Shown one piece after another: positions 1 to 64,000 of a stretch of DNA of 64,000 nucleotides. The notes under the pieces were generated by a model, which made no database searches, was not told where the DNA came from, and saw nothing but the letters and a program-made list of their open reading frames with translations. This DNA is from Rhizobiales bacterium Y(2018). GTDB lineage: Bacteria; Pseudomonadota; Alphaproteobacteria; Rhizobiales; Aestuariivirgaceae. Position 1 is the first letter of the stretch; each line of letters starts with the position of its first letter. The stretch covers positions 1 through 64,000 of the forward strand of contig SCPD01000016.1 of NCBI GenBank assembly GCA_005502925.1, given 5' to 3'. Position numbers and translations under genes: made by a program.

Positions 1-67
1 ATAAGAGACAGCCCTTCGGGCGTACCCTCCCCGCAAGGGGGAGGGAAAAATATGGACGGTGCCCCAC
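1..67. repeat. Intergenic palindrome downstream of ugpA
   Basis: No gene is seen here. The stretch holds a hairpin with arms CCCTCCCC (25-32) and GGGGGAGGG (37-45) around a GCAA loop. It is followed by A residues on the plus strand and preceded by T residues on the minus strand, so it is not a standard intrinsic terminator in either direction. A near copy with arms CCTTCCCC and GGGGAAGG lies at 8383-8403, so this looks like a dispersed palindromic repeat. Confidence 0.5.
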
Positions 68-949
68 TCAGCCATAATGCACCCGCTTTTCGATATAGCG
101 GAACTGAATGGCGGTGAGCCCGATCACGATCGCCATGAGGATGACCGACTGGGCAGCGGAGCCGCCGAGGATCAGGTTGACGAAGCCGTCATTGTAGACT
201 TTGTAGACCAGGGTCTCGGTCGCCTTGCCAGGTCCGCCGCCGGTCACCGCATGGATGATGCCGAAAGTGTCGAAGAGCGCATAGACGGTGTTGACCACAA
301 GTAGAAAGAAGCTCGTCGGCGCCAGCAGTGGAAAGATGATGGTCCAGAAACGCCGCTTCTCGGTGGCGCCGTCAATCGCCGCCGCTTCGATGAGCGTGCG
401 CGGGATCGCCTGCAGGCCCGCCACGAAGAACAGGAAATTGTAGCTGATCTGCTTCCACGAGGCGGCCATCACGATCATCGCCATGGCCTGCGGCCCGTTG
501 AGGAGCGGGTCCCAGTTGAAGCCCATGAGCTTCAACGGATAGGCCAGCGTGCCGAAGGACGGGTTGAACAGGAACAGCCACAACATCCCGGCAATGGCGG
601 GCGCCACCGCATAAGGCCAGATCAGCAGGGTGCGGTAGAACCCTTTGCCGCGCACCACCTTCTCGGCCTGCACTCCCAGGAGCAGCGCCACAGCCATGGA
701 GATGAAGGCGGTGAGGACCGAAAAGACCACCGTGACGCCGATCGAATCGAGATAGGCCGGGTCGGCCAGCACGCGCTCGAAATTGGCGAGGCCGACGAAC
801 TGCGTCTTGAGCCCGAAGGCGTCTTCGCGCAGCGTCGACTGGCGGAGTGCCTGGCCGGCCGGCCAATAGAAGAAGACCAGCGTGATGGCGAGCTGCGGCG
901 CCAGCAGCAGATAAGGCAGCAATTTATGCGGAAAGGTCGCCTTGTTCAT
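68..949 (-). CDS. ugpA: sn-Glycerol-3-phosphate ABC transporter permease UgpA
   Basis: This is an inner-membrane permease of 293 aa, the usual size for UgpA and MalF-like sugar permeases. It starts with a cytoplasmic tail, has about six hydrophobic segments, and carries the coupling motif EAAAIDGA near residue 190, where the ATPase docks. It lies 49 bases behind ugpB in the same direction, so both are probably one transcript. The partners UgpE and UgpC would be expected beyond the left edge. The function rests on the adjacent, clear UgpB homologue; a related carbohydrate importer is the alternative. Confidence 0.85.
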
Positions 950-998
950 GCGCGGCAGGACCGCCCGCCCGGATCAGCGAGCGGCCCCTGCTCTTTCG

Positions 999-2306
999 TC
1001 AATTGCCCAGCGCCTGCTTGATCGCGTCATTGCCGCGCTTGACGGCGTTGTCGAGCGCCTGTTGGGCGGTCTGCTGGCCAGCCAGCATCTTCTCATATTC
1101 CTCGTTTTCGATGTCGCGCACCTGCGGCAGGTTGATGAGGCGCACACCCCTGGAATTGGCGGTCGGCTCCTTGCCCATCATCTGGGTGATCGGCGTCTCG
1201 CGGCCGGGATTCTTCTCGTAGAAACCGGACTTCTTCGTTTCCTCATAGGCCTTCAGCGTCACCGGCAGATAGCCGGACTTCTGATGCAGATAGGTCTGAA
1301 CTTCGGTCTGCGACAGATAGGCGAAGAAGGCGGCCACGCCTTTGTATTGATCGGCCGACTTGCCGGCGAAGACCCACAGGCTGGCGCCACCCGGTATGGT
1401 GTTCTGCGGCGCGCCCGGCGCATCGGAATCATAAGGCAACTGCCCGATGCCGTAATTCATGCCGGATTTGACGATGTCGCCCAAGCCGCCCGAGGATTCG
1501 GTGAAGATGCCGCATTCACCGGCGAGGAAGATCTGCTTCGCCTCGGACGTGCGGCCGCCATATTTGAAAGTGCCGTCCTTGGCGAGGTCGGCGAGCGCCT
1601 GGAAGTGGTTGACGAAAAGCGGCGCGTTGATCTGCAATTCGGCGTCCTGGCCGGCGAGGCCGTTTTCCTTGGTCGCGTAGGGCGTATTGTTCCAGGCGGC
1701 GAAATTCTCGGTATGGATCCAGGTGAGCCAGGTCGAGGTGTAGCCGCAAGGTGCGGCCCCCGACGATTTGATCTTCTTGGCCGCGTCCCATACCTCGTTC
1801 CAGGTCTTGGGCGGGTTGTTCACGTCGAGCCCCGCCTTCTGGAAGATATCCTTGTTGAAATAGAGGATCGGCGAGGAGGAGTTGTAGGGGAAGGACAACA
1901 TCGTGCCGTCGGGGCGTGAATAATAAGCGACGATGCCCGGCAGATACTGGCTCTTGTCGAAGGCCATGCCGGCCTCGGTCAGGACCTCGGCAACCGGCTT
2001 GACCGCACCTTCGGCATTCATCATGACGCCGGTACCGACATCGAAGACCTGCATGATATCGGGCGGCTGGCCGGCGCGGAAAGCGGCGATGCCGGCATTG
2101 AGCGTCTCGGGATAGGTACCCTTGAAGACCGGGAGCAGCTCGAAATCGGCCTGGGCGGCATTGAAATCCTTGGCGATCTTCTCCACCACCTCGTTGTTGG
2201 CGCCGGTCATGGCATGCCACCAGGAGATCTGCGTCTTGGCCAAAGCGGCGGGACTTGCCACGAGCGTCAATGCTACAGCGGCGGCAAGAATTGATCGTCT
2301 TTTCAT
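999..2306 (-). CDS. ugpB: sn-Glycerol-3-phosphate-binding periplasmic protein UgpB
   Basis: This extracytoplasmic solute-binding protein of about 435 aa captures glycerol-3-phosphate or its diesters for the UgpAE permease. The start at 2306 gives a proper signal peptide (MKRRSILAAAVALTL, cleavage after SPAALA) and has GGGAG upstream; a longer frame to 2435 lacks both. The mature region reads like E. coli UgpB in order and spacing: a WWHAMTGANN start, VFKGTYPETLNAG, AFRAGQPPDIMQVF, YNSSSPILYFNKD and PPKTWNEVW. The system normally serves phosphate or carbon scavenging, but no PHO box was identified by eye. Confidence 0.9.
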   Translation of the reverse strand: MKRRSILAAAVALTLVASPAALAKTQISWWHAMTGANNEVVEKIAKDFNAAQADFELLPVFKGTYPETLNAGIAAFRAGQPPDIMQVFDVGTGVMMNAEGAVKPVAEVLTEAGMAFDKSQYLPGIVAYYSRPDGTMLSFPYNSSSPILYFNKDIFQKAGLDVNNPPKTWNEVWDAAKKIKSSGAAPCGYTSTWLTWIHTENFAAWNNTPYATKENGLAGQDAELQINAPLFVNHFQALADLAKDGTFKYGGRTSEAKQIFLAGECGIFTESSGGLGDIVKSGMNYGIGQLPYDSDAPGAPQNTIPGGASLWVFAGKSADQYKGVAAFFAYLSQTEVQTYLHQKSGYLPVTLKAYEETKKSGFYEKNPGRETPITQMMGKEPTANSRGVRLINLPQVRDIENEEYEKMLAGQQTAQQALDNAVKRGNDAIKQALGN

Positions 2307-2569
2307 CGGTTTCGCTCCCAATTCATCACGATGTTGAAGTGACTTGCCCTTGTGGCCGGGCGCTTGGCAGGCAGACGGTACGTCAAGCGTATCGCGCAGC
2401 GGGAGAACTATGATCCGCCCTGTCCGGTCTGGCAACCGGGCGGGGAGTTAGCCGTTCGTCGTACGACTCTCACCAATGTTAAAGAGCGTAGATACTGGGA
2501 AAACTGGAAAAATGGCTCGTACCCGGCGCCGGCCTTCGGCAAAAGCCGTTGCAGCGGGGATATCAAGCG

Positions 2570-3667
2570 TCAGCCGGCGCGCTCCGGAAACGCCTTGGCG
2601 ATGGCGGCCTTGTCCGCCTTTACCACGCCGCGCTCGGTGATGAGGCCGGAGACGTATCTGGCTGGCGTCACGTCGAAGGCGTAATTGGCGACCGGCGATC
2701 CCGGCGCCACGACATCCACCGTCTCGATGCGGCCATCTTTGGTGACGCCGGTGAGCTTCGTCACCTCATCGCCGGACCGCTGCTCGATCGGGATCTGCTT
2801 CAGGCCGTCATCGATGGTGAAGTCGATGGTCGGCGACGGCAGCGCCACATAGAAGGGCACGTCATTGTCATGGGCGGCGAGCGCCTTGAGATAGGTGCCG
2901 ATCTTGTTGCACACATCGCCCGAGGCGGTGGTGCGGTCGGTGCCGACGATGCACAGATCGACCAAGCCATGCTGCATCAGATGGCCGCCGGTATTGTCAG
3001 GGATCACCGTATGTTTCACGCCGTGATGGCCGAGCTCCCAGGCTGTCAATGAAGCGCCCTGATTGCGCGGCCGCGTCTCGTCGACCCAAACATGGATCGG
3101 GATGCCGCCATCATGCGCCATATAGATGGGCGCCGTCGCGGTGCCCCAATCGACAGTGGCGAGCCAACCGGCATTGCAGTGGGTCAGCACATTGACCGGC
3201 TCGCCGGGCTTCTTCTTCGCGGCGATCGCCTTGATGAGCTCAAGACCGTTCCGGCCGATCGCCTGGTTGATCGCGACGTCCTCCTCGCAGATCTCGGCGG
3301 CGCGGCTGTACGCGCGCTGTGCCCGCTCAGCCGCCGGAAAATTGCGCAGTGCCTTCATCATCTCATCGAGCGCCCATTTGAGATTGATGGCGGTGGGCCG
3401 CGTCGCATGGAGGCGCTCATAGGCTACGGAGAGCGCCGCATCAGACGGATCGATGCGAGCCTGGAGCGCCATGCCGTATGCCGCGGTGGCGCCGATCAAC
3501 GGCGCGCCGCGGACCAGCATCTCCTTGATGGCGCGGGCGGCATCGTCCATCGAGCGCAAGGTCACCGTCTCGAAACGGTGCGGGAACTTGGTCTGATCGA
3601 TGATCTCCACCGACCAACCGTCTTTGTTCAACCAGATGGTCCGATAGGGCTTTCCGTCAACTTTCAT
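2570..3667 (-). CDS. mtnA: S-methyl-5-thioribose-1-phosphate isomerase family protein (MtnA-like)
   Basis: This 365-aa protein of the MtnA/eIF2B-like aldose-ketose isomerase family converts methylthioribose-1-phosphate to methylthioribulose-1-phosphate in methionine salvage. The start at 3667 follows GGAAGGAC. The expected catalytic pair is present: Cys164 in THCNAG and Asp244 in VGTDR, 80 residues apart as in characterised MtnA. The region between them differs from typical MtnA ([12 protein letters not shown] instead of TDNMAAHVM). No other salvage gene (mtnK, mtnP, mtnB) is nearby, and the gene is divergent from an Lrp regulator and amino-acid transport genes, so a related sugar-phosphate substrate is possible. 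Confidence 0.8.
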
Positions 3668-3768
3668 GGCGTCCTTCCGAATTTGCGCTGGACCCTGCGC
3701 GAGCGCCGTCCGGCTGTCAATTACGCCCCAGCGGAAAGACTCGACACATTCGGATTCCGATGATAAAT

Positions 3769-3801
3769 CGTCCATTCATTGTCGTATCCGTCCATTTATT
3801 G
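3769..3801. promoter_or_regulatory. Tandem 13-bp direct repeat between mtnA and the Lrp gene
   Basis: CGTCCATTCATTG (3769-3781) recurs as CGTCCATTTATTG (3789-3801) with one mismatch. The copies start 20 bp apart, about two helical turns, and end 11 bp before the Lrp-family start codon in the divergent control region. Lrp/AsnC proteins often bind phased repeats on one face of DNA, so autoregulation is the simplest reading. This is inference from position and repeat structure only. Confidence 0.5.
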
Positions 3802-3812
3802 AGAGATTTTTG

Positions 3813-4304
3813 ATGGTTTCCGCCACATTCGAGGACTTCGATGACACCGAGCGCGCCATCGCCGAACGCCTGCGCGTCGATGGCCGGATGTCGACGGTGC
3901 AGATGGCGAATGAAATTGGCGTAGCGGAAGCGACAGTCAGGCGGAAGCTGCAGAATCTGCTGAGCGACAAGTCGATCCATGTGCAGCTGGTCAGCGATCC
4001 GATGCGGGGCTCGGGCGTCACCGCCCTTGTCGGCTTCGTCGTCGAGATCACGCAGACCGACGAGGTGGCAAAGAAGCTGACGACCTATGACTTCGTCGAA
4101 AGCGTCTATGTCATGACCGGACCTTATCACCTCATTGCCGAGGTCAGGGCGCCCTCGACCGATCATCTGTTCAAATTCCTGATGGACGATCTCAAGCAGG
4201 TCGCGGGCATCAAGAACACCGAAAGCTACATCGTCGGCCGTGTCTACAAGCATCACGGACGAGTGACCGACGTCGCGCGTCCGAACGTGAATTCCGAAAA
4301 ATAG
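3813..4304 (+). CDS. Lrp/AsnC family transcriptional regulator
   Basis: This DNA-binding regulator has 163 aa. An N-terminal helix-turn-helix (about residues 12-55, with STVQMANEIGVAEATVRRKLQNL) is followed by the RAM effector-binding domain (about 70-150). The start at 3813 is chosen because it begins the family-typical N terminus; the longer frame would overlap mtnA. It is divergent from mtnA and 18 bases upstream of the ABC importer genes, so it probably controls one or both. The likely effector is an amino acid or amine carried by that transporter, which is not identifiable from sequence. Confidence 0.85.
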   Translation: MVSATFEDFDDTERAIAERLRVDGRMSTVQMANEIGVAEATVRRKLQNLLSDKSIHVQLVSDPMRGSGVTALVGFVVEITQTDEVAKKLTTYDFVESVYVMTGPYHLIAEVRAPSTDHLFKFLMDDLKQVAGIKNTESYIVGRVYKHHGRVTDVARPNVNSEK

Positions 4305-4322
4305 AAAACAGGGAGTACTTGC

Positions 4323-5174
4323 ATGTCGAAATTCAACATCACGCGTCGCGGCTTCGCGCTCGGCGGCACAGCCGCCCTGCTCGCCGCCAATGTCGGTACC
4401 GCGAAAGCGGCCGGTCTTCTCGAGGAGATCAAGAAACGCGGCAAGATAGTGGTCGCCACGGAGGCTGCCTTCGAGCCCTTCGAATTCGTCCTCGACGGCA
4501 AGATCGTCGGCTACAATATGGATATCCTCGCCGCCGTCATCGAGGCGCTCGGCGTGCCGATGGAGCAGTTGAACCTGCCCTATCAAGGCATCCTGCCCGG
4601 CCTCCTCGCCAAGAAGTTCGATCTTGTCGCCACCTCGAACGGCATCAATGAGGAGCGCATCAAGAAATATGCCTATACGCGCCCGACCGGCTCCTATGAG
4701 ACGGTCATCGTGGTGCGCCATGACGACGACCGGGTGAAGACCCTCGACGATCTCAATGGCCTCGTGGTCGCGAGCCAGCTCGCCTCCTCGGTGCAGCCGA
4801 TCCTCGAAGCCCATAATGCCGAGCTCAAGGCCAAGGGTGGCGCCGGCTATGCCGAGCTCAAGCTCTTCACCGCCTTCCCCGAGGTCCATATCGCACTCGC
4901 CTCAGGCCAGGTCGATGCGATTGCCATCGCCTCGCCGTCGGCCGCCGTCCTCATGAAGAACGTGCCCGATACCTACAAGGTCGCGACCCAGATCGGCCAG
5001 TCCGACTATCTGTGCTGGCTGACGCGCCCCGAGGATATCGACCTGCGCGACTTCATCAACGCCAAGATCGACGAGCTCAATGACTCAGGCAAGCTCAAGG
5101 AACTGCAGATGAAGTGGTTCGGCTTCGAGATGAAGACGCCGAAGGACGGCTATCTGCCCGCCGGCGCGTTCTAA
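4323..5174 (+). CDS. Amino-acid ABC transporter substrate-binding protein (Tat-type signal)
   Basis: This periplasmic family 3 solute-binding protein (SBP_bac_3, 283 aa) begins with TRRGFALGG followed by a hydrophobic stretch and an AKA cleavage site, which fits a twin-arginine signal. The mature part has the family start KRGKIVVATEAAFEPFEF and the lobe signature LPYQGILPGLLAKKFDLVAT. It is the first gene of an importer operon with two permeases and an agmatinase-like enzyme, so the substrate may be arginine, a guanidino compound or a related cation. That assignment is inference from neighbours only. Confidence 0.85.
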   Translation: MSKFNITRRGFALGGTAALLAANVGTAKAAGLLEEIKKRGKIVVATEAAFEPFEFVLDGKIVGYNMDILAAVIEALGVPMEQLNLPYQGILPGLLAKKFDLVATSNGINEERIKKYAYTRPTGSYETVIVVRHDDDRVKTLDDLNGLVVASQLASSVQPILEAHNAELKAKGGAGYAELKLFTAFPEVHIALASGQVDAIAIASPSAAVLMKNVPDTYKVATQIGQSDYLCWLTRPEDIDLRDFINAKIDELNDSGKLKELQMKWFGFEMKTPKDGYLPAGAF

Positions 5175-5194
5175 GCACCCTCAACTGTTCTTGA

Positions 5195-5220
5195 GAGTCC
5201 GGGCTTCGCGGCCCGGACTC
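5195..5220 (+). other. Intercistronic stem-loop after the binding-protein gene
   Basis: A perfect 10-bp stem (GAGTCCGGGC / GCCCGGACTC) closes on a six-base loop between the binding protein and the first permease. Only CCCCTTT follows, so termination would be partial at best. Such stem-loops commonly protect the 3' end of the binding-protein message and give excess binding protein over permease. Confidence 0.6.
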
Positions 5221-5237
5221 CCCTTTGCTCGCAAGCC

Positions 5238-5897
5238 ATGCTCAATTTCGGCAAAACCCTGGCGCAATTCGACCAGTTCCTGTGGGGAGCCGGCGTCACC
5301 ATCGTCGTGTCGCTGCTGGGCGCGCTGTTCGGCATGGTGGTGGGCCTTACCCTCGTTTTCCTGCGCGATGCAAAGTGGCGGCCGGTGCGCTGGATCGCCC
5401 ATCTCTACATCAGCTTCGTGCGCGGCACGCCGCTCCTCGTCCAGATATTCCTCGTCTATTACGCGCTTCCCGGTCTCACCGGCATCGACCTGGCACCTTT
5501 CACCGCCGGCGTCCTGGCGCTCAGCCTCAATAGCGGCGCCTTCGCCTCCGAGATTTTCCGCGCCGGCCTGTCGCAGATCCCGCCTGGCCAATATGAGGCG
5601 GCCGACTCGCTCGGCCTGCCGCGCTTCATCACCTGGCCCAAGATCATCCTGCCGCAGGTCTTCCGCATCGTCCTGCCGCCGCTCGTCAACGAATTCACGC
5701 TGCTGGTGAAAGCCTCGACGCTGCTGTCGGTCATCACCGTCGTCGACCTGACGCGCACCGCGCAGAACATCATGAACACCACCTATCGCCCGGTCGAAGC
5801 CTTCCTGATGGCGGCCGCCTTCTATTTCGTCATCCTCTTCGCGCTGAGCTCGCTGACCCGGGTCCTGGAAAAGCGCAACCAGGAGCAGCGGCGATGA
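5238..5897 (+). CDS. Amino-acid ABC transporter permease 1 (HisMQ/GlnP type)
   Basis: This is an inner-membrane permease of 219 aa with about five membrane segments. It shows the polar-amino-acid signature FVRGTPLLVQIFLVYY (about residues 57-72) and the ATPase-coupling helix with EAADSLGLPRF (about 117-127). Its stop overlaps the next start by four bases (ATGA), so it is translationally coupled to the second permease and the two should form a heterodimer. No ATP-binding subunit is encoded in this operon. Confidence 0.85.
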   Translation: MLNFGKTLAQFDQFLWGAGVTIVVSLLGALFGMVVGLTLVFLRDAKWRPVRWIAHLYISFVRGTPLLVQIFLVYYALPGLTGIDLAPFTAGVLALSLNSGAFASEIFRAGLSQIPPGQYEAADSLGLPRFITWPKIILPQVFRIVLPPLVNEFTLLVKASTLLSVITVVDLTRTAQNIMNTTYRPVEAFLMAAAFYFVILFALSSLTRVLEKRNQEQRR

Positions 5898-6562
5898 ACT
5901 TCGACGTCAATGTCATCCTCGACAACTGGCATTATTTCGCGATCGGCCTCGGCAAGACGATCCTGATCTGCTTCATCTCGCTGCCGATCGGCTTTGCGCT
6001 CGGGGCACTCCTGGCCATGATCCGGCTCCGGGGCGGGCGCGTGCTCAACGCGGCAGCGCTCGGCTATATAGAGATCATCCGCAACATCCCCTTCCTGGTG
6101 CAGGTCTTCCTGCTGTTCTTCGCGCTGCCCTTCGCCGGCATCAGGCTGTCGCCGATGACCGCCGGCATCATCGCGCTCTCTTCCTACGGGGCGGCTTATT
6201 TCTCCGAGATCGTGCGCGGCGGCATCGTCTCGATCGCGAAGGGACAGGGAGAGGCCGCCCGCGCGTTGGGCCTCACCTATACACAGACCTTCTGGAAGGT
6301 GCTGTTCCCGCAGATCGTCGGTTATGTGCTGCCCGCCAGCACCAATCTCACCATCACACTGATCAAGGAATCGGCGGCGCTGTCGATCATCACGGTCGGC
6401 GAACTCACTTACATGGCGCAGGACGTGATCGGCCGCACCTATGCGCCGGCCGAGGTCTTTGCGCTCCTCGCACTTCTCTATTGGGGTCTCACCGCGTTTC
6501 TCGCGGCGCTGGCGTCCCGTCTTGAGAAATATCTGCAACCCTATCGCGGCCTCACCAGGTAA
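5894..6562 (+). CDS. Amino-acid ABC transporter permease 2 (HisMQ/GlnP type)
   Basis: This is the second inner-membrane permease, 222 aa. It carries EIIRNIPFLVQVFLLFF (about residues 57-73) and the coupling motif EAARALGLTYTQ near residue 120. It overlaps the upstream permease and is followed after 42 bases by the agmatinase-like gene. Normally an ATPase gene sits here, but it is absent, so an ATP-binding subunit encoded elsewhere must energise the complex. The six genes of the other importer (20785-25010) include an ATPase that could in principle be shared. Confidence 0.85.
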   Translation: MNFDVNVILDNWHYFAIGLGKTILICFISLPIGFALGALLAMIRLRGGRVLNAAALGYIEIIRNIPFLVQVFLLFFALPFAGIRLSPMTAGIIALSSYGAAYFSEIVRGGIVSIAKGQGEAARALGLTYTQTFWKVLFPQIVGYVLPASTNLTITLIKESAALSIITVGELTYMAQDVIGRTYAPAEVFALLALLYWGLTAFLAALASRLEKYLQPYRGLTR

Positions 6563-6604
6563 CCGAGCCCGCAATCTGCCCATCCACAATAACAGGAGAA
6601 AACC

Positions 6605-7552
6605 ATGTCACGACCGACCGTTCCGCCACGGGGTGTCCATACGACCTTCATGAACTTCCCCTATGCGGCCGATCTCGACAAGCTCGACGCGCATTTCGCC
6701 ATCATCGGCATGCCCTATGGCGACCCCTATGCGATGGACGAGACGATCAACGACCAAACCAATGCGCCGACCGCGGTGCGCCGCGCCTCTTCGCGCATCA
6801 GCCTCGGCCTCGAGCGCTGGGATTTCGATATCGGCGGCACATTGTTCGACGGCAAGGACATCAAGGTGGTGGATGTCGGCGACGTACCGGGCGACCCGCG
6901 CGATCTCGGCAAGCACTACAAGCTCGCCGAGGAAGCGATCCGCAAGATCCTGAAGGCCGGTGCCATGCCGATCTCGATCGGCGGCGATCACGGCATTCCG
7001 ATCCCGATCTTCCGGGCGCTTGACGGGGAAGGTCCGATCACCCTCATCCATCTCGACGCCCATCTCGACTGGCGCGATGAGGTGAATGGCGCGCGTGAAG
7101 GCTATTCGAGCACGATCAGGCGCGCTTCCGAGATGAAGCATGTCGACAAGATCTACCAGATGGGCATTCGCGGCCAAGGCAGCGCCCGCACCGAGGAAGT
7201 CGAGGCGGCGAGCAAATATGGCGCCAATATCATCACCGTCTATGAGCTGCACAAGCGCGGCATGGACGCCATCCTTGCCCAGATCCCGGATGGCGGGCGC
7301 TATTATCTCTCGATCGACGCCGACGGGCTCGATCCCTCCGTCATGCCGGCCGTCAATGGCCCGCAGCCGGGCGGCGTCACCTATGCCGAGACGATCGACC
7401 TCATCAAGGGGCTGACCCGCAAGGGCCGCCTGGTCGGCATGGACCTGGTCGAGATCACGCCGTCACGCGACGTGAACGAAATTACCTCGATCACGGCCGG
7501 GCACATCATTCTCAATGTGATCGGCGCGGCGGTGCGCGCTTATATCAAGTAG
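6605..7552 (+). CDS. Agmatinase/ureohydrolase family protein
   Basis: This is a manganese-dependent ureohydrolase-fold enzyme of 315 aa. Metal-binding motifs occur in order: GGDHGI (about residue 124), DAHLDWRDE (about 147) and SIDADGLDPS (about 236), all with the expected His and Asp ligands. The family cleaves agmatine, guanidinobutyrate or related guanidines to an amine and urea. The gene ends an amino-acid importer operon controlled by an Lrp regulator, which supports catabolism of an imported guanidino compound. Agmatinase is the default name; guanidinobutyrase and guanidinopropionase are alternatives that sequence alone does not separate. Confidence 0.8.
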   Translation: MSRPTVPPRGVHTTFMNFPYAADLDKLDAHFAIIGMPYGDPYAMDETINDQTNAPTAVRRASSRISLGLERWDFDIGGTLFDGKDIKVVDVGDVPGDPRDLGKHYKLAEEAIRKILKAGAMPISIGGDHGIPIPIFRALDGEGPITLIHLDAHLDWRDEVNGAREGYSSTIRRASEMKHVDKIYQMGIRGQGSARTEEVEAASKYGANIITVYELHKRGMDAILAQIPDGGRYYLSIDADGLDPSVMPAVNGPQPGGVTYAETIDLIKGLTRKGRLVGMDLVEITPSRDVNEITSITAGHIILNVIGAAVRAYIK

Positions 7553-7559
7553 CACGACT

Positions 7560-7585
7560 CCCCTCGCCCCGACGGGGGCGAGGGG
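7560..7585. repeat. Palindrome between convergent genes
   Basis: Arms CCCCTCGCCCC (7560-7570) and GGGGCGAGGGG (7575-7585) form an 11-bp stem between the ureohydrolase and the convergent glutathione transferase. Neither side has a downstream T run in the direction of transcription, so it may block converging polymerases or mRNA decay, rather than act as a classic terminator. Confidence 0.5.
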
Positions 7586-7591
7586 AAAATA

Positions 7592-8260
7592 TCACGCGGC
7601 CTGGAGCAGAAGCCCCGCCATATGCGACGGGCGCTTGGCGATGAAATCCTTGAGCCGCGCCGGATAATCAGGCTTGACCGCCGAAGCGACCGAGGGCCGC
7701 TCGCGTAGCGTCTTGCGCCAGCGGGCGATCTTCGGCTTGGCCGTCAGGATGCCGAAATCCTCGATCGCATCGAAGACGTCGAAATAACGGAAGACCGGGC
7801 CATAGGCGGCATCGACCAGATGGAATGCCGCGCCGTCGAACCATGGGTCGGCCTTGATGCGCGCTTCCAGGCGCTCGAAGCGCTGGGTGAGCTCCTGGCG
7901 CTTCTTCTCGAAGGCCTCGGCGGTCGTCGCAGTATAGAACTCCCAGATGTCGGAGAGGAGGACGCCCGCGAATTCGATCCAGGCGCGGTGATCGGCGCGC
8001 TTAATGGCGTCGGCCGGGTGCAGCGCCGGCTCGACCGTGTCTTCGAGGAACTCGGCGATCACCGCCGATTCGAAGATCACATCGTCGCCGACTTTCAGCA
8101 CCGGCACCTTGCCCAAAGGCGAAATGGCCAGGAACCAGTCCGGCTTCTGGGCGAGATCGATATCGATGCGCTCGAAATCGACGCCCTTCTCCTTCAGGGC
8201 GATCACGGCGCGCTGCACATAAGGGCAGAGCACATGGCTGATGAGAGTGAGCTTCTTCAT
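7592..8260 (-). CDS. Glutathione S-transferase family protein
   Basis: This is a soluble glutathione transferase of 222 aa. The N-terminal thioredoxin-like domain (1-80) starts with LISHVLCPYVQRAVIALKEKG and holds a cysteine near residue 10 in the CPY context of omega- and zeta-like bacterial enzymes; SPLGKVPVL supplies the cis-Pro loop. An alpha-helical domain follows. The start at 8260 has GTGAGG upstream, and the longer frame to 8329 does not. It sits next to a second, distinct GST gene. The substrate is unknown. Confidence 0.8.
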   Translation of the reverse strand: MKKLTLISHVLCPYVQRAVIALKEKGVDFERIDIDLAQKPDWFLAISPLGKVPVLKVGDDVIFESAVIAEFLEDTVEPALHPADAIKRADHRAWIEFAGVLLSDIWEFYTATTAEAFEKKRQELTQRFERLEARIKADPWFDGAAFHLVDAAYGPVFRYFDVFDAIEDFGILTAKPKIARWRKTLRERPSVASAVKPDYPARLKDFIAKRPSHMAGLLLQAA

Positions 8261-8353
8261 GGCGGCCTCACGATGTTGGGATGAGTTGCAGGCCCGAAGG
8301 GCCAGAGTGGGAGTCGGGTGGTGCATCAATGATTCACCACCCGACCCCCATCC

Positions 8354-8403
8354 GGCTCACCCGGCCAAGGCCGGGTGAGCCACCTTCCCCGCAAGGGGGA
8401 AGG
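8354..8403. repeat. Double palindromic repeat between two GST genes
   Basis: Two hairpins lie in tandem: a perfect 13-bp pair (GGCTCACCCGGCC / GGCCGGGTGAGCC, 8354-8381) and CCTTCCCC / GGGGAAGG (8383-8403). The second closely matches the palindrome at 25-45, including its GCAA loop region. Their order and sequence resemble the extragenic palindromic elements common in Hyphomicrobiales genomes. No coding potential is seen here. Confidence 0.55.
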
Positions 8404-8416
8404 ATGACTGATCGAC

Positions 8417-9031
8417 TTACGCGGCGACGAGGCCTTCGGCTTTGAGCGCCGCCTGGACCTTCGGACGCGCCGCGACGCGGTCCATATAGGCCTTGAGATT
8501 GGGGAAGCTGTTGAGGTTCATGCCGAGGAAGTTCACCCAGTTGACGATGGTGAAGGCGTAGGCGTCGGCGGCGGAGAAATCCTTGCCGAGCAGATACGCA
8601 TTGCCCTTGAGATGGGCGTCGAGCTCGGCGAAGCGCTTGTCGAGCTTCTCCTTGACCGCGGTCTTTGTCTCGGCCGGCGTGTCCTTGTACCAGAGCCAGG
8701 AGAAGTTCTTGTGCAGCTCGGTGGCGACGAAAGCCAGCCACTGCTGGGCGCGGTAACGCTCAGGCGTGCCGGGCTTCGGCATCAGGCCCGATTCCGGCTT
8801 CTGGTCGGCGATATACTGCACCACCACATTGGCTTCGGTGAGCACCGGCTCGCCGGCGTTGATCCGGACCGCCGGCACATAGCCGCGCGGATTGACGTCA
8901 TAATAGTTGGAGCCGTCGGCGAGCTTGTGGCTGCCAAGATCCACTTTCTCGAGCTCGAGCGGAACACCCGCCTCGGACGCGACAATATGGGGAGCGAGCG
9001 AGCAAGCACCGGGCGAGTAGTAAAGCTTCAT
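8417..9031 (-). CDS. gst: Beta-class glutathione S-transferase
   Basis: This is a 204-aa cytosolic enzyme that conjugates glutathione to electrophiles. The opening MKLYYSPGACSLAPHI places the beta-class catalytic Cys at residue 10, NPRGYVPAV forms the cis-Pro glutathione site, and LTEANVVVQYIAD supplies the Glu/Ala-type glutathione contact. The length matches the class. The gene is divergent from a MarR-family gene, with operator-like repeats between them, so electrophile- or phenol-induced expression is likely. Confidence 0.9.
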   Translation of the reverse strand: MKLYYSPGACSLAPHIVASEAGVPLELEKVDLGSHKLADGSNYYDVNPRGYVPAVRINAGEPVLTEANVVVQYIADQKPESGLMPKPGTPERYRAQQWLAFVATELHKNFSWLWYKDTPAETKTAVKEKLDKRFAELDAHLKGNAYLLGKDFSAADAYAFTIVNWVNFLGMNLNSFPNLKAYMDRVAARPKVQAALKAEGLVAA

Positions 9032-9057
9032 GATAGTCTCCTTCAGGACTCAGTTTC

Positions 9058-9117
9058 ATGCAATTGCATTGACATTAATGCAGCTACATCTATATGTCAA
9101 GCTTGATGCAGATGCAT
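9058..9117. promoter_or_regulatory. MarR promoter flanked by two ATGCA/TGCAT operators
   Basis: A sigma-70-like promoter for the marR gene reads TTGACA (9069-9074), 16 bp, TATATG (9091-9096). A perfect 12-bp palindrome ATGCAATTGCAT covers 9058-9069 and touches the -35 box, and a second near-palindrome ATGCAGATGCAT covers 9106-9117 just after the start region. The spacing suits dimeric winged-helix binding and joint control of the divergent GST gene. Sequence facts are direct; the binding protein is inferred from position. Confidence 0.6.
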
Positions 9118-9137
9118 GAATCTTTAGGATAACGGCG

Positions 9138-9605
9138 ATGGCCGAGGAAAAGCGAATCGAGAAGGTCCAGCATGTCTGGGTGCGGCTCATCCGCGCCCAC
9201 GACAATGTTGTGCGCAAAGTGGAGGCGGCGGTGAAGGCGAAGGGCCTGCCGCCGATCGAATGGTACGACGTGCTCCTCGAGCTGTCGCGTGACGGCGGCC
9301 GCAAGCTCCGCCCCGTGGAGCTCGAAAAGGAACTTCTCGTCGCCCAGTACAACCTCTCCCGCCTTCTCGACCGGATGGAAGCCGCCGGCCTCGTCGAGCG
9401 CCTCACCTGCCCCGGCGACGGGCGTGGCCAGATGATCCAGGCGACGCCTGAAGGCCGCGCCATGCAGAAGCGGATATGGCCCTCCTATCGCGACGCGCTC
9501 GAAGAGCATGTAGCGCCCGGCCTCTCGGAGAAAGATCTCGAGCAACTGGCAAAGCTGCTCGGCGCCATTGGCGGGCATTTGCGCCCCGGCGGCTGCGGGA
9601 ATTAA
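9138..9605 (+). CDS. MarR family transcriptional regulator
   Basis: This is a winged-helix regulator of 155 aa with the usual MarR layout: an N-terminal dimer helix, a recognition region LLVAQYNLSRLLDRMEAAGLVERL (split about residues 70-93), and a basic wing with CPGDGRGQMIQAT. It is divergent from the beta-class GST, and the intergenic palindromes suggest that it represses both genes and releases DNA on binding a small aromatic or electrophilic ligand. The ligand cannot be told from sequence. Confidence 0.85.
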   Translation: MAEEKRIEKVQHVWVRLIRAHDNVVRKVEAAVKAKGLPPIEWYDVLLELSRDGGRKLRPVELEKELLVAQYNLSRLLDRMEAAGLVERLTCPGDGRGQMIQATPEGRAMQKRIWPSYRDALEEHVAPGLSEKDLEQLAKLLGAIGGHLRPGGCGN

Positions 9606-9639
9606 GAATCCATAAAGAAGCCCTTGATGCCCCAGGCAA

Positions 9640-10080
9640 ATTTTTGGGGTGCAGCGCAAAATTTTTCTTGAATGCGACGGCAGAATCCATCATATGCCGA
9701 TTTGCCCAAAGTCGCACGTGCCTGTGGGCGTCCCCCGGATCCTCAAGAAGGTCTCCGGGATGGTACATACGGACATGATCCGTATGCGGTCTTCGGACCG
9801 CGGACGCCTTGAAGCAACGACGGTGCGGGCTTTTTTGGTCTCGTGTCTGGCTGGTCCAACAGTCGGCGTTACTGAAGAGGCACCACTTTCCTTGCCCCAA
9901 GTGCGGATGGGATATTCCCTCCAAGCCAAGGCAGACAAACCGCGGTGAATGCGAGGCGCTTCCGCGCCCGGACAATCATCGCACTCGACGGCCCGACAGG
10001 CGGCCGGCCCGTTCCCGTCTCCATCGCGGGGCGTGCGCCTTGCCATCTCGAGAGCCATCCACTGCGCCCTGATGGGGAGT
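9640..10080 (+). ncRNA. speF-type leader RNA upstream of an ornithine decarboxylase
   Basis: About 480 bases between marR and the decarboxylase have no convincing gene but clear RNA structure. GGCGTCC (9727-9733) pairs with GGACGCC (9802-9808) and encloses three hairpins: CCCGGA/TCCGGG (9734-9759), an 8-bp stem CATACGGA/TCCGTATG (9766-9786) and CGGTC-TTCG-GACCG (9787-9800). This makes a four-way junction. A T run (9831-9836) follows. A large conserved leader called the speF motif is known upstream of such decarboxylases in alphaproteobacteria; identity is by position, size and structure, and no covariance search was run. Confidence 0.65.
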
Positions 10081-10087
10081 TACGCCT

Positions 10088-11221
10088 ATGGCTACGCAAC
10101 GCATGATCGACTTTCTCGCCGACCGACGACCGGAGGGCCCCTGCCTCGTGGTCGACCTCGAGGTCATCCGTGACAATTATCTCCGCTTCGCCCGCGCGAT
10201 GCCGGCCACCCGCATCTTCTATGCGGTGAAGGCCAATCCGGCGCCCGAAGTGCTCTCGCTCCTGGCCGGCCTCGGCTCGTGCTTCGACACGGCCTCGGTG
10301 CCCGAGATCGAAATGGCGCTCACCGCCGGCGCCACGCCCGACCGCATCTCCTTCGGCAACACGATCAAGAAGGAGCGTGACGTCGCGCGCGCCCATCAGC
10401 TCGGTGTGTCGCTCTATGCCGTCGATTCCATCGAGGAAGTCGAGAAGGTGGCACGCGCCGCTCCTGGCTCCCGCGTGTTCTGCCGCATCCTGACCGATGG
10501 CGCCGGCGCCGACTGGCCGCTGTCGCGCAAATTCGGCTGCTCGCCCGCCATGGCGCTCGATGTGCTGACGCTTGCCCATAAGCTCGGCCTCCATGCCTAT
10601 GGCGTCTCCTTCCATGTCGGCTCGCAGCAGACGAAGACGGACGGCTGGGATTCGGCGCTGGCGCAGTCGGCCGATATCTTCCGCACGCTCTCCGATCGCG
10701 GCATCACGTTGTCGATGGTCAATCTCGGCGGCGGCTTCCCGACCCGTTACCTCAAAGAGGTTCCGGGCGTGCCGGCCTATGCCCAGGGCATCGAGCAGGC
10801 GCTCGCCAAGCATTTCGGCAATGCCATTCCGGAAACGATCATCGAGCCGGGCCGTGGCATGGTCGGCAATGCCGGCGTGATCAAGGCGGAAGTCGTGCTG
10901 GTGTCGAAGAAGCAGGTCGAGGACAAGGCCCGCTGGGTCTATCTCGACATCGGCAAGTTCGGCGGCCTCGCCGAGACGATGGAGGAAGCGATCCGCTATC
11001 CGATCCTCTCGGCGCGCGACGACGACCAGGTGGGTCCCTGCATCATCGCCGGGCCGACCTGCGACAGCGCCGACGTGCTCTATGAAAAGACGCCCTATGA
11101 TCTGCCGCTGTCGCTCACCGTCGGTGACGAAGTGCTGATCGACAATACGGGCGCCTATACGACGACCTATTCGGCGATCGCGTTCAACGGCTTCCCGCCG
11201 CTGGCGACCTACATCATCTAA
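10088..11221 (+). CDS. Ornithine/lysine decarboxylase, PLP fold type III
   Basis: This enzyme of 377 aa decarboxylates ornithine to putrescine or lysine to cadaverine. It has the alanine-racemase-like barrel with PLP Lys48 in YAVKANP, HVGSQ (about 177), a glycine-rich phosphate loop NLGGGFPTRY (about 214), EPGRGMVG (about 257) and the catalytic CDSAD after GPT (about 323). GGGGAG at 10073-10078 sets the start. It is the entry step of the polyamine genes that follow and sits behind a structured leader RNA, so post-transcriptional control is likely. Substrate choice is not resolved. Confidence 0.9.
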   Translation: MATQRMIDFLADRRPEGPCLVVDLEVIRDNYLRFARAMPATRIFYAVKANPAPEVLSLLAGLGSCFDTASVPEIEMALTAGATPDRISFGNTIKKERDVARAHQLGVSLYAVDSIEEVEKVARAAPGSRVFCRILTDGAGADWPLSRKFGCSPAMALDVLTLAHKLGLHAYGVSFHVGSQQTKTDGWDSALAQSADIFRTLSDRGITLSMVNLGGGFPTRYLKEVPGVPAYAQGIEQALAKHFGNAIPETIIEPGRGMVGNAGVIKAEVVLVSKKQVEDKARWVYLDIGKFGGLAETMEEAIRYPILSARDDDQVGPCIIAGPTCDSADVLYEKTPYDLPLSLTVGDEVLIDNTGAYTTTYSAIAFNGFPPLATYII

Positions 11222-11244
11222 CCCATCCACTCACAATGACCCGA

Positions 11245-11268
11245 GGTGTCCACCGCGAGGTGGACACC
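11245..11268 (+). other. Perfect GNRA-loop hairpin upstream of the GNAT gene
   Basis: GGTGTCCACC and GGTGGACACC form a perfect 10-bp stem closed by GCGA, a GNRA tetraloop. It lies between the decarboxylase stop and the ribosome-binding site of the acetyltransferase, with no T run after it. It could protect the decarboxylase message or tune translation of the next gene. Confidence 0.6.
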
Positions 11269-11289
11269 AGAGGCGATATGGAGGCCACT

Positions 11290-11832
11290 ATGGTCACCAT
11301 CACGCCCGAAATCGTGGCCGATTTCCCGGCCCGCGAAGCCCTGCTCGACCGCGCTTTCGGAAAAGCCGAACGCCGGCGCAAAACGTCTGAACGGCTGCGC
11401 GAGAACCGCCTGCCGGCGGAAGGTCTCGCCTTCACCGCACGCAACCGCCGGGGCCGCCTCGTCGGCACGCTGCGCCTGTGGGACATCACCGCGGGCTCCG
11501 CCGGCCCGGCTCTGCTGCTCGGCCCGCTCGCCGTCGATAGCGCCTATCAGAAGCGCGGCATCGGCGGAAAGCTGATGCGTCATGCACTCGCGCAAGCGCA
11601 GAAGCTCGGCCACAGGAGCGTCCTGCTCGTCGGCGATGCGCCCTATTACGGCCGCTTCGGCTTTTCGCGCGATGCCGTGCTCGGCCTCAGCCTGCCGGGA
11701 CCGGTCGATCCCGACCGCTTCCTCGGCCTCGAGCTCGAAGCGGGCGCGCTCATCGGCTCGGAAGGCGTCATTGCAGCCAGCGGCCGGATGATTCCGCTGC
11801 CGGCGGAAGAAGCCGCGCGACAGACGGCGTGA
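11290..11832 (+). CDS. GNAT family N-acetyltransferase (YhbS-like)
   Basis: This acetyl-CoA-dependent acetyltransferase has about 180 aa. The cofactor loop is YQKRGIGGKLMRHAL (about residues 89-103), and the later GDAPYYGRFGF is typical of the YhbS-like subgroup. Start 11290 follows GGAGG with five-base spacing; 11278 is possible. It follows the decarboxylase gene in the same direction, so polyamine acetylation is plausible but not shown by sequence. Confidence 0.75.
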   Translation: MVTITPEIVADFPAREALLDRAFGKAERRRKTSERLRENRLPAEGLAFTARNRRGRLVGTLRLWDITAGSAGPALLLGPLAVDSAYQKRGIGGKLMRHALAQAQKLGHRSVLLVGDAPYYGRFGFSRDAVLGLSLPGPVDPDRFLGLELEAGALIGSEGVIAASGRMIPLPAEEAARQTA

Positions 11833-11840
11833 GCATACTC

Positions 11841-11870
11841 CCTCGCCCCGCTCCGCGGGGTGAGGTTTTT
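11841..11870 (+). terminator. Intrinsic terminator after the GNAT gene
   Basis: The stem is CCTC, G, CCCCG paired with CGGGG, T, GAGG, followed by five T residues at 11866-11870. It ends the plus-strand decarboxylase/GNAT transcript and runs into the last codon of the convergent minus-strand acetyltransferase gene. Confidence 0.75.
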
Positions 11871-12339
11871 ACTCGCCGTCCACCAGCGCCGTCATTTTTT
11901 TGTCCTCGAGAATGAACAGACGATCCTCGTCGTGACGGCCGAAGCCGAGGCGCTCATAGAACCGCTCGGCGCCGTCATTGGTGTGATAGACTTCGAGCTT
12001 GATGAAGCGGGCGCCCTTGGCGCGGCCGCGGCGTGCCGCCTCGCGCAGAAGCTTGAGGCCTATGCCGCGATTGCGGGCGCGGCCGTCGATGAAGAGATCG
12101 ACCACATAGAGGCCCCGGGCATCGCGCCAGGTGGAATAGGTGAGAAGCGTCAGGCAGGCGCCGAGCATACCTTCCCGATCCTCGGCAATGGTGACGTCGA
12201 TCAGGTCGCGGTTCCCGATCAGGCCCTCGGGCGTAAGCTTCGGTATGACGCCCGTCGCGGTGTCGCGCGCCAGGCCCTGGACCATCGCCACGACGGTCGG
12301 CGCATCATCGTCGGCCATCGGCCGGATCGTCACGGTCAT
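11869..12339 (-). CDS. GNAT family N-acetyltransferase
   Basis: This is a single-domain acetyltransferase of 156 aa. The acetyl-CoA loop is RARNRGIGLKLLREAA (about residues 84-99), and the C-terminal signature is YHTNDGAERFYERLGF. This arrangement matches spermidine/diamine acetyltransferase-like members, but also many amino-acid acetyltransferases. Its start overlaps the stop of the deacetylase-like gene by four bases (ATGA), so the two proteins are translationally coupled. Acetylase and deacetylase in one unit suggest opposing steps on polyamines or imported acetylpolyamines; this is inference. Confidence 0.8.
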   Translation of the reverse strand: MTVTIRPMADDDAPTVVAMVQGLARDTATGVIPKLTPEGLIGNRDLIDVTIAEDREGMLGACLTLLTYSTWRDARGLYVVDLFIDGRARNRGIGLKLLREAARRGRAKGARFIKLEVYHTNDGAERFYERLGFGRHDEDRLFILEDKKMTALVDGE

Positions 12340-13367
12340 GATCGCAATCCCTCCAGCAACGCCGCGAGATTGGCGCCGAGACTTGGCGAGGGATAACCGC
12401 CCTCCTGCACCACCAGCAAGGGCAGCTTCAAGCTGGCAATGTCGCGACCGATGATGGTGAAATCTCCGGTCGCGATGGCGAAGCCCTTGAACGGATCATC
12501 GACCGCGATGTCGAGGCCGGCCGCCACCACCAGAATCTCCGGCGCGAAGTCGCCGACGCGCCGCAAGGCCTTCGCCAACGCGCCGCGATAGTCGTCGATC
12601 GCGGTGCCGCGCGGCAGCGGCAGATTGAGATTGTAGCCTTCGCCCTCACCTCTTCCGGTCTCCTCGGCATACCCCCAGAAGAAGGGATAGAAACGCTTCG
12701 GATCGGCGTGGATCGAGATGGTGAGAATGTCGGCGCGATCGTAGAAGATCGCTTCGGTGCCGTTGCCATGGTGCACGTCGATATCGAGGATGGCGACGCG
12801 CTTACCGGCTTGGTGCAGGATCTCGGCGGCGAGCGCCGAATTGTTGATGTAGCAGAAGCCCGCCGCGACATCGGCCGCCGCATGATGGCCCGGTGGCCGG
12901 CACAGCGCATAGACGAAACGCTCTCCGTCGAGCATCAGCCGCGCAGCATGGGCGGCGGTGGCGGCGCTGGCGCGGGCGGCGTCCCAGGTCTTGTCCATGA
13001 AGGGACAGGATCCGTCCCCCACATGATAGCCGACTTGGCCCACGACCGAATCGGGATAGCCGACCGGCGCCAGGCTGGCGCGGCCCAGCGCATGGATATT
13101 GGGGGCGGGATATTCCGCCGCATCCGGCTGGCGATGCCAACGCTCCCACAACGTGTCCATGAAGGTGAGATAGCGTGCATCATGGACGAGCGACAATGTC
13201 TCGTTGCCGATCGGCATCGGCGCGACGAGCCCGCCGCCGGCGCGCCGCACCCCTTCGAGCAGCATATCGATGCGCTCCGGCCGTTCCGGCATGGGCTGGC
13301 TCTTGCCGGCGACGAGAAAGCTCGGCGGATTGTGCAGACGTTGCATGTCGTCAAAGACGGTGATCAT
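12336..13367 (-). CDS. Acetylpolyamine amidohydrolase / histone-deacetylase family protein
   Basis: This is a zinc amidohydrolase of the arginase/deacetylase fold, 343 aa, like bacterial AphA enzymes that deacetylate acetylated polyamines. Visible motifs are RPPGHHA (catalytic His pair, about 157-163), GFCYINNSALAAE, the zinc ligands in ILDIDVHHGNG (Asp and His, about 193-203) and VAAGLDIAVDDP (second Asp). QEGGYPS ends the catalytic core. The context of decarboxylase, acetyltransferase and aminotransferase supports a polyamine role. A histone-deacetylase-like acetoin-utilisation (AcuC) role is less likely here. Confidence 0.85.
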   Translation of the reverse strand: MITVFDDMQRLHNPPSFLVAGKSQPMPERPERIDMLLEGVRRAGGGLVAPMPIGNETLSLVHDARYLTFMDTLWERWHRQPDAAEYPAPNIHALGRASLAPVGYPDSVVGQVGYHVGDGSCPFMDKTWDAARASAATAAHAARLMLDGERFVYALCRPPGHHAAADVAAGFCYINNSALAAEILHQAGKRVAILDIDVHHGNGTEAIFYDRADILTISIHADPKRFYPFFWGYAEETGRGEGEGYNLNLPLPRGTAIDDYRGALAKALRRVGDFAPEILVVAAGLDIAVDDPFKGFAIATGDFTIIGRDIASLKLPLLVVQEGGYPSPSLGANLAALLEGLRS

Positions 13368-13382
13368 GATTTGCCAGATAAA

Positions 13383-13676
13383 CTAGGAGACATCGCCCGA
13401 CCAATCCTCGTGTCCGTGCCGCACACGGATAACGAGAATATCGCCACCCTCCTCGATCCGGTAAACAACAAGATGAGCTTTGAAGGGATGGATACGCACG
13501 GGTGGGGAAATCTCGAGGCGCTCACGCGCCATGCGAGGATTGGCGGCAATCAGACTGAAGATCGTGAACAGGTCATCATGATATTGCCTGGCTTGTGCGG
13601 CTCCGAACAGGCGGACGCCTTCCTCGGCGATATCGACAATGTCCTCTTCCGCCGCGAGAGAAAGAACAAAGCCCAT
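13383..13676 (-). CDS. parE: RelE/ParE family toxin
   Basis: This is a 97-aa toxin of the RelE/ParE fold. Conserved features are AAEEDIVDIAEEGVRLFGAAQA in the helical hairpin and the C-terminal strands HPFKAHLVVYRIEEGG and RVRHGHEDW. ParE-type members poison DNA gyrase; RelE-type members cleave mRNA. The absence of RelE catalytic clusters and the ParD partner favour ParE. It overlaps the antitoxin stop by one base. Confidence 0.85.
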   Translation of the reverse strand: MGFVLSLAAEEDIVDIAEEGVRLFGAAQARQYHDDLFTIFSLIAANPRMARERLEISPPVRIHPFKAHLVVYRIEEGGDILVIRVRHGHEDWSGDVS

Positions 13677-13930
13677 CAGCCATTGCCGCGCTGCGTTCCG
13701 GCTCGCTTCAGCGCCTTCGCGAAGAGATCGTCCTTCGACCGCTTGCCGACGCCGCTTTTCAATCCGTCATCGACAAGGCGCTGCATGCCGGCGATCTTGC
13801 TGGTGCGTTCCTGGTCCTTTCGGATCAGATCACGCACATAATCGCTGGCATTGGCGTAACGCCCTGTTTTCGTTTGTGCTTCCACCCAGTCTTTCATAAG
13901 ATCAGGCAGGGATACATTCATAGTCGCCAT
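13676..13930 (-). CDS. parD: ParD-like antitoxin (CopG/Arc family)
   Basis: This is a ribbon-helix-helix antitoxin of about 84 aa. The N-terminal strand and helices read MNVSLPDLMKDWVEAQ and GRYANASDYVRDLIRKDQ, the standard ParD layout; the C-terminal part binds toxin. The start at 13930 has GGAGG seven bases upstream, although the ATG at 13921 also fits. The pair sits between polyamine genes and is not part of their function. Autorepression of its own promoter is expected for the family. Confidence 0.85.
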   Translation of the reverse strand: MATMNVSLPDLMKDWVEAQTKTGRYANASDYVRDLIRKDQERTSKIAGMQRLVDDGLKSGVGKRSKDDLFAKALKRAGTQRGNG

Positions 13931-13993
13931 GTAACGCCTCCACAGGACCAGCATGGCATAAATTGGCAAAGATTGTCAAAAGAGACACTCCAC

Positions 13994-15334
13994 ATGACCA
14001 AGCAGCCTCTTCCGCAAAGCATCACCACCGCCGGCGCCAACCTGCCCAAGGCCAAATGGGCCAAGGGCTCCTATATCCACGCTGCCGACGGCAAGGTCTA
14101 TATCGATGGATCGAGCGGACCGGCGGTCTATTGCATCGGCCATGGCAATGAAGAAGTGAATGCGGCGATCGCCGTCCAGCTGTCGCGCATCGCGCATGGC
14201 TACCGCTACAATTTCACCACCGATGCGCTGGAAGAGTTGACCGAGATCGTCGCGCGCAATTGCGGCGGCAGCCTCAAGCATATGGTGTTCGTCACCGGCG
14301 GCTCGGAAGCGGTCGAGAGCTGCCTGAAGCTCGCGCTGCAATATCACGCCGCCAAGGGCGAGATGAGCCGGCGCCGTTTCATCGCCCGCGAGCGCTCCTG
14401 GCACGGCAACACGATCGGCGCCTTATCGGTGTCGGGTTTCCTCGAAAGGCGTGCCGCGTTCGAAGGGGCGCTGGTGCCCTCCTCGCTGCTCTCACCCGCC
14501 AATGTCTATCGCCCGCCCGCCGGTGCGACGCCTGAGACCACGGCGGAGGCCTGCGCGAAAGAACTCGAGGACGAGATCCAGCGTGTGGGTGCGAAGAATG
14601 TCGCCGCCTTCATCTTCGAGCCGGTGGTCGGCGCTGCCGGCGGCTGCGTGCCGGCCCCTGCGGGCTATGCCAAACGCGTGCGCGAGATCTGCGACCGGCA
14701 TGGCATCCTGCTGATCGCCGATGAAGTCATGTCGGGCGCCGGACGCTGCGGCCCGTGGCGGGCGCTCGCCCATGACGGCGTCGAGGCCGACATCATGTCG
14801 GTCGCCAAGGGCCTCGCCGCCGGCTATCTGCCGCTCGGCGCCGCCGTCTATTCGCAGAAGATCGCCGATACCTTCGCACCCGTCCATGGTGGGCCGCAGA
14901 CCGGCCACACCTTCACCGGCCACACCGCCTGCTGCGCCGCCGGCGTCGCGGTGCAGAAGATCGTCACCCGCGAAAAGCTGGTCGAGCGGGTGATCGAATG
15001 GGGACCGAAGCTCGTCGAGATGATGCGCGATGCCACCTCCGATATCGAAGCGGTGGGCGACATTCGCGGTCGCGGCTTCTTCCAGGCGCTCGAACTCGTC
15101 AAGGACCGCAAGACCAAGACGCCGTTCCCGGCCGAGCTCAAGCTCTATCTGCGCATCCGCCAGCAAGCCCTTGAAAACGGACTCATTTGTTATCCGGTCG
15201 GCGGCAATGTCGACGGCGTCGCAGGCGACTGCGTCATCCTCGCGCCGCCCTATAATGCGAGCCCGGATGAACTCGGCGAGATCGTCGACAAGATGGCGAA
15301 ATCGATCCGCCAGGTGCTGGCGGGGGTGCGCTAG
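13994..15334 (+). CDS. Class III aminotransferase
   Basis: This is a fold type I PLP enzyme of 446 aa. The cofactor site is complete: VTGGSEAVES (phosphate loop, about residue 101), LLIADEVMSGAGR (the Asp that pairs with the pyridine nitrogen, about 241) and the Schiff-base Lys in SVAKGLAAGYLPLGA (about 270). TGHTFTGHTACCAAG matches the omega-aminotransferase group. The start at 13994 begins the family N terminus; the upstream frame would overlap parDE. Next to putrescine-forming and acetylpolyamine genes, an omega-amine to aldehyde conversion is the best guess. Confidence 0.85.
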   Translation: MTKQPLPQSITTAGANLPKAKWAKGSYIHAADGKVYIDGSSGPAVYCIGHGNEEVNAAIAVQLSRIAHGYRYNFTTDALEELTEIVARNCGGSLKHMVFVTGGSEAVESCLKLALQYHAAKGEMSRRRFIARERSWHGNTIGALSVSGFLERRAAFEGALVPSSLLSPANVYRPPAGATPETTAEACAKELEDEIQRVGAKNVAAFIFEPVVGAAGGCVPAPAGYAKRVREICDRHGILLIADEVMSGAGRCGPWRALAHDGVEADIMSVAKGLAAGYLPLGAAVYSQKIADTFAPVHGGPQTGHTFTGHTACCAAGVAVQKIVTREKLVERVIEWGPKLVEMMRDATSDIEAVGDIRGRGFFQALELVKDRKTKTPFPAELKLYLRIRQQALENGLICYPVGGNVDGVAGDCVILAPPYNASPDELGEIVDKMAKSIRQVLAGVR

Positions 15335-15335
15335 T

Positions 15336-16148
15336 TCAAGGCGTTCCACTCCCCGAAAGGATCAACGCCGAGCCGCGCAGCGCGGCACGGAAGGCGTCGT
15401 CGAAATTGACGTCCTTGATTTTCCACGCATGGACGGCCTTGCCGTCGAAGAGCTGCCATTCGGCCGCCCAGCCGAGCGTCTCCTTGTTCCAGACGAGCCG
15501 GCCCGACAGAGCGAGGTCGGCGCCCATGCGCTTCGCCAAAGGCACAAGCTTGGCCGGTCCGGACGATGAAAGTGTATGTGCGGTAAGTCCCGCCTTGGCG
15601 AGACTGGACTCGCTCGGCAACATGACCGGCATACCGACCTTCCAGGAAGCATCGACTAAAGAATCGCGCTGATCGCGACCGAAAGTCCCGTCATTCGCCA
15701 GTGCATAGATATTCGACGCGTTGTCGACGACAAGGAACAAAGCCAGACGCGGCCGCGCGGCGGTCCAGGGCTTGCTGCCAAGTGCTGCAAGGGCGGCATC
15801 GATCCGTTTCGGATCGAAGGTGATGGTCAAATAATAAGGCCGATCACGCGTACCCTGCTCATCATTGATCTGCCGGCCGGCGAGACGGTCGCGAAAGGCG
15901 TATTCCGTCACGAGCAAGGTGCCGCCGGCGGCGATCTTCTCAGCGTCCGGATCGCGCAAGAGCCGGGCGTCACCCGAAACCTTGGCCAGCACGTCGAGAA
16001 GACAGGCGGGCACGGCAGGAAGCCGAGTTTCATCGCGTATGCCGGTGACCAGGGTGCGGCCGCGATAGAAATCACTCTCCGCGCTTTGGGCCCATGCGGC
16101 ACCATTCAGAGTGAGAATGAAAAGCAGCACGATGCCGATGGCGCGCAT
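15336..16148 (-). CDS. DUF2066 domain-containing secreted protein
   Basis: This is a 270-aa exported protein of unknown function. Residues 1-20 are a signal peptide ending in AWAQ. The rest carries features recalled from DUF2066 proteins: LLDVLAKVSGDARLLRDP near residue 50 and INDEQGTRDRPYYLTITFD near 94-112, followed by a C-terminal region with SGRLVW. It is convergent with the aminotransferase gene, one base apart, and lies upstream of epmA-oriented genes on the same strand. No catalytic motif is visible. Confidence 0.7.
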   Translation of the reverse strand: MRAIGIVLLFILTLNGAAWAQSAESDFYRGRTLVTGIRDETRLPAVPACLLDVLAKVSGDARLLRDPDAEKIAAGGTLLVTEYAFRDRLAGRQINDEQGTRDRPYYLTITFDPKRIDAALAALGSKPWTAARPRLALFLVVDNASNIYALANDGTFGRDQRDSLVDASWKVGMPVMLPSESSLAKAGLTAHTLSSSGPAKLVPLAKRMGADLALSGRLVWNKETLGWAAEWQLFDGKAVHAWKIKDVNFDDAFRAALRGSALILSGSGTP

Positions 16149-16157
16149 TAGCGTCTC

Positions 16158-17192
16158 CTAGCTGAAGGGCGTCCAGATGACTTGATCGATACGGGTGGCG
16201 CCGGTCGCCAGCATCACCAGGCGGTCCAGCCCGAGCGCCACGCCGGAGGCTTCCGGCATATGCTCCAACGCCTGAAGAAATGCCTCATCGATCGGGTAGC
16301 GCTCCCCATAAAGCTTCTGCTTCAGCGCCATATCAGCTTCGAAGCGGCGGCGCTGCTCGATCGGATCGGTCAGCTCGCCGAAGCCATTGGCGAGTTCGAC
16401 CCCCGCCGCATAAAGCTCGAAGCGCTCGGCGATGCGCGGATCGCGTGGGCTGACCCGCGCCAGGGCCGCCTCGACGGCGGGATATTCGAAGAGCACGGTC
16501 GGCCGGCCCTGCCCCAGATGCGGCTCGACCCGTTCGACCAGGATGCGGCTGAAGATGTCGGACCAGGAATCGTCGGCCGCAAAGCTCACCCCTTGCGCCC
16601 TGGCCTGGACGGCGAGCGCCTCACGATCGGCCCCACGCGCGCTCAAGGTCGTAAGAAGGTCGATGCCGGCATAACGCTGGAAGGCATCAGCGACGCTCAG
16701 ATATTCGGCTTCCCCCAGGGGATCGGCGACCTTGCCGCGCCAAGCGAGCTTGTTCCCCGTTTCGCCCGCCGCAAGCTTCAGCATCTCGACCGTATCGACG
16801 ATGATCCGCTCATAGGGCTCGCCGACCCGGTACCATTCGAGCATGGTGAATTCCGGCGCATGGAGCGGCGTGCGCTCGCGGTTGCGGAAGCAATGGACCA
16901 TGCTGAAAATGCGTTTCTCACCGGCGGCGAGCAGCTTCTTGCAGGCGAATTCGGGCGAGGTGTGGAGGTAACGGGCCTCGCTGGACCCGTCCGGATTGAT
17001 CAAGGATGCCGTAAAGGCATGGAGATGGGTCTCATTGCCGGGCGAGACCTGGAGCGCCCCGCAATCGACCTCGATGAAACCCTGTTCGGCAAACCAGGCC
17101 CGGATACGCGCCAGGATGCGGCCCCGGGCCATCAGGAACGGCCGGCGGTCGGCATGGATATCGGCGCGCCACCAGGGCGGATTAGGGTTCAA
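16158..17192 (-). CDS. epmA: Elongation factor P--(R)-beta-lysine ligase EpmA
   Basis: This is a class II lysyl-tRNA-synthetase-like protein of 344 aa, without the anticodon-binding domain. It attaches beta-lysine to EF-P. Class II motifs are in order: motif 1 around FIEVDCGALQVSPGNE (about 36-51), motif 2 FRNRERTPLHAPEFTMLEWY (about 102-121) and motif 3 GVALGLDRLVMLATG (about 316-330). The substrate gene efp is divergent and adjacent, which confirms the assignment. The aminomutase gene epmB, which makes beta-lysine, is not in the window. Confidence 0.93.
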   Translation of the reverse strand: MNPNPPWWRADIHADRRPFLMARGRILARIRAWFAEQGFIEVDCGALQVSPGNETHLHAFTASLINPDGSSEARYLHTSPEFACKKLLAAGEKRIFSMVHCFRNRERTPLHAPEFTMLEWYRVGEPYERIIVDTVEMLKLAAGETGNKLAWRGKVADPLGEAEYLSVADAFQRYAGIDLLTTLSARGADREALAVQARAQGVSFAADDSWSDIFSRILVERVEPHLGQGRPTVLFEYPAVEAALARVSPRDPRIAERFELYAAGVELANGFGELTDPIEQRRRFEADMALKQKLYGERYPIDEAFLQALEHMPEASGVALGLDRLVMLATGATRIDQVIWTPFS

Positions 17193-17286
17193 AAGGGGAA
17201 CTCCGGCAGGGCTTGGCTTCTGGCATGGCGGCTGCTAATACCCGCCCAACAAAATCCATCAATAGCTTTATTTATAGAGAGATTTC

Positions 17287-17859
17287 GTGGCCAAGATCAT
17301 CGCAAGCGCCGTGCGTAAAGGCAATGTCATCGAACATGAGGACGGGAAGCTCTATGTCGTCCTGAAGGCCGAGAGCTTCCACCCCGGCAAAGGCACCCCC
17401 ACAACCTCGATCGACATGCGCCGCATCTCGGACGGCGTCAAAACCGTGGTGCGCTACAAGACCACCGACCAGATGGAACGGGCTTTCGTCGAGACCCTGG
17501 CGTTCAACTATCTCTACCAGGACGGCGACCAGTATGTGTTCATGAATCCGGAGAACTTCGAGCAGATCCATCTGCCGGCCGACCTCATCGGCGATGGGGC
17601 CGCCTATCTCCAGGAAAACATGGAATGCATGATCGCGCTGTTCAACGGCGTGCCGATCACCATCGAACTGCCGCAGCGCGTGACGCTCGAGATCGTCGAC
17701 ACCGAGCCCGTCATCAAGAACCAGACGGCGGCCTCCTCTTTCAAGCCGGCGATGCTGTCCAACGGCGTGCGCACCGCGGTGCCGCCCCATATCGCCACCG
17801 GCACCCGCGTGGTGATCGCGACCGAAGACGGCTCTTACGTCGAGCGCGCCAAGGACTGA
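17287..17859 (+). CDS. efp: Elongation factor P
   Basis: This is a 190-aa translation factor that rescues ribosomes stalled at polyproline stretches. It has three beta domains; the modification loop reads HPGKGT with Lys35, the site that EpmA aminoacylates. The C terminus [19 protein letters not shown] is highly typical. The start codon is GTG at 17287 after AGAGAG; no better ATG exists. The gene is divergent from epmA and ends with an intrinsic terminator. Confidence 0.95.
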
Positions 17860-17885
17860 GTTTGGCCACAGGCTCGATTTTCCAG

Positions 17886-17909
17886 GGCCGCCCGACCGGG
17901 CGGCCTTTT
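17886..17909 (+). terminator. Intrinsic terminator of efp
   Basis: GGCCGCCC (17886-17893) and GGGCGGCC (17898-17905) form a perfect 8-bp stem with loop GACC, followed by TTTT. It stops plus-strand transcription from efp and also reaches the stop codon of the convergent lyase gene. Confidence 0.8.
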
Positions 17910-19420
17910 CATTTGAGGAGGACGTGCCGGACTGCGGCGAGCGCTTTCCCCTCGCGCACGAGATCCGACACTCTTTCGATGTCCTCCGCCATGCTGCGGT
18001 CATCGTCGAGCGGGGCCACGACGCTGCGCATGAGATCGTGCAGCGCCGTGGCCACTGGCGCCACCCGCGGGAGGTCGCGCATGTCGAGCGCCTGCGCCGA
18101 GACGATCATCTCGCAAGCGAGAACCTGTCGCAGATAGTCGAGCTGCTGCACGGCCCGGCGCACACTCACTGGCGTGAAGGGCGCCTGGTCCTCCACGCTG
18201 TCGAAGGTGTTGTCGTCATTGGACACGGGATCGGAGAAATAACGGACCTCGCGGCTGAGCGTATGCGCGGTCATGCCGATGAGGCCTAAGCCCACCCGTG
18301 TCGTTCCGTGGCGGGAGAAACGCCCCGCGAGGCCCGAAAGCTCCTCCTGCATCATGCGCACCGTGCGCTCCGATGAGAGCGTCGCGACTTGCGCGATAGC
18401 GAGCCGCAACGCGTCGAAGGATATCGCAAGGCCCGGGGTGTGGAAGTTGCCGGTCGACAGGACCGTGTCGTCATCGGTGATGATGAGCGGGTTGTCGGCG
18501 GCGCTGTTCAGCTCCACCTCGATATGCGGCCGGACGAAATCGATCGTCGCCCGCACGGCGCCATGCACCTGCGTCCCGCAGCGCAGGCTGAGCGGGTCCT
18601 GCACGCGGCGCGGCGCGTCGGGCTCGAAAAGCTGCGAGCCCTGCAGCATTTTCCGCAGCGACGCGGCCGCTGCCTGCTGTCCCGGAGCGGCACGCGCCGC
18701 CGCCACGCGCGGGTCGAAGGGACTGGGATTACCACGGAAGGCCTCGAAGGAGAGAGCCAGCACCGCATCGGCAAGCTCGATGACATCGATGATGTCGGTC
18801 AGGACGAGCGCGCCGAGGCCGACACTGATCGCATTGGCGCTGCACAGAGCGAGCCCTTCCTTCTCGACGAGATCGACGACCGGAATGCCGGCGCGGCGCA
18901 TCGCTTCACCGCCGGCGAGAATCTCGCCTTCATATTCCGCACGGCCTTCTCCCATCAGCGGCAAGGCCATATTGGCGCAGAGAACGAGATCCGAGGCGCC
19001 GACCGAGCCCACTTGTGGGACGAGCGGATGTACACGCTTGGCGAGCATGGCGAGCTGTGTATCGATGACGATCGGCCGGACTCCGGCGCCGCCTTGCGCC
19101 AGACCGGCGGCACGCGCGAACAAGGCTGCACGAACAGTGGTGGAGTCAAAATACCCGCCGCCGCCCGCGGCCCGGCCCCGCACCACCGCCGCGCTGTAGC
19201 TCGCCCTCTCGGCGGCGCTGATTTCCATGGTGACACGACCGCCCAGCCCACGCGTCACCCCATAGACGGGGCGATCCTCGCGCGACCAGCGCTCGATCAT
19301 GTCTCGCGCGCTGTCGAGCCGCCCTCGTGCCGGCGCGCCGAGCGCGACGGGGGTGTTGGATCTGGCCACGGCGACCACGTCAGCGATGGTGAGCTGATCC
19401 TGCCCAAGGACGATCGTCAT
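17909..19420 (-). CDS. Aromatic amino acid lyase family protein with altered MIO triad
   Basis: This histidine/phenylalanine ammonia-lyase homologue has 503 aa. Conserved parts are YGVTRGLGG (catalytic Tyr53), GSVGASDLVL, ELNSAADNPLI and GNFHTPGLAISFDALR. The MIO electrophile is normally built from Ala-Ser-Gly; here the Gly codon is missing and the string is Ala142-Ser143-Asp144, one residue shorter than in HutH. MIO formation is therefore doubtful. Start 19420 has GGGAGAA upstream. It is the last gene of a seven-gene operon with a racemase-like protein and an amino-acid importer, so it probably eliminates an amine from an imported amino acid. The substrate is unknown. Confidence 0.8.
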   Translation of the reverse strand: MTIVLGQDQLTIADVVAVARSNTPVALGAPARGRLDSARDMIERWSREDRPVYGVTRGLGGRVTMEISAAERASYSAAVVRGRAAGGGGYFDSTTVRAALFARAAGLAQGGAGVRPIVIDTQLAMLAKRVHPLVPQVGSVGASDLVLCANMALPLMGEGRAEYEGEILAGGEAMRRAGIPVVDLVEKEGLALCSANAISVGLGALVLTDIIDVIELADAVLALSFEAFRGNPSPFDPRVAAARAAPGQQAAAASLRKMLQGSQLFEPDAPRRVQDPLSLRCGTQVHGAVRATIDFVRPHIEVELNSAADNPLIITDDDTVLSTGNFHTPGLAISFDALRLAIAQVATLSSERTVRMMQEELSGLAGRFSRHGTTRVGLGLIGMTAHTLSREVRYFSDPVSNDDNTFDSVEDQAPFTPVSVRRAVQQLDYLRQVLACEMIVSAQALDMRDLPRVAPVATALHDLMRSVVAPLDDDRSMAEDIERVSDLVREGKALAAVRHVLLK

Positions 19421-19479
19421 CTTGTTCTCCCGAATCTCAGGCCAGATTCCGATATCCGCGACCGGCAAGCAAGGACTGC

Positions 19480-20715
19480 CTATATCGAGATGATACCTCG
19501 ATCCCCCACAACCCGCAGACTGGTGCCGTGTTTCGCGGAGCGCTCGGCCAGATCCTCGATCATGCCGCGGGCGAGTGCGGGTGACGCGGGCACCGGAACG
19601 AGACGCTCGTGATAATTGCGGTCCTGCAATCCCTGCTCACCGCCCAGGACAACCGGTACGAGGTCGACCGAGCGAATCTGCCCCGTCCCGTCGAAAGAAC
19701 ACGTCGCCACCACGCTTTTCCAGACATCCGGCGATCCCCAATCGTCCTCGCCCTCGGGCAAATGGAACAGGAAGTTCCCGAGCCCGAAGAAGATCGGCGC
19801 TCCACGGTAGATTTCGACCGGCTGCAGCACCGGCGCGCCGTGGCTCACGAACACATTCGCACCCGCATCGACGCAGGATCGTGCGAAGAGCTGAACCCAC
19901 TCGGGAACATCGCGCCAGCTGGGTTCCCAGTGGTGGTGATGAAGATAAGCGATGACGAAGGCGCCGTCCGATGCGGCCTTGCGGATCGTCTCGAGCTGCC
20001 CCCGCAAGCTCGCCTGGTCGATGACGATCCGGCGGCAGTTCGCGGGCGACCGCCGGAAGGTCGTTCCGTAGAAATCGATCTCGTCAGGCGATGTCAGTTC
20101 GCGCGGGTCATCCGGCTGGCCGTAATTGGCGCGCTCCATCGGGTTGCTCTGAAACGTCTCCTGGATGGACACGAGATTCGCGAAGTTTTCATGATCGACC
20201 TCGAACACCCGAAAGACGTCGAGCTTGTTCACCCCTGGCCGCGCCGGCCTGGTCTTCGTCGCATTGTCGGCGAACATGATTGCCGGTCCCGGCCCGGCAT
20301 CCATCGCGACAAGTGCGACTTTCCGGTCATTGATCTTCTTCATTCCCGCTAGGCGCGCGCCCGTCGCATCACCCCCGATGCCGGCATGGAGAAAATCACG
20401 GCGGGCCACTTCCTCAAGCGTGGACAGCACGCCAGGAGGACCGAGATCGAAGGCATGGTTGTTGGAAAGCGCCAGGGCATCGAAGCCCATATCCTTCAAG
20501 CAGTCCAGCACGGCCGCCGGCGAGCAGCCGAAGGCCGATCCCTTCAGCGGCCAGCCGCCGTGCCGGCCGAGAATGGTCGTCTCGAAATTCGTGAAGGCGA
20601 CATCGGCTTTCCGGGTCAGCTCCTTGACGGCCGCAAAACCTTGATCGGTGACGTGACGCACATCGTGCAGAATGAGCGACTGTCCGGTTACAGCGAGAGT
20701 GAAAGGCGAAGACAT
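19480..20715 (-). CDS. CapA family (metallophosphoesterase-fold) protein
   Basis: This protein of about 411 aa belongs to the CapA/PgsA group, whose best-known members act in poly-gamma-glutamate synthesis. The fold motifs are VTGQSL near the start, FTNFETTILG (about 41), LSNNHAFDLG (about 82), AYLHHHHWEP (about 256) and FVSHGAPVLQ (about 289), which supply likely metal ligands. No membrane anchor or signal peptide is seen, unlike secreted CapA. The gene sits in an operon of amino-acid import and modification, so a hydrolytic role on a glutamyl- or peptide-linked substrate is possible; no function is assigned. Confidence 0.75.
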   Translation of the reverse strand: MSSPFTLAVTGQSLILHDVRHVTDQGFAAVKELTRKADVAFTNFETTILGRHGGWPLKGSAFGCSPAAVLDCLKDMGFDALALSNNHAFDLGPPGVLSTLEEVARRDFLHAGIGGDATGARLAGMKKINDRKVALVAMDAGPGPAIMFADNATKTRPARPGVNKLDVFRVFEVDHENFANLVSIQETFQSNPMERANYGQPDDPRELTSPDEIDFYGTTFRRSPANCRRIVIDQASLRGQLETIRKAASDGAFVIAYLHHHHWEPSWRDVPEWVQLFARSCVDAGANVFVSHGAPVLQPVEIYRGAPIFFGLGNFLFHLPEGEDDWGSPDVWKSVVATCSFDGTGQIRSVDLVPVVLGGEQGLQDRNYHERLVPVPASPALARGMIEDLAERSAKHGTSLRVVGDRGIISI

Positions 20716-20784
20716 GCTACGAGGCCCTTGAGTCCACAAAGATGATGGCGCCCTGGCGGGCGCCACCGGTGTGTTGATTGCTGG

Positions 20785-21633
20785 CTAGTTCTTGAGCCGC
20801 GGCGCTATGTCGACCCCGAACCATTTCACGCTGAGCTTGGCGAGCGTGCCATCGGCAATGCTCTCCAGAAGCGCCTTGTCGAAGGCCGCGATCAGGTCCG
20901 TATCCTCCTTGCGCAGACCGATTCCGGCGCCTGGTCCCCAGGGACCTCCATCGAGTTGCGGGCCGAAGAACGTCACATCTTTGCCTTCGGGGGAGTCCAG
21001 GAACTGCTTCCAGGTGAGATAATCGCCGAGCCCCCCATCGATACGCTCCGAGATGATGTCCAGCTGGATGTTCTCCTGGCTGTCATAGCTGCGCACCGTC
21101 GCCACATCACCGAACAGCTCGTTCACGACGACCTCGGAATTCGACGAACGCAGCACGCCCAGGGTTCTGCCGGTCACGCTTTCCTTGAGCTTCGCGATCG
21201 TCTCCTGCTTCGCCGCATCCATTTCGGTGAGGTCGAGCTTGGCCGTGGTGTCCATCAGCGGCACAGGGATGCTCTTGCGCATGACGATCCCGTTCGGCGC
21301 CACGGCATAAGGGATCGAGAACGCGATGGATTTCTTGCGCTTCTCGGTTATCGACATGCCGGAGATGATGGCGTCGTATTTCTTCACCAGGAGGCCGGGA
21401 ATGATGCCGTCCCAGTCCTGCGAGACGAATTTGCACTCCATCTTCATGCGGGCGCAAAGGTCCGTGCCCACGTCGATGTCGAAGCCGACAAGCTGTCCGT
21501 TCGCATCGATGTAGTCCCAGGGCGGCGAGGCGCCCTCCGCCGCGATCGTGATCGCCTTGCGCTCGCTCGCCTGCCCGAGGCCGATACTCATCAGAATGGC
21601 CGCTACCGCGACAACGAAACCATATTTCCTCAT
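20785..21633 (-). CDS. Amino-acid ABC transporter substrate-binding protein
   Basis: This periplasmic family 3 binding protein has 282 aa with a signal peptide ending near GQAS. The ligand site follows the lysine/arginine/ornithine- and octopine-type pattern: EGASPPWDYIDANGQLVGFDIDVG split across residues 33-56, DWDGIIPGLLVKKYDAI, and RSSNSEVVVN. The start at 21633 has GGGGAG upstream. Two permeases and an ATPase in the same operon complete the importer. A ligand with an alpha-amino acid head group is likely. Confidence 0.85.
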   Translation of the reverse strand: MRKYGFVVAVAAILMSIGLGQASERKAITIAAEGASPPWDYIDANGQLVGFDIDVGTDLCARMKMECKFVSQDWDGIIPGLLVKKYDAIISGMSITEKRKKSIAFSIPYAVAPNGIVMRKSIPVPLMDTTAKLDLTEMDAAKQETIAKLKESVTGRTLGVLRSSNSEVVVNELFGDVATVRSYDSQENIQLDIISERIDGGLGDYLTWKQFLDSPEGKDVTFFGPQLDGGPWGPGAGIGLRKEDTDLIAAFDKALLESIADGTLAKLSVKWFGVDIAPRLKN

Positions 21634-21665
21634 GCTTCACTCCCCTTTTTTGGTCAGTTTGAATT

Positions 21666-22784
21666 TCAAGCGACGTAGATCCGTCTGAGATGGCCTCCCA
21701 GACCGCAGCTGACGCCGACTTCGTCCGTGTCCCAGGCCGCGGCGAGTTCCGTAAGCGTGACGCGATCCGCACCTGAGCTTCCCAGCAGGAGCACTTCATC
21801 GCCGAGCTCCGCCGCGGGAACTCCAGTGATGTCGATGCGCAGATGTTCGAGATGTGCCGGCGGAACGATCGGCACGCGTTTGCCTTTGACGAGAGCTGAC
21901 ATCCCCGGCCGCAAATGCCGAGGAATTCCCTGTCCCCAACCGATCCCGAGCACGGCCAGCCGCATGTCTTTCCGGTATCCCGGCAAGGCCGGGGGCGGCC
22001 CCATGCTGTCATCACATTGCTTTATCGCGATGATGCGCGCCTTGATCGCCTTGAGCGCCGGCCGCACGGTTATGTTCCGGCGTCCGTGATGCGGGCCGGT
22101 CAATCCGAACACCAGCGCGCCGGGATCGACCGCATCCATATCCATTCCCGGATACGACAGCAGGCTGTCGCTGCTCGATATCATGACCGTTTCAGGAAGC
22201 CGCCCATCGCGGGCGAGTTCGTCGAGAAGGATCGTCAGCCGCGCGAACTGCTCCGCCGCCGATGAGCCGGCAACGCCGAATTCACTGAGATGCGCGTAGA
22301 GCCCATCGATCACGAGATTGCCGTGCGCGGCGCAGATTTCAAGCAACCGGGCGATCTGCGAGGGCGCGGCGCCGTTGCGCCAGAGCCCGATATCGACCTT
22401 CACGAAGGCGCGTAATGGCCTGCCGGTTGAGACCCATCCCTCCAGATCCTCCTCTCCGGAAATCGAGATCGTCAGGTCAAGATCCCGAACGAGATCGACA
22501 TCCCAGGGGCCAATGCCCGGATACATGAGGATCGGCTTGCCCGGCGCTCCCCTGCGCACCGCTGACGCGTCGGCCAAGGAAACCACGCCGAAGGCATCGA
22601 TGCCCTCATCCGCCAGGATGGCGGCCGCCCTCTCCGCCCCGCATCCATAGGCGTCGTGCTTCAGACAGGCGAAGATCTTCGTGCCCGTTCCGACAGCCGC
22701 TCTGATGGTGCGACAATTGGAGGCGATCGCCGACAGGCTGATCTCGCGCCACGCGGTCTCGCCCATGAGCTCCTCACGATCCAT
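21666..22784 (-). CDS. Alanine-racemase-like PLP protein lacking two signature residues
   Basis: This fold type III PLP protein has 372 aa. The Schiff-base Lys42 is in ACLKHDAYGCG, and VKVDIGLWRNG, YAHLSEFG and SSSDSLLSYPG match alanine racemase motifs. Two hallmarks differ: the Arg that contacts the pyridine nitrogen (in the motif VRPG) is Asp220 (VDPGALVFG), and the catalytic Tyr of the motif IGYADG is Trp283 (IGWGQG). An acidic residue at the pyridine nitrogen would favour a quinonoid intermediate, unlike real racemases. It overlaps the downstream permease start by 11 bases in the operon order. It is probably not an ordinary alanine racemase. Confidence 0.8.
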   Translation of the reverse strand: MDREELMGETAWREISLSAIASNCRTIRAAVGTGTKIFACLKHDAYGCGAERAAAILADEGIDAFGVVSLADASAVRRGAPGKPILMYPGIGPWDVDLVRDLDLTISISGEEDLEGWVSTGRPLRAFVKVDIGLWRNGAAPSQIARLLEICAAHGNLVIDGLYAHLSEFGVAGSSAAEQFARLTILLDELARDGRLPETVMISSSDSLLSYPGMDMDAVDPGALVFGLTGPHHGRRNITVRPALKAIKARIIAIKQCDDSMGPPPALPGYRKDMRLAVLGIGWGQGIPRHLRPGMSALVKGKRVPIVPPAHLEHLRIDITGVPAAELGDEVLLLGSSGADRVTLTELAAAWDTDEVGVSCGLGGHLRRIYVA

Positions 22785-23505
22785 GGGCCACCCGTTTCAC
22801 GGCGATGCCGTCCGGTGCGGCCTGCTTCGGCGGCGCATTCAACCAGCGAGTCTCCAGCATACGGAAGCCACTGGTGAAGACGGAGGTCAGGCCGAGATAG
22901 AGAATACCGGCGGCGATGAATATCTCGTAGGGCGCAAAAGTCTCCGAAACGAGCTTGCGCGAGAGCCCGGTGATCTCGAGCAGCGTCACGGTGCTGGCGA
23001 GCGAGCTCGCCTTCAAGAGGGCGATGACCTCATTCACATAGGAAGGAAGAATGCCTCTGAAGGCGATCGGCAGGATGATCTTGCGCTTCTGCTGAAGCGG
23101 CGTCATGCCGATCGCCTGCGCCGCATCGATCATGCCCGGCGGCACGGCCAGGATCCCGCCGCGGAAGACCTCGGTCGTATAGGCCGCACTGTTCAGCGAG
23201 AAAGCGAGAAGCGAACACCAGAACGGATCGCGCAGAACATGCCAGAGGACACTCGACCGGATGAAATCGATCTGCCCAAGCCCGTAATAGATGATGAAGA
23301 GCTGGACGAGCAGCGGCGTTCCGCGGAACACATAGGTGTAAGCGAGCACCGGCAGGGAGACCCATCTGTTGCCGGAAGCGCGCAGGAACGCCAAGGGCAC
23401 GGAAAGAACAAGACCGATGACAAGCGACGCCAAAGCCAGGATCAGCGTCAGCGGAATCCCGGAGGCGAGTGTCATCGTGCTGGTCAGGAGCAGTTCGACA
23501 TCCAT
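22774..23505 (-). CDS. Amino-acid ABC transporter permease (HisMQ type) A
   Basis: This inner-membrane permease has 243 aa with about five membrane helices. The motifs are YVFRGTPLLVQLFIIYYG (about residues 57-74) and the coupling loop IDAAQAIGMTPLQQKRKI (about 124-141). It has an extended, Pro/Ala-containing C-terminal tail. It follows the second permease by 12 bases and overlaps the racemase-like gene, which shows it belongs to one tightly packed operon. Confidence 0.87.
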   Translation of the reverse strand: MDVELLLTSTMTLASGIPLTLILALASLVIGLVLSVPLAFLRASGNRWVSLPVLAYTYVFRGTPLLVQLFIIYYGLGQIDFIRSSVLWHVLRDPFWCSLLAFSLNSAAYTTEVFRGGILAVPPGMIDAAQAIGMTPLQQKRKIILPIAFRGILPSYVNEVIALLKASSLASTVTLLEITGLSRKLVSETFAPYEIFIAAGILYLGLTSVFTSGFRMLETRWLNAPPKQAAPDGIAVKRVAHGS

Positions 23506-23517
23506 GGCGACGCTCCC

Positions 23518-24183
23518 TCAGTGCCCACGAACGGCAAAGTGCCGCTCGAGCAGGTTGAACACCACAAGCGCCAGGCTGGTCAGAAACAGATACAGCGCCG
23601 ATGCCGCCAGATAGAAGGTCAAGGGCGCCCGCATGGATCCCGCGCCGACAGCGGCGACCCGCATGATGTCGGTCAATCCGACGATCGAGATGAGTGATGT
23701 TTCCTTGATCAGGGAGAACCATTGGTTACCGAGCGCCGGCAGCGCGATACGCATCATCAGCGGCAGAATGATCAACAGCCAGGTCTGCCAGGGATGCAAG
23801 CCCAGCGATCTCGCAGCCTCGATCTGCCCGCGCGATATGCTGAGGACGGCGCCCCGGAAAATCTCGGCCGTGTAGGCGCCAAACACGATCGTCAGCGCCA
23901 GGACGCCCGCCGAAAAGGCGTTGATTTCGACATAACGGCCGAAGAATGAGCTGATGGCGACAGTGCCTCCGAAATAGATCAAGAGGATGATGAGCAATTC
24001 GGGGACGCCCCGGACAATCGTCGTATAGGCGCCGACCACGACGCGGAGCGGCGCAAAGCGCGACAGCTTGGCGGCGGCGGCCAGCAAGCCGACGACCATG
24101 CCGAGCGCTCCACTGATAAGAGCGAGCAGGACCGTGGTTTTCAGTCCTTCAACGAACTGTAGGACGAAGCCATCCATCGTCAC
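23518..24183 (-). CDS. Amino-acid ABC transporter permease (HisMQ type) B
   Basis: This inner-membrane permease has 221 aa. It carries TIVRGVPELLIILLIYFGG (about residues 54-72) and the coupling region IEAARSLGLHPWQTW (about 120-134). Its start is GTG at 24183, placed so that GTGA overlaps the ATPase stop, indicating coupled translation. An ATG two codons in (24177) is the alternative. With the other permease it forms the membrane heterodimer. Confidence 0.87.
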   Translation of the reverse strand: MTMDGFVLQFVEGLKTTVLLALISGALGMVVGLLAAAAKLSRFAPLRVVVGAYTTIVRGVPELLIILLIYFGGTVAISSFFGRYVEINAFSAGVLALTIVFGAYTAEIFRGAVLSISRGQIEAARSLGLHPWQTWLLIILPLMMRIALPALGNQWFSLIKETSLISIVGLTDIMRVAAVGAGSMRAPLTFYLAASALYLFLTSLALVVFNLLERHFAVRGH

Positions 24184-25010
24184 GAATGCCTTTCATCATG
24201 CGCCGCGAGGAAGCGGCGGAGCCCGGGCGAAGCGGGGTTCGAGAAAAATTCCCGGCTCGATCCTTCCTCTTCGATCCGCCCCTGATGCATGAAAGCCGCC
24301 CGGCTTGAAACCTCGCGCGCGAAAGCAACTTCATGGGTGACGATCATCATCGTGCGCCCCTCGCCCGCGAGCGCGGTCATCACTCGGAGAACCTCGCCCA
24401 CCAATTCCGGATCGAGAGCCGAGGTCGGCTCGTCGAAGAGAAGAAGCTTCGGCTCCATCGCGAGCGCCCGCGCAATGGCGACGCGCTGCTGCTGGCCGCC
24501 CGACAAATGACGCGGATAGGAGCCGGCCTTGTCGGAGAGGCCAACCTTCGCGAGATAACGGCGCCCGAGTTCGGCGGCGGCCTTTCGGGTGAGCCGATTG
24601 ACCAGGACCGGCCCTGCCGAAACATTTTCGAGCGCGGTCATGTGCGGCCAGAGATTGAAGCTCTGGAACACCATACCGATGGAAGCCCGAACCCGCCTGA
24701 CCTGATCATGATCGAGTATCCTGGGCGCGGAGTCGTCTTCCGAAACGGGGCGGAGCCTGAGGTGTTCGCCGTGAACCCAGATGTCGCCCTGATCAGGAAG
24801 GGTCAGAAGATTGACGCAGCGCAGGAAGGTGCTCTTGCCCGAGCCGCTGCTGCCGAGGATCGCGAGGATCTCACCGGCGGCTACGTCGAGATTCACGCCG
24901 CGCAAGACCTCGATATTGCCGAGCCGCTTTTCGATGCCGCGGGCCTGGACGCCTCCGGCCGCCGGAGCGATCTGTGATTCAGGCAACGACGAAGCCATTG
25001 CTGCACGCAT
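24180..25010 (-). CDS. Amino-acid ABC transporter ATP-binding protein
   Basis: This cytoplasmic ATPase has 276 aa, first in the operon. It shows Walker A GSSGSGKST (about residue 54), Q-loop FQSFNLWPHM, signature LSGGQQQR (about 168), Walker B LLLFDEPTSALDP (about 188-200) and the switch His in IVTHE. The first 20 residues are a variable extension, and an internal Met5 start is possible. A long inverted repeat 113 bases upstream and the divergent LysR gene suggest that the operon is induced by its substrate. Confidence 0.92.
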   Translation of the reverse strand: MRAAMASSLPESQIAPAAGGVQARGIEKRLGNIEVLRGVNLDVAAGEILAILGSSGSGKSTFLRCVNLLTLPDQGDIWVHGEHLRLRPVSEDDSAPRILDHDQVRRVRASIGMVFQSFNLWPHMTALENVSAGPVLVNRLTRKAAAELGRRYLAKVGLSDKAGSYPRHLSGGQQQRVAIARALAMEPKLLLFDEPTSALDPELVGEVLRVMTALAGEGRTMMIVTHEVAFAREVSSRAAFMHQGRIEEEGSSREFFSNPASPGLRRFLAAHDERHS

Positions 25011-25122
25011 GAAGCTGCACCATCCCTAGTGGTCTCAATTTTCGATTTTTGCCGGGGCGTTTCGCCCCTCTCGTGTCTGACCGCGGGACAAGAATTGCCT
25101 GCTGATTTGGCGCGCGTCAATT

Positions 25123-25159
25123 TATAAGCAAGATTATTTCTTGATAATCTGTGCTTATA
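25123..25159. promoter_or_regulatory. Long AT-rich inverted repeat in the LysR/operon control region
   Basis: TATAAGCAAGATTAT (25123-25137) faces ATAATCT, G, TGCTTATA (25144-25159) across TTCTTG. All 15 arm positions pair, with one bulged G at 25151. It is very AT-rich inside a GC-rich genome and lies between the ATPase start (25010) and the LysR start (25265). The size and position fit the activator-binding site of the LysR protein. The rest of 25011-25264 shows no gene. Confidence 0.65.
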
Positions 25160-25264
25160 CTGTTGCCCGCAGGTTCATGGTGGATAGCGGGCGATCTATA
25201 TCCAGGTATAAGTTGAGCTTAACAGCTGGACAGTGTTCCGGCCACCCAAAGTGGACCCTCGCTC

Positions 25265-26173
25265 ATGGTGGAAATCGCTAAGACCGGCATCACCCTTCGG
25301 CAGCTCCAGATTCTTCGAGAGGTCGTCAGAACCGGTTCGGAACGCAGTGCCGCGAAGATGCTGGAAATCACCCAGCCGGCAGTCAGCCAGCAGATCAAGC
25401 AGCTCGAAGCGATGCTCGGCGTTCAATTGTTTCTCAGGGACAAAGGAAGGCTTCAGCCGACAAGCCAGACCATGATGCTGTTCCGCGACACCGACGCCAC
25501 CTTCGTGCAGATGGAGAGGATTTCCCGAACCGTCGCGTCGCTGAAAGGTATCGAAATCGACACGATCAGCATCGCCACGCCCCACATCTTCTGTCTCGAC
25601 CTGATCCCCCGCGCACTGAAGCGGCTTCGCCCGCATCAGCCGCATATGGTCGTCCATATCAGATCCGGCGACTATCATGAGATGGCGGAGCATATCCTGG
25701 AGGGGCGCGCGGATATCGCCCTCTCGCGTCTGCCCATCGATGAGAACATATTCGATTGGGTTCCGGTCGTCACGGCGACAAATGTCTGCGTATTCCATGC
25801 CGGCCACAGATTCTCGCAAGAAGAGCTGATCACGCCCGAGGAAATGAAAGGCGAGCCGCTCATCGACGTCGATCCGCAGTTCAACTCGCAGCAGATGAAC
25901 GAAAATGCCCTGCGCTATATGGGGGTCGAGCCCTATCTCGCGATTCAAGTCGATGTCATCGGCCAGGAAGCGAGCTTCCTGGCGGCTGGGCTGGGCGTAA
26001 CGATCACCAATTCGTTTGCGGCCAGCCAGCTCAAGGCGTTCAGTCTCGAAATCCGTCCCTACGAGCCAAGCTCCCTCTACCATTACATTCTGTTCTGGCA
26101 GAAAGGCCGACGGCTTCCCGCCCTGACGGAGGCGGCGAGGGATGCGCTGGCTGCCTGCGCAAATGACGGATAA
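25265..26173 (+). CDS. LysR family transcriptional regulator
   Basis: This regulator has 302 aa. The N-terminal helix-turn-helix reads LRQLQILREVVRTGSERSAAKMLEITQPAVSQQIKQLE (in parts, residues 9-46), and the effector-binding domain (about 90-295) has the periplasmic-binding-protein fold. It is divergent from the seven-gene operon and is the obvious regulator. The coinducer is probably the imported amino acid or its product. It ends nine bases before the stop of hmuT, which is convergent. Confidence 0.9.
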   Translation: MVEIAKTGITLRQLQILREVVRTGSERSAAKMLEITQPAVSQQIKQLEAMLGVQLFLRDKGRLQPTSQTMMLFRDTDATFVQMERISRTVASLKGIEIDTISIATPHIFCLDLIPRALKRLRPHQPHMVVHIRSGDYHEMAEHILEGRADIALSRLPIDENIFDWVPVVTATNVCVFHAGHRFSQEELITPEEMKGEPLIDVDPQFNSQQMNENALRYMGVEPYLAIQVDVIGQEASFLAAGLGVTITNSFAASQLKAFSLEIRPYEPSSLYHYILFWQKGRRLPALTEAARDALAACANDG

Positions 26174-26182
26174 GGCAGAGAC

Positions 26183-27091
26183 TCAGTCACCGATCTCCGG
26201 ATAAAGCGCCTTGGCGAGATCGCGGACGGCTTGCGCGGTGCGCGGTCCGAAGCCGATCATGTAAGGCCCGTCGAGCACGATCAGCGCGCGGTCGCGGGCG
26301 GCGGGCGTCTGCTTGAGCGCCGGATTGGCGAAGACGAAGTCGGCTGTCGGGCCGCCCTTGCCATCGCTCATCAACAGAACGACTTCGGGCGCGGCCTTCA
26401 GCAGGAATTCCTCAGAGGCCGCCTTGTAGCCCTTCATGCCGCCCAGCGGATTGATGCCACCGGCATAGTGTATGACGGCATCGGCCGCGGTGTCGGCGCC
26501 GGCGGCGCTCAGGCGGGTGAGGCCATGGAAGAACACAACCTTCTTGCGCTTCTCGGGCGGGATCGCGGCGGTGAGATTCGCCGCCGCGGTAAAATCAGCG
26601 CGCACGGTTTGCGCGAGCTCCCGTCCCTTCTCCTCAAGCTTCAGGGCGGCGGCGATGAGCGCGATCTTCTTCTCGATGCCTTCGAGCGAATTGTCCTCCG
26701 GCACCAGAAGGAGCGGAACGGCCGTCGTCTTCAGGACCTCGACCACCGGTGGCGGGCCGATATCCTCGGAGGCGATGATGAGATCGGGCCCGAGCGCCAG
26801 CACACCCTCGGCCGAGAGCGAGCGGCGATAGCCGACATTGGGTTTGGAAAGCGTCGCCTCGGGATAACGGCTGCCGCGATCGACGCCGACGACACGGTCG
26901 CCGGCGCCAAGCGCATAGAGGATCTCGGTGACATCCGGGCCGAGGCTCAGAATGCGCTCGGCCTTGCCCGGGTCGACCGCGCGGCCGGCGGCGTCGGTCA
27001 GCGCCTGCGCGTGGGCCTGCGTCATCAAGACCGCCCAAAACACGCCGATGCAGAGCGCCGAAGCGCGCCGGAGATGAGTGAAGTATTTCAA
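26183..27091 (-). CDS. hmuT: Haem/hemin ABC transporter substrate-binding protein HmuT
   Basis: This periplasmic haem-binding protein of about 302-305 aa belongs to the cobalamin/siderophore cluster (BtuF-like fold). Features are a signal peptide ending AHAQ, RILSLGPDVTEILYALGAGDRVVGVD split over residues 47-72, VGYRRSLSAEGVLALGPDLIIAS and the family phrase AGGINPLGGMKGYK. The start is uncertain: TTG at 27091 has AGGGG at a better distance than TTG at 27100, and no ATG is available. It is divergent from the receptor gene. HmuU and HmuV are not in the window. Confidence 0.85.
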   Translation of the reverse strand: MKYFTHLRRASALCIGVFWAVLMTQAHAQALTDAAGRAVDPGKAERILSLGPDVTEILYALGAGDRVVGVDRGSRYPEATLSKPNVGYRRSLSAEGVLALGPDLIIASEDIGPPPVVEVLKTTAVPLLLVPEDNSLEGIEKKIALIAAALKLEEKGRELAQTVRADFTAAANLTAAIPPEKRKKVVFFHGLTRLSAAGADTAADAVIHYAGGINPLGGMKGYKAASEEFLLKAAPEVVLLMSDGKGGPTADFVFANPALKQTPAARDRALIVLDGPYMIGFGPRTAQAVRDLAKALYPEIGD

Positions 27092-27148
27092 TAGAATCAA
27101 GCCCCTGAAGAGAAATGCGGAGAATGTGATTCAATCATCACATAATAC

Positions 27149-27175
27149 TTGACTATATTAGTCGGAAATTAATAT
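27149..27175 (+). promoter_or_regulatory. hmuR promoter with overlapping palindrome
   Basis: A promoter-like TTGACT (27149-27154) and TAATAT (27170-27175) lie in the hmuT/hmuR divergent region. The palindrome GACTA-TAT-TAGTC (27151-27163) overlaps the -35 box, the right place for an iron-responsive repressor such as Fur, Irr or RirA. Spacing of 15 bp is short and the consensus of none of these regulators is matched exactly. Confidence 0.4.
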
Positions 27176-27279
27176 GCAAGGGATGCGCAGGCCGACGGAA
27201 GCTTGGACGCGTCAAACGAGCCCGCCAGACCCTATCGGTTTCAGCCAGCCATTCATCCTCATCAAAAGGAGAAGTGGCC

Positions 27280-29427
27280 GTGCCACGGACCATCAAGACC
27301 CTGCTGCTGGCAGGAACCGCCATCACATCGATCCTCATCCTCACCACCTCGCCGCTGGCGGCGCAGGAGCAGCGCAAGGTGAAACCTCCGCAGGAGGAAC
27401 AGGAGCCCTCCGAGGCCAAGGCGAACCGCGAAACCGAGCTCGACCTCATCACCGTCACCGCGACGCTGATCGACGCGCCGGTGATCGATTCACTGTCGGG
27501 GACGAGTTATGTCGGCGAAAAGGATCTCGAGCGCATCCAGGCCAATACGCCGGCCGACATCTTCCGCACCACGCCGGGCGTCGGCGCCACGATGAATGGC
27601 GACGATCCGGCAACCGCCATCAATATCCGCGGCCTCCAGCAATATGGCCGCGTCGTCGTTACCCTCGATGGCGCGCGCCAGGATTACTGGCGGGTCGGCC
27701 ATGGCTCGGGCTCCTTCTATGTCGAGCCGGACCTGCTCAAGGCCGTCACCGTCATCCGGGGCCCCGTCTCCAACGCCTATGGCTCGGGCGGCATCGGCGG
27801 TCTCGTCGCCTTCGAAACCAAGGATGCCGGCGATTTCCTCAAATCCGACGAGCAATATGCGATCAGCGAAAAGGTGGGCTACGAGACCAATGGCGAGGGC
27901 TGGACGACCAGCACCACGGCGGCGATCCGGCCGCACAAGGCCCTCGATATCATCGGCAATGTGAACTGGCGCGACCGCGACACTTATGACGACGGCAATG
28001 GCGATGAGGTGCGCTGGACCGGCGAGGAAGTGACGAGCGGCTATGGCAAAGCGACCTTCCGCCCGGCCGATGGCCATGAGATCAAGCTGGGCGCCATCCT
28101 GCAACGTTATGACGACTATGTCTCAGGTTCGAGCGGCTCCAATTCGGCGACACTCAGCCGCTATGACGCCGACACCGTCAACGACACCTATACGGCGAAA
28201 TATACCTATTCCGATCCCGATGACCGGCTGCTCGACTATTCCTTCACCGCCTATCACAACCAGACGAAAGCCGAGCAGACGCAGGTCTGGCCACCGGCGG
28301 CGGCCGGCAATTTCCGCTATTACGATGTGCGCACCACCGGCGCCTCGGGCGACAATTCCTCACGCTTTGATGCCTTCAGCCTCGCCCATACGCTGACCTA
28401 TGGCGGCGACTATTATTTCCTCGAAGGCGAATCCTCGGCCGCCCATTTCGGCGCCGGCGAGGCTCAGGCCTATGGCGCCTTCATGCAGTGGATGGGCGAA
28501 TACGGCTCCTGGCTCGAGCTCATCGCGGCCGTGCGGTATGACGGCTATCAGCTCGATGGCGAGACCAAGGCCACGCAGGCGACGCCGCCCGAGGAGGAGT
28601 CGCTCAATGGCGACAGGGTGTCGCCGCGCTTCACGGTCGGCGTGACACCCTTCACCGGCTTCCAGCTGTTCGGCGGCTATTCGGAGGGCTATCGGGCGCC
28701 CGGACTTCAGGATGTGTTCCGCGGCACCGGCGCCCATGGCAGCGCCGACAGCTATGTGCCGAATTTCAACCTGAAGCCGGAAGTGGCCAAGAGCTGGGAA
28801 GGCGGCGTCAATCTCAAATATGACGGGCTCTTCGCCGAGAACGATCTGCTACGCGGCAAGTTCACCGCCTTCTACACCAAGGTCCATGACTATATCGAAA
28901 CCGACCTCACGGTCCTGCCGCGCATGGCCGACAATATCGGCACCGCCCGTCTGCAAGGCGTCGAGGCGGAGCTCATCTACGATCTCGGCTGGGGCTTCAT
29001 CAACCTGACCGGCGCCCTCATCGATGCTGAGCTGATCGACACGAAGAATCCCAAATATGACGGCCAGCCCCTGGAAAACGCGCCGCTCGACAAATTCTCG
29101 GCGACGCTCGGCTTCCGCGCCTTCGAGGATCAGCTGGTCTTCGGCGGCCAGTTCCTGGCGGTCGGCGAAGTCAAACGCACGCAGCGCTCGTCCGGCACGA
29201 ATCCGGGCCAGGTCGACGGCCCGGCGCAATATAGCGATGGCTACGAGCTGGTGAATCTCTTCGCCAACTGGACGGTCGCGGAGAATCTGAAGCTCGATCT
29301 CGCGGTCGAGAACCTGTTCGACGCCGCCTATACCGATCCGCAGAGCGCCTGGAGCTACACATCCGATGTCGAGCAAGGCAAGGGCCGCACCTTCAAGATC
29401 GGCTTGACGACGCGGTTCGGCGGTTGA
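27280..29427 (+). CDS. hmuR: TonB-dependent haem/hemoglobin receptor HmuR
   Basis: This is an outer-membrane receptor of about 715 aa. After a signal peptide ending in PLAAQ, a plug domain holds VTATLIDAPVID (TonB-box region) and EKDLERIQANTPADIFRTTPGV; NIRGLQQYGRVVVTLDGARQ and VIRGPVSNAYGSGGIGG are typical. The barrel follows, with FGGYSEGYRAPGLQDVFR and PEVAKSWEGGVNLK, and ends in aromatic-terminated strands (GLTTRFGG). GTG 27280 is preferred because AAGGAG (27266-27271) is eight bases away; GTG 27274 is too close. Iron limitation is the expected signal. Confidence 0.9.
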   Translation: MPRTIKTLLLAGTAITSILILTTSPLAAQEQRKVKPPQEEQEPSEAKANRETELDLITVTATLIDAPVIDSLSGTSYVGEKDLERIQANTPADIFRTTPGVGATMNGDDPATAINIRGLQQYGRVVVTLDGARQDYWRVGHGSGSFYVEPDLLKAVTVIRGPVSNAYGSGGIGGLVAFETKDAGDFLKSDEQYAISEKVGYETNGEGWTTSTTAAIRPHKALDIIGNVNWRDRDTYDDGNGDEVRWTGEEVTSGYGKATFRPADGHEIKLGAILQRYDDYVSGSSGSNSATLSRYDADTVNDTYTAKYTYSDPDDRLLDYSFTAYHNQTKAEQTQVWPPAAAGNFRYYDVRTTGASGDNSSRFDAFSLAHTLTYGGDYYFLEGESSAAHFGAGEAQAYGAFMQWMGEYGSWLELIAAVRYDGYQLDGETKATQATPPEEESLNGDRVSPRFTVGVTPFTGFQLFGGYSEGYRAPGLQDVFRGTGAHGSADSYVPNFNLKPEVAKSWEGGVNLKYDGLFAENDLLRGKFTAFYTKVHDYIETDLTVLPRMADNIGTARLQGVEAELIYDLGWGFINLTGALIDAELIDTKNPKYDGQPLENAPLDKFSATLGFRAFEDQLVFGGQFLAVGEVKRTQRSSGTNPGQVDGPAQYSDGYELVNLFANWTVAENLKLDLAVENLFDAAYTDPQSAWSYTSDVEQGKGRTFKIGLTTRFGG

Positions 29428-29441
29428 AGGAGTTGATCTTG

Positions 29442-30518
29442 ATGAATGAACTCACCTGTGAAGCCCGTATCGCGATGCCGTCGGCGGCCGACTATATCGA
29501 CCGCATCACCGACCGGCTGTTCAGCTTCGATGCGGTGGTGACGACCAAGGGCGGCGGGATCGGCTTCCGCTTTCCGGCCGGGCAGGCGACGCTCGACCTT
29601 TCACCCGATCTCCTCACCGTGCGGCTTGCGGCCGCCGATGCCGACCGGCTGGCGCGGCTCAAGGACATCCTGGCGACGTCGATCGAGCTTCATGCGAAGC
29701 GGGCCAGCCCGCAGATCGTGTGGGAAGGCGATCTCGCCGGCGACAGGAGGCTCGCGCAGTTCCGCGAGATGCGCGTCGCCGAGATCCATGATCTGACGCC
29801 GCATATGCGGCGGGTCAGGCTTTCGGGTGACAATCTCGCGCGTTTCGCCGACTTCGAGGGCATGCATGTACGGGTGCTGTTCCCGACGGCGCACGTGCCG
29901 GAGCCTTTATGGCCCGAGGCCGGGCCGAACGGCCTGCCGGTCTGGCCGGCGGAGGAACGCCGCACCCCTGCCCGCGTCTATACGATCCGCCGGCTCGATG
30001 TCGCCGCGGGATTCATGGACATCGACTTCGTGATGCATGGCGATGAGAGCATCGGCTCGGGCTGGGCGGCGGCGGCGCGGCCTGGCAATGTCGTCGGCAT
30101 CATGGGTCCGCTCGGACGGCCGGTGCGCAAGGCCGAATGGCTTGTGCTGGGCGCCGACGAGACCGGGCTTCCGGCGCTCGGGCGCATCCTCGAAAGGCTG
30201 CCGGCCGACACCAAGGGCCTCGCCTTCATCGAAGTCGCGGACAGGGACGAAGAACAGATCATCGCCCATCCATCCGGCTTCGAGCTGCGGTGGATCCATC
30301 GCAACGGAACAGCGCCCGGCGAACACCGGCATCTGGCCGAAGCCGTCTGCGCGGTGGAGCGCCCAGCGAGCGTGAAATGCTTCAGCTGGTTCGCCGCCGA
30401 AGCGGAAGCGGCCAAGACGGTGCGCGAGTTTTGGCGCGGCAAGCTGGGATTGGGCCGCGATGAAACGCTGGCCGCCGCCTACTGGCGGCGCGGCGCGTTA
30501 GGGCCGATGGCGGGGTAA
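29442..30518 (+). CDS. Siderophore-interacting flavoprotein with N-terminal DUF2218 domain
   Basis: This cytoplasmic ferric reductase-type protein has 358 aa. Residues 1-95 resemble the small DUF2218 domain; about 110-358 form the SIP/FAD-binding part, with MRRVRLSG, RVYTIRRLD (FAD site), GIMGPLGRP, LGADETGLPALGRIL and a C-terminal CFSWFAAEAEAAKTVR followed by YWRRGA, all typical of SIP proteins. GAAGGAG precedes the ATG at 29442. It is 14 bases after hmuR, so it likely releases iron from the imported ligand. Confidence 0.85.
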   Translation: MNELTCEARIAMPSAADYIDRITDRLFSFDAVVTTKGGGIGFRFPAGQATLDLSPDLLTVRLAAADADRLARLKDILATSIELHAKRASPQIVWEGDLAGDRRLAQFREMRVAEIHDLTPHMRRVRLSGDNLARFADFEGMHVRVLFPTAHVPEPLWPEAGPNGLPVWPAEERRTPARVYTIRRLDVAAGFMDIDFVMHGDESIGSGWAAAARPGNVVGIMGPLGRPVRKAEWLVLGADETGLPALGRILERLPADTKGLAFIEVADRDEEQIIAHPSGFELRWIHRNGTAPGEHRHLAEAVCAVERPASVKCFSWFAAEAEAAKTVREFWRGKLGLGRDETLAAAYWRRGALGPMAG

Positions 30519-30545
30519 TAGCGCGTAGCGAATGTTACTCTATAA

Positions 30546-30660
30546 ATCCTCACCCTGAGGTGCGAGCGCAGCGAGCCTCGAAGGGTGTGTTGGAACATAC
30601 TCGCTCTATCCTGATCGATGCTTCGAGGCCCGGCTGCGCCGAGCACCTCAGCATGAGGAT
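30546..30660. repeat. Long imperfect inverted repeat between convergent genes
   Basis: The left side starts ATCCTCACCCTGAGGTGC and continues GCCTCGAAG; the right side reads CTTCGAGGC and ends GCACCTCAGCATGAGGAT. The two parts fold back over about 40 bases each. The CCTCACCCTGAG core also occurs at 43873-43920. It looks like a dispersed extragenic palindrome of the Hyphomicrobiales type, placed between the SIP gene and the convergent methyltransferase. Confidence 0.65.
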
Positions 30661-30670
30661 TATCTAAAGA

Positions 30671-31870
30671 TCAGCGTCGGAATAGAGCCACCATCTCCAC
30701 ATGCGCCGTAAAGGCGAATTGATCGATCGGCGTCACGCGCGTCAGGCGATAGCCGCCTTCGATCAGAAGGCGCGCGTCGCGGGCGAAACTCGCGGGGTCG
30801 CAGGAGACGGCGATGACGGTCTTTACCGTTGATTTCGCCAGTTGGCGGGCCTGCGCCTCGGCGCCGGCGCGCGGTGGGTCGAAGATCACCGCGTCGAAAT
30901 CCTTCAGCTCGCGCGCCACCAATGGCTCGCGGAAGAGGTCGCGCGCTTTTGCCTCGACCGGCTTCAAGCCGGAGGCCTTGCGGATGGCTTCGGTCAGCGC
31001 GGCAATTGCCGAGCGATCGCTGTCGGCGGCGAAGACACGCGTCCTGCCGGCAAGGCGCAGCGCAAAGACGCCGACACCGCAGAAGAGATCGGCGACGTGT
31101 TTCGCCTTGCCGAGATTCTCGATGACGAGCATCGCCAAGGTCGCCTCACCGGCGCGCGTCGCCTGCAGGAAAGAGCCCGCCGGCAGACGAACCGATGCCG
31201 TGCCGGCCGAGACCTCCGGTACGATCCGCGTCACCAAGGGCTCGCGATTGACGGACAACCTGGCCAGCTTTTCGGTCTCGACCAAAGCCGCCAAGGCTGG
31301 TGTCGGCTTCCGCCTCGTCGTGACGTCGACATCGAGCCCCGTCTCGCTGGCAGTGAAAGCGACGTCGCAATCACCGATCAGCGCGCCGATGCGCCGGGCG
31401 ATTTCAGGGGCGGCGGCGAGCGCCGGCACGAGAATGGGACAATGATCGAGCGGATGGATGCCGTGGCTGCGCGCGGCGTTGAAGCCGGCGATCACACCCT
31501 CCGTGGTCCGCTTCACATGCAAGGTGGCACGCCGGCGTCCCTCGCCTTGCGCATCGATCAAAGGCTCGACCTCGACGGCGATACCCTGGTTCTTCAGGGC
31601 GGTGGCGACGAGACCACGCTTCCACAGGCGATAGGCTTCCGACTGCCACTGCTGGATCTGGCAGCCGCCGCAGCGGGTGAAATGCGGACAGAAGGGTTCG
31701 ATGCGCTCAGGGCTCGACGTGACGATTTCGCGCAACAGCGCGTGACTGCCGGAGATGTCGGCCTCGACCACCTCGCCCGGCAATGCATAGAGCACATAGA
31801 CAGGCCGCCCCTCCACCTCGCCGATGGCTTCGCCATGGTGGCCCATTTCAGTGAGTTTCAGTCTGGTCAC
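30671..31870 (-). CDS. RNA (uracil-5-)-methyltransferase, RumA/RlmD-like
   Basis: This SAM-dependent tRNA or rRNA m5U methyltransferase has 399 aa. An N-terminal TRAM-like part (1-55) is followed by an Fe-S cluster motif CPHFTRCGGCQ (about 60-70, with a fourth Cys in DHCPIL), then the SAM domain with DLFCGVGVFAL (about 265), IFDPPRAGAEAQ (about 330) and the nucleophile Cys in AVSCDPASFARD (about 355). The start is GTG at 31870, overlapping the stop of the thiamine pyrophosphokinase gene. The exact RNA target is not determined by sequence. Confidence 0.88.
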   Translation of the reverse strand: MTRLKLTEMGHHGEAIGEVEGRPVYVLYALPGEVVEADISGSHALLREIVTSSPERIEPFCPHFTRCGGCQIQQWQSEAYRLWKRGLVATALKNQGIAVEVEPLIDAQGEGRRRATLHVKRTTEGVIAGFNAARSHGIHPLDHCPILVPALAAAPEIARRIGALIGDCDVAFTASETGLDVDVTTRRKPTPALAALVETEKLARLSVNREPLVTRIVPEVSAGTASVRLPAGSFLQATRAGEATLAMLVIENLGKAKHVADLFCGVGVFALRLAGRTRVFAADSDRSAIAALTEAIRKASGLKPVEAKARDLFREPLVARELKDFDAVIFDPPRAGAEAQARQLAKSTVKTVIAVSCDPASFARDARLLIEGGYRLTRVTPIDQFAFTAHVEMVALFRR

Positions 31871-32502
31871 GCAACACTCTCAGGATAAGCGAGCGCCACG
31901 GCATAGCCTTGGTTCAGCCGCACCGTCACCGGCCCCAGCGCCACATTCGACACGGTGAGGCTCGAGCCCAGAGGCACCGAGCGGTTGACCAGCGGCCATT
32001 TCACCCCTTCGAGATCGAGGCCGGCCAGATCGGTGAAGGGCACGACGCTGAAGCGGCTGCCGGACGGCAGGTCGAAATGATGGGTGCCGTTGAGGATCGG
32101 ATAGGCCTCCTCTGTGCCGCTGGTGATGAAGGCATGGACCCGCCTTCGCCCCAGTTTCAGGATCAGGCCCAGATGCGAGGCGGCATGGTCGGTCTGGCCG
32201 CCAAGGCCGCCCACCAGCACGATCTCGCGGGCGCCGAGCTTGATCGCCTCGTCCACCGCGATCTCGCCGTCGGTCTTGTCCTTCTCAGCCGGGAAAGCAT
32301 GACGGGTCACGTCCTTATGGCGCTCGGCAAGGTCCTCCGAGGTCGAATCAAAGTCACCGACCCACAATTCAGGCACGACGCCCAGCGTGTCGGCATGCGC
32401 CATGCCGCCATCGGCGGCAATGATGCGCGCCTTCTGTATCTGGGACGCGAGACGTGACGTCGCCGTCAGGTCCCCGCCGAGAAGCACAACGAAACGGGTC
32501 AT
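31867..32502 (-). CDS. thiN: Thiamine pyrophosphokinase
   Basis: This enzyme of 211 aa transfers pyrophosphate from ATP to thiamine. Motifs are AADGGMAHA (about 29), PELWVGDFDS (about 43), PAEKDKTDGEIA (about 69) and GGLGGQTDHAASHLG (about 97), which form the nucleotide and magnesium sites; the C-terminal domain binds thiamine. The start at 32502 begins MTRFVVLLGG; a longer frame has no family-like N terminus. It is divergent from the thiamine transporter operon, so import and activation are side by side. Confidence 0.9.
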   Translation of the reverse strand: MTRFVVLLGGDLTATSRLASQIQKARIIAADGGMAHADTLGVVPELWVGDFDSTSEDLAERHKDVTRHAFPAEKDKTDGEIAVDEAIKLGAREIVLVGGLGGQTDHAASHLGLILKLGRRRVHAFITSGTEEAYPILNGTHHFDLPSGSRFSVVPFTDLAGLDLEGVKWPLVNRSVPLGSSLTVSNVALGPVTVRLNQGYAVALAYPESVA

Positions 32503-32557
32503 GCCCCAAGCCATAACAGATGAAGCTTGCCAGCGCACCCCTCAATGCCTATGGTCC

Positions 32558-32660
32558 GTCCCGCTCTCAACGGGGTGCTTATTTCGAGCTGAGAGGCCCA
32601 TCCGGGCTAACCCGCTGAACCTGATCCGGCTCATACCGGCGGAGGGATTGCGAGCGGGTT
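32558..32660 (+). ncRNA. TPP riboswitch (THI element)
   Basis: All conserved blocks are present in order: P1 CCCGCTC (32560-32566) with GAGCGGG (32652-32658), GGGGTGC, the pyrimidine-sensing GCTGAGAGG, ACCCGCTGAACCTGATCCGG and TACCGGCGGAGGGA, which bind the pyrophosphate. It lies in the leader of thiBPQ, so the transporter is switched off when thiamine pyrophosphate is plentiful. Confidence 0.95.
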
Positions 32661-32672
32661 CCAACGAGCCCC

Positions 32673-32701
32673 TTCCTCCTTCACCCGGTGAATAGGAGGA
32701 A
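32673..32701 (+). promoter_or_regulatory. SD-sequestering hairpin, riboswitch expression platform
   Basis: TTCCTCC (32673-32679) pairs with GGAGGAA (32695-32701), and TTCACC with GGTGAA extends the stem. The right arm contains the GGAGG Shine-Dalgarno of thiB, ten bases before the ATG. When the hairpin forms, ribosome access is blocked, so control is probably at translation. No T run is present. Confidence 0.75.
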
Positions 32702-32708
32702 CTAAAAA

Positions 32709-33710
32709 ATGAAGAAACTTCTCTTCACCCTGATGGCGTTCTGCGCGATTTCAACCACTGCGCAGGCGGCGGAAACGCTGACCGTCTATACTTATGAAAG
32801 CTTCACCGCCGAATGGGGCCCCGGTCCCAAGGTGAAACAGGCTTTCGAAAAGCAATGCGGCTGCACGCTCAATTTCGTGGCGGTGACCGACGGCGTCGCC
32901 ATGCTCAACCGCCTCAAGCTCGAAGGCTCGGGCACCCAGGCCGATGTGGTGCTGGGGCTCGACACCAACCTTACGGCAGAGGCCAGGGCGACCGGCCTGT
33001 TCGGCCCACATGGCCAGGATGCGTCCAAGCTTGCGCTGCCCATCGCCTGGACCGACGACACCTTCCTTCCCTATGACTACGCGCATTTCGCGGTGATCTA
33101 CGATACCGAGAAGATCAAGCCGGCGGACGCCTATAAGAGCCTCAAGGATCTCGTCGAAGGGAACCCAGAGCAGAAGATCATCCTGCAGGATCCGCGCAGC
33201 TCGACGCCGGGCCTCGGCTTCCTGCTGTGGGTGAAATCCGTCTATGGCGACAAGGCGGCCGAGGCGTGGACAAAGCTGAAGCCGCGCATCCTCACCACGA
33301 CGCCCGGCTGGTCGGAAGCCTATGGCCTCTTCACCAAAGGCGAGGCGCCGATGGTGCTCTCCTATACGACATCGCCCGCCTATCATATCATCGCCGAGAA
33401 GACGGAGCGCTATCAGGCTATGAAGTTCTCGGAAGGCCATTATCTGCAGGTCGAGGTCGCGGGCCTTATCGCCAACTCGCCCGAAAAGAAGCTCGCCGAG
33501 CAGTTCCTCGCTTTCATGGAAGGCCCCGGCTTCCAGGACGCGATCCCCGAAAACAACTGGATGTTCCCGACGGGCAAGACCACCAACCCGCTGCCCGCCA
33601 CGTTCGATCAAATGGTGAAGCCGGACAAGACTTTCCTCTATACGCCGGAGGAAGTGGCCGACCATCGCCGCGCCTGGATCGACGAATGGCTCAATGCGAT
33701 GAGTAAATGA
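32709..33710 (+). CDS. thiB: Thiamine-binding periplasmic protein ThiB
   Basis: This 333-aa solute-binding protein for thiamine or its phosphates has a signal peptide ending TAQA-A. The mature part begins [11 protein letters not shown], and has the TbpA-like [40 protein letters not shown] and [17 protein letters not shown]. It is the first gene of the riboswitch-controlled operon and its stop overlaps thiP (ATGA). Confidence 0.95.
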
Positions 33711-35263
33711 TCGACACCTCCAAAGGCGCACTCCTGGCCGCGAGCCCCACGCTCGCGGCCATTCTCGTCGCGGTCGCGGTGGGTCTGTTGCCGGTCGCCA
33801 CGATCGGCATCGGCGAAGGCCTGGTCACCGGCCATATCGCCGATCCTTATGTGCTGCGCATCCTGTGGTTCACGCTGCTGCAGGCCGGCCTCTCGACCCT
33901 TCTGTCGGTTGCTTTCGCCATCCCGGTGGCGCTGGCCCTGGCGCGTGTCGATTTCCGCGGCCGGCGCCTGCTGCTGCGCCTCTTCGCACTGCCGCTGGCG
34001 CTGCCCGCCATCGTCGTCATTCTCGGCATCGTCGCCGTCTATGGCCGAACGGGGTGGGTTTCGACGCTGACCGGCAGCCCAATCAATATCTACGGCCTGA
34101 GCGGCATCCTGCTCGCCCATGTGTTCTTCAACCTGCCGCTCGCCACCCGCCTCCTGCTGCAGCAAGTGGAAAGCATCCCGCCTGAAAGCTGGCGGCTCGC
34201 GGCGCAGCTCGACTTCACGCAACAAGCCCGCTTCCGCCTGATCGAATGGCCGCAACTGCGCGCGAGCCTCCCCGGCGTGGCAAGCCTCATCTTTCTCCTC
34301 TGCGCGGCGAGCTTTGCCGTCGTGCTGACGCTCGGCGGCGGCCCCTCCGCCACCACGCTCGAAGTCGGCATCTATCAGGCCCTGCGTTTCGACTACGACC
34401 CGGCGCGCGCCACCATCCTGTCGCTGGCTCAGCTCATCCTGTGCGGCCTCTTCGTGCTGCTCGCCGGCCATTACGCACAAGCCGCGCAGAACTGGCCGGC
34501 CTTGAAGGGCATCAGTGAAAGGTATGAGACACACTCGACGAGAAGCGTACTTTTGCTCGCGATTACAATCGGGGTGGCGACGCTTTTCGTCGGCGCGCCG
34601 ATCGCCGCGATCATCACGTCGGGGATCGTCGCCGATTTTGTCTGGCCAGCCGTGATCCGCGCCATTCTGACGAGCCTCGCCATCGCGCTCCCGGCCGCGG
34701 CGCTCAGCCTCGTTCTCGCCTGGCCTTTGGCGCGGGCCAGCGCCAAGGCGGTGAGCCCGACCACGCGGTCTCTCCTCAATCTCGCGGCCCTCCTCACCCT
34801 TATCGTGCCGCCGGCCGTCATGGCGACCGGCTGGTTCATCACCGCCAGCCGCGCCGGGCTGGCGCTGTCGGCGGCGCCCTATCTGGTCATCGCCATGAAT
34901 GCGCTGATGGCGCTCCCCTTCGCGCTCGGCACGCTGGCGCCGGCGATGCAGCAGTCGATGGCGCAACATGACCGGCTGTGCGCCAGCCTCGGCATCAAAG
35001 GCCTGAGGCGGCTCACCCTCATCGACCTGCCGGTGCTGCGCCGACCGCTAGGCCTTGCAGCGGCCATGGCTTTCATGCTCTCCCTTGGCGATCTCACCGC
35101 CATCACCTTGTTCGGCTCGCAGAATCTCATGACGCTCCCCGCCCTCATCTATGCGCAAATGGGCAGCTACCGCATTGACGCGGCGGCGGGCACGGCCCTC
35201 GTCCTGGCGCTCTTCACGATGGCCATCATCACGCTCCTCGACAAATGGAGCGCCAAGGCATGA
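33707..35263 (+). CDS. thiP: Thiamine ABC transporter permease ThiP
   Basis: This inner-membrane permease of 518 aa has the duplicated architecture typical of ThiP and iron Fbp-like permeases. Each half has about six helices; coupling loops occur near residue 160 ([10 protein letters not shown]) and near 430 ([12 protein letters not shown]). It overlaps thiB upstream and thiQ downstream by four bases each, so the three are made in fixed ratio. Confidence 0.93.
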
Positions 35264-35955
35264 TCGGACTCGAGAAGCTCTTCTTCCGCTATGACGACTT
35301 CACCGCGGAGTTCGATTTCGAGATCGCACGCGGGGAATTCGTCGCCGTGATCGGGCCGAGCGGCTCGGGCAAATCCACCCTGCTTTCGCTCATCGCCGGA
35401 TTCGACCGGGCGCAATCGGGAAGAATCCTGCTCGACGGCCGCGACATGACGCGGGCTTCACCGTCCGACCGGCCGGTTACCATGGTGTTCCAGGATCACA
35501 ATAGCTTCGCCCATCTCGATCTGTGGACGAATGTGGCGCTCGGCATCTCGCCGGCGCTCAGGCTCGACTCGGCGGAGAAGAAAGCTGTCGATGAAGCGCT
35601 GGCGCGCACCGGGCTTCAGGCGCTCGCCCGCCGCAAACCGGGTGAGGTCTCGGGCGGCGAGCGCCAGCGCGTCGCGATTGCCCGCGCCCTGTTGCGCGAC
35701 GAGCCGATCCTGCTTCTCGATGAGCCTTTCGCGGCCCTGGGCCCGGCGTTGCGGCGCGAGATGCTCGATCTCGTCAAGGCGTTGCAGGAGGAGAAAAACT
35801 ACACGGTGATGCTGGTCTCGCATCATCCCGAGGATGCGCGTTATGCGGCGACGCGCACCGCCTTCATGAGCGACGGGCGCATGCTCGCTTTCGAGCCGAC
35901 GGAGCAGCTTTTCAGTCGGCGCGACCTGCCGGAGCTTGCCGATTATATCGGATAG
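35260..35955 (+). CDS. thiQ: Thiamine ABC transporter ATP-binding protein ThiQ
   Basis: This ATPase has 231 aa. Visible motifs are Walker [10 protein letters not shown] (about residue 32), Q-loop [11 protein letters not shown], signature VSGGERQR (about 129), Walker [16 protein letters not shown] (about 149) and the switch His in LVSHHPED. The start at 35260 gives the usual ATGA overlap with thiP; a frame opening at 35245 is less likely. The glycine in place of Asp after the Walker B Ala-Leu (ALGP) is a common ThiQ feature. Confidence 0.93.
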
Positions 35956-35958
35956 AGA

Positions 35959-37890
35959 TCACCAGCCCGAGCCGCCGCCTCCGCCACCGCCGCCGCCGGA
36001 TGACCCGCCTCCGCCGCCGCCCGAGAAGCCGCCCCCCGAGGAGCCGGAGGTCGAGCCCGGCGGCGATGAGGCCGACGAGGTGGTGCTGGCAAGGCTGGAA
36101 CCGATGGTCTTGGTGAAGCCGCCCATGTTGCTGGTGTTCCAGTTGTTACCGGAATACCAGGATGGCGATGCCGCGGCGCCCGCGGCAGCCGCCGCCGCGA
36201 GGACGGCGGCGAATTTCGCGTTCCACTCATTCTCGCAATCGAGCGCCAACGCATAGGGCAGATAGCGCTCGAACAGCTCAGGCGTCTTCTCCGGCGGATG
36301 CAGCACCTTGAGGCGCTCCTCCTCCGCCGTCGTCATATACATGCGGAAGCCTTCGACCTGGTCGAGGAGCTTGCGCCCGGGAGCTGTTGGCGCGCGCAGC
36401 AGCCAGTTGAAAAGAATGCCGAGAATGACCAGCGCCACGGCGCCGCCGGCAAAGCCCCAAAGCGACGGCGATCCCGAACCCAGAAAGAAGATCGACGGCA
36501 CGGCGCCGCCCGCGACAAAGAACGGAACGAAGAAGCCAAGCGCGAGGAAGGATTTGATCTTGGCGAAGATGCCGCTCGTCTGGAAAATGCCTTTCACCAT
36601 CGACCAGGTCATGACCAGCAGGATGCCCCACCAGAAGGTGGTCCAGACCGTCACGCCGAGTCCCGCGACCGCATCTTCTCCGGGCAGGAAGGCCGCCCCG
36701 GTCAGAAGCGCCACGACAGAGATCGCGACGCCGCCCCAGAACCATTTGAGATTGCGCACGAAGGACACGCCGTCATGCTCTTTCTTGAGCGTCGACAGGA
36801 CCGCGCTCTTCATCTCGCGCACGGTCTCGTAATTGGCTTTCTCCAATTCGGTCTTGCCGCCAGGTATCGCCTTATAGAGCGCGGCCTCGGCCTGGCTGAG
36901 CGGCTGGCTCTGGTCGTTGAGGCGCTGGATGGTGAAGTCGCCATCATTCTCAATGATCTTCAGCCGCTTCTTGACGGCGAGGCCGACCAGCGATGAGGCG
37001 AAGGATTTGTCGTCGAAGCCTTGCTTCCAGACATAGCGCATGCCGGCGGGACCAAGACCTGCGGGCGGCGTGAACAGCGGAATGATCGTGCCCTTGGGGG
37101 GATCGCGTCCGACCCGGAACCAGGCGAAGAGGTAATAAAAGAACGACAGGACGACACCGGCCAATATGGCGAAAAGGCCCAGATTGTCCTTCACCTTGTC
37201 CTTGGCGATTTCGATCTCCGTCGGCGGCTGAACGAAGCCCTTCGGCCAGCCAACGGCGACGGTGAAGCCTTCATAGGGCGCCAGCCCCCGCGTGGTGCGC
37301 GCCTGATAGCGGTCACCGGTCGTCTGGACGGCCTCGGCATCATGGCCCTTGTCACCCTGCCGGCCGGTATATTCGGCATGCTGCTTGATCGTCGCACCCG
37401 GCGGCAGCTGGATGACGGCCTCGGCCTTCTCGATCGGGAAAGTCCAGGAATTGCCGGTGACATTCCAATAGAGCTCGTCGAAGCCGTCGAAGTAGCCGAG
37501 TTGGCGTGTCGTCCGGTAGGTGATCTCATAGACATGCGGACCATTGTCGAGCAGCACATCGGCGCTGCCGATGCGGATGCGCTTGCCATTGTCGATCGAC
37601 ATGACCTGATAGGGCTCATCGCGCCCGTCGCGCTTGACGCCGACGACCTCGAAGCCGACCATATAATTTAGACCTTTGGCGTCCTTGTATCTGGTCGGGA
37701 AATCGCGCTGGATGCCGCGCCTGATGTCGACGCCTTCCGAAACGAGAGCGATCGTCTCCTTCACCGTGAGGGTCGAGTCGGCGCCGATGGTGACGTAGCT
37801 CAGAAACGACGTGATACGCTCGGCCGCGCTCACCTGCCCGGCCGCCGCGAGGAGCAGCGCGAGGGAGAACAGGAATGCGCGCATGATCAC
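35959..37890 (-). CDS. DUF2207 domain-containing membrane protein with Gly/Ser tail
   Basis: This is a 643-aa membrane protein. A signal peptide (1-22, ending VSAAE) is followed by the DUF2207 extracytoplasmic domain (about 25-230; SDFPTRY-type strand IQRDFPTRYKDAKG), one membrane segment near 240, a cytoplasmic part, and three or more segments around 390-500. The last 40 residues are a glycine/serine repeat ending in SGW, a feature typical of these proteins. It overlaps the lemA-like gene by four bases. The pair is widespread, and its role in the envelope is not established. Confidence 0.85.
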   Translation of the reverse strand: MIMRAFLFSLALLLAAAGQVSAAERITSFLSYVTIGADSTLTVKETIALVSEGVDIRRGIQRDFPTRYKDAKGLNYMVGFEVVGVKRDGRDEPYQVMSIDNGKRIRIGSADVLLDNGPHVYEITYRTTRQLGYFDGFDELYWNVTGNSWTFPIEKAEAVIQLPPGATIKQHAEYTGRQGDKGHDAEAVQTTGDRYQARTTRGLAPYEGFTVAVGWPKGFVQPPTEIEIAKDKVKDNLGLFAILAGVVLSFFYYLFAWFRVGRDPPKGTIIPLFTPPAGLGPAGMRYVWKQGFDDKSFASSLVGLAVKKRLKIIENDGDFTIQRLNDQSQPLSQAEAALYKAIPGGKTELEKANYETVREMKSAVLSTLKKEHDGVSFVRNLKWFWGGVAISVVALLTGAAFLPGEDAVAGLGVTVWTTFWWGILLVMTWSMVKGIFQTSGIFAKIKSFLALGFFVPFFVAGGAVPSIFFLGSGSPSLWGFAGGAVALVILGILFNWLLRAPTAPGRKLLDQVEGFRMYMTTAEEERLKVLHPPEKTPELFERYLPYALALDCENEWNAKFAAVLAAAAAAGAAASPSWYSGNNWNTSNMGGFTKTIGSSLASTTSSASSPPGSTSGSSGGGFSGGGGGGSSGGGGGGGGGSGW

Positions 37891-38450
37891 GACGCCTTGT
37901 TGAATTCCACCTTGGGCACCTGGCGCGCGGCCTGGTCGCCGATCTCGAAGAAGTCGGCCTTGATGAAGCGGAAGAAGCCGGAGATGATATTGGTCGGGAA
38001 GGACTCGATCATGGTGTTGAAGTTGCGCACCGCGCCATTGTAGTAGCGCCGCGAGAGCTGGATCTCGTCCTCGACACCGGCGAGCTTCTCCTGCAGGTCG
38101 CGGAAATTCGCATCGGCCTTGAGCTCGGGATAGGCTTCGGCGATGGCGAAGAGCCGGCCGAGCATGCCGGTCATGGCCTGGCTCACCTGCGACTGCTCGG
38201 TGACGGTGCCGCCCGATATGCTCTTGGCGCGCAGATCGGCGATGTCGCGGAAGAGCTTGTCTTCATGCGCGGCATAGCCCTTCACCGTCTCGACCAGATT
38301 GGGGATCAGATCGGCCCGCCGGCGCAGTTGGACATCGATGCCGCTCCAGCCTTCCGCGACAAGGTTCTTGTTCTTCACCAACGCGTTATAGGCATAGACC
38401 AGGTAGATAGCGGCGATGACCAGGACCGCCAGAAGTATGTAGCCCAGCAT
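37887..38450 (-). CDS. lemA: LemA family protein
   Basis: This 187-aa protein has one N-terminal membrane helix (LGYILLAVLVIAAIYLVY) and a helical-bundle domain. The family signature YNALVKNKNLVAEGWSGIDVQLRRRADLIPNLVETVKGY (in parts, about 25-63) is intact, as is RRYYNGAVRNFNTMIESFP (about 139-157). It is upstream of and overlaps the DUF2207 gene, the usual arrangement. Confidence 0.92.
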   Translation of the reverse strand: MLGYILLAVLVIAAIYLVYAYNALVKNKNLVAEGWSGIDVQLRRRADLIPNLVETVKGYAAHEDKLFRDIADLRAKSISGGTVTEQSQVSQAMTGMLGRLFAIAEAYPELKADANFRDLQEKLAGVEDEIQLSRRYYNGAVRNFNTMIESFPTNIISGFFRFIKADFFEIGDQAARQVPKVEFNKAS

Positions 38451-38565
38451 CGAATCCTCCCCTGTTGAGCTGCGGGAGTATCGGCGGGGTGCCCCCCTCG
38501 ATCAAGGTAAAATAAAATGGCGGCCGTTGCCGGCCGCCATCGCATTTCCGCGAGATTTACGACCG

Positions 38566-40380
38566 CTAAGAGGGCAGGACGAAGACCCAATTGGCGATGA
38601 GCACCACGATCAAGCCGGCGGCGAGCGTCAAATAAGGCAGCATGCCCGCCTTGCGCTCACCCATGTCGCCTTCGCGCAAGCCGAGATCGGCCAATGCGGC
38701 GGCCGGGAAGCGTCCACCGTCCTGTCCATAATGGCGGAAGGCGAAGACCGGCAGGATCAGCGCCGCGAAGGCGAGGCCGACCCACAAGGCATTCGAGTAG
38801 CCCCAGACTTTCGCGCCGGCGCCCAGGAAGATGGCGTTCACGAAAGCGAGCACCGTGTTGAGACCGATCAACCAGGTCGGCGCCTTCCACGGACGCGCGA
38901 TATGGCCTGAATCGACGCGGTGGATCCAGCCGGCATTGAGATTGAGGAAGTTGAAGATGATGTAGCCGACATTCGACACCGCAAGCACGAAGAAATAGCC
39001 GGCAATGTCGGACGCGATGGCGAGGAGCATGAGGTTGAAGCCGAAATCCGTCCACATCGCCCGCGTCGGCGCACCATGCTCGTTCACATGGGTGAGATAA
39101 CGCGGCAGCCAACCGTCCTTCGAACCCTGATACAGAGTGCGGGACGAACCCGCCATCGCCGTCATGATGGCGAGGAACAGAGCCAGGATCATCAGGATGA
39201 CCAGGATCTGCGTCACCACCTTGCCACCGCCGACCATCGCGGCGAGCGCTTCACCGATGCCGGTGCCGTCGACGATGCCGGGCGCCAGCATGCCGGCATG
39301 GCCCAGCACGCCCTGGAAGGTGAAGGGAATGAGGAAGAAGAACACGATGCACAGAAGGCCCGAGTAGAAGATGGCCCTGAACGTATCCGTCTTCGGATTC
39401 TTGAACTCGCGCGTGTAGCACACCGCGGTCTCGAAGCCGTAGGTCGACCAGGCGGCGATATAGAGGCCGCCCAGGAACAAGGTCCAGCCGCCGATCGTCC
39501 AGGCCCCGTCGACGCCGGAATAGGCGGCCGTCGGCGGCACCAGCGCCGTCACATTGGCGGCATCGATCTTGCCCATGAGGATAGGCAGGACGCCGATGAT
39601 AACCAGAGGGACAAGCACGATGATCGCGAGCCATTTCTGGGCGCCCGCGGTCGAGGCGATACCGCGATGCTGAATGGCAAAGATGATCAGCATCAGGATG
39701 GCGCCGATGAAGAAGGTGGCGTTGAGATTGGCCTGCGCCAGGAACGGAATCGGGAAGGTGAAGAGCGACCAGGTGCGGATGGCGGGCGTCAGCGCAGCGA
39801 CGCCATCCTGGGTCAGGAGCGCGGTCATCGCGTCCTGTGCCGTCTTGCCGGTATTGGCGGCGAGCCATTCGACCACGCGCGGCGATTCCGCCGTGAGTGA
39901 CGCCGCATTGGCGCTCACCCAGTCGAGCACTGCCTGCGATTCCGCAGCCGGGATCGGGAAGAGTGAATTGAGGATATAGCCCGCGGCGATCGCGCAACCG
40001 AGCGAGAGAACCGGCGACCAGGCGAACCAGTTACACCACACCGAGAGAGGCGCGATGAATTTCGAATAACGCAGCCAGGCGGTGGCGCCATAGACCGAGG
40101 CGCCGCCCGATTTGTTGCCGAACATCCCGGCAATCTCGGCATAGGTGAAGGACTGCAGGAAACCCATGATCATGGAAATGATCCAGACCAGGAAAGCGAG
40201 TTTGCCGGTGGTTCCGGCGATACCACCGATCGAGAAAAGCACGAGCGGCGGCACGCCGGCCGCCACCCAGAAAGCACCACGCCAGTCGATGGCCCGATGC
40301 AATTCGCCGGCTTCGGTCGTGACCAAGCCCGGCGAAATCGTCGCGCCGGCTGCCCCGCCAGCACCCTGTTTCGTCGTCAT
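38566..40380 (-). CDS. APC-family amino acid/amine permease
   Basis: This inner-membrane transporter of about 604 aa has 12 or more helices. The APC-family first helix region reads AGVPPLVLFSIGGIAGTTGK, and the YAEIAGMFGNKSGGASVYG segment matches the substrate-site loop of amino-acid permeases. It is larger than usual because of a periplasmic insert of about 80 residues between helices 3 and 4 (around residues 150-215). Start 40380 has GGAGAAG upstream. It lies near methylated-amine genes, so an amine or amino acid is a likely cargo; that is inference. Confidence 0.8.
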   Translation of the reverse strand: MTTKQGAGGAAGATISPGLVTTEAGELHRAIDWRGAFWVAAGVPPLVLFSIGGIAGTTGKLAFLVWIISMIMGFLQSFTYAEIAGMFGNKSGGASVYGATAWLRYSKFIAPLSVWCNWFAWSPVLSLGCAIAAGYILNSLFPIPAAESQAVLDWVSANAASLTAESPRVVEWLAANTGKTAQDAMTALLTQDGVAALTPAIRTWSLFTFPIPFLAQANLNATFFIGAILMLIIFAIQHRGIASTAGAQKWLAIIVLVPLVIIGVLPILMGKIDAANVTALVPPTAAYSGVDGAWTIGGWTLFLGGLYIAAWSTYGFETAVCYTREFKNPKTDTFRAIFYSGLLCIVFFFLIPFTFQGVLGHAGMLAPGIVDGTGIGEALAAMVGGGKVVTQILVILMILALFLAIMTAMAGSSRTLYQGSKDGWLPRYLTHVNEHGAPTRAMWTDFGFNLMLLAIASDIAGYFFVLAVSNVGYIIFNFLNLNAGWIHRVDSGHIARPWKAPTWLIGLNTVLAFVNAIFLGAGAKVWGYSNALWVGLAFAALILPVFAFRHYGQDGGRFPAAALADLGLREGDMGERKAGMLPYLTLAAGLIVVLIANWVFVLPS

Positions 40381-40649
40381 GAGCGACTTCTCCATTTGTT
40401 GAAGTGACACGTGCCGCAGAGCGCCCGAAGGCGTCCCATCAAGAGGCGGCTGTGATCAGACAATGGGAGAGAGGCCGGCAAGACGCGAAGGCGTCCTGCT
40501 TCCTGTTCGAACACGCTCATCCGGAACTGTCGCCCGGTTTTCAGCATGACCGTTTCCCCACCTTGTGCTGCCCGGGCTTGGCGCGTGACCGCGCGCCTGA
40601 CGGGCAAACCGCTTATGCGCGGCTGGTCAGATGCTAAAATGGTATGTTT

Positions 40650-40684
40650 TTGGTTTCAAGTGGTAATAATTGGGCTCACTTGGT
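40650..40684. promoter_or_regulatory. Four TGGT-type repeats at 10-bp spacing
   Basis: TGGT, TGGT, TGGG and TGGT start at 40651, 40661, 40671 and 40681, exactly 10 bp apart; the third is part of AATTGG (40668-40673), the complement of CCAATT. The last copies reach into the final codons of the flavin reductase gene. The spacing puts them on one DNA face. CCAATT repeats with similar phasing are upstream of tdm and tmm, so this may be the distal site for the permease gene. No gene is present at 40381-40675. Confidence 0.45.
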
Positions 40685-41161
40685 TACGAGCCGATAATCC
40701 CCATGCCAGAAGATCAAAGGCTTGCCCGTCGGGTCGTGGTCAAAATTGAGCACCTCGCCGACGAAGATCACATGATCGCCGCCCTGATAAGTGTAGGCGG
40801 TCTTGCATTCGAAGACGGCAAGCGCATTGGGCAGGATCGGGCAGCCGGTCTCCCAGGTCTCGTGCTCGAGCCCAGCCCATTTGTCGTCGAGCGAGCGGGC
40901 GAAGCGGCGCGACAGCTCATCCTGGCCCTCGCGCAGCACATTGACGGCGAAATGATCGGCCGAAAGATAGGATTTGAAGCTGTAGGACCGCTTGCCGAGG
41001 CTCCAGAGGACGAGCGGCGGATCGAGGGAGACGGCGCTGAAGGAATTGACCGTATTGCCGACCGGCTCGCCCTTGGGGCCGCGCGTGGTGACAATGGTGA
41101 CGCCAGTGGCGAAAGAGCCCAAGGCGGTGCGAAAGGCGCGGCTATCGATAGGCACGTTCAT
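40676..41161 (-). CDS. Flavin reductase family protein (FMN-binding split barrel)
   Basis: This 161-aa flavoprotein reduces FMN or FAD with NAD(P)H or binds FMN. It has the split-barrel signatures FRTALGSFATGVTIVTT (about 9-25), GNTVNSFSAVSLDPPLVLWSL (about 36-56) and FAVNVL. The start at 41161 has CGGAGA before it; the longer frame to 41260 lacks homology. Such proteins usually feed a flavin-dependent monooxygenase; Tmm nearby has its own FAD and NADPH sites, so the partner is unclear. It is divergent from tdm. Confidence 0.82.
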   Translation of the reverse strand: MNVPIDSRAFRTALGSFATGVTIVTTRGPKGEPVGNTVNSFSAVSLDPPLVLWSLGKRSYSFKSYLSADHFAVNVLREGQDELSRRFARSLDDKWAGLEHETWETGCPILPNALAVFECKTAYTYQGGDHVIFVGEVLNFDHDPTGKPLIFWHGDYRLVTK

Positions 41162-41367
41162 TCGGGTCTCCGAGCAATCCCGCTGGTATCTGGCACAGGG
41201 GGCTTTTAGACTGCAACTCCCCCAATGGACCCCTCCAACCGTGACCAGGGTCTGGTTCAATCGAAGCTCCTACAGCGAACCCGAATATGTCTGCACTTGA
41301 CGGACGAGCTACGGAAACTCGCAAGACCGGGGAGCCTGCCCTTCCAACTGGAGCGGCCCACATAAAA

Positions 41368-41394
41368 CCAATTACACCCAATTTCATACCAATT
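41368..41394 (+). promoter_or_regulatory. Three phased CCAATT repeats upstream of tdm
   Basis: CCAATT occurs at 41368-41373, 41378-41383 and 41389-41394, starts 10 and 11 bp apart, about one helical turn each. The site is 64-90 bases before the tdm start in the divergent region. The same hexamer is repeated with turn-multiple spacing upstream of tmm. A common activator, for instance the AraC protein at 47158, is a reasonable candidate. Confidence 0.55.
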
Positions 41395-41457
41395 GATTTC
41401 CCGCCCCGATCGCGTTAGGCTTTTTCCGACGGCGAAAGGCGCAAGGTTGTCACCGCC

Positions 41458-43842
41458 ATGAACAGATTTGAGACCAGCTTCCAAAACCTGAAAGTCGCCG
41501 CCCAGGCGCCACGGCCGAGCCTCGTCTATACGCCGGGCCTGCCGATGCTGCCGCGCGGCACCGAACTCTACAAGGTCGCGGGCGGCGGCACGCTGGTGCT
41601 CCACATCAAGACCGGCGACCGGCTGACCGTCACCGATCTCGAAGGCGGCCAGGCATGCGAGATCGTCGCGACCGGTGGCGACGGCAAAAGTGATCCCGCC
41701 ATTCTGGGCGCCGGCGAAGCCGCGGAGGCCCATGGCATCAAGGCCTCGCTCGGAAGCGACAACGAGTCCGCTGTGCGCAGCCGCAAGGCGCTGGCCCGAC
41801 GCAAGATCGATGTCGGCGGCGCCAAGGCCATCCGGCTGTTCGGTGCTACGTCCGCCCCAGGCAGCACGCAGGATTTCACGGCGCGGCGCGACGGCGTCGT
41901 CATCATCGGCGCGCCCGGCGGCAAGATGGATCTCGAGGCGCAGGATACCGCGACGCCGCTCCAGGTGAAGGTCGCGCACGCGACAATCCCGCGCGAAGGC
42001 GAGCCCGTCCCCCTGCCCGATCCGCTCGCCGATCCCCTGCAGGATATCCGCGTGGGCCGGGCGTCGGCGCGCGCCTACACGGTCAAGGCCGGTGAGTTCA
42101 TCCAGATCATCGACGTCGCCGGGCGGCAGATGACCGACTTCCAGTGTTTCTCACAGCGCAAGCTCGACAAGGGCATCGAAAACGCGCTCGACGGCACGAT
42201 CACGCGCACCATGACGGGGCGCACCTATCCCACCCCTGGCCTCATCTCGAAGATCTTCGGCTTCGACTTCGAGCCTTTGGTCGAGATCGTCCAGGACACG
42301 GTCGGTCGGCACGATTTCTTCGCCACCGCCTGCAGCAGCCGCTATTACGACGATGTAGGCTATCCGGGCCATGTGAACTGCACCGAGAACTTCAACCGCG
42401 CGCTCAAGCCTTATGGCATCGCCGAGCGAAACGGCTGGGAAGCGATCAACTATTTCTACAACACGCGTGTCGACGATCATAACCAGATCTATTTCGACGA
42501 AGCGTGGTCGAGGCCCGGCGACTATGTGCTGATGCGGGCGCTGACCGATCTCGTCTGCGTGTCCTCCGCCTGCCCCGACGACATCAATGTCGGCAATGGC
42601 TGGAACCCGACCGACATCCATGTCCGCACCTATTCCGACAAAGAAAAATTCTCACGAGCGGTGGCCTATCGCATGACCCCTGACGCCGAACCCCAGCTGA
42701 CGCGGGAAACCGCTTTCCATCCGCGCTTCTCCGCACTCACCCGCAATTACACGGAATATCGCGGCTTCTGGCTGCCACAGCGCTTCAACAATGACGGACC
42801 GGTCGAGGAATACTGGGCCTGCCGCGAGCGCGTTGCGGTGATGGACCTGTCGCCGTTGCGCAAATTCGAGGTGACCGGCCCCGACGCCGAGGCCTTGATG
42901 CAATATTGCGTCACCCGCGACATGCGCAAGCTGTCGCCGGGCCAGGTCGTCTATACCGCGATGTGCTATGAGCATGGCGGCATGATCGACGACGGCACCG
43001 TCTTCCGCCTGGCGCAGAATAATTTCCGCTGGATCGGCGGCGATGATTACAGCGGCATCTGGCTGCGCGAACAGGCCGAGAAGATGGGCTTCAAGGCCTG
43101 GGTTCGCTCATCGACCGACCAGCTCCACAATATCGCGGTGCAGGGGCCGAAATCGCGCGATCTCCTGAAAGAAATCGTGTGGACGCCGCCGGCGCAGCCC
43201 GAGATAGGCGAGCTCGAATGGTTCCGCTTCACCGTGGCGCGTATCGGTGGCTTCGAGGGCGTGCCGATCGTCGTGTCGCGCACCGGCTATACGGGCGAGC
43301 TCGGTTATGAGATCTTCTGCCATCCCAAGGACGCCCTCACCGTCTTCAACGCGGTGTGGGAAGCGGGCCAGAAATATGGCATGGCGCCGCTCGGCCTCGA
43401 AGCGCTCGACATGCTGCGCATCGAGGCGGGACTGATCTTCGCCCATTACGAGTTCTCCGACCAGACAGATCCGTTCGAGGCGGGCATCGGCTTCACCGTG
43501 CCGCTCAAGACGAAGACCGACGACTTCATCGGCAAGGCGGCGCTGATCGAGCGCAAGGAGCATCCGCGCCACAAGCTCGTCGGCCTCGATATCGACGCCA
43601 ATGAAGCGGTGGGGCATGGCGACTGCGTCCATATCGGCCGCGCCCAGATCGGCACCGTCACCAGCGGCACGCGGTCACCGATCCTCAAGAAGAACATCGC
43701 CCTCGCCCGTATCGATGTCACCCATGCCGAGATCGGCACGGAAGTCGAGGTCGGCAAGCTCGATGGCCACCAGAAACGCCTCCCGGCCCGCATCGTGCGC
43801 TTCGCGCATTATGACCCGGACAAGACGAAGCCGCGGAGTTAA
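41458..43842 (+). CDS. tdm: Trimethylamine N-oxide demethylase-like DUF1989-GcvT fusion (Tdm)
   Basis: This 794-aa protein would cleave TMAO to dimethylamine and formaldehyde, passing the one-carbon unit to tetrahydrofolate. Residues 1-190 resemble a partial DUF1989 repeat, 195-430 a full DUF1989 zinc domain, and 430-790 a GcvT-type folate domain with C-terminal barrel. Cys292, Cys308 and Cys372 with Asp227 fit the three-Cys-one-Asp zinc motif recalled for characterised Tdm (Cys spacings 16 and 64). tmm is about 1.2 kb further on. A related aminomethyltransferase is the alternative. Confidence 0.87.
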   Translation: MNRFETSFQNLKVAAQAPRPSLVYTPGLPMLPRGTELYKVAGGGTLVLHIKTGDRLTVTDLEGGQACEIVATGGDGKSDPAILGAGEAAEAHGIKASLGSDNESAVRSRKALARRKIDVGGAKAIRLFGATSAPGSTQDFTARRDGVVIIGAPGGKMDLEAQDTATPLQVKVAHATIPREGEPVPLPDPLADPLQDIRVGRASARAYTVKAGEFIQIIDVAGRQMTDFQCFSQRKLDKGIENALDGTITRTMTGRTYPTPGLISKIFGFDFEPLVEIVQDTVGRHDFFATACSSRYYDDVGYPGHVNCTENFNRALKPYGIAERNGWEAINYFYNTRVDDHNQIYFDEAWSRPGDYVLMRALTDLVCVSSACPDDINVGNGWNPTDIHVRTYSDKEKFSRAVAYRMTPDAEPQLTRETAFHPRFSALTRNYTEYRGFWLPQRFNNDGPVEEYWACRERVAVMDLSPLRKFEVTGPDAEALMQYCVTRDMRKLSPGQVVYTAMCYEHGGMIDDGTVFRLAQNNFRWIGGDDYSGIWLREQAEKMGFKAWVRSSTDQLHNIAVQGPKSRDLLKEIVWTPPAQPEIGELEWFRFTVARIGGFEGVPIVVSRTGYTGELGYEIFCHPKDALTVFNAVWEAGQKYGMAPLGLEALDMLRIEAGLIFAHYEFSDQTDPFEAGIGFTVPLKTKTDDFIGKAALIERKEHPRHKLVGLDIDANEAVGHGDCVHIGRAQIGTVTSGTRSPILKKNIALARIDVTHAEIGTEVEVGKLDGHQKRLPARIVRFAHYDPDKTKPRS

Positions 43843-43872
43843 GCGGCAGTTTCAGCGGAACTTCTCTCAACG

Positions 43873-43920
43873 TCCCTCACGCTGAGAGCTTGTGAAGGAA
43901 TGAACTCTCAGGGTGAGGGA
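43873..43920. repeat. Inverted repeat downstream of tdm
   Basis: TCCCTCACGCTGAGAG (43873-43888) faces CTCTCAGGGTGAGGGA (43905-43920): 16-bp arms with one mismatch around a 16-base loop. No T run follows. The core resembles the element at 30546-30660, so this is likely a member of the same palindromic repeat family, placed between convergent genes. Confidence 0.6.
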
Positions 43921-43981
43921 TGGAGAGAGAAGCTCGGCTTCGCCCGTACTTGAGGATGACGTTGAAGAGCGGAACGTATCT

Positions 43982-45091
43982 TCACACCATCCACTTCACC
44001 CACCGCCCATGCGCATCGCCGGTGGCGAGGAGATGATCGTCGCCGGGCCAGACGCGGATGCGCAGCGAGAAGGCCTTTTCGAGCTCGGGATCGGCCTCGA
44101 AGCGCATCCAGGCGAGCGGGGTGTCGCGCGTCGCCGCGGCCCCTATCCGCTCCATATGCGCCGTGATCCGGTCCTGGCTCGCTTTGGGGAAATATTGGAA
44201 GGCGATCGAGTGGAACAGGACCTGCATCTCGCCCCAGGCGGGCGTCGCGCCGATCCGGCTTTCGACCCAGACCGCCGCATCGCGTTTCTCGACATGAATG
44301 GGATGATGCTGGGCGATGGCGAAGGCGGCGTTCAGGCGCTTCACCCGCGGGGCCTGATCGGGCCAGACATAGGCCAATAGCCGCTCACGGTCCTGCGGTA
44401 GCGAAACATCGAGCGGCGAGACATCGCAGCCTGCCCGCGCCACCACGCGCGGCGTCATTGTGGGCGGTGAGCTGCCCTCCCATTCCGGAGTCAGAAACAA
44501 GGCGGCGCCCATCGCACCGAAGACATCCTCGCCGAAGCGATAAGCATAACGGTCGAGATTGAGATTGAGCCCGGCGCTGGCGCCGACCTCATAAAGGCGC
44601 ATCGGCAAGGGGAAATGCGCCCACAGCCAGCACAGGCCGGCATAGAGGATGGAGGCGCGGCCGACCTCGTTGGTCTGCGGCGCCAGATCGAGCCAGGGCT
44701 CGATCTCAGACCCGGAAGTCGTAATGGCCTTCGCCACCGCCGCCCACAAGGCCTCGCCGTCGGGCAGCGGGTTGGGCGGGTAGAGGCGCGCCAGCTCGGG
44801 CAAACGCCCCTTGCGGACCAGCCCATTGAGCGCACCGGCGAAGCGTAAAGGAATCGAGTCCGCTTTTGCGTCAGGATCGCCCTGCCAGGCGAGAATAGCC
44901 TCGCCGACCGAGGTCGACCGGTCGAGCCTTTCGGCGGCCAGCGCACAAAGAAGCGACATGAAGGGAGAGCCCAGAGTGCGGCACCATTCCGCCTGAACGC
45001 GGAAAGCGGCGCGGACTCTCGCCTCGCTCTCTTCCGGAGAGGTTTCGACCTTACTCGGCCGCCTCCCGCCGTTGTCCTTTTTTCCCGTCAC
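43982..45091 (-). CDS. DUF2332 domain-containing protein
   Basis: This cytoplasmic protein of about 369 aa is in family DUF2332. Recognisable parts are [22 protein letters not shown] (split, near the N terminus), [21 protein letters not shown] (about 175-195), [25 protein letters not shown] and [12 protein letters not shown]. The GASAGLNL loop looks like a SAM-methyltransferase-type cofactor loop, but the activity is unknown. The start is uncertain: GTG 45091 has GGAG about ten bases away; TTG 45127 is possible. Either overlaps the 3' end of tmm by 41-77 bases, so translation is coupled. Confidence 0.75.
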
Positions 45092-46421
45092 CCAGATATG
45101 ACTCCATGGAATCGTCCATGGCGTCAACCCACGGCGTGTGGTGGGAAGGAGACATGGTGCCGGTCATCAGGGAGCGATAGGCATGGTTGCGGAAGCCCAT
45201 GATGTCTTCCGCCTTGTGATGCTCCCATTCCATGAAGGTCTTGTTGGTCGCCTCGATATCGAATTTCGGATAATCGATGTCTTCCAACAACTCCTTCACA
45301 TAATCGCCCTGATACCAGATCATCTGCTCGGCATCGGCGAGCTTCTCCTCGCGCTTGCGCCAGACCTTGCTGTGCTTGGTCATCTTCTCCCTGGTCGGGA
45401 GCTTGATGCGGCCCATGATGACGTCGCGGGCATACCAGGCCTGGGCGTCGAACATGTTGAAGGTATAGAACTGGTCCTGCATGCCGATATAGAAGAGCCG
45501 TGGATTCTCCTCCCACACGACACCCTTATAGAGGCCCAGGGGCCACAGGCGGTTCGCCGTCTTGAGGCGCAGATCGTCGGTGAGGAAGGGGAAGTGATGC
45601 AGATAGCCGGTGCACAGGATGATCGCGTCGACTTCCTTGGTGGTGCCGTCCTTGAAGTGCGCGGTCCTGTTGACGAGCTTCTGGAGCAGCGGACGCTCCT
45701 TGAAATTATCCGGCCATTTGAATCCCATCGGCTTCGAGCGATAGCTGGTGGTGACCGATTTAGCCCCGTATTTCCAGCATTGTGAGCCGATATCCTCGGC
45801 CGAATAGCTGCGGCCGACGATCAGCACGTCCTTGCCCTTGAATTCGAGCGCATCGCGGAAATCATGGGAATGCATCACGCGGCCGTTGAAGGTCGGCAGG
45901 CCATCGAAATACGGAACGTTCGGCGTCGAGAAGTGGCCGGATGCCACCACGACATAGTCGAATTCCTCCGCATACATACGATCTTTCTTGCGGTCATGCG
46001 CGGTGACGGTGAACTTCCTGGTCTTCTTGCTGTAGGTCACCATGCGGACGGGGGTGCAGAAGCGCACCCATTTGCGCACGCCGGCTTTCTGCACACGTCC
46101 CTTGATATAATCCCACAAGACGGCGCGCGGCGGATAAGAGGCGATCGGCTTGCCGAAATGTTCCTCGAATGTGTAGTCGGCGAATTCGAGGCATTCCTTG
46201 GGGCCGTTGGACCACAGATAGCGGTACATGCTGCCATGCACCGGCTCACCATGCTCATCAAGGCCGGTGCGCCAGGTGTAGTTCCACAGCCCGCCCCAAT
46301 CCTCCTGCTTCTCGAAACAGACCACTTCGGGGATCTTGGCCCCCTTCTTCCGGGCCGACTGGAATGCCCGCAATTGCGCCAAGCCGGATGGTCCCGCACC
46401 AATCACCGCAACTCTTGTCAT
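45051..46421 (-). CDS. tmm: Trimethylamine monooxygenase-like flavin monooxygenase (Tmm)
   Basis: This FAD- and NADPH-dependent monooxygenase has 456 aa and oxidises trimethylamine to TMAO. It has [13 protein letters not shown] (FAD site, about 8-20), the FMO fingerprint [27 protein letters not shown] (in parts, about 168-194), [11 protein letters not shown] (NADPH site, about 204-214) and [11 protein letters not shown] (about 275-285), the version seen in bacterial Tmm. Length and motifs match Methylocella and roseobacter Tmm. Broader FMOs oxidise other amines and sulfides, but proximity to tdm supports TMA. Confidence 0.88.
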
Positions 46422-46492
46422 TTCCTAGGCTCTCCTCAGTTGCCAGCCCTGCCCCATGGCGGGCGGACATTTATTTATTTTTGACTTGCCGA

Positions 46493-46530
46493 CCAATTCT
46501 GACCACTATTAGGCCAATTCTGAACCAATT
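46493..46530. promoter_or_regulatory. Three phased CCAATT repeats in the tmm upstream region
   Basis: CCAATT occurs at 46493-46498, 46514-46519 and 46525-46530, starts 21 and 11 bp apart (two turns and one turn). The first two copies extend to CCAATTCTGA. The site is between tmm (minus, start 46421) and the gene at 46588 (plus), so it can serve both. It matches the repeat upstream of tdm. Nothing else is evident in 46422-46587 apart from AT-rich DNA. Confidence 0.55.
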
Positions 46531-46587
46531 TTGCAATCGGAAATAACATATTGCAGTGCGGCATAGGTCGGGATCAGAGTGGATTTA

Positions 46588-47154
46588 ATGAAACGACTCT
46601 CCAACAGCGAACTCAAGAGCAATTTTATTGCCTGGCAGTGCCGGCTCCGTCAGATGGCGATGCGGGACCATGGCGGAACGCCCATGCCGGGCTTCCGGCC
46701 GCAGGTCTCGAGCCTCAAGGGTGAGATCATTATCCCTGAGATGACCATCCTTCTGGTGCCCAACAACCCGGAAGAGAGCACCGCCTTCTTCAAGTTCCAG
46801 CTGCAGAAGACCAATGACCACCGCCAGGCCTTCGAGGCGGGACTCAAATATCTGGCGGCGGATTTCTACCAGCTGCCGGAACTCTTCTCGGACGAGATCA
46901 CCGCGGTCTTCGCCAAGGGTTCGGCCATTGCCGAGCGGCTGGCCAAGCTCAAGACGGTACTGCTCGATTTCGAGCAATATGCCCAGCGCTACCGCCTGTC
47001 CTGCGCGGTGAAGCGGCTGGCGCCGCGCGACATCTCCCGTGAGGCGAGCCTCTGGCACAACCGGCTGTTCAATCCCAATCTCGGCAATGACGCCGAGGTG
47101 TTGAGCTTCCGGCCCAATTGGAAGAATGCCATGGCCGAGCCCTGGCCCGGCTGA
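46588..47154 (+). CDS. Conserved hypothetical protein between tmm and an AraC regulator
   Basis: I do not recognise this protein of about 188 aa. It is soluble, mixed alpha/beta in look, with no signal peptide or membrane segment. The central part EESTAFFKFQLQKTND and KYLAADFYQLPELFSDE is helical and acidic, and the C terminus ends with FRPNWKNAMAEPWPG. ATG 46588 is assumed; GTG 46579 is possible. It is three bases upstream of the AraC-type gene in an operon and divergent from tmm, with shared CCAATT repeats between. A role in methylated-amine metabolism or its control is inference. Confidence 0.6.
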   Translation: MKRLSNSELKSNFIAWQCRLRQMAMRDHGGTPMPGFRPQVSSLKGEIIIPEMTILLVPNNPEESTAFFKFQLQKTNDHRQAFEAGLKYLAADFYQLPELFSDEITAVFAKGSAIAERLAKLKTVLLDFEQYAQRYRLSCAVKRLAPRDISREASLWHNRLFNPNLGNDAEVLSFRPNWKNAMAEPWPG

Positions 47155-47157
47155 GCC

Positions 47158-47955
47158 ATGCTGACGGTCCGTGAGGCCAGGAAAGTGAAATGCCGGCTCA
47201 TCGTCGACCGGCTGTGGTGCGTGACGGATCCGACGGCGAATGGCGAAGAGACGATCCTGCCGTCGGGGCGGGTACAGATCATCTTCAGCCTGTCGGGACT
47301 TCCACTCAAAGAGCATGATCCCAACGATCCGCAGCTCGATGCGCGCGCGTTGCAGGTACTTCAGGGCCCGTCGACACAGCCACGCCGCGTATCGCTTAGT
47401 TCGCAGACTTCGCTGTGCGGGGTGAGTTTCAAACCCGGTGGCGCGGGCGCCCTCTTCGGCCCGGTCATGGCCATCACCAACCATGTGATAGATCTCGCGA
47501 GATTCTGGGCCGACGGCGCCGGAAGCTTGTGTGCGCGGCTGAGGGATCTCGACACACACGAAGCCAGGCTCGATTTGCTCGAAGACGAGATCGAGAAACG
47601 AATAGGCGACACCACGGAAGCGACAACGGTGACGCGCGGGCTGGAGCGGATGAGAGAAGGCATCGCCATCAAGGATGTGTGCACGGAGCTCGGGCTTTCG
47701 CCCCATCTCTTCAGAAAATTGTTTCTCAGGAATGTCGGCCTCACGCCCAAGCATTATCTCAGGATCGAGAGATTCCGCGCCGCGCTCAACCTATTATCGC
47801 CGGACGCGTCTCTTTCCGACGTGGCTTTCGATGCACGATTCGCGGACCAGCCTCATATGACGCGCGAGGTCGACAAGTTCGCCGCGACGACACCCGGCCG
47901 CCTTAAAACCAGCCGGCGGCCTTATGCCGGGCATGTTCGCGACAACGACCGTTAG
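47158..47955 (+). CDS. AraC family transcriptional regulator
   Basis: This regulator has 265 aa. The C-terminal double helix-turn-helix includes IAIKDVCTELGLSPHLFRKLFLRNVGLTPKHYLRIERF (in parts, about 168-205) and a second element SLSDVAFDARFADQPHMTREVDKFAATTPG. The N-terminal part (1-130) resembles the sensor module with ILPSGRVQIIFSLSG, common in this group. It follows the hypothetical gene directly. As the only AraC gene here, it is the best candidate for recognising the phased CCAATT sites by tmm and tdm. Confidence 0.85.
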   Translation: MLTVREARKVKCRLIVDRLWCVTDPTANGEETILPSGRVQIIFSLSGLPLKEHDPNDPQLDARALQVLQGPSTQPRRVSLSSQTSLCGVSFKPGGAGALFGPVMAITNHVIDLARFWADGAGSLCARLRDLDTHEARLDLLEDEIEKRIGDTTEATTVTRGLERMREGIAIKDVCTELGLSPHLFRKLFLRNVGLTPKHYLRIERFRAALNLLSPDASLSDVAFDARFADQPHMTREVDKFAATTPGRLKTSRRPYAGHVRDNDR

Positions 47956-48019
47956 TTTTCGTTCAAGACACCTCGGGACCGGCGCAACTAAAGTCTGACA
48001 TCTTTCTAGAGGTGCAGGA

Positions 48020-48370
48020 ATGACCGTATTGCGCATCGTCGCGAATATTGCGACCGACGACGTCCCGAAGCTGCGAAAGTTCTATGGCGAGCTGCTGGGG
48101 CTCGAAGCCGTCATGGATCATGGCTGGTTCGTGACCCTGGCGTCCGATGAAATGAGCATGGCACAGATCGGTCTCGCCAGTGAGGGCGGCTCCGGCACGC
48201 CAGTGCCTGATCTCTCGATCGAGGTCGATGACGTCGACGAGATCTATCGGCGCGCCCGGAAGATGGGCTGCAAGATGGTCTATGAGATCACTGACGAGCC
48301 GTGGGGCGTCAGGCGTTTCTTCATTGCCGATCCCGCGGGCAAGATATTGAATCTTCTCTCACATCTTTAG
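48020..48370 (+). CDS. VOC family (glyoxalase/bleomycin-resistance type) protein
   Basis: This 116-aa protein has the paired beta-alpha-beta-beta-beta modules of the vicinal oxygen chelate fold: VANIATDDVPKLRKFYGELLGL at the start, IEVDDVDEIYRRARKMG in the middle and PWGVRRFFIADPAGKILNLLSH at the end, with Glu/His metal positions only partly evident. The start ATG 48020 follows AGGTGCAGGA. It is convergent with another VOC gene (overlap of four bases). The substrate is unknown. Confidence 0.85.
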   Translation: MTVLRIVANIATDDVPKLRKFYGELLGLEAVMDHGWFVTLASDEMSMAQIGLASEGGSGTPVPDLSIEVDDVDEIYRRARKMGCKMVYEITDEPWGVRRFFIADPAGKILNLLSHL

Positions 48371-48786
48371 AACTCAACCTTCACCGAGGCGGCGCTGCGC
48401 TTGGCCTCGCCGTGATAGACGGCCTCGATATTGTTGCCGTCGGGATCGAGCAGGAAGGCGGCGTAATATCCCGGATGATAGGGGCGCTCGCCGGGTGCGC
48501 CATTGTCCCGGCCGCCATGGGCAAGGCCGGCCTTGTGGAAGGCGTCCACCGTGGCGCGGTCCTTGGCCTGGAAAGCCAGATGATGGCGCCCGGTCAGCTG
48601 ACCGCTCGCCGCCTTGCTGTCGGCGGTCGAAACGAAAAACTCATCGGCCCAGAAATATGTATCGGCCGTTCCGCCGATTGGAATATCCAGCGCCTTAAAC
48701 ACCGCTTCGTAGAAATTGCGGCTGGCGGCGAGGTCCCGCACCACGAGCTGGACATGATCAATCAGACGGCCGCGATGAAGTTCCAT
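48367..48786 (-). CDS. VOC family protein
   Basis: This 139-aa VOC-fold protein starts MELHRGRLIDHVQLVVRDLAASRNFYEAVFKAL, has HHLAFQAKDRATVDAFHKAGLAHGG in the middle and YYAAFLLDPDGNNIEAVYHG at the end, which is the C-terminal metal-binding strand with Glu. The His of DHVQL, the His of HHLAF and the Glu of NIEAV make a plausible metal triad. It is likely a lyase, dioxygenase-like or resistance protein; context gives no substrate. Confidence 0.85.
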   Translation of the reverse strand: MELHRGRLIDHVQLVVRDLAASRNFYEAVFKALDIPIGGTADTYFWADEFFVSTADSKAASGQLTGRHHLAFQAKDRATVDAFHKAGLAHGGRDNGAPGERPYHPGYYAAFLLDPDGNNIEAVYHGEAKRSAASVKVEF

Positions 48787-48815
48787 GGTTTTCTCCGCTC
48801 ATAAACATAGCGCGC

Positions 48816-49454
48816 CTACCAGGCGAGCCAGCGACGTCCGGCAAAATAACCGACGATGGTCACGAGACCAATAGCGATCGAATACCAGGTGATGACAAAG
48901 AGCGGGCTGTCATCGGTGCAATGGCTGGCATAGAGCGTCGCGGCGATGGCGCCCGAGGCGAGGCCCGCAAGCGCCCCGGCGAGGCCCGGATCGGCGGGTG
49001 CTGCCCGCCGCAAAGCCGTCAGTAAGGCGGCCAATGGAACAATCGCGAGCGAGGGGATCACCGTCAGGCAAAACCACCAGTTCTTGCCGATGAGACGCGG
49101 CATCCAGGTCGAAGACGGCATCACCGAAAGCTCCGCCACCACGGCCAGAATGATAAGGACCGGAGCGGCGGCAAGCGCCAACAGGCGCAAGCCCGGCACG
49201 GCTTCGGGCCGGACGATGGTGAAGATGAGCCAGATCATCGTCGCCGCCAAAGTGAGCGTGAAGACGAACTTGAACAGAAAGCGATAGGTTTCCGCCGCCG
49301 TGGCGATATCGGGGCGGTAGCCGAGCACGGTCAGGAACAGGATGGCGGCGATGAGCGCGCCGCTCGTAACCGCAACGGACAAGGCGGCGCGCGGTTTTCC
49401 CGCAACCGCTGCACGGTCCTGCACCAAGGCCTCGATGAGATCGTCGGTCCTCAC
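48816..49454 (-). CDS. nrsF: NrsF-type membrane anti-sigma factor (DUF1109)
   Basis: This six-helix membrane protein of 212 aa holds its ECF sigma factor inactive until an oxidant or metal signal. The N terminus [17 protein letters not shown] and the internal Cys of [18 protein letters not shown] (about residues 174-191) are family hallmarks; the His-Cys region is thought to sense metals. It overlaps the sigma gene by four bases. Confidence 0.9.
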
Positions 49455-50002
49455 TTGTCGCTCTCCCGGTAGATCGCGGACAGCGTTTTGACCGCGCGAT
49501 GCAAAGTCACGCGGATGGCCCCCTCGGTCATGTTCAGACGTTCCGCCGTCTGGCGCACCGAGGCGCCCTCGACGGCCAATGCGCGCACCACATTGCGCTG
49601 CTTTTCATTCAAGCTTTCCAGCATACGGCTGATGTCATGGCCATCGAGCCCCGCCGGCGGCTCCTCCGCCGCAAGGACCTCGGCCAGATCTTCGATCGGC
49701 ACCTGGATGCGATGACCGCGCCGGCGCATCTGGTCGATGAATTTGTTGCGGGTGATGGCCGATATCCAGGGGCCGATGGGCCGGTCGCTGTCCCAGGTCT
49801 GGCGCTTGAGATGAATGGCAAGCAGCGTGTCCTGCACGACATCCTCGGCGTCGCCGGCGGAGAGGCCGTAACGCGCCAGATTGCGGCGCGCCAGACTGCG
49901 AATGGCCGGCGTCACCGCTTTCAGGAAGGTCCTGTAAGCGGCCTCATCGCCAGCCGTCGCGGCGCGCATCAGCACGGCCCATTGCTCCTCATCAGCGTTC
50001 AT
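49451..50002 (-). CDS. sigF: ECF RNA polymerase sigma factor SigF
   Basis: This ECF sigma factor has 183 aa. Sigma region 2 reads [21 protein letters not shown] with [17 protein letters not shown], and region 4 reads [44 protein letters not shown] (in parts). Start 50002 is chosen since its promoter-like -10 lies just upstream inside the longer frame (50020-50024). Paired with NrsF it forms the SigF/NrsF module known from Caulobacter, which responds to copper and cadmium or oxidants and drives bufferin genes. Confidence 0.9.
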
Positions 50003-50019
50003 ATGCCCGGTCTTCCCTT

Positions 50020-50108
50020 CTTCGCCGGCCATGGCCCATTCGTTACAGCCTATCCCGCCACCCAATTTTTTGTACAGGCTGTAATGCTCCGCCCCTTTCC
50101 TCCCGAAT
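50020..50108. promoter_or_regulatory. Divergent SigF-type promoters with inverted repeat
   Basis: On the minus strand GTAAC (50046-50042) and CGAAG (50024-50020) lie 17 bp apart, facing sigF. On the plus strand GTAAT (50081-50085) and CGAAT (50104-50108) lie 18 bp apart, facing bufA1. Both resemble the Caulobacter SigF consensus GTAACC, 16 bp, CGAA. The -35 boxes sit in an inverted repeat TTACAGCCT (50043-50051) / AGGCTGTAA (50076-50084), so both operons should be read by SigF. Confidence 0.7.
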
Positions 50109-50155
50109 ACCCCTCTGTGGGCCGGCGAGGCTCACGATACTCAGGAGGAGACCCC

Positions 50156-50425
50156 ATGAATCGTCGTTCCCTCAATCTCGCTCTGGCCGGGTCGCTCGCT
50201 ACCGCCCTAACCCTTCTCGCGCTTCCGGCCAAGGCCCAGGAGACCGAGAAATGTTACGGCGTAGCCATGAAGGGCCAGAATGACTGCAAAGCCGGCATGC
50301 ATGACTGCAAAGGCATGTCGACCAGCGACTACGATACCGAATCCTTCAAGCTCGTTCCCAAGGGCACCTGCACGTCGATGGAGACGCCCAAAGGCAAGGG
50401 CACGCTGGAGCCGATGAAGTCGTAA
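50156..50425 (+). CDS. bufA1: Bufferin precursor 1 (DUF2282, BufA1 family)
   Basis: This 89-aa exported precursor peptide has a signal peptide ending AKA-Q. The mature part has cysteines at 33, 44, 51 and 72, including [14 protein letters not shown]. Bufferins are RiPPs whose cysteines are turned into thiooxazole groups by a DUF692/DUF2063 complex and bind copper in the periplasm. AGGAGGAG at 50143-50150 sets the start at 50156. Its stop overlaps the next precursor start by one base. Confidence 0.88.
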
Positions 50426-50709
50426 TGGCCGCCTTCGTCTCAAAGGCCATGCTGGCCGCCTCGCTCGCCACCGCCGTGACGCTTCTCAACATGCCCCAGG
50501 CCTCAGCCGCCGGTGAGAGGGAGAAATGCTACGGCGTGGCGCTCAAAGGCCAGAATGACTGCGCCGCCGGCCCCGGCACCACCTGCGCCGGAACATCAAA
50601 GGTGGATTATCAGGGCAACGCCTGGAAGCTCGTTCCCAAGGGTACCTGTGTCACGATGCAGACACCCTTCGGGCCAGGCTCGCTCGAGCCCATCACGCGG
50701 CCGTCTTGA
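50425..50709 (+). CDS. bufA2: Bufferin precursor 2 (DUF2282, BufA1 family)
   Basis: This 94-aa paralogue of the first precursor has a signal peptide ending ASA-A and cysteines at 35, 46, 54 and 75 in the same order ([25 protein letters not shown]). The two share the KCYGVA and GQNDC motifs but differ between them and at the C terminus, so they probably arose by tandem duplication. Translation is coupled through TAATG. Confidence 0.85.
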
Positions 50710-50717
50710 CGCTTCAT

Positions 50718-50746
50718 CGCGGCGGGGACGTCCCGCCGCGGTTTTT
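50718..50746 (+). terminator. Attenuator between the bufferin precursors and the maturation genes
   Basis: CGCGGCGGG (50718-50726) and CCCGCCGCG (50732-50740) make a 9-bp GC stem with loop GACGT, followed by GTTTTT. It is an intrinsic terminator inside the operon. Partial readthrough would give many precursor transcripts for few enzyme transcripts. Confidence 0.8.
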
Positions 50747-50763
50747 CCGTTCTGGAGGCTTTG

Positions 50764-51618
50764 ATGAAACGTGCGAAACTTCCGGCAGATGCCGGCGTCG
50801 GCTTCAAGCCGGAGCATTTCACCGCGATCGCCCAAGAGCCACGGCCTATCGGCTTCTTCGAGGTTCATGCCGAGAACTATATGGGCGATGGCGGCCCGCC
50901 GCATGCGCAGCTCACGCGCATCAGAGAGAATTATGCACTGTCGCTGCATGGCGTCGGCCTGTCGATCGGCTCGGCCCAGGATCTCGACCGCGATCATCTC
51001 GTCCGTCTCAAGAGTCTGTGCACGCGCTACCAGCCGGAAAGTTTTTCCGAACACCTTGCCTGGTCGAGTCACGACACCACTTTCCTCAACGATCTGCTGC
51101 CGCTTCCCTATACGCAGGAGACTCTGCTTCGCGTCGCTGAGCATGTCGACCAGGTGCAGGAAACGCTCGGGCGCCAGATGCTGCTCGAAAATCCGGCGAC
51201 CTATCTTCTTTTCGCCGAAAGCACGATCTCCGAAACCGAATTTCTCGCCGAGATCGCGCGCCGCACCAGCTGCGGCTTGCTGCTCGACGTCAACAATGTC
51301 TTCGTGTCGGCCACCAATCATGGGCTCGACGCGGCGGCCTATCTCAAAGCCTTCCCGCTCGCGCATGTCGGCGAGATCCATCTGAGCGGCCATGCGGTAA
51401 CGCAGGACGAGACGGGCGCTCCACTGCTCATCGACACGCATGACACGCAAGTCGCCGATCCGGTCTGGGCACTTTATGAAAGCGTGATCGCCCGCACCGG
51501 CCCGATCGCCAGCCTCGTCGAATGGGACGACAATATTCCGGCCTGGCCGGTCCTGGTCCGCGAGGCCCAGGCGGTACAGACGATCCTCGACCGGGCCCGG
51601 CGCCCGGCTGCCGCGTGA
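50764..51618 (+). CDS. bufB: DUF692 multinuclear iron enzyme (BufB)
   Basis: This 285-aa TIM-barrel enzyme of family DUF692 (MbnB/BufB type) installs heterocycles on the precursor cysteines using iron. Metal-ligand motifs include [11 protein letters not shown] (about 61), SEHLAWS (about 95), LLENPATY (about 140), LLDVNNVFV (about 175), GEIHLSGH (about 203), DTHDTQV (about 220) and LVEWDDNIP (about 244). GGAGG precedes ATG 50764; TTG 50761 also fits. Confidence 0.9.
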
Positions 51619-51626
51619 GGTCCGTC

Positions 51627-52403
51627 ATGATGAGCATCACCCAATCCCGCTTCGCAGAGGCTCTGCTCGATCGGACGAGGCCTGTACCCGCCGAAGTCAC
51701 ATCCTGGACCAGTAGCGAGCCGGTCAGGCGCTACGGCGTCTACCGCAACAATGTGGCGAGCGGACTGGCACGGGCGCTGGCAGCGCGTTTCCCCGTCACC
51801 GAAAAGATCGTCGGCGAGGAATTCTTCACCGCAATGGCGCGTGATTTCGTCCTCACGCATCCGCCGACCTCGCCGGTGCTCCTCCATTATGGCGCGGACT
51901 TCACCGGTTTCGTCGCGGATTTCGTACCCGCCGCGAGCCTGCCCTATCTCCCCGATATCGTGCGGCTGGAAGATGCCCAGATCCGCGCCTATCACGCGCG
52001 CGATATCGCACCGATCGCGCCGGACGTGCTGATGCGCATCACATCCGAACGCATGAGCGGCCTTTCCTTCCGCTTCCATCCGGCGGCAAGCATCGTACGC
52101 TCGGCCTTTCCGATCGTGACGATCTGGTCGATGAATGCCGGCCTCCTCCCGCTTGCGCCGATCGAGGATTGGCGGGCGGAGGACGCCCTTGTGACACGGC
52201 CCGAACTCTCGGTTGTTACGCGGCAGATCTCGCCCGGCAGCGCCATTCTCCTTCTCGCCCTCATGCGGGATGCGACGCTGGGCGAGGCCTTCGACGAGGC
52301 ATTGCAGGCCGATCCCGATTTTGATCTCGGCCGCAATCTCGCCGAGCTCATGCGCTCGGGCGCGCTCGTCGACATCGTCGCGGAACCGTCCCTGGAGGCC
52401 TGA
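51627..52403 (+). CDS. bufC: DUF2063 bufferin maturation partner (BufC)
   Basis: This 258-aa protein has an N-terminal DUF2063 domain (about 5-95, with QSRFAEALLDRTRPVP and RRYGVYRNNVASGLARALAARFP) that in MbnC and BufC docks on DUF692 and recognises the precursor. The C-terminal part has a helical region of unknown role. The start ATG 51627 is nine bases after bufB. Confidence 0.88.
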   Translation: MMSITQSRFAEALLDRTRPVPAEVTSWTSSEPVRRYGVYRNNVASGLARALAARFPVTEKIVGEEFFTAMARDFVLTHPPTSPVLLHYGADFTGFVADFVPAASLPYLPDIVRLEDAQIRAYHARDIAPIAPDVLMRITSERMSGLSFRFHPAASIVRSAFPIVTIWSMNAGLLPLAPIEDWRAEDALVTRPELSVVTRQISPGSAILLLALMRDATLGEAFDEALQADPDFDLGRNLAELMRSGALVDIVAEPSLEA

Positions 52404-52835
52404 ATGGTCCTGGTCGAAAAGGCCATTACCCTGTTCGAGCGCATTCCCTATGCGCTCATAGCCCTTATCGCCCGGGTGGCGCCCGCCGCCGTGTTCTGGC
52501 AATCGGGGCAGACCAAGCTCGAGGGCTGGCATGTCTCAGACAATGCGATCTATCTGTTCCGCGAGGAATACCGGCTGCCGCTGATCGATCCGGTGATCGC
52601 GGCGCATCTCGCCGCCTTCGCCGAGCATTTCTTCCCCATCCTGCTGGTGCTGGGTCTCGCCACCCGCTTCGCCGCTCTGGCGCTGCTCGGCATGACGCTC
52701 GTCATCGAGATCTTCGTCTATCCCGACGCCTGGCCGACCCATGGCACCTGGGCCGCCTGCTTCCTCCTCCTGATGGCGCAAGGTGGCGGCGCCTGGTCGC
52801 TCGATCACTTAGTCAAGCAGCGCCTGGCGCTGTGA
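52404..52835 (+). CDS. DoxX family membrane protein
   Basis: This 143-aa membrane protein has four helices. The DoxX signature [19 protein letters not shown] (about 16-34) and [22 protein letters not shown] are present. The start directly follows the bufC stop (TGAATG). DoxX proteins accompany bufferin and copper-response operons. Its biochemical role is unknown, but redox or copper handling at the membrane is suggested by context. Confidence 0.88.
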
Positions 52836-53663
52836 TCAGAGAGGCGGCGGTTGCGGCGCTGCGTCGGCGCAGCCGGCCACCTGCTGGTCGAAGTCGATGA
52901 TCGATCCGGTCATCATGCCGGACTCCTCGCTCGCCAGATAGGCGATGGCGCGCGAGACCTCGTCCGTCTTCAAGAGCCGGCCAAAAGGCAGTGTCTTCTC
53001 GGCCTCGGCGAGCCAGCCCGCCTCGGCATTGTGATAGGTCTTCATGATGCGATCCTCGCCCGGCGTGTCCATCCAGCCGATGCACAGGCCGTTGACCCTG
53101 ATGCGGTGGCGCATGAGGCTGAAGGCGACATTCTTTGTCAGCGTGATGAGCGCGCCCTTCGACGCACAATAAGCGGTGATGAAGGTCTGGCCGCCATGGC
53201 CCGACATCGAGATGATATTGACGATCGTGCCGCCCGACTTCTCGCGCCGCATCAGCTTGGCGGCGTCCTGCATCAGGAAGAAAGGCGCCCTGACATTGAC
53301 GGCGAACATCCGGTCGAAGAGCTCCGGGCTCGTATCCCAGATGCTGCCGCGGTCGGTGATGCCGGCGACATTGACGAGGATGTCGGCGCGGCCGAAGGCT
53401 TTGTCGGCGGCGGCCACGACCGCGCGGCTGTCCTCGACGGTGCCCAGATCGGCCTTCACGAAAACCGTCTTGGTCCCCTTCTCGTCGAGCGCCGCCCTGA
53501 CCTTCTCGCCATTCTTTACATTGCGGCCGCAGATCACTAGGCCCTTGGCGCCGCGGTCGGCGAAAAGATGGGCGGTCGCCTCACCCAAACCCTGCGTGCC
53601 ACCGGTGACGATGGCGACCTTTCCCTCGAGTGATGAAAGCTGGTAGGCGCCGGCACTGGTCAT
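52836..53663 (-). CDS. Short-chain dehydrogenase/reductase (SDR)
   Basis: This NAD(P)-dependent oxidoreductase has 275 aa with a classical SDR core: cofactor loop TGGTQGLGEA (about residue 21), NVAGIT (about 98), catalytic Ser in IISMSGHGG, and the Tyr-Lys pair in YCASKGALITLTK (about 169-181). The start at 53663 is the family start; the longer frame has no homology. The C-terminal tail AAPQPPPL is short and Pro-rich. It is convergent with doxX, and the substrate is unknown. Confidence 0.9.
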   Translation of the reverse strand: MTSAGAYQLSSLEGKVAIVTGGTQGLGEATAHLFADRGAKGLVICGRNVKNGEKVRAALDEKGTKTVFVKADLGTVEDSRAVVAAADKAFGRADILVNVAGITDRGSIWDTSPELFDRMFAVNVRAPFFLMQDAAKLMRREKSGGTIVNIISMSGHGGQTFITAYCASKGALITLTKNVAFSLMRHRIRVNGLCIGWMDTPGEDRIMKTYHNAEAGWLAEAEKTLPFGRLLKTDEVSRAIAYLASEESGMMTGSIIDFDQQVAGCADAAPQPPPL

Positions 53664-53851
53664 GATGCGGGATCCTCGCTGAAAGAGTGGAGGCGCCAAT
53701 CTAGCGGATTTCCCCGGCTCTTCGCCATCGCCTCGATCGAGGCCGACGGCAGCCCGTATGACGGGCGGATCGGGCTTAGGTCCAACTATCACGGAGGCGG
53801 CCGCCCTATCATAATTCCCGGTCTATGCACAAAAATACGGGGAGCAGGAGA

Positions 53852-55339
53852 ATGTTGGTTAACTCACGAGCGACACTTGTAGCAGCATTGCTCGCCGCGG
53901 CCCTTTTTCTTCCGGCCTCGGTCGAGACGGCGCTTGCGCAACCTGCCGTTCCGGAATTGTCGCAATCACCACCGCCGCCACCGGTGTCGGGGACCATTCT
54001 GCAGCAGGCCTATGCCCGCGACATGGCGAAGATCGCCTATGTCTGGGGCTGGCCACTGGTCAATCTCCACAATCGGCGCCTGGTCTTCTCGCAATTGCCG
54101 GAATCGGGCCTCGGGGACGGCGTGCTGCCTGTCGCGCCCCTCAATCATCTGACCATGCTGACCAGCTATATCGCGCCCGAGGAGCGCGCCGTTGCCTGTC
54201 CCAACCAGGACGTCGTCTACGGATTCGGTATTTTTTCGCTCGATAAGGAGCCGGCGGTCTTCCAGGTGCCCGATTTCGGCGACCGCTTCTGGGTCTATCA
54301 GCTCGGCAATCAGCGCACCGATTCCATCGGCCAGGCCGGCAAGATGTACGGAACCAAGCCCGGCTTCTATATGGTCGTGGGTCCGGATTGGAGCGGCACG
54401 GTGCCGGCGGGCATCGCCGGCGTGTACCGGTCGCCCACCAATCTTGCTTACATCATTCCCCGCGCCTTCATGGACGACACCGCCGAAGACAGACAGGCCA
54501 TCCAGCCGGTCATCAGCCAGATCATGGCCTATCCGCTCAGCCAGTATGACGGGAAGCAGAAGACCAAGGATTGGAGCAAGATCCCGAAGATCGCTGATCC
54601 GGCCGGCGGCAAGCAGGGCGCCGGCTCCGAAACGCAATGGGTGAAGCCCGACAGATTCTTCGATGAATTGCCGGCGATCCTGAAGGAAGTGCCGCCGCTG
54701 CCTGGCGAGGAAGCACTCTATGCCTGGCTCGGATCGCTGGTCGATGCCGCCGCCAAGGATCCGGCCCTCAAGAAGACGCTGACCCAGGCGGCGATTGATG
54801 CCGACAAGGAGATCATGCTGCCGCTCAAATCCTTCCGCTATTCGGGTGTTCCGGTTCAGAATGGTTGGAACTCGCCGCTCAACGGCGCAAACTTCGGCAC
54901 CGACTACTACACCCGCGCGGCCGTGGCCCGCACCAACATCTTCGTCAATGCTCTCAATGAGACGGCCTATTTCTATCAGGAGTATGACGGCAACAAGAAG
55001 CGGCTGAACGGCAAGGGCGCCTACACCGTGACTTTCGCCAAGGGCGAAGTGCCGCCGGTCGACGGCTTCTGGTCTCTGACGCTCTATGACGCGGAACACT
55101 TCTTCGCGCCGAACGAGCTCAACCGCTTCTCGCTCGGCACCAAGAACAAGGACCTGAAATTCAATCCTGACGGATCCCTGACGATCTACGTGCAGCGCAA
55201 CCGTCCGAGCGCCGACAAGCAGTCGAACTGGCTGCCCGCGCCGCGCGGCGACTTCGAGCTTTATATCCGCGCCTATTGGCCGAAGGAGAGTGTGCTGCGC
55301 CACGCGTGGGCGCCACCGATCGTCGTCCGTTCGAAATGA
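53852..55339 (+). CDS. DUF1254/DUF1214 domain-containing exported protein 1
   Basis: This exported protein has about 495 aa and a signal peptide ending in ALAQ. The DUF1254 part (about 60-190) has KIAYVWGWPLVNLHNRR and the DUF1214 part (about 330-490) has the end motif of this family, FWSLTLYDAEHFFAPNELNRFSLGTKNKDL (in parts) and NWLPAPRGDFELYIRAYWPKE. The ATG at 53852 has GGGGAG seven bases away; 53825 is less likely. A paralogue follows 11 bases downstream. The biochemical function of the family is not settled. Confidence 0.85.
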   Translation: MLVNSRATLVAALLAAALFLPASVETALAQPAVPELSQSPPPPPVSGTILQQAYARDMAKIAYVWGWPLVNLHNRRLVFSQLPESGLGDGVLPVAPLNHLTMLTSYIAPEERAVACPNQDVVYGFGIFSLDKEPAVFQVPDFGDRFWVYQLGNQRTDSIGQAGKMYGTKPGFYMVVGPDWSGTVPAGIAGVYRSPTNLAYIIPRAFMDDTAEDRQAIQPVISQIMAYPLSQYDGKQKTKDWSKIPKIADPAGGKQGAGSETQWVKPDRFFDELPAILKEVPPLPGEEALYAWLGSLVDAAAKDPALKKTLTQAAIDADKEIMLPLKSFRYSGVPVQNGWNSPLNGANFGTDYYTRAAVARTNIFVNALNETAYFYQEYDGNKKRLNGKGAYTVTFAKGEVPPVDGFWSLTLYDAEHFFAPNELNRFSLGTKNKDLKFNPDGSLTIYVQRNRPSADKQSNWLPAPRGDFELYIRAYWPKESVLRHAWAPPIVVRSK

Positions 55340-55350
55340 GGAAGAACAAC

Positions 55351-56889
55351 ATGACACGCAGACTCTGCAAGACCTTGCGCATGGCCACTCTTGCCGTCGC
55401 CTTGGGCCTCGCCTCCGCAGCACAGGCCCAGTCCTCTCACTATGATGACCTCGCCACCCTGCCGCTGAAGGAAGGCTATCTGTCGAAGAAGGATACCGCC
55501 ACGCTCAAGGACGAGCTGCTGTTTCAGCGCGCCGTCCAGTCCTATCTCTGGGCCCAGCCGGCGCTGAATATCTTCGCCATGAAGGAAGGCTCCGAGAAGC
55601 TGTTCGGCAAAGGCTACAATGTGCTGCCGGTGTGGAAGGAGCGGCTGAACGCCAATACCCATGTCACCACGCCCAATTCCGACGTGATCTATGCGATGGG
55701 ATATCTCGACCTGAAGCAGGACGGGCCCATGGTGCTGGAAGTGCCGCCCGGCCTGCAGGGCATTCTCGACGACTTCTTCTAGCGGCCGATCTGCAATCCG
55801 CAGCCGTCGGACGAAAAGACCTGGTATCCGGAGCCCTATTCGAAGGACATCTGGTGCGGCGATGTCGGCCTGCCCGGCCCCGACAAGGGCAAGGGCGCCA
55901 ATTATCTCGTGATCCCGCCTGATTATGCGGGGAAGATCCCGGAAGGCTACATCGTCTACAAATCGCGGACCTATAATGTGTTCGTATTCTGGCGGGCATT
56001 CTTCAAGAATGCCAAGGATCTCACGCCGCCGGTGAACCTGATCACGCAGACGCGCATCTATCCGCTAGGCAAGAAGGACAGCGCCAAGCCGATGCAGTTC
56101 CCCGACGGCTCGGCCGCGTCGCCCAATATGCTCTATCCGACGGATGGCAGCGCCTTCGACATGCTGTCCCGGTTCATCGACAGCGAATATGTAGACCCGG
56201 CCGACGCCGACATGCGCGGCATGCTCGCCAGCATCGGCATCATCAAGGGCCAGCCCTTCGCACCCGATGCCCGCACGAAGAAAATTCTCGACAAGGCCGG
56301 GCGGACCGCCTTCCGCATCGGACGCGCCATCGCCTACGATCCGCCGCCGATCGTGCCGAACACGCGCTGGTACAAGGACCGGCAGTGGGTGAATCCGTTC
56401 CCGGCCAATACCGAATTCACCGGCCCGTCCTTCAAATATCTCGACCTGCGCACCGGCTTCTTCGCGCTCGCCTATTCCGCAAGCCCCGCCATGGCGGTCA
56501 ATATGGCGGGCATGGGCGCGAAATATCCGGTGGCCTTCACCGACGCCGATGGCGATCCTCTGTTGGGCGGCAAATCCTACAAGCTGCATCTGCCGAAGGA
56601 CATCCCGGCCGGGATATTCTGGTCGGTCACCGTCTACCGCCCTGAGACCGCCTCAGGCCTCGCCAATGGCCAGCCCTTCCCCTCGCTCAACACCATGGAT
56701 GAACCCGCAGCCAATGCCGACGGCTCGATCGACATCTATTTCGGGCCCAAAGCGCCGAAGAAGCATGAAAAGAACTGGCTCAAGACGGTCCCGGGCCAGG
56801 GGTTCTTCGTCATCCTGCGCCTATACGGACCGACAAAACCCTTCTTCGACCAGACCTGGAAGCCGAGTGATGTGGAGAAGGTCAAATGA
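55351..56889 (+). pseudogene. DUF1254/DUF1214 domain-containing protein 2, interrupted by an amber codon
   Basis: This second exported DUF1254 protein would have about 512 residues. A signal peptide ends in AQAQ. The frame is open except for one TAG at 55780-55782 (codon 144), after ILDDFF and before RPICNPQPSD. Frame and coding quality continue without a shift to 56889, and the end (NWLKTVPGQGFFVILRLYGP) is intact. A CAG (Gln) to TAG change, giving FQRP, would explain it. GAGGAAG at 55338-55344 precedes ATG 55351. It is a recent nonsense mutation, a sequencing error or, much less likely, readthrough. Confidence 0.8.
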
Positions 56890-56905
56890 ACTTGCTGAAC
56901 GGCCC

Positions 56906-57064
56906 ATGGATGATCCGGTCGCCCTTCTCAGCCTCGGAGAAGCCGGCGTCATGGATACCAGAAGGGAGTCGCCCCGGTATCCCGCCGATCTGACGCCAAG
57001 CCAAATCCAGCGGATCATCGCCACGCATCACGAGCAAATGGGCCGCTTCGGATATCAGCGGTAG
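56906..57064 (+). CDS. Possible small hypothetical protein
   Basis: An open frame of 52 codons starts at ATG 56906 with MDDPVALLSLGEAG and ends RFGYQR. It lies just after the DUF1254 pseudogene and before the arginase-family gene, in a 198-base gap. The middle segment ADLTPSQIQRIIATHHEQMG is amphipathic. No clear ribosome-binding site or homologue is recognised, so it may be chance. Confidence 0.3.
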   Translation: MDDPVALLSLGEAGVMDTRRESPRYPADLTPSQIQRIIATHHEQMGRFGYQR

Positions 57065-57087
57065 CGCCAACGTGTTAGGCTCGGGCC

Positions 57088-57966
57088 ATGTTGCGACGCT
57101 ACAAGATCATCGAAGCCCCTTCTGTCCTGGGTCTCTGGCCCTCAGGCGTACAGGATGCCCCGCGCATTCTCCTGGAGATGGGGCTCGGCGCAGGCCTGGG
57201 GATCGAGAGCACGACCCGGCTCGAGGCGCCGCGTTATGATCCGCGCCGTGATCCCGAAACCAAGCTGCTGAACCCGTCTGGGCTTGTGAGTTTCAGCCAG
57301 CTTCTCGCCCGTGAAACGTGGAACGCGCTGGAAGACGGCGCCGTGCCGCTCGTGCTCGGTGGCGATTGCAGCATCCTGCTCGGCCCGGCTTTGGCGCTGC
57401 GCCAGCGCGGCCGCCACGGGCTGCTCTTCGCGGATGGCCATATGGATTACTGGGATGCGGGGCTCGAGCCCTATGGCGAGGCGGCGTCCATGGACCTTGC
57501 TCTGGTGACGGGGCGCGGCCCTGCCCTGATTTCCAACATCGACGGGCTCGGGCCCTATTTCCGGCCCGAAGACTGCGTCGCTTATGGCACGCGCGATCAC
57601 CTCTACAGCACCGACTTCATCGAGACGCCCTATCCGGCCGAGATCATGCGCCTCGATGTCCATGAGGCGCACGCGCTGGGCGCCGTTGGTGTCGACCAGG
57701 CGCTGGCGCGGCTGACCCATGAGAGGCTGCAGGGCTTCTGGATCCATTTCGATGTCGATGTGCTCGACGACATGATCATGCCGGCGGTCGACTACCGGAT
57801 GAAGAACGGGCTGTCCTTCGCGGAATTGAAGCGGCTGCTCGGCAGCGCCTTCGCCACGGGCAAGGTCAAGGGCATGACGCTCACCATCTACAATCCCAAT
57901 CTCGACCCGCAACGTTTGATCGTGCGCAATCTCGTCGCCACGCTTCTGGAGATCCTGCAGCCCTAA
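57088..57966 (+). CDS. Arginase/ureohydrolase family protein with Cys in the first metal motif
   Basis: This is a 292-aa protein of the arginase/agmatinase fold. The metal motifs are GGDCSILLG (about 90, with Cys where most enzymes have His), FADGHMDYWD (about 113) and HFDVDVLDDM (about 222). The Asp ligands are kept. It could be a mono- or bimetallic ureohydrolase with a guanidino or other substrate, or a non-hydrolytic relative; GGDC variants occur in some arginase subfamilies. It stands alone, convergent with the GFA-family gene by four bases. Confidence 0.78.
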   Translation: MLRRYKIIEAPSVLGLWPSGVQDAPRILLEMGLGAGLGIESTTRLEAPRYDPRRDPETKLLNPSGLVSFSQLLARETWNALEDGAVPLVLGGDCSILLGPALALRQRGRHGLLFADGHMDYWDAGLEPYGEAASMDLALVTGRGPALISNIDGLGPYFRPEDCVAYGTRDHLYSTDFIETPYPAEIMRLDVHEAHALGAVGVDQALARLTHERLQGFWIHFDVDVLDDMIMPAVDYRMKNGLSFAELKRLLGSAFATGKVKGMTLTIYNPNLDPQRLIVRNLVATLLEILQP

Positions 57967-58367
57967 TCAGGCTCGCCCGGGAATTGCACGGCCGCTTCGG
58001 GAATATCGAGGCCCGGCAGCTTGCGTGACGTCCAGATGTGGATGGCGGCCGAAAAATCGACCGGCTCGTCCAAGGAGCCCGCTTTGACGGAAAGGCTCTC
58101 GGCAACGCCCTCCCGCTCATGCCACAGGCGTGAGCCACAGGCCGGGCAGAAGAAGCAACGCAGCCGGCGGCCGCTGTCGGCGCGGCGCGTCCAGCATGCC
58201 GGCGCGCCTCTCGTTACCCGGAAACTCTCGCGCGGCACGATGTAGGACATGCCGAAGGCGGAGGCCGATTGCTTGCGGCATTCGGTGCAATGGCAGGCAT
58301 AAAGGGCCAAGGGTTCGCCGGCACATTCATGACGCACCGCGCCGCATTGGCATCCGCCGGTTCGCAT
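57963..58367 (-). CDS. GFA/CENP-V family zinc protein
   Basis: This 134-aa protein belongs to the glutathione-dependent formaldehyde-activating (GFA) family. Zinc-binding cysteines are in GGCQCGAVRHEC, CHCTECRKQSASAFG and CFFCPACGSRL. Members bind glutathione adducts and could take part in formaldehyde handling, which would suit TMAO demethylation nearby, but many family members have other roles. Start 58367 follows GGAGTG. It is just after the small RHH gene. Confidence 0.85.
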   Translation of the reverse strand: MRTGGCQCGAVRHECAGEPLALYACHCTECRKQSASAFGMSYIVPRESFRVTRGAPACWTRRADSGRRLRCFFCPACGSRLWHEREGVAESLSVKAGSLDEPVDFSAAIHIWTSRKLPGLDIPEAAVQFPGEPD

Positions 58368-58369
58368 TT

Positions 58370-58528
58370 TCACTCCGGCCGACCGCGGCAACGCTCGGCG
58401 GTATCGGAACGCGCCGAGGCGATCACGATCGAAGTGAGTTCTTCATCCAGCTTCCGGCCATTCCCTATCGCACGCTGTCTCAAGCGTTCGAGTACGTCAT
58501 CCGGCACATCAATGAGTATGTCGGCCAT
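58370..58528 (-). CDS. Orphan ribbon-helix-helix antitoxin-like protein (FitA/VapB type)
   Basis: This 52-aa gene was read by eye on the minus strand. It begins MADILIDVPDDVLERLRQRA and continues with IGNGRKLDEELTSIVIASA, the strand-helix-helix pattern of FitA/VapB-type antitoxins. GAGG precedes the ATG at 58528. Its TGA sits inside the ribosome-binding region of the GFA gene, two bases before that ATG. No PIN-domain toxin (VapC) is adjacent, so it may be a remnant or a stand-alone regulator. Confidence 0.6.
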   Translation of the reverse strand: MADILIDVPDDVLERLRQRAIGNGRKLDEELTSIVIASARSDTAERCRGRPE

Positions 58529-58571
58529 GTTACCTCGCTATGCGCCATCATAGCACATGACGAGGCCTGAA

Positions 58572-58988
58572 TCACCCGACCTTGCGATAGGCCTTGTTCA
58601 GTTGCACCATCGGATGCTTGGGCGACATCTGGAACTTGATCAGCAATTCGCGCGCCATCATGTCGCGATCCTGCTGATTGTTCGGCAGTTTCACATTCTT
58701 CGGAATGCGCACCCAGCCATTGCAGTTGCGGTCGAAGATGGCGGGCTCGCCCTCCTCGTAACCCATATGCACATCCTCGAGCCAGTTGAGGTCGTCCCAG
58801 CCCATGAACTCCAGATATCCTTTGAGGAAAGGCGTGATGCGATTGTAGTCGGGGATCAGATTCACGTCATAGCGGTAACCGATATGCTGGCCGATCTCCT
58901 TCTCGCGCGACGAGGAAAGGCCGGCCTTGTCCTTGATGAACTGGTCGACCGACTTGATGTCCGAACCTTTGTAGCTTGTGCCTGCCAT
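58572..58988 (-). CDS. Conserved hypothetical protein of the glx cluster
   Basis: I do not recognise this 138-aa protein. It is soluble, with high Asp, Asn and aromatic content, and shows SREKEIGQHIGYRYDVNLIPDY, YLEFMGWDDLNWLEDVHMG and IFDRNCNGWVRIPKNVKLPNNQQ (in parts). There is no signal peptide or membrane segment. It is the last gene of the glutamine-synthetase/glxBCD operon, 27 bases after glxD, so it probably works with that ligase/synthase complex. This is position only. Confidence 0.65.
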   Translation of the reverse strand: MAGTSYKGSDIKSVDQFIKDKAGLSSSREKEIGQHIGYRYDVNLIPDYNRITPFLKGYLEFMGWDDLNWLEDVHMGYEEGEPAIFDRNCNGWVRIPKNVKLPNNQQDRDMMARELLIKFQMSPKHPMVQLNKAYRKVG

Positions 58989-59015
58989 TATGTTTCTCCT
59001 TCGGAGAGAAGCCGA

Positions 59016-60506
59016 TCAATATTTGTGATAGTTGCCGCCTTCCAGGCCGACCGTGTAGTTGGTGCCGGCGAGCGGCACCTTGCACATGGCCGAGGCTTCC
59101 ATGGTGAGGGCCGCAAGGTCCTCGGGCTCGAGCGAATGGATATTCGTCTTGCCGCAGGCACGGGCGAGCAGCTGGGCTTCCATGGTGAGCGTGTGGAGGA
59201 AGTTGTAGACGCGCTCGGCCGCTTTGTCGGGGTCGAGGCGCTGGCGCAGCACCGGATCCTGCGTCGCGACGCCGACCGGGCAACGGCCCGTATGGCAGTG
59301 ATAGCAGAAGCCCGCATCGACACCGATCTCGGCCGGATAGTCGGTCACGCCGTCGATATGCTTATTGCAGTTGAGCGCCATCAGCACCGAATGACCGATG
59401 GCAATCGCATCGGCGCCGAGCGCCAATGCCTTGGCGACGTCGCCGCCATTGCGGATACCGCCGGCATAAACGAGCGAGATCTCGCCCTTCTTACCGAGCT
59501 CGTCGATGGCGCGGCGCGCCTCGCGGATGGCGGCGATGCCGGGAACACCCGTATCCTCGGTCGCGATATGCGGGCCGGCGCCGGTGCCGCCTTCCATCGC
59601 GTCGATATAGATCGAGTCCGGATCGCATTTCACCGCCATGCGCACGTCGTCATAGACGCGTGCGGCGCCAAGCTTGAGCTGGATCGGGATCTCCCAATTG
59701 GTCGCCTCGCGGATCTCCTGGATCTTGAGCGCGAGATCGTCGGGGCCTAGCCAGTCAGGATGACGGGCGGGCGAGCGCTGGTCGATGCCGGCCGGCAGTG
59801 AGCGCATCTCGGCGACCTGGTCGGTCACCTTCTGGCCCATCAGATGGCCGCCGAGGCCGACCTTGCAGCCTTGGCCGATGAAGAACTCACAGGCGTCGGC
59901 CAAGCGCAGATGGTGCGGGTTGAAGCCATAGCGCGACTGGATGCACTGATAGAACCACTTCATCGAATAGCGCCGCTCGTCGGGGATCATGCCGCCCTCG
60001 CCCGAGCAGGTGGCCGAGCCCGCCATGGTCGAACCGCGCGCCAAGGCGATCTTGGCCTCATAAGACAGGGCGCCGAAGGACATGCCGGTCACATAGACCG
60101 GAATGTCCAGCACCATCGGGCGCTTGGCGCGCGGCCCGATGATCGTCTTGGTGTCGCATTTCTCGCGATAGCCCTCGATCACGAAGCGGGTCAGCGTGCC
60201 GGGCAGGAAGGTGAGGTCGTCCCAATGCGGAATCTTCTTGAACAGCGAGAAGCCGCGCATGCGGTAGCGGCCGAGCTCGGACTTGATGTGGATGTCGTTC
60301 ATGACCTCCGGCGTGAAGATCTTGGACGAGCCGAGCAGATATTTCTTGCTCTCGGCCGGCGCCCGCGACAGAGCGGCAAGGCCGGTGGCGGTGCGCTTGA
60401 CGGCGCTCTTGCCATTGGTCTTGGCCAGCGCCTTGGCGGTAGGTTTCGCCTTGGCCTTCACCGGCGCCGCTTTCGTTTTGGTTTTCTTGGCTGCTTTTTT
60501 AGCCAT
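59016..60506 (-). CDS. glxD: FMN-binding glutamate synthase domain protein (GlxD/MgsC type) with Lys/Ala-rich tail
   Basis: This 496-aa protein matches the FMN-binding synthase domain of GltB. The core has SFGALSYEAKIALARGS (about 144), GEGGMIPDERRYS (about 169), KLGAARVYDDV, DAMEGGTGAGPH (about 304), the FMN phosphate site YAGGIRNGGDVAKALALGADAIAIG (in parts, about 347-371), and Cys-rich CYHCHTGRCPVGV for an Fe-S cluster. The first 42 residues hold 13 Lys and 12 Ala, resembling a histone H1 tail, which is unusual. With GlxB and GlxC it forms a split synthase; N-methylglutamate synthase is one known version. Confidence 0.87.
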   Translation of the reverse strand: MAKKAAKKTKTKAAPVKAKAKPTAKALAKTNGKSAVKRTATGLAALSRAPAESKKYLLGSSKIFTPEVMNDIHIKSELGRYRMRGFSLFKKIPHWDDLTFLPGTLTRFVIEGYREKCDTKTIIGPRAKRPMVLDIPVYVTGMSFGALSYEAKIALARGSTMAGSATCSGEGGMIPDERRYSMKWFYQCIQSRYGFNPHHLRLADACEFFIGQGCKVGLGGHLMGQKVTDQVAEMRSLPAGIDQRSPARHPDWLGPDDLALKIQEIREATNWEIPIQLKLGAARVYDDVRMAVKCDPDSIYIDAMEGGTGAGPHIATEDTGVPGIAAIREARRAIDELGKKGEISLVYAGGIRNGGDVAKALALGADAIAIGHSVLMALNCNKHIDGVTDYPAEIGVDAGFCYHCHTGRCPVGVATQDPVLRQRLDPDKAAERVYNFLHTLTMEAQLLARACGKTNIHSLEPEDLAALTMEASAMCKVPLAGTNYTVGLEGGNYHKY

Positions 60507-60603
60507 GTCAGGTCCTCACCTATGATTCACCATTCCGCGCGGACGCACCGCTCAGAGTGTTCTTATTCAACGGATCCCGGCTTTCGCCGGGATGACAGAC
60601 GGC

Positions 60604-61461
60604 CTAGAGCACCAGCTTCTTCTCGCCGGGTTCGAGATTGTCGTAGTTCCACAGCTGCTTGCCGGCGACGATCTTCTTGAAGTGGCCGAGGCCCTTCTTG
60701 GGGAACAGCCCGTACATCTTGAGCTTGCGGGTCAGCCATTCATGGTCGAGATCGGTCATCTCGCCCGGCACCGCGTCGACGCCGAGGCTCCGCGCCTCGC
60801 CACCCAGATAGATGGTGCCGTCATACATGGAGTCGCCGAGATTTTTGCCGGCATTGCCGCAGATCACCATGCGGCCGCGCTGCATCATGAAGCCGGTGAA
60901 CGAGCCCGTGTCACCGCCGACGATGATGTTGCCGCCCTTCTGGTCGATGCCGGTGCGGGCGCCGACCGAGCCTTTGCAGACGATGTCACCGCCACGCAAC
61001 GCCGCGCCGAATTGCGAGCCGGCATTCTTCTCGATGAGAATGGTGCCGGACAGCATGTTCTCGCCGCAGGCCCAGCCGACGCGGCCTTTGATCTTCACAT
61101 TCGGCCCATCAAGGAGCCCCAAGGCGAAGTAACCGCAGGAGCCCTCGATATAGAGGTTGAGCCGGTTGAGGATGCCGACCGCGATGGAATGCTTGGAGCC
61201 CGGATTTTGCAGCACGATCGTGCCGTAGCCGCGCTTCATGAGATCACGCAGCTGGCTGTTGATCTGCTTGGTATCGAGCTTCTCGCAGTCGAGCTCGGCG
61301 CGCTTGTTGAAGTCGACATCGAGGGCGTCCGGATAGCCGTAGCCCCCTACTTCCTGCGTGACATCGAAGAAGCGCTGCTGCGTCTTGCCGCGCAAGGCCT
61401 CGGTGTGCATGCCCAGGTCATGCGAGACATGGGCCTGTTTCGTGGTGGTCAAGCCCGCCAT
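60604..61461 (-). CDS. glxC: GXGXG-motif protein (GlxC/MgsB type)
   Basis: This 285-aa beta-helix protein matches the C-terminal GXGXG domain of glutamate synthase GltB. Recurrent turns are NPGSKHSIAVG, GPNVKIKGRVGWACGENMLSG, RGGDIVCKGSVGARTGIDQKGGNIIVGGDTGSFTGF (in parts) and MVICGNAGKNLGDSMYDG. It is a scaffold for the split synthase formed with GlxB and GlxD. It overlaps glxB by 13 bases upstream and is 97 bases from glxD. Confidence 0.88.
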   Translation of the reverse strand: MAGLTTTKQAHVSHDLGMHTEALRGKTQQRFFDVTQEVGGYGYPDALDVDFNKRAELDCEKLDTKQINSQLRDLMKRGYGTIVLQNPGSKHSIAVGILNRLNLYIEGSCGYFALGLLDGPNVKIKGRVGWACGENMLSGTILIEKNAGSQFGAALRGGDIVCKGSVGARTGIDQKGGNIIVGGDTGSFTGFMMQRGRMVICGNAGKNLGDSMYDGTIYLGGEARSLGVDAVPGEMTDLDHEWLTRKLKMYGLFPKKGLGHFKKIVAGKQLWNYDNLEPGEKKLVL

Positions 61462-62384
61462 ACGCGAACCTCCTCATCATAGGGATCCCAGGTGTCGATT
61501 TCATGCGGAATGACGGCGCGGATGGCCACTTCCTCGGAAGCGAGCGCCACGAGGTCGTCGCTTTCGTAGAGAACCATGGGTTTCGCCGCCATGGTGTCCT
61601 TGGCCATGCCGAGCGCATCCTTGGTCGACACGAGATAGGTGAAGACGCCGTCGATATCCTGGATCGACTGGCGCAGCGACTCCTCGAGTGTCGCGCCATG
61701 CTCTAGATTATAGGCGGTGTAGACCGCGAGCAATTCCGAGTCGCAGTTCGACATGAAGCGATGGCCGCGCCGCTCGAATTCGCGCCGCATCATCCAGTAA
61801 TTGGTGAGCTGTCCGTTATGAACGACGGCGATGTCGTTATAGGGATAGGCCCAATAAGGATGGGCGGAGCGGATATCGACATCGGATTCGGTCGCCATGC
61901 GGGTGTGGCCGATGCCGTGGGTGCCCTTGAACTTGCGCAGGTCATATTGCTGCGCGACCCGCGCCGCATCACCCAGGTCCTTGATGAGCTCAAGCGAGTT
62001 GCCCATCGACAGGATCTCGGTGCCTTCGACATCCTCGACATAATCGGCGAGCTTCTTCATGTCTCCATCATATTGGATGCGATAGCGAAAGGCGTAGTCG
62101 GTGACATCGTCCTTGTCGATGATCTGGACGCCCAGCGTCGCCAGACGCTCCTCGACCTTGGCGCGCCGGCGCTTGACCTCGTCCTGGATGTCGAAGCCTT
62201 TTGCCATGTCCTCCTGCTCGGCCACCTTGAAGCGCATGACAAATTCGTTGCGCCCGGGAGTGCCGTAGATCGCGTAGCCGGTCGAGTCGGGTCCCCTATG
62301 CTTGAGCGACTGGAGCATCTGGGTCATTTCCTGACCGATGTTCCCCGATCCGTTGCGGTGGATGAGCCCTGCTATCCCACACAT
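61449..62384 (-). CDS. glxB: Class II glutamine amidotransferase (GlxB/MgsA type)
   Basis: This 311-aa protein matches the N-terminal glutaminase domain of glutamate synthase. The mature N-terminal nucleophile is Cys2 in MCGIAGLIH; other active-site parts are KHRGPDSTGYAIYG (about 30), GIGHTRMATESDVDIRSAHP (about 155-174), VVHNGQLTNYW (about 186) and SNCDSELLA. It would hydrolyse glutamine or a glutamyl-amide and channel ammonia or the amine. It overlaps glxC, and the glutamine-synthetase-like gene lies upstream. Confidence 0.88.
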   Translation of the reverse strand: MCGIAGLIHRNGSGNIGQEMTQMLQSLKHRGPDSTGYAIYGTPGRNEFVMRFKVAEQEDMAKGFDIQDEVKRRRAKVEERLATLGVQIIDKDDVTDYAFRYRIQYDGDMKKLADYVEDVEGTEILSMGNSLELIKDLGDAARVAQQYDLRKFKGTHGIGHTRMATESDVDIRSAHPYWAYPYNDIAVVHNGQLTNYWMMRREFERRGHRFMSNCDSELLAVYTAYNLEHGATLEESLRQSIQDIDGVFTYLVSTKDALGMAKDTMAAKPMVLYESDDLVALASEEVAIRAVIPHEIDTWDPYDEEVRVWRA

Positions 62385-62435
62385 GATTATCTCCTTTGGT
62401 TTTCGTTCCCGCGCCGCTGAGGACGCGGGAGGAAT

Positions 62436-63908
62436 TCACGGCAAGCAATTGAGATAGGTTTCGAGATCCCAATGCGTCGAGGTGTGGAGGAAACGCTCCC
62501 ACTCGTCGCGCTTATATTCGTCATAGAGACGGTGCATCTCGCCCGGCATCGCTGACTTGATGACATCGTCCTTCTTCAAGGCCTCGAGCGCATCGCCCAA
62601 GGTCATCGGCAGGCGGCGCACCTGCTTGCCCGCCTCCATGGCGGCGTAGATGTTGCGCTCTTCCGGCTTGCCGGGGTCGATCTTGTTGCGGATACCGTCA
62701 TCGGCGGCTTTCAGGATGGCGCCCGCCATGATGTAGGGATTCACCATCGAGTCGACGGCGCGGTATTCGAAGCGCCCGGGGGCGGAAACCCGCAGGCCCG
62801 TGGTGCGGTTCTGGAAGCCCCAGTCGGCGAAAACCGGCGCCCAGAAGCCCGTATCCCACAGGCGGCGGTAGGAGTTGACCGTCGAGCAGCCGATGGCGGT
62901 CAGCGCGTCGAGATGCTTGACGATGCCGCCGATGACATAGAGCCCGGTCTTGCCCGGCAGCTGCGCGTTGGAGGTCTCCGGCATGAAGGTGTTGGTGCCG
63001 CCGCGGCGATACATGTAATTGTGCTCGAAGCCCGGCAGGTTCTTCGCATCATTGCCGAGTATCTTGAACTCGTCCTTGCCGCCCTTCCACAGCGAGATAT
63101 TGTGGTGGCAGCCATTGGCCGACACGCCCATGAAGGGCTTGCACATGAAGCAGGCGATGATGTTGAACTCGCGCGCCACCTGCGCGCAGATCTGGCGGTA
63201 GGTGGTGAGGCGGTCGGCGGTGCGCAGCGCATCGTCATAGTTGAAGTTCAGTTCGAGCTGGCCGGGCGCGTCCTCATGATCGCCCTGGATCATGTCGAGG
63301 CCCATCTTCCGGCCATATTCGATCACCCGCATATAGACGGGGCGCAGGCTCTCGAACTGGTCGATGTGATAGCAATAAGGATTGGAATAGCCGCCATTCG
63401 GATTGCCGTTCTCGTCCTTCCTGAGCCACATCATCTCGGGCTCGGTGCCGTGACGCATGCGCAGGCCATGATCCTTCTCGAACTTGTCATGGATGCGCCG
63501 GAGATTGCCGCGGCCATCGGAAGTGAGATAGGCGCCCGGATTTTCCTTTTCCTCGCGGTTGCGGAAGAGTGTGCAGAACATGCGGGCGACCCGCTTGTCC
63601 CAGGGCAGCTGCATGAAGGTTTCGGGCTCGGGCACACCGACGAGCTCGGCCGCTTCCGGGCCATAGCCCAGATATTCGCCACGCCGGTTCATGAACAGAT
63701 TGACGGTCGCGCCATAGACGAGCTGGAAGCCGCCATTGGCGATGTTCTCCCAGTGATCGGCCGGGATGCCTTTGCCCATGATGCGGCCGGTGATCGAGAC
63801 GAACTGCAGGTAGAGATATTCAATGCCGAGCTGGTCGATCTTCTTGCGCACCTGCTTGATCATCTCGGCGCGACCGTCGGTTTTTATGAATTTCTCATAA
63901 TCAGTCAT
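62436..63908 (-). CDS. Glutamine-synthetase-family ligase (glutamyl-amine ligase candidate)
   Basis: This 490-aa glutamine-synthetase-fold ligase has EPEMMWL (first metal Glu, about 143), QGDHEDAPGQLELNF (about 205), NGCHHNISLW (about 258), YVIGGIVKHLDALTAIGCSTVNSYRRL (about 328-354), FQNRTTGLRVSAPG (about 369) and EYRAVDSMVNPY (about 384). It belongs with GlnT/GmaS-type proteins, not GlnA, and is longer than the 430-450 aa I recall for GlnT. Next to glxBCD it may form a gamma-glutamyl-amide from an amine; gamma-glutamylmethylamide synthetase is one candidate. AGAGGAA precedes the start. Confidence 0.83.
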   Translation of the reverse strand: MTDYEKFIKTDGRAEMIKQVRKKIDQLGIEYLYLQFVSITGRIMGKGIPADHWENIANGGFQLVYGATVNLFMNRRGEYLGYGPEAAELVGVPEPETFMQLPWDKRVARMFCTLFRNREEKENPGAYLTSDGRGNLRRIHDKFEKDHGLRMRHGTEPEMMWLRKDENGNPNGGYSNPYCYHIDQFESLRPVYMRVIEYGRKMGLDMIQGDHEDAPGQLELNFNYDDALRTADRLTTYRQICAQVAREFNIIACFMCKPFMGVSANGCHHNISLWKGGKDEFKILGNDAKNLPGFEHNYMYRRGGTNTFMPETSNAQLPGKTGLYVIGGIVKHLDALTAIGCSTVNSYRRLWDTGFWAPVFADWGFQNRTTGLRVSAPGRFEYRAVDSMVNPYIMAGAILKAADDGIRNKIDPGKPEERNIYAAMEAGKQVRRLPMTLGDALEALKKDDVIKSAMPGEMHRLYDEYKRDEWERFLHTSTHWDLETYLNCLP

Positions 63909-64000
63909 GTGGCGTTTCCTCTTGTTTGTCCGGTCCTTTGGTTGCGCCGGGCGTATCCCGACTTGGTAGAACCGGTTGGATCAGGTTAAGGCACTGTCAG

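Follow-up and report, generated by a model that had tools for sequence, protein, structure and literature searches.

An alanine racemase-fold protein with Asp and Trp in place of the catalytic Arg and Tyr lies in a mobile amino acid import cassette and may have non-canonical chemistry

What does a protein of the alanine racemase (Alr) fold do once both the arginine that contacts the PLP ring nitrogen and the tyrosine that serves as second base have been replaced? The question is raised by a gene at 21666-22784 on the minus strand (372 aa, ATG start) of the DNA analysed here, the first 64,000 nucleotides of contig SCPD01000016.1 from Rhizobiales bacterium Y(2018) (henceforth referred to as the window). 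The first-pass annotation had reported that the PLP lysine is kept as Lys42 (minus-strand codon 22659-22661) and that Asp220 (22125-22127) and Trp283 (21936-21938) stand in the places of the Arg and the Tyr, respectively. Pfam recognises both domains of the fold (Ala_racemase_N, 4.1e-41; Ala_racemase_C, 1.9e-17), and in alignment with the solved racemases 4y2w, 4ecl and 2dy3 the query v-d-p-g falls under v-r-p-g or i-r-v-g and the query g-w-g-q-g under g-y-a-d-g, gap-free at both places. The AlphaFold monomer (mean pLDDT 91.7; the model holds neither PLP nor a partner subunit) aligns over 360 residues (Z 39.8, 2.3 Å) with the catalytic domain of the serine racemase VanTg (4ecl), its closest solved fold at 23% identity, and over 357 residues with the Alr chains 1sft (Z 38.4) and 1bd0 (Z 38.2), and the two-domain Alr fold is thus present. 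Since the alignments are ungapped and the structures match, the three residues sit where the first-pass annotation had put them. In Geobacillus numbering, taken across the three solved racemases and 21 canonical Alr rows, Lys42, Arg136 and His165 correspond to Lys39, Arg136 and His166, whereas Arg219 and the second base Tyr265 are absent, with Asp220 and Trp283 at the aligned places. Tyr46 we take to be the Tyr43 of Alr, and the loop at residues 312-313 presumably corresponds to Met312-Asp313. What is shared with Alr (EC 5.1.1.1) is thus the whole fold, the PLP lysine, Tyr46, Arg136 and His165; what differs, besides Arg219 to Asp and Tyr265 to Trp, is Met312-Asp313-x, which has become Leu-Glu-His, and the Asn next to the PLP phosphate loop (20/21 canonical rows), which is Ser. 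In Alr, Arg219 is joined to the same hydrogen-bond network as Tyr265 and His166. Tyr265 and His166 are hydrogen-bonded to one another (PMC6411801 and PMC3962088, in the parts available). With all three residues in one network the loss of one may entail the loss of another, so that a change of both, on which the first-pass annotation had built its case, is less independent than it sounds. The roles it had given them, Arg219 as disfavouring the quinonoid and Tyr265 as the second base, agree with the available text of PMC3485190 and PMC6411801.

Although the best named models for the protein are those of alanine and serine racemases, it scores slightly below the cut-off of the NCBIfam alr equivalog (162.2 bits against 168) and far below that of VanT (168.3 against 460), and VanTg itself keeps both the Arg and the Tyr. 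The housekeeping role can be ruled out, because a normal, canonical Alr (L001) is encoded elsewhere in the source genome. With Tyr and Arg absent, a shortfall, if a small one, against the alr cut-off, a separate Alr in the genome and an operon that contains an importer, it is very improbable that this is an ordinary alanine racemase and its annotation right; the database name is probably wrong. The same name is attached to most family members in the plasmid records listed, and among 15 family loci with gene tables compared, 9 bear a peptidoglycan-biosynthesis GO term; the active site and the operon both speak against that annotation. Conversely, retention of a normal Alr in the genome makes a different role for the present protein plausible, and non-canonical chemistry is a reasonable reading of its residues, even though the decarboxylation, elimination and one-base epimerisation proposed at first pass are indistinguishable from sequence. 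A second Ala_racemase_N match lies in the window at 10151-10726 (plus strand, E 1.1e-7), and the source genome has 11 such matches in all.

We next consider whether the substitution is a property of a lineage. From 110 collected rows, 103 were placed in a tree (a short search with SH-aLRT support only, in which the program flagged long branches) after removal of seven, namely the duplicates L009, L002, L010 and L095, the partial L100 and L102, and the frameshifted L048. At the Arg219/Tyr265 positions 65 rows have Asp+Trp and 21 have Arg+Tyr; of the remainder, eight have Cys at the Arg position and nine have other pairs. All 65 Asp/Trp (D/W) rows, together with one Halomonas row (Asn/Thr), form a single 66-row clade (SH-aLRT 100), bearing out the suggestion that Asp/Trp might define one. 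This clade is nested in a clade of 81 rows (SH-aLRT 99), none of which has Arg219 or Tyr265 and in which the Arg219 position is D, C or N throughout. The PLP lysine is present in 103/103 rows and His165, Arg136 and Lys129 in 65/65 D/W rows, and members as distant as 34% identity keep Lys42, Arg136, His165, Asp220 and Trp283 without exception (n=65). Ungapped alignments, structure comparison and clade together rule out chance or alignment error as the source of Asp220 and Trp283. Aestuariivirga sp. YIM B02566 has a close relative of 89% identity (L062). Against this orthologue dN/dS is 0.22, a value that none of the other cassette genes exceeds (seven compared, range 0.04-0.22) yet well below 1. 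Given this value and the confinement of the residue pair to one clade, the Asp220/Trp283 state is fixed and not drift. Strong matches (E up to 1e-30) occur in 2/69 genomes of the family, the source genome and Aestuariivirga sp. YIM B02566, and equally strong ones, of 29-35% identity, in 16/385 genomes of the class; ten phage records contain distant matches, the five listed ones at 25-28% identity. The same figures bear on the idea of a non-catalytic PLP or amino-acid binder, for instance a regulator or a decaying paralogue. Two catalytic residues are lost, the adjacent HAL-like protein (see below) also lacks its catalytic Gly, dN/dS is the highest of the cassette and one relative (L048) looks frameshifted; but five active-site residues invariant across 65 such divergent rows, and a dN/dS of 0.22, make this decidedly unlikely.

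If the second base has gone, something may have replaced it. Cys40, His311, Glu313 and Arg316 are found in 65/65 D/W rows and His314 in 63/65, and across the 81-row clade Glu313 is present in 80 and His314 in 78, whereas the 21 canonical rows have neither (position 313 is Asp in 20 and Asn in 1). The chief hint in the sequence that something stands in for the Tyr is this near co-occurrence of Glu313-His314 (codons 21843-21848, minus strand) with the loss of Arg and Tyr. The first-pass annotation had conceded that a clean alignment might find the true Arg and Tyr elsewhere; for the two motif residues this was not supported, and what stands of it is only that Tyr88 and Tyr163 are conserved in 65/65 D/W rows and 0/21 canonical rows (Tyr270 in only 27/65), so that a tyrosine acting from another place would be possible. 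A claim that the D/W clade has no other conserved Tyr is, for the same reason, false. 4y2w, a normal Alr, has a Tyr at the place of Tyr163. On this evidence the protein could still racemise or epimerise a cationic amino acid, its second acid-base moved most likely to the Glu313-His314 pair on the neighbouring loop, or possibly to Tyr163, and convert an imported D-form to the L-form that arginase and other host enzymes then degrade. Against such a relocation, one further row (L011) keeps the Arg, has Phe for the Tyr and Asn-His at 313-314, and His314 is therefore not strictly tied to loss of both residues. In addition, the lysine, broad-spectrum and histidine racemases Lyr, Bar, BsrV and 5zl6 share the fold (Z 35-38) and take substrates beyond alanine; according to the available part of PMC3485190, Lyr and Bar keep the catalytic Lys, the Tyr and both Arg, which the present protein does not, so lysine and broad-spectrum racemases changed their substrate range with both residues in place. 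In wider Tyr-less groups of the fold (L030-L032, L034-L036, L039-L044, L052, L119) the Arg is replaced by Cys, Asn or Asp and most members have an xLEH motif, and no characterised member was found among them in this analysis; hydantoinase A/B genes lie beside L052 (annotated) and L119 (read by eye; L119 occupies the genome position of L032).

What the protein does is best judged from its operon, which lay outside the view of the first-pass annotation. On the minus strand, tightly packed, follow an amino acid ABC importer ATPase of HisP type (24180-25010), a HisQ/ArtQ-like permease (23518-24183, overlapping the ATPase gene by 4 bases), a HisM/ArtM-like permease (22774-23505, sharing 11 bases with the beginning of the Alr-like gene), the Alr-like gene, a family 3 substrate-binding protein (20785-21633), a CapA/PGA_cap protein akin to MslH, a Ca-dependent peptide epimerase (19480-20766, where relatives suggest the ATG at 20715 as the true start) and a histidine ammonia-lyase (HAL)-like protein (17909-19468). 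Neighbour functions rest on family models and some open reading frames were read by eye. A divergent LysR-type regulator (25265-26173, plus strand) is also present in all 16 other loci of the same type compared (clade A, below), and a terminator-like hairpin at 17884-17907 (plus strand; a pattern match only), between the HAL-like gene and the convergent gene at 17287-17859, is the probable end of the operon. That convergent gene (plus strand) is EF-P-like by eye and stands beside a gene for an EpmA-like EF-P lysine aminoacylase (16158-17192, minus strand; NCBIfam genX above cut-off), both of them also present in L062. Adjoining the LysR gene, 26183-30518 reads by eye as haem/siderophore binding protein, TonB-dependent receptor and siderophore-interacting-protein-like frames. 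The HAL-like protein has GSVGAS-DL in place of GSVGASGDL, that is, the Ala-Ser-Gly motif without the MIO Gly, both in the window and in the L062 copy (L062:11318-12874); its dN/dS is 0.13. Several other HAL residues also differ, and of the loci compared none but the window and L062 has this gene next to the Alr-like one; it occurs in 1/55 genome loci. A reading as histidine catabolism is weakened on these grounds. In the same genome, the HAL paralogue L143 has the same Gly gap and L139 the normal motif.

To what substrate does the importer point? Family models place the binding protein, permeases and ATPase in the Lys/Arg/Orn/His group, and the closest solved relatives of the binding protein are NocT (nopaline; E 7e-64) and OccJ (octopine; 1e-55), then LAO (5e-44). 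LAO binds arginine's free amino group through Ser72 and Asp161, and NocT, with Gly and Ser at those places, does not bind it (PMC5740067 and PMC4192606, as far as the available text of each goes). The window protein has Ser, Arg and Asp of the LAO type at the decisive places, as do most of the 55 copies (Ser and Arg in 55/55, Asp in 48/55, near copies included); the seven with Ser for Asp are clade B proteins of 31-35% identity, where the alignment is less sure. It does not match the opine signature of NocT (Gly97-Met117-His170-Ser207), and against Ser91-Asn111-Thr163-Ala164-Asn202 of OccJ it has Ser-Asn-Asn-Ser-Asp at 94, 114, 165, 166 and 204, or 2/5. A classical N-substituted opine is disfavoured as substrate, because these residues fit a free amino group and because PLP needs a primary amine. 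The position of NocT Tyr39, which stacks on the guanidinium, is Ser in clade A, Phe in nearly all of clade C and Tyr in 6/7 clade B proteins; in NocT, OccJ and LAO a Tyr at this place stacks on arginine. Our best guess, resting on the LAO-type residues for the amino group and on replacement of the aromatic stacker in clade A and mostly by Phe in clade C, is that the substrate would be a free alpha-amino acid and, in clades A and C, one whose side chain is not simply that of arginine. A few Mesorhizobium loci have arginase and ornithine cyclodeaminase nearby; in all, arginase is encoded in 3/55 loci and ornithine cyclodeaminase in 4/55 (L061, L080, L112 and, at the edge, L115). As L080 is a near copy of L112, these neighbours amount to three lineages, and the arginase neighbours are mostly in clade B. 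At L061 the arginase/cyclodeaminase pair lies on the opposite strand and, read by eye, has a regulator of its own, and CtlX and a DDAH-like protein also occur at two near-identical arginase/cyclodeaminase loci. We estimate roughly that, with one such pair in a genome of 7 Mb, about 0.2% of random points would have it within 8 kb. The importer group, the arginase and cyclodeaminase neighbours in three lineages and the stacking Tyr in the clade where arginase mostly occurs all favour a racemase with a relocated base. The imported compound seems to be a primary alpha-amino acid of the arginine/ornithine/histidine/opine class.

Among solved proteins, the CapA protein is closest to MslH chains (E about 2e-35); its score for NF038314 is 132.4 against a cut-off of 700. 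In the lasso peptide epimerase MslH, calcium is bound by Glu44, Asn87, His259 and His261, and the dyads His88/Asp91 and His295/Asp11 serve the two faces (PMC10406935, available part). All 24 CapA copies aligned keep the four metal ligands and the His88/Asp91 dyad, and in all 24 Asp11 is replaced by Gln and His295 by Pro. Identity as a full MslH-type epimerase is ruled out, the His295 place being Pro in the window and His in chain 8gq9; 8ith has Asn at 295, and a His295Asn variant structure is described in the available part of PMC10406935. The cassette thus pairs two proteins of two-base epimerase families, each without one known base, which speaks against plain racemisation by known mechanisms and counts against a relocated base in the Alr-like protein as well.

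Distribution of the cassette was assessed at 55 genome loci, found through the family alignment and two peptide patterns (counts depend on contig ends) and searched for partner genes with 19 queries at bit-score cut-offs of our choosing, some loci being short. The window binding protein is matched in 42, CapA in 17, a LysR of the window type in 17 and an AraC of another type in 17, and CapA and the AraC/SAM-enzyme module are never found together. Three arrangements can be told apart. Clade A, the window type, consists of LysR, ATPase, two permeases, Alr-like protein, binding protein and CapA, and the Alr-like protein and CapA are the only enzymes common to all its copies; intact relatives outside the genus are 64-68% identical, and the arrangement is found, for example, on Shinella, Agrobacterium fabrum, Roseateles-labelled and Ti plasmids. 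Clade B (Mesorhizobium, Brucella daejeonensis) has the Alr-like protein with a different importer and mostly CapA plus either an M20 amidohydrolase or peptidase T. Clade C has importer and Alr-like protein without CapA, often with AraC, MFS and helix-turn-helix genes. The window CapA is 72-75% identical to that of five Mesorhizobium clade B loci, where the Alr-like proteins are only 46-48% identical; in Brucella L085 the values are 51% and 43%. On pTiB230/85 of Rhizobium sp. B230/85, 253 bases separate the end of the cassette from traR, which follows in the same orientation; the annotation of this plasmid also assigns two genes to the octopine/nopaline dehydrogenase family. The cassette is mobile. 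Its partners are not obligatory, since 12/55 loci have neither binding protein, CapA nor AraC/SAM module (L103-L105 among them still have importer ATPase and permeases; nine match none of the 19 queries, one of these on a 3.5 kb contig) and Rhizobium etli plasmids have importer and CapA in a cluster without the Alr-like gene. In the conjugative R. etli CFN42 p42d (L135:4446-15058) and in L136, L137 and L138, that cluster has LysR, permeases, NocT-like binding protein and CapA, and stands beside an AraC-MFS-helix-turn-helix set, a protein of 468 aa and a SAM-enzyme-like protein of 337 aa, neither of these two proteins with a Pfam match. The clade C Alr-like genes are linked at 11/55 loci to a SAM-dependent-methyltransferase-like protein (L076:595-1578, alignment A3), whose AlphaFold model (pLDDT 76, moderate) resembles class I methyltransferases, for example CmoA and the CysG N-terminal domain. 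The azetidine carboxylate synthase motif PFNxxGN was not seen in alignment A3, and a search of the source genome, run without a positive control, did not find the SAM enzyme. In seven Mesorhizobium loci (L069, L070, L072, L073, L074, L079, L101) the D/W gene is an orphan, the queries matching neither importer nor CapA; in L069 and L101 it lies, by eye, between a short MucR-like frame and a 1271-aa frame on the opposite strand. On the Mesorhizobium sp. AR07 plasmid (L048:6953-8073), importer, binding protein and CapA are annotated and the Alr-like gene only as a C-terminal fragment; it looks broken or frameshifted, because of this annotation and because it matches in two pieces. A literature search, most subscription journals being outside its reach, found no publication on the Alr-like/importer/CapA cassette.

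Of the readings considered, we favour, with a probability of about 0.35, that the Alr-like protein is a single-face, D-specific PLP enzyme that would no longer work by the two-base Lys39/Tyr265 mechanism. In outline, the importer would bring in the amino acid, and Lys42 would form the aldimine and, on the face used for D-amino acids, would be the one base remaining of those in Alr; loss of the Arg would leave the PLP ring free to act as a full electron sink, and the retained His165, freed from the Tyr, would act on the substrate side chain. The likeliest outcome would be a D-specific single-face reaction of retro-aldol or beta-elimination type, as in engineered Alr Y265A, with CapA carrying out a further single-base or hydrolytic step. 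In Alr the Y265A change lowers racemisation 4x10^5-fold and confers a D-specific aldolase activity that is ascribed to the freed His166, and work on R219E points to side reactions once the ring nitrogen is protonated (PMC3962088 and PMC6411801 for the former and PMC6411801 for the latter, in their available parts). Replacement of both Tyr and Arg with His165 kept in 65/65 D/W rows, in spite of the loss of its Tyr partner, would fit such a reaction, and so would a CapA that is one dyad short, a binding protein suited to a free NH3+ and a normal Alr elsewhere. The likeness to Y265A lies in a lost Tyr base and a kept His, whereas the natural family has Trp in place of Ala and has lost the Arg too; against the single-face reading, Trp is bulkier than Tyr and, unlike the Ala, leaves the pocket unopened. 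The side chain of Asp, shorter than that of Arg or Glu, may fall short of the pyridine nitrogen, and the sister groups with Cys or Asn at the Arg place show that the Arg can be lost without an acid in its stead. The Glu313-His314 pair may, moreover, be a new second base, Tyr163 being likewise conserved, and arginase and ornithine cyclodeaminase need a plain L-amino acid, the product of a racemase. A racemase with a relocated base, although tentative, fits these L-specific neighbours better and is nearly as likely as the single-face enzyme. Asp220 also invites comparison with fold III decarboxylases, as ornithine decarboxylases have an acid near the pyridine nitrogen (in the mammalian enzyme a Glu at the equivalent place; PMC6411801, available part), and a DAO-superfamily FAD oxidase adjoins the gene in L104 and lies 3.7 kb away in L084. 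The 50 matches listed in each of two structure comparisons are racemases and one engineered-protein entry, with no decarboxylase among them. A decarboxylase-like or transaminase-like enzyme seems to us unlikely. The probability left after these five readings goes to none of them being right.

At the level of the whole cassette, the nearest known counterparts are the Noc and Occ operons of Ti plasmids, with which it shares a LysR regulator, an ABC importer whose binding protein groups with NocT and OccJ, carriage on plasmids and, once, a place directly before traR; it differs in having no opine oxidase and in binding-site residues that suit a free amino group, not an N-substituted opine. We offer as a speculative and rather doubtful proposal that it is an opine-like nutrient route without opine oxidase, in which a NocT-type importer would supply single-base enzymes of the Alr and CapA/MslH folds that dismantle a D-configured or modified metabolite of arginine/ornithine type, the same metabolite, through LysR, switching on traR and conjugation on the Ti plasmid of Rhizobium sp. 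B230/85. Should the Alr-like protein be a natural single-base Alr, it would parallel in nature the textbook conversion of the racemase into an aldolase by Y265A, and would offer a test of the way in which Arg219 and Tyr265 maintain reaction specificity; should the Glu-His pair be a new second base, it would show how a racemase rebuilds its mechanism. In either case the cassette points to an amino acid that many plant-associated bacteria can import, by means of genes spread on plasmids.
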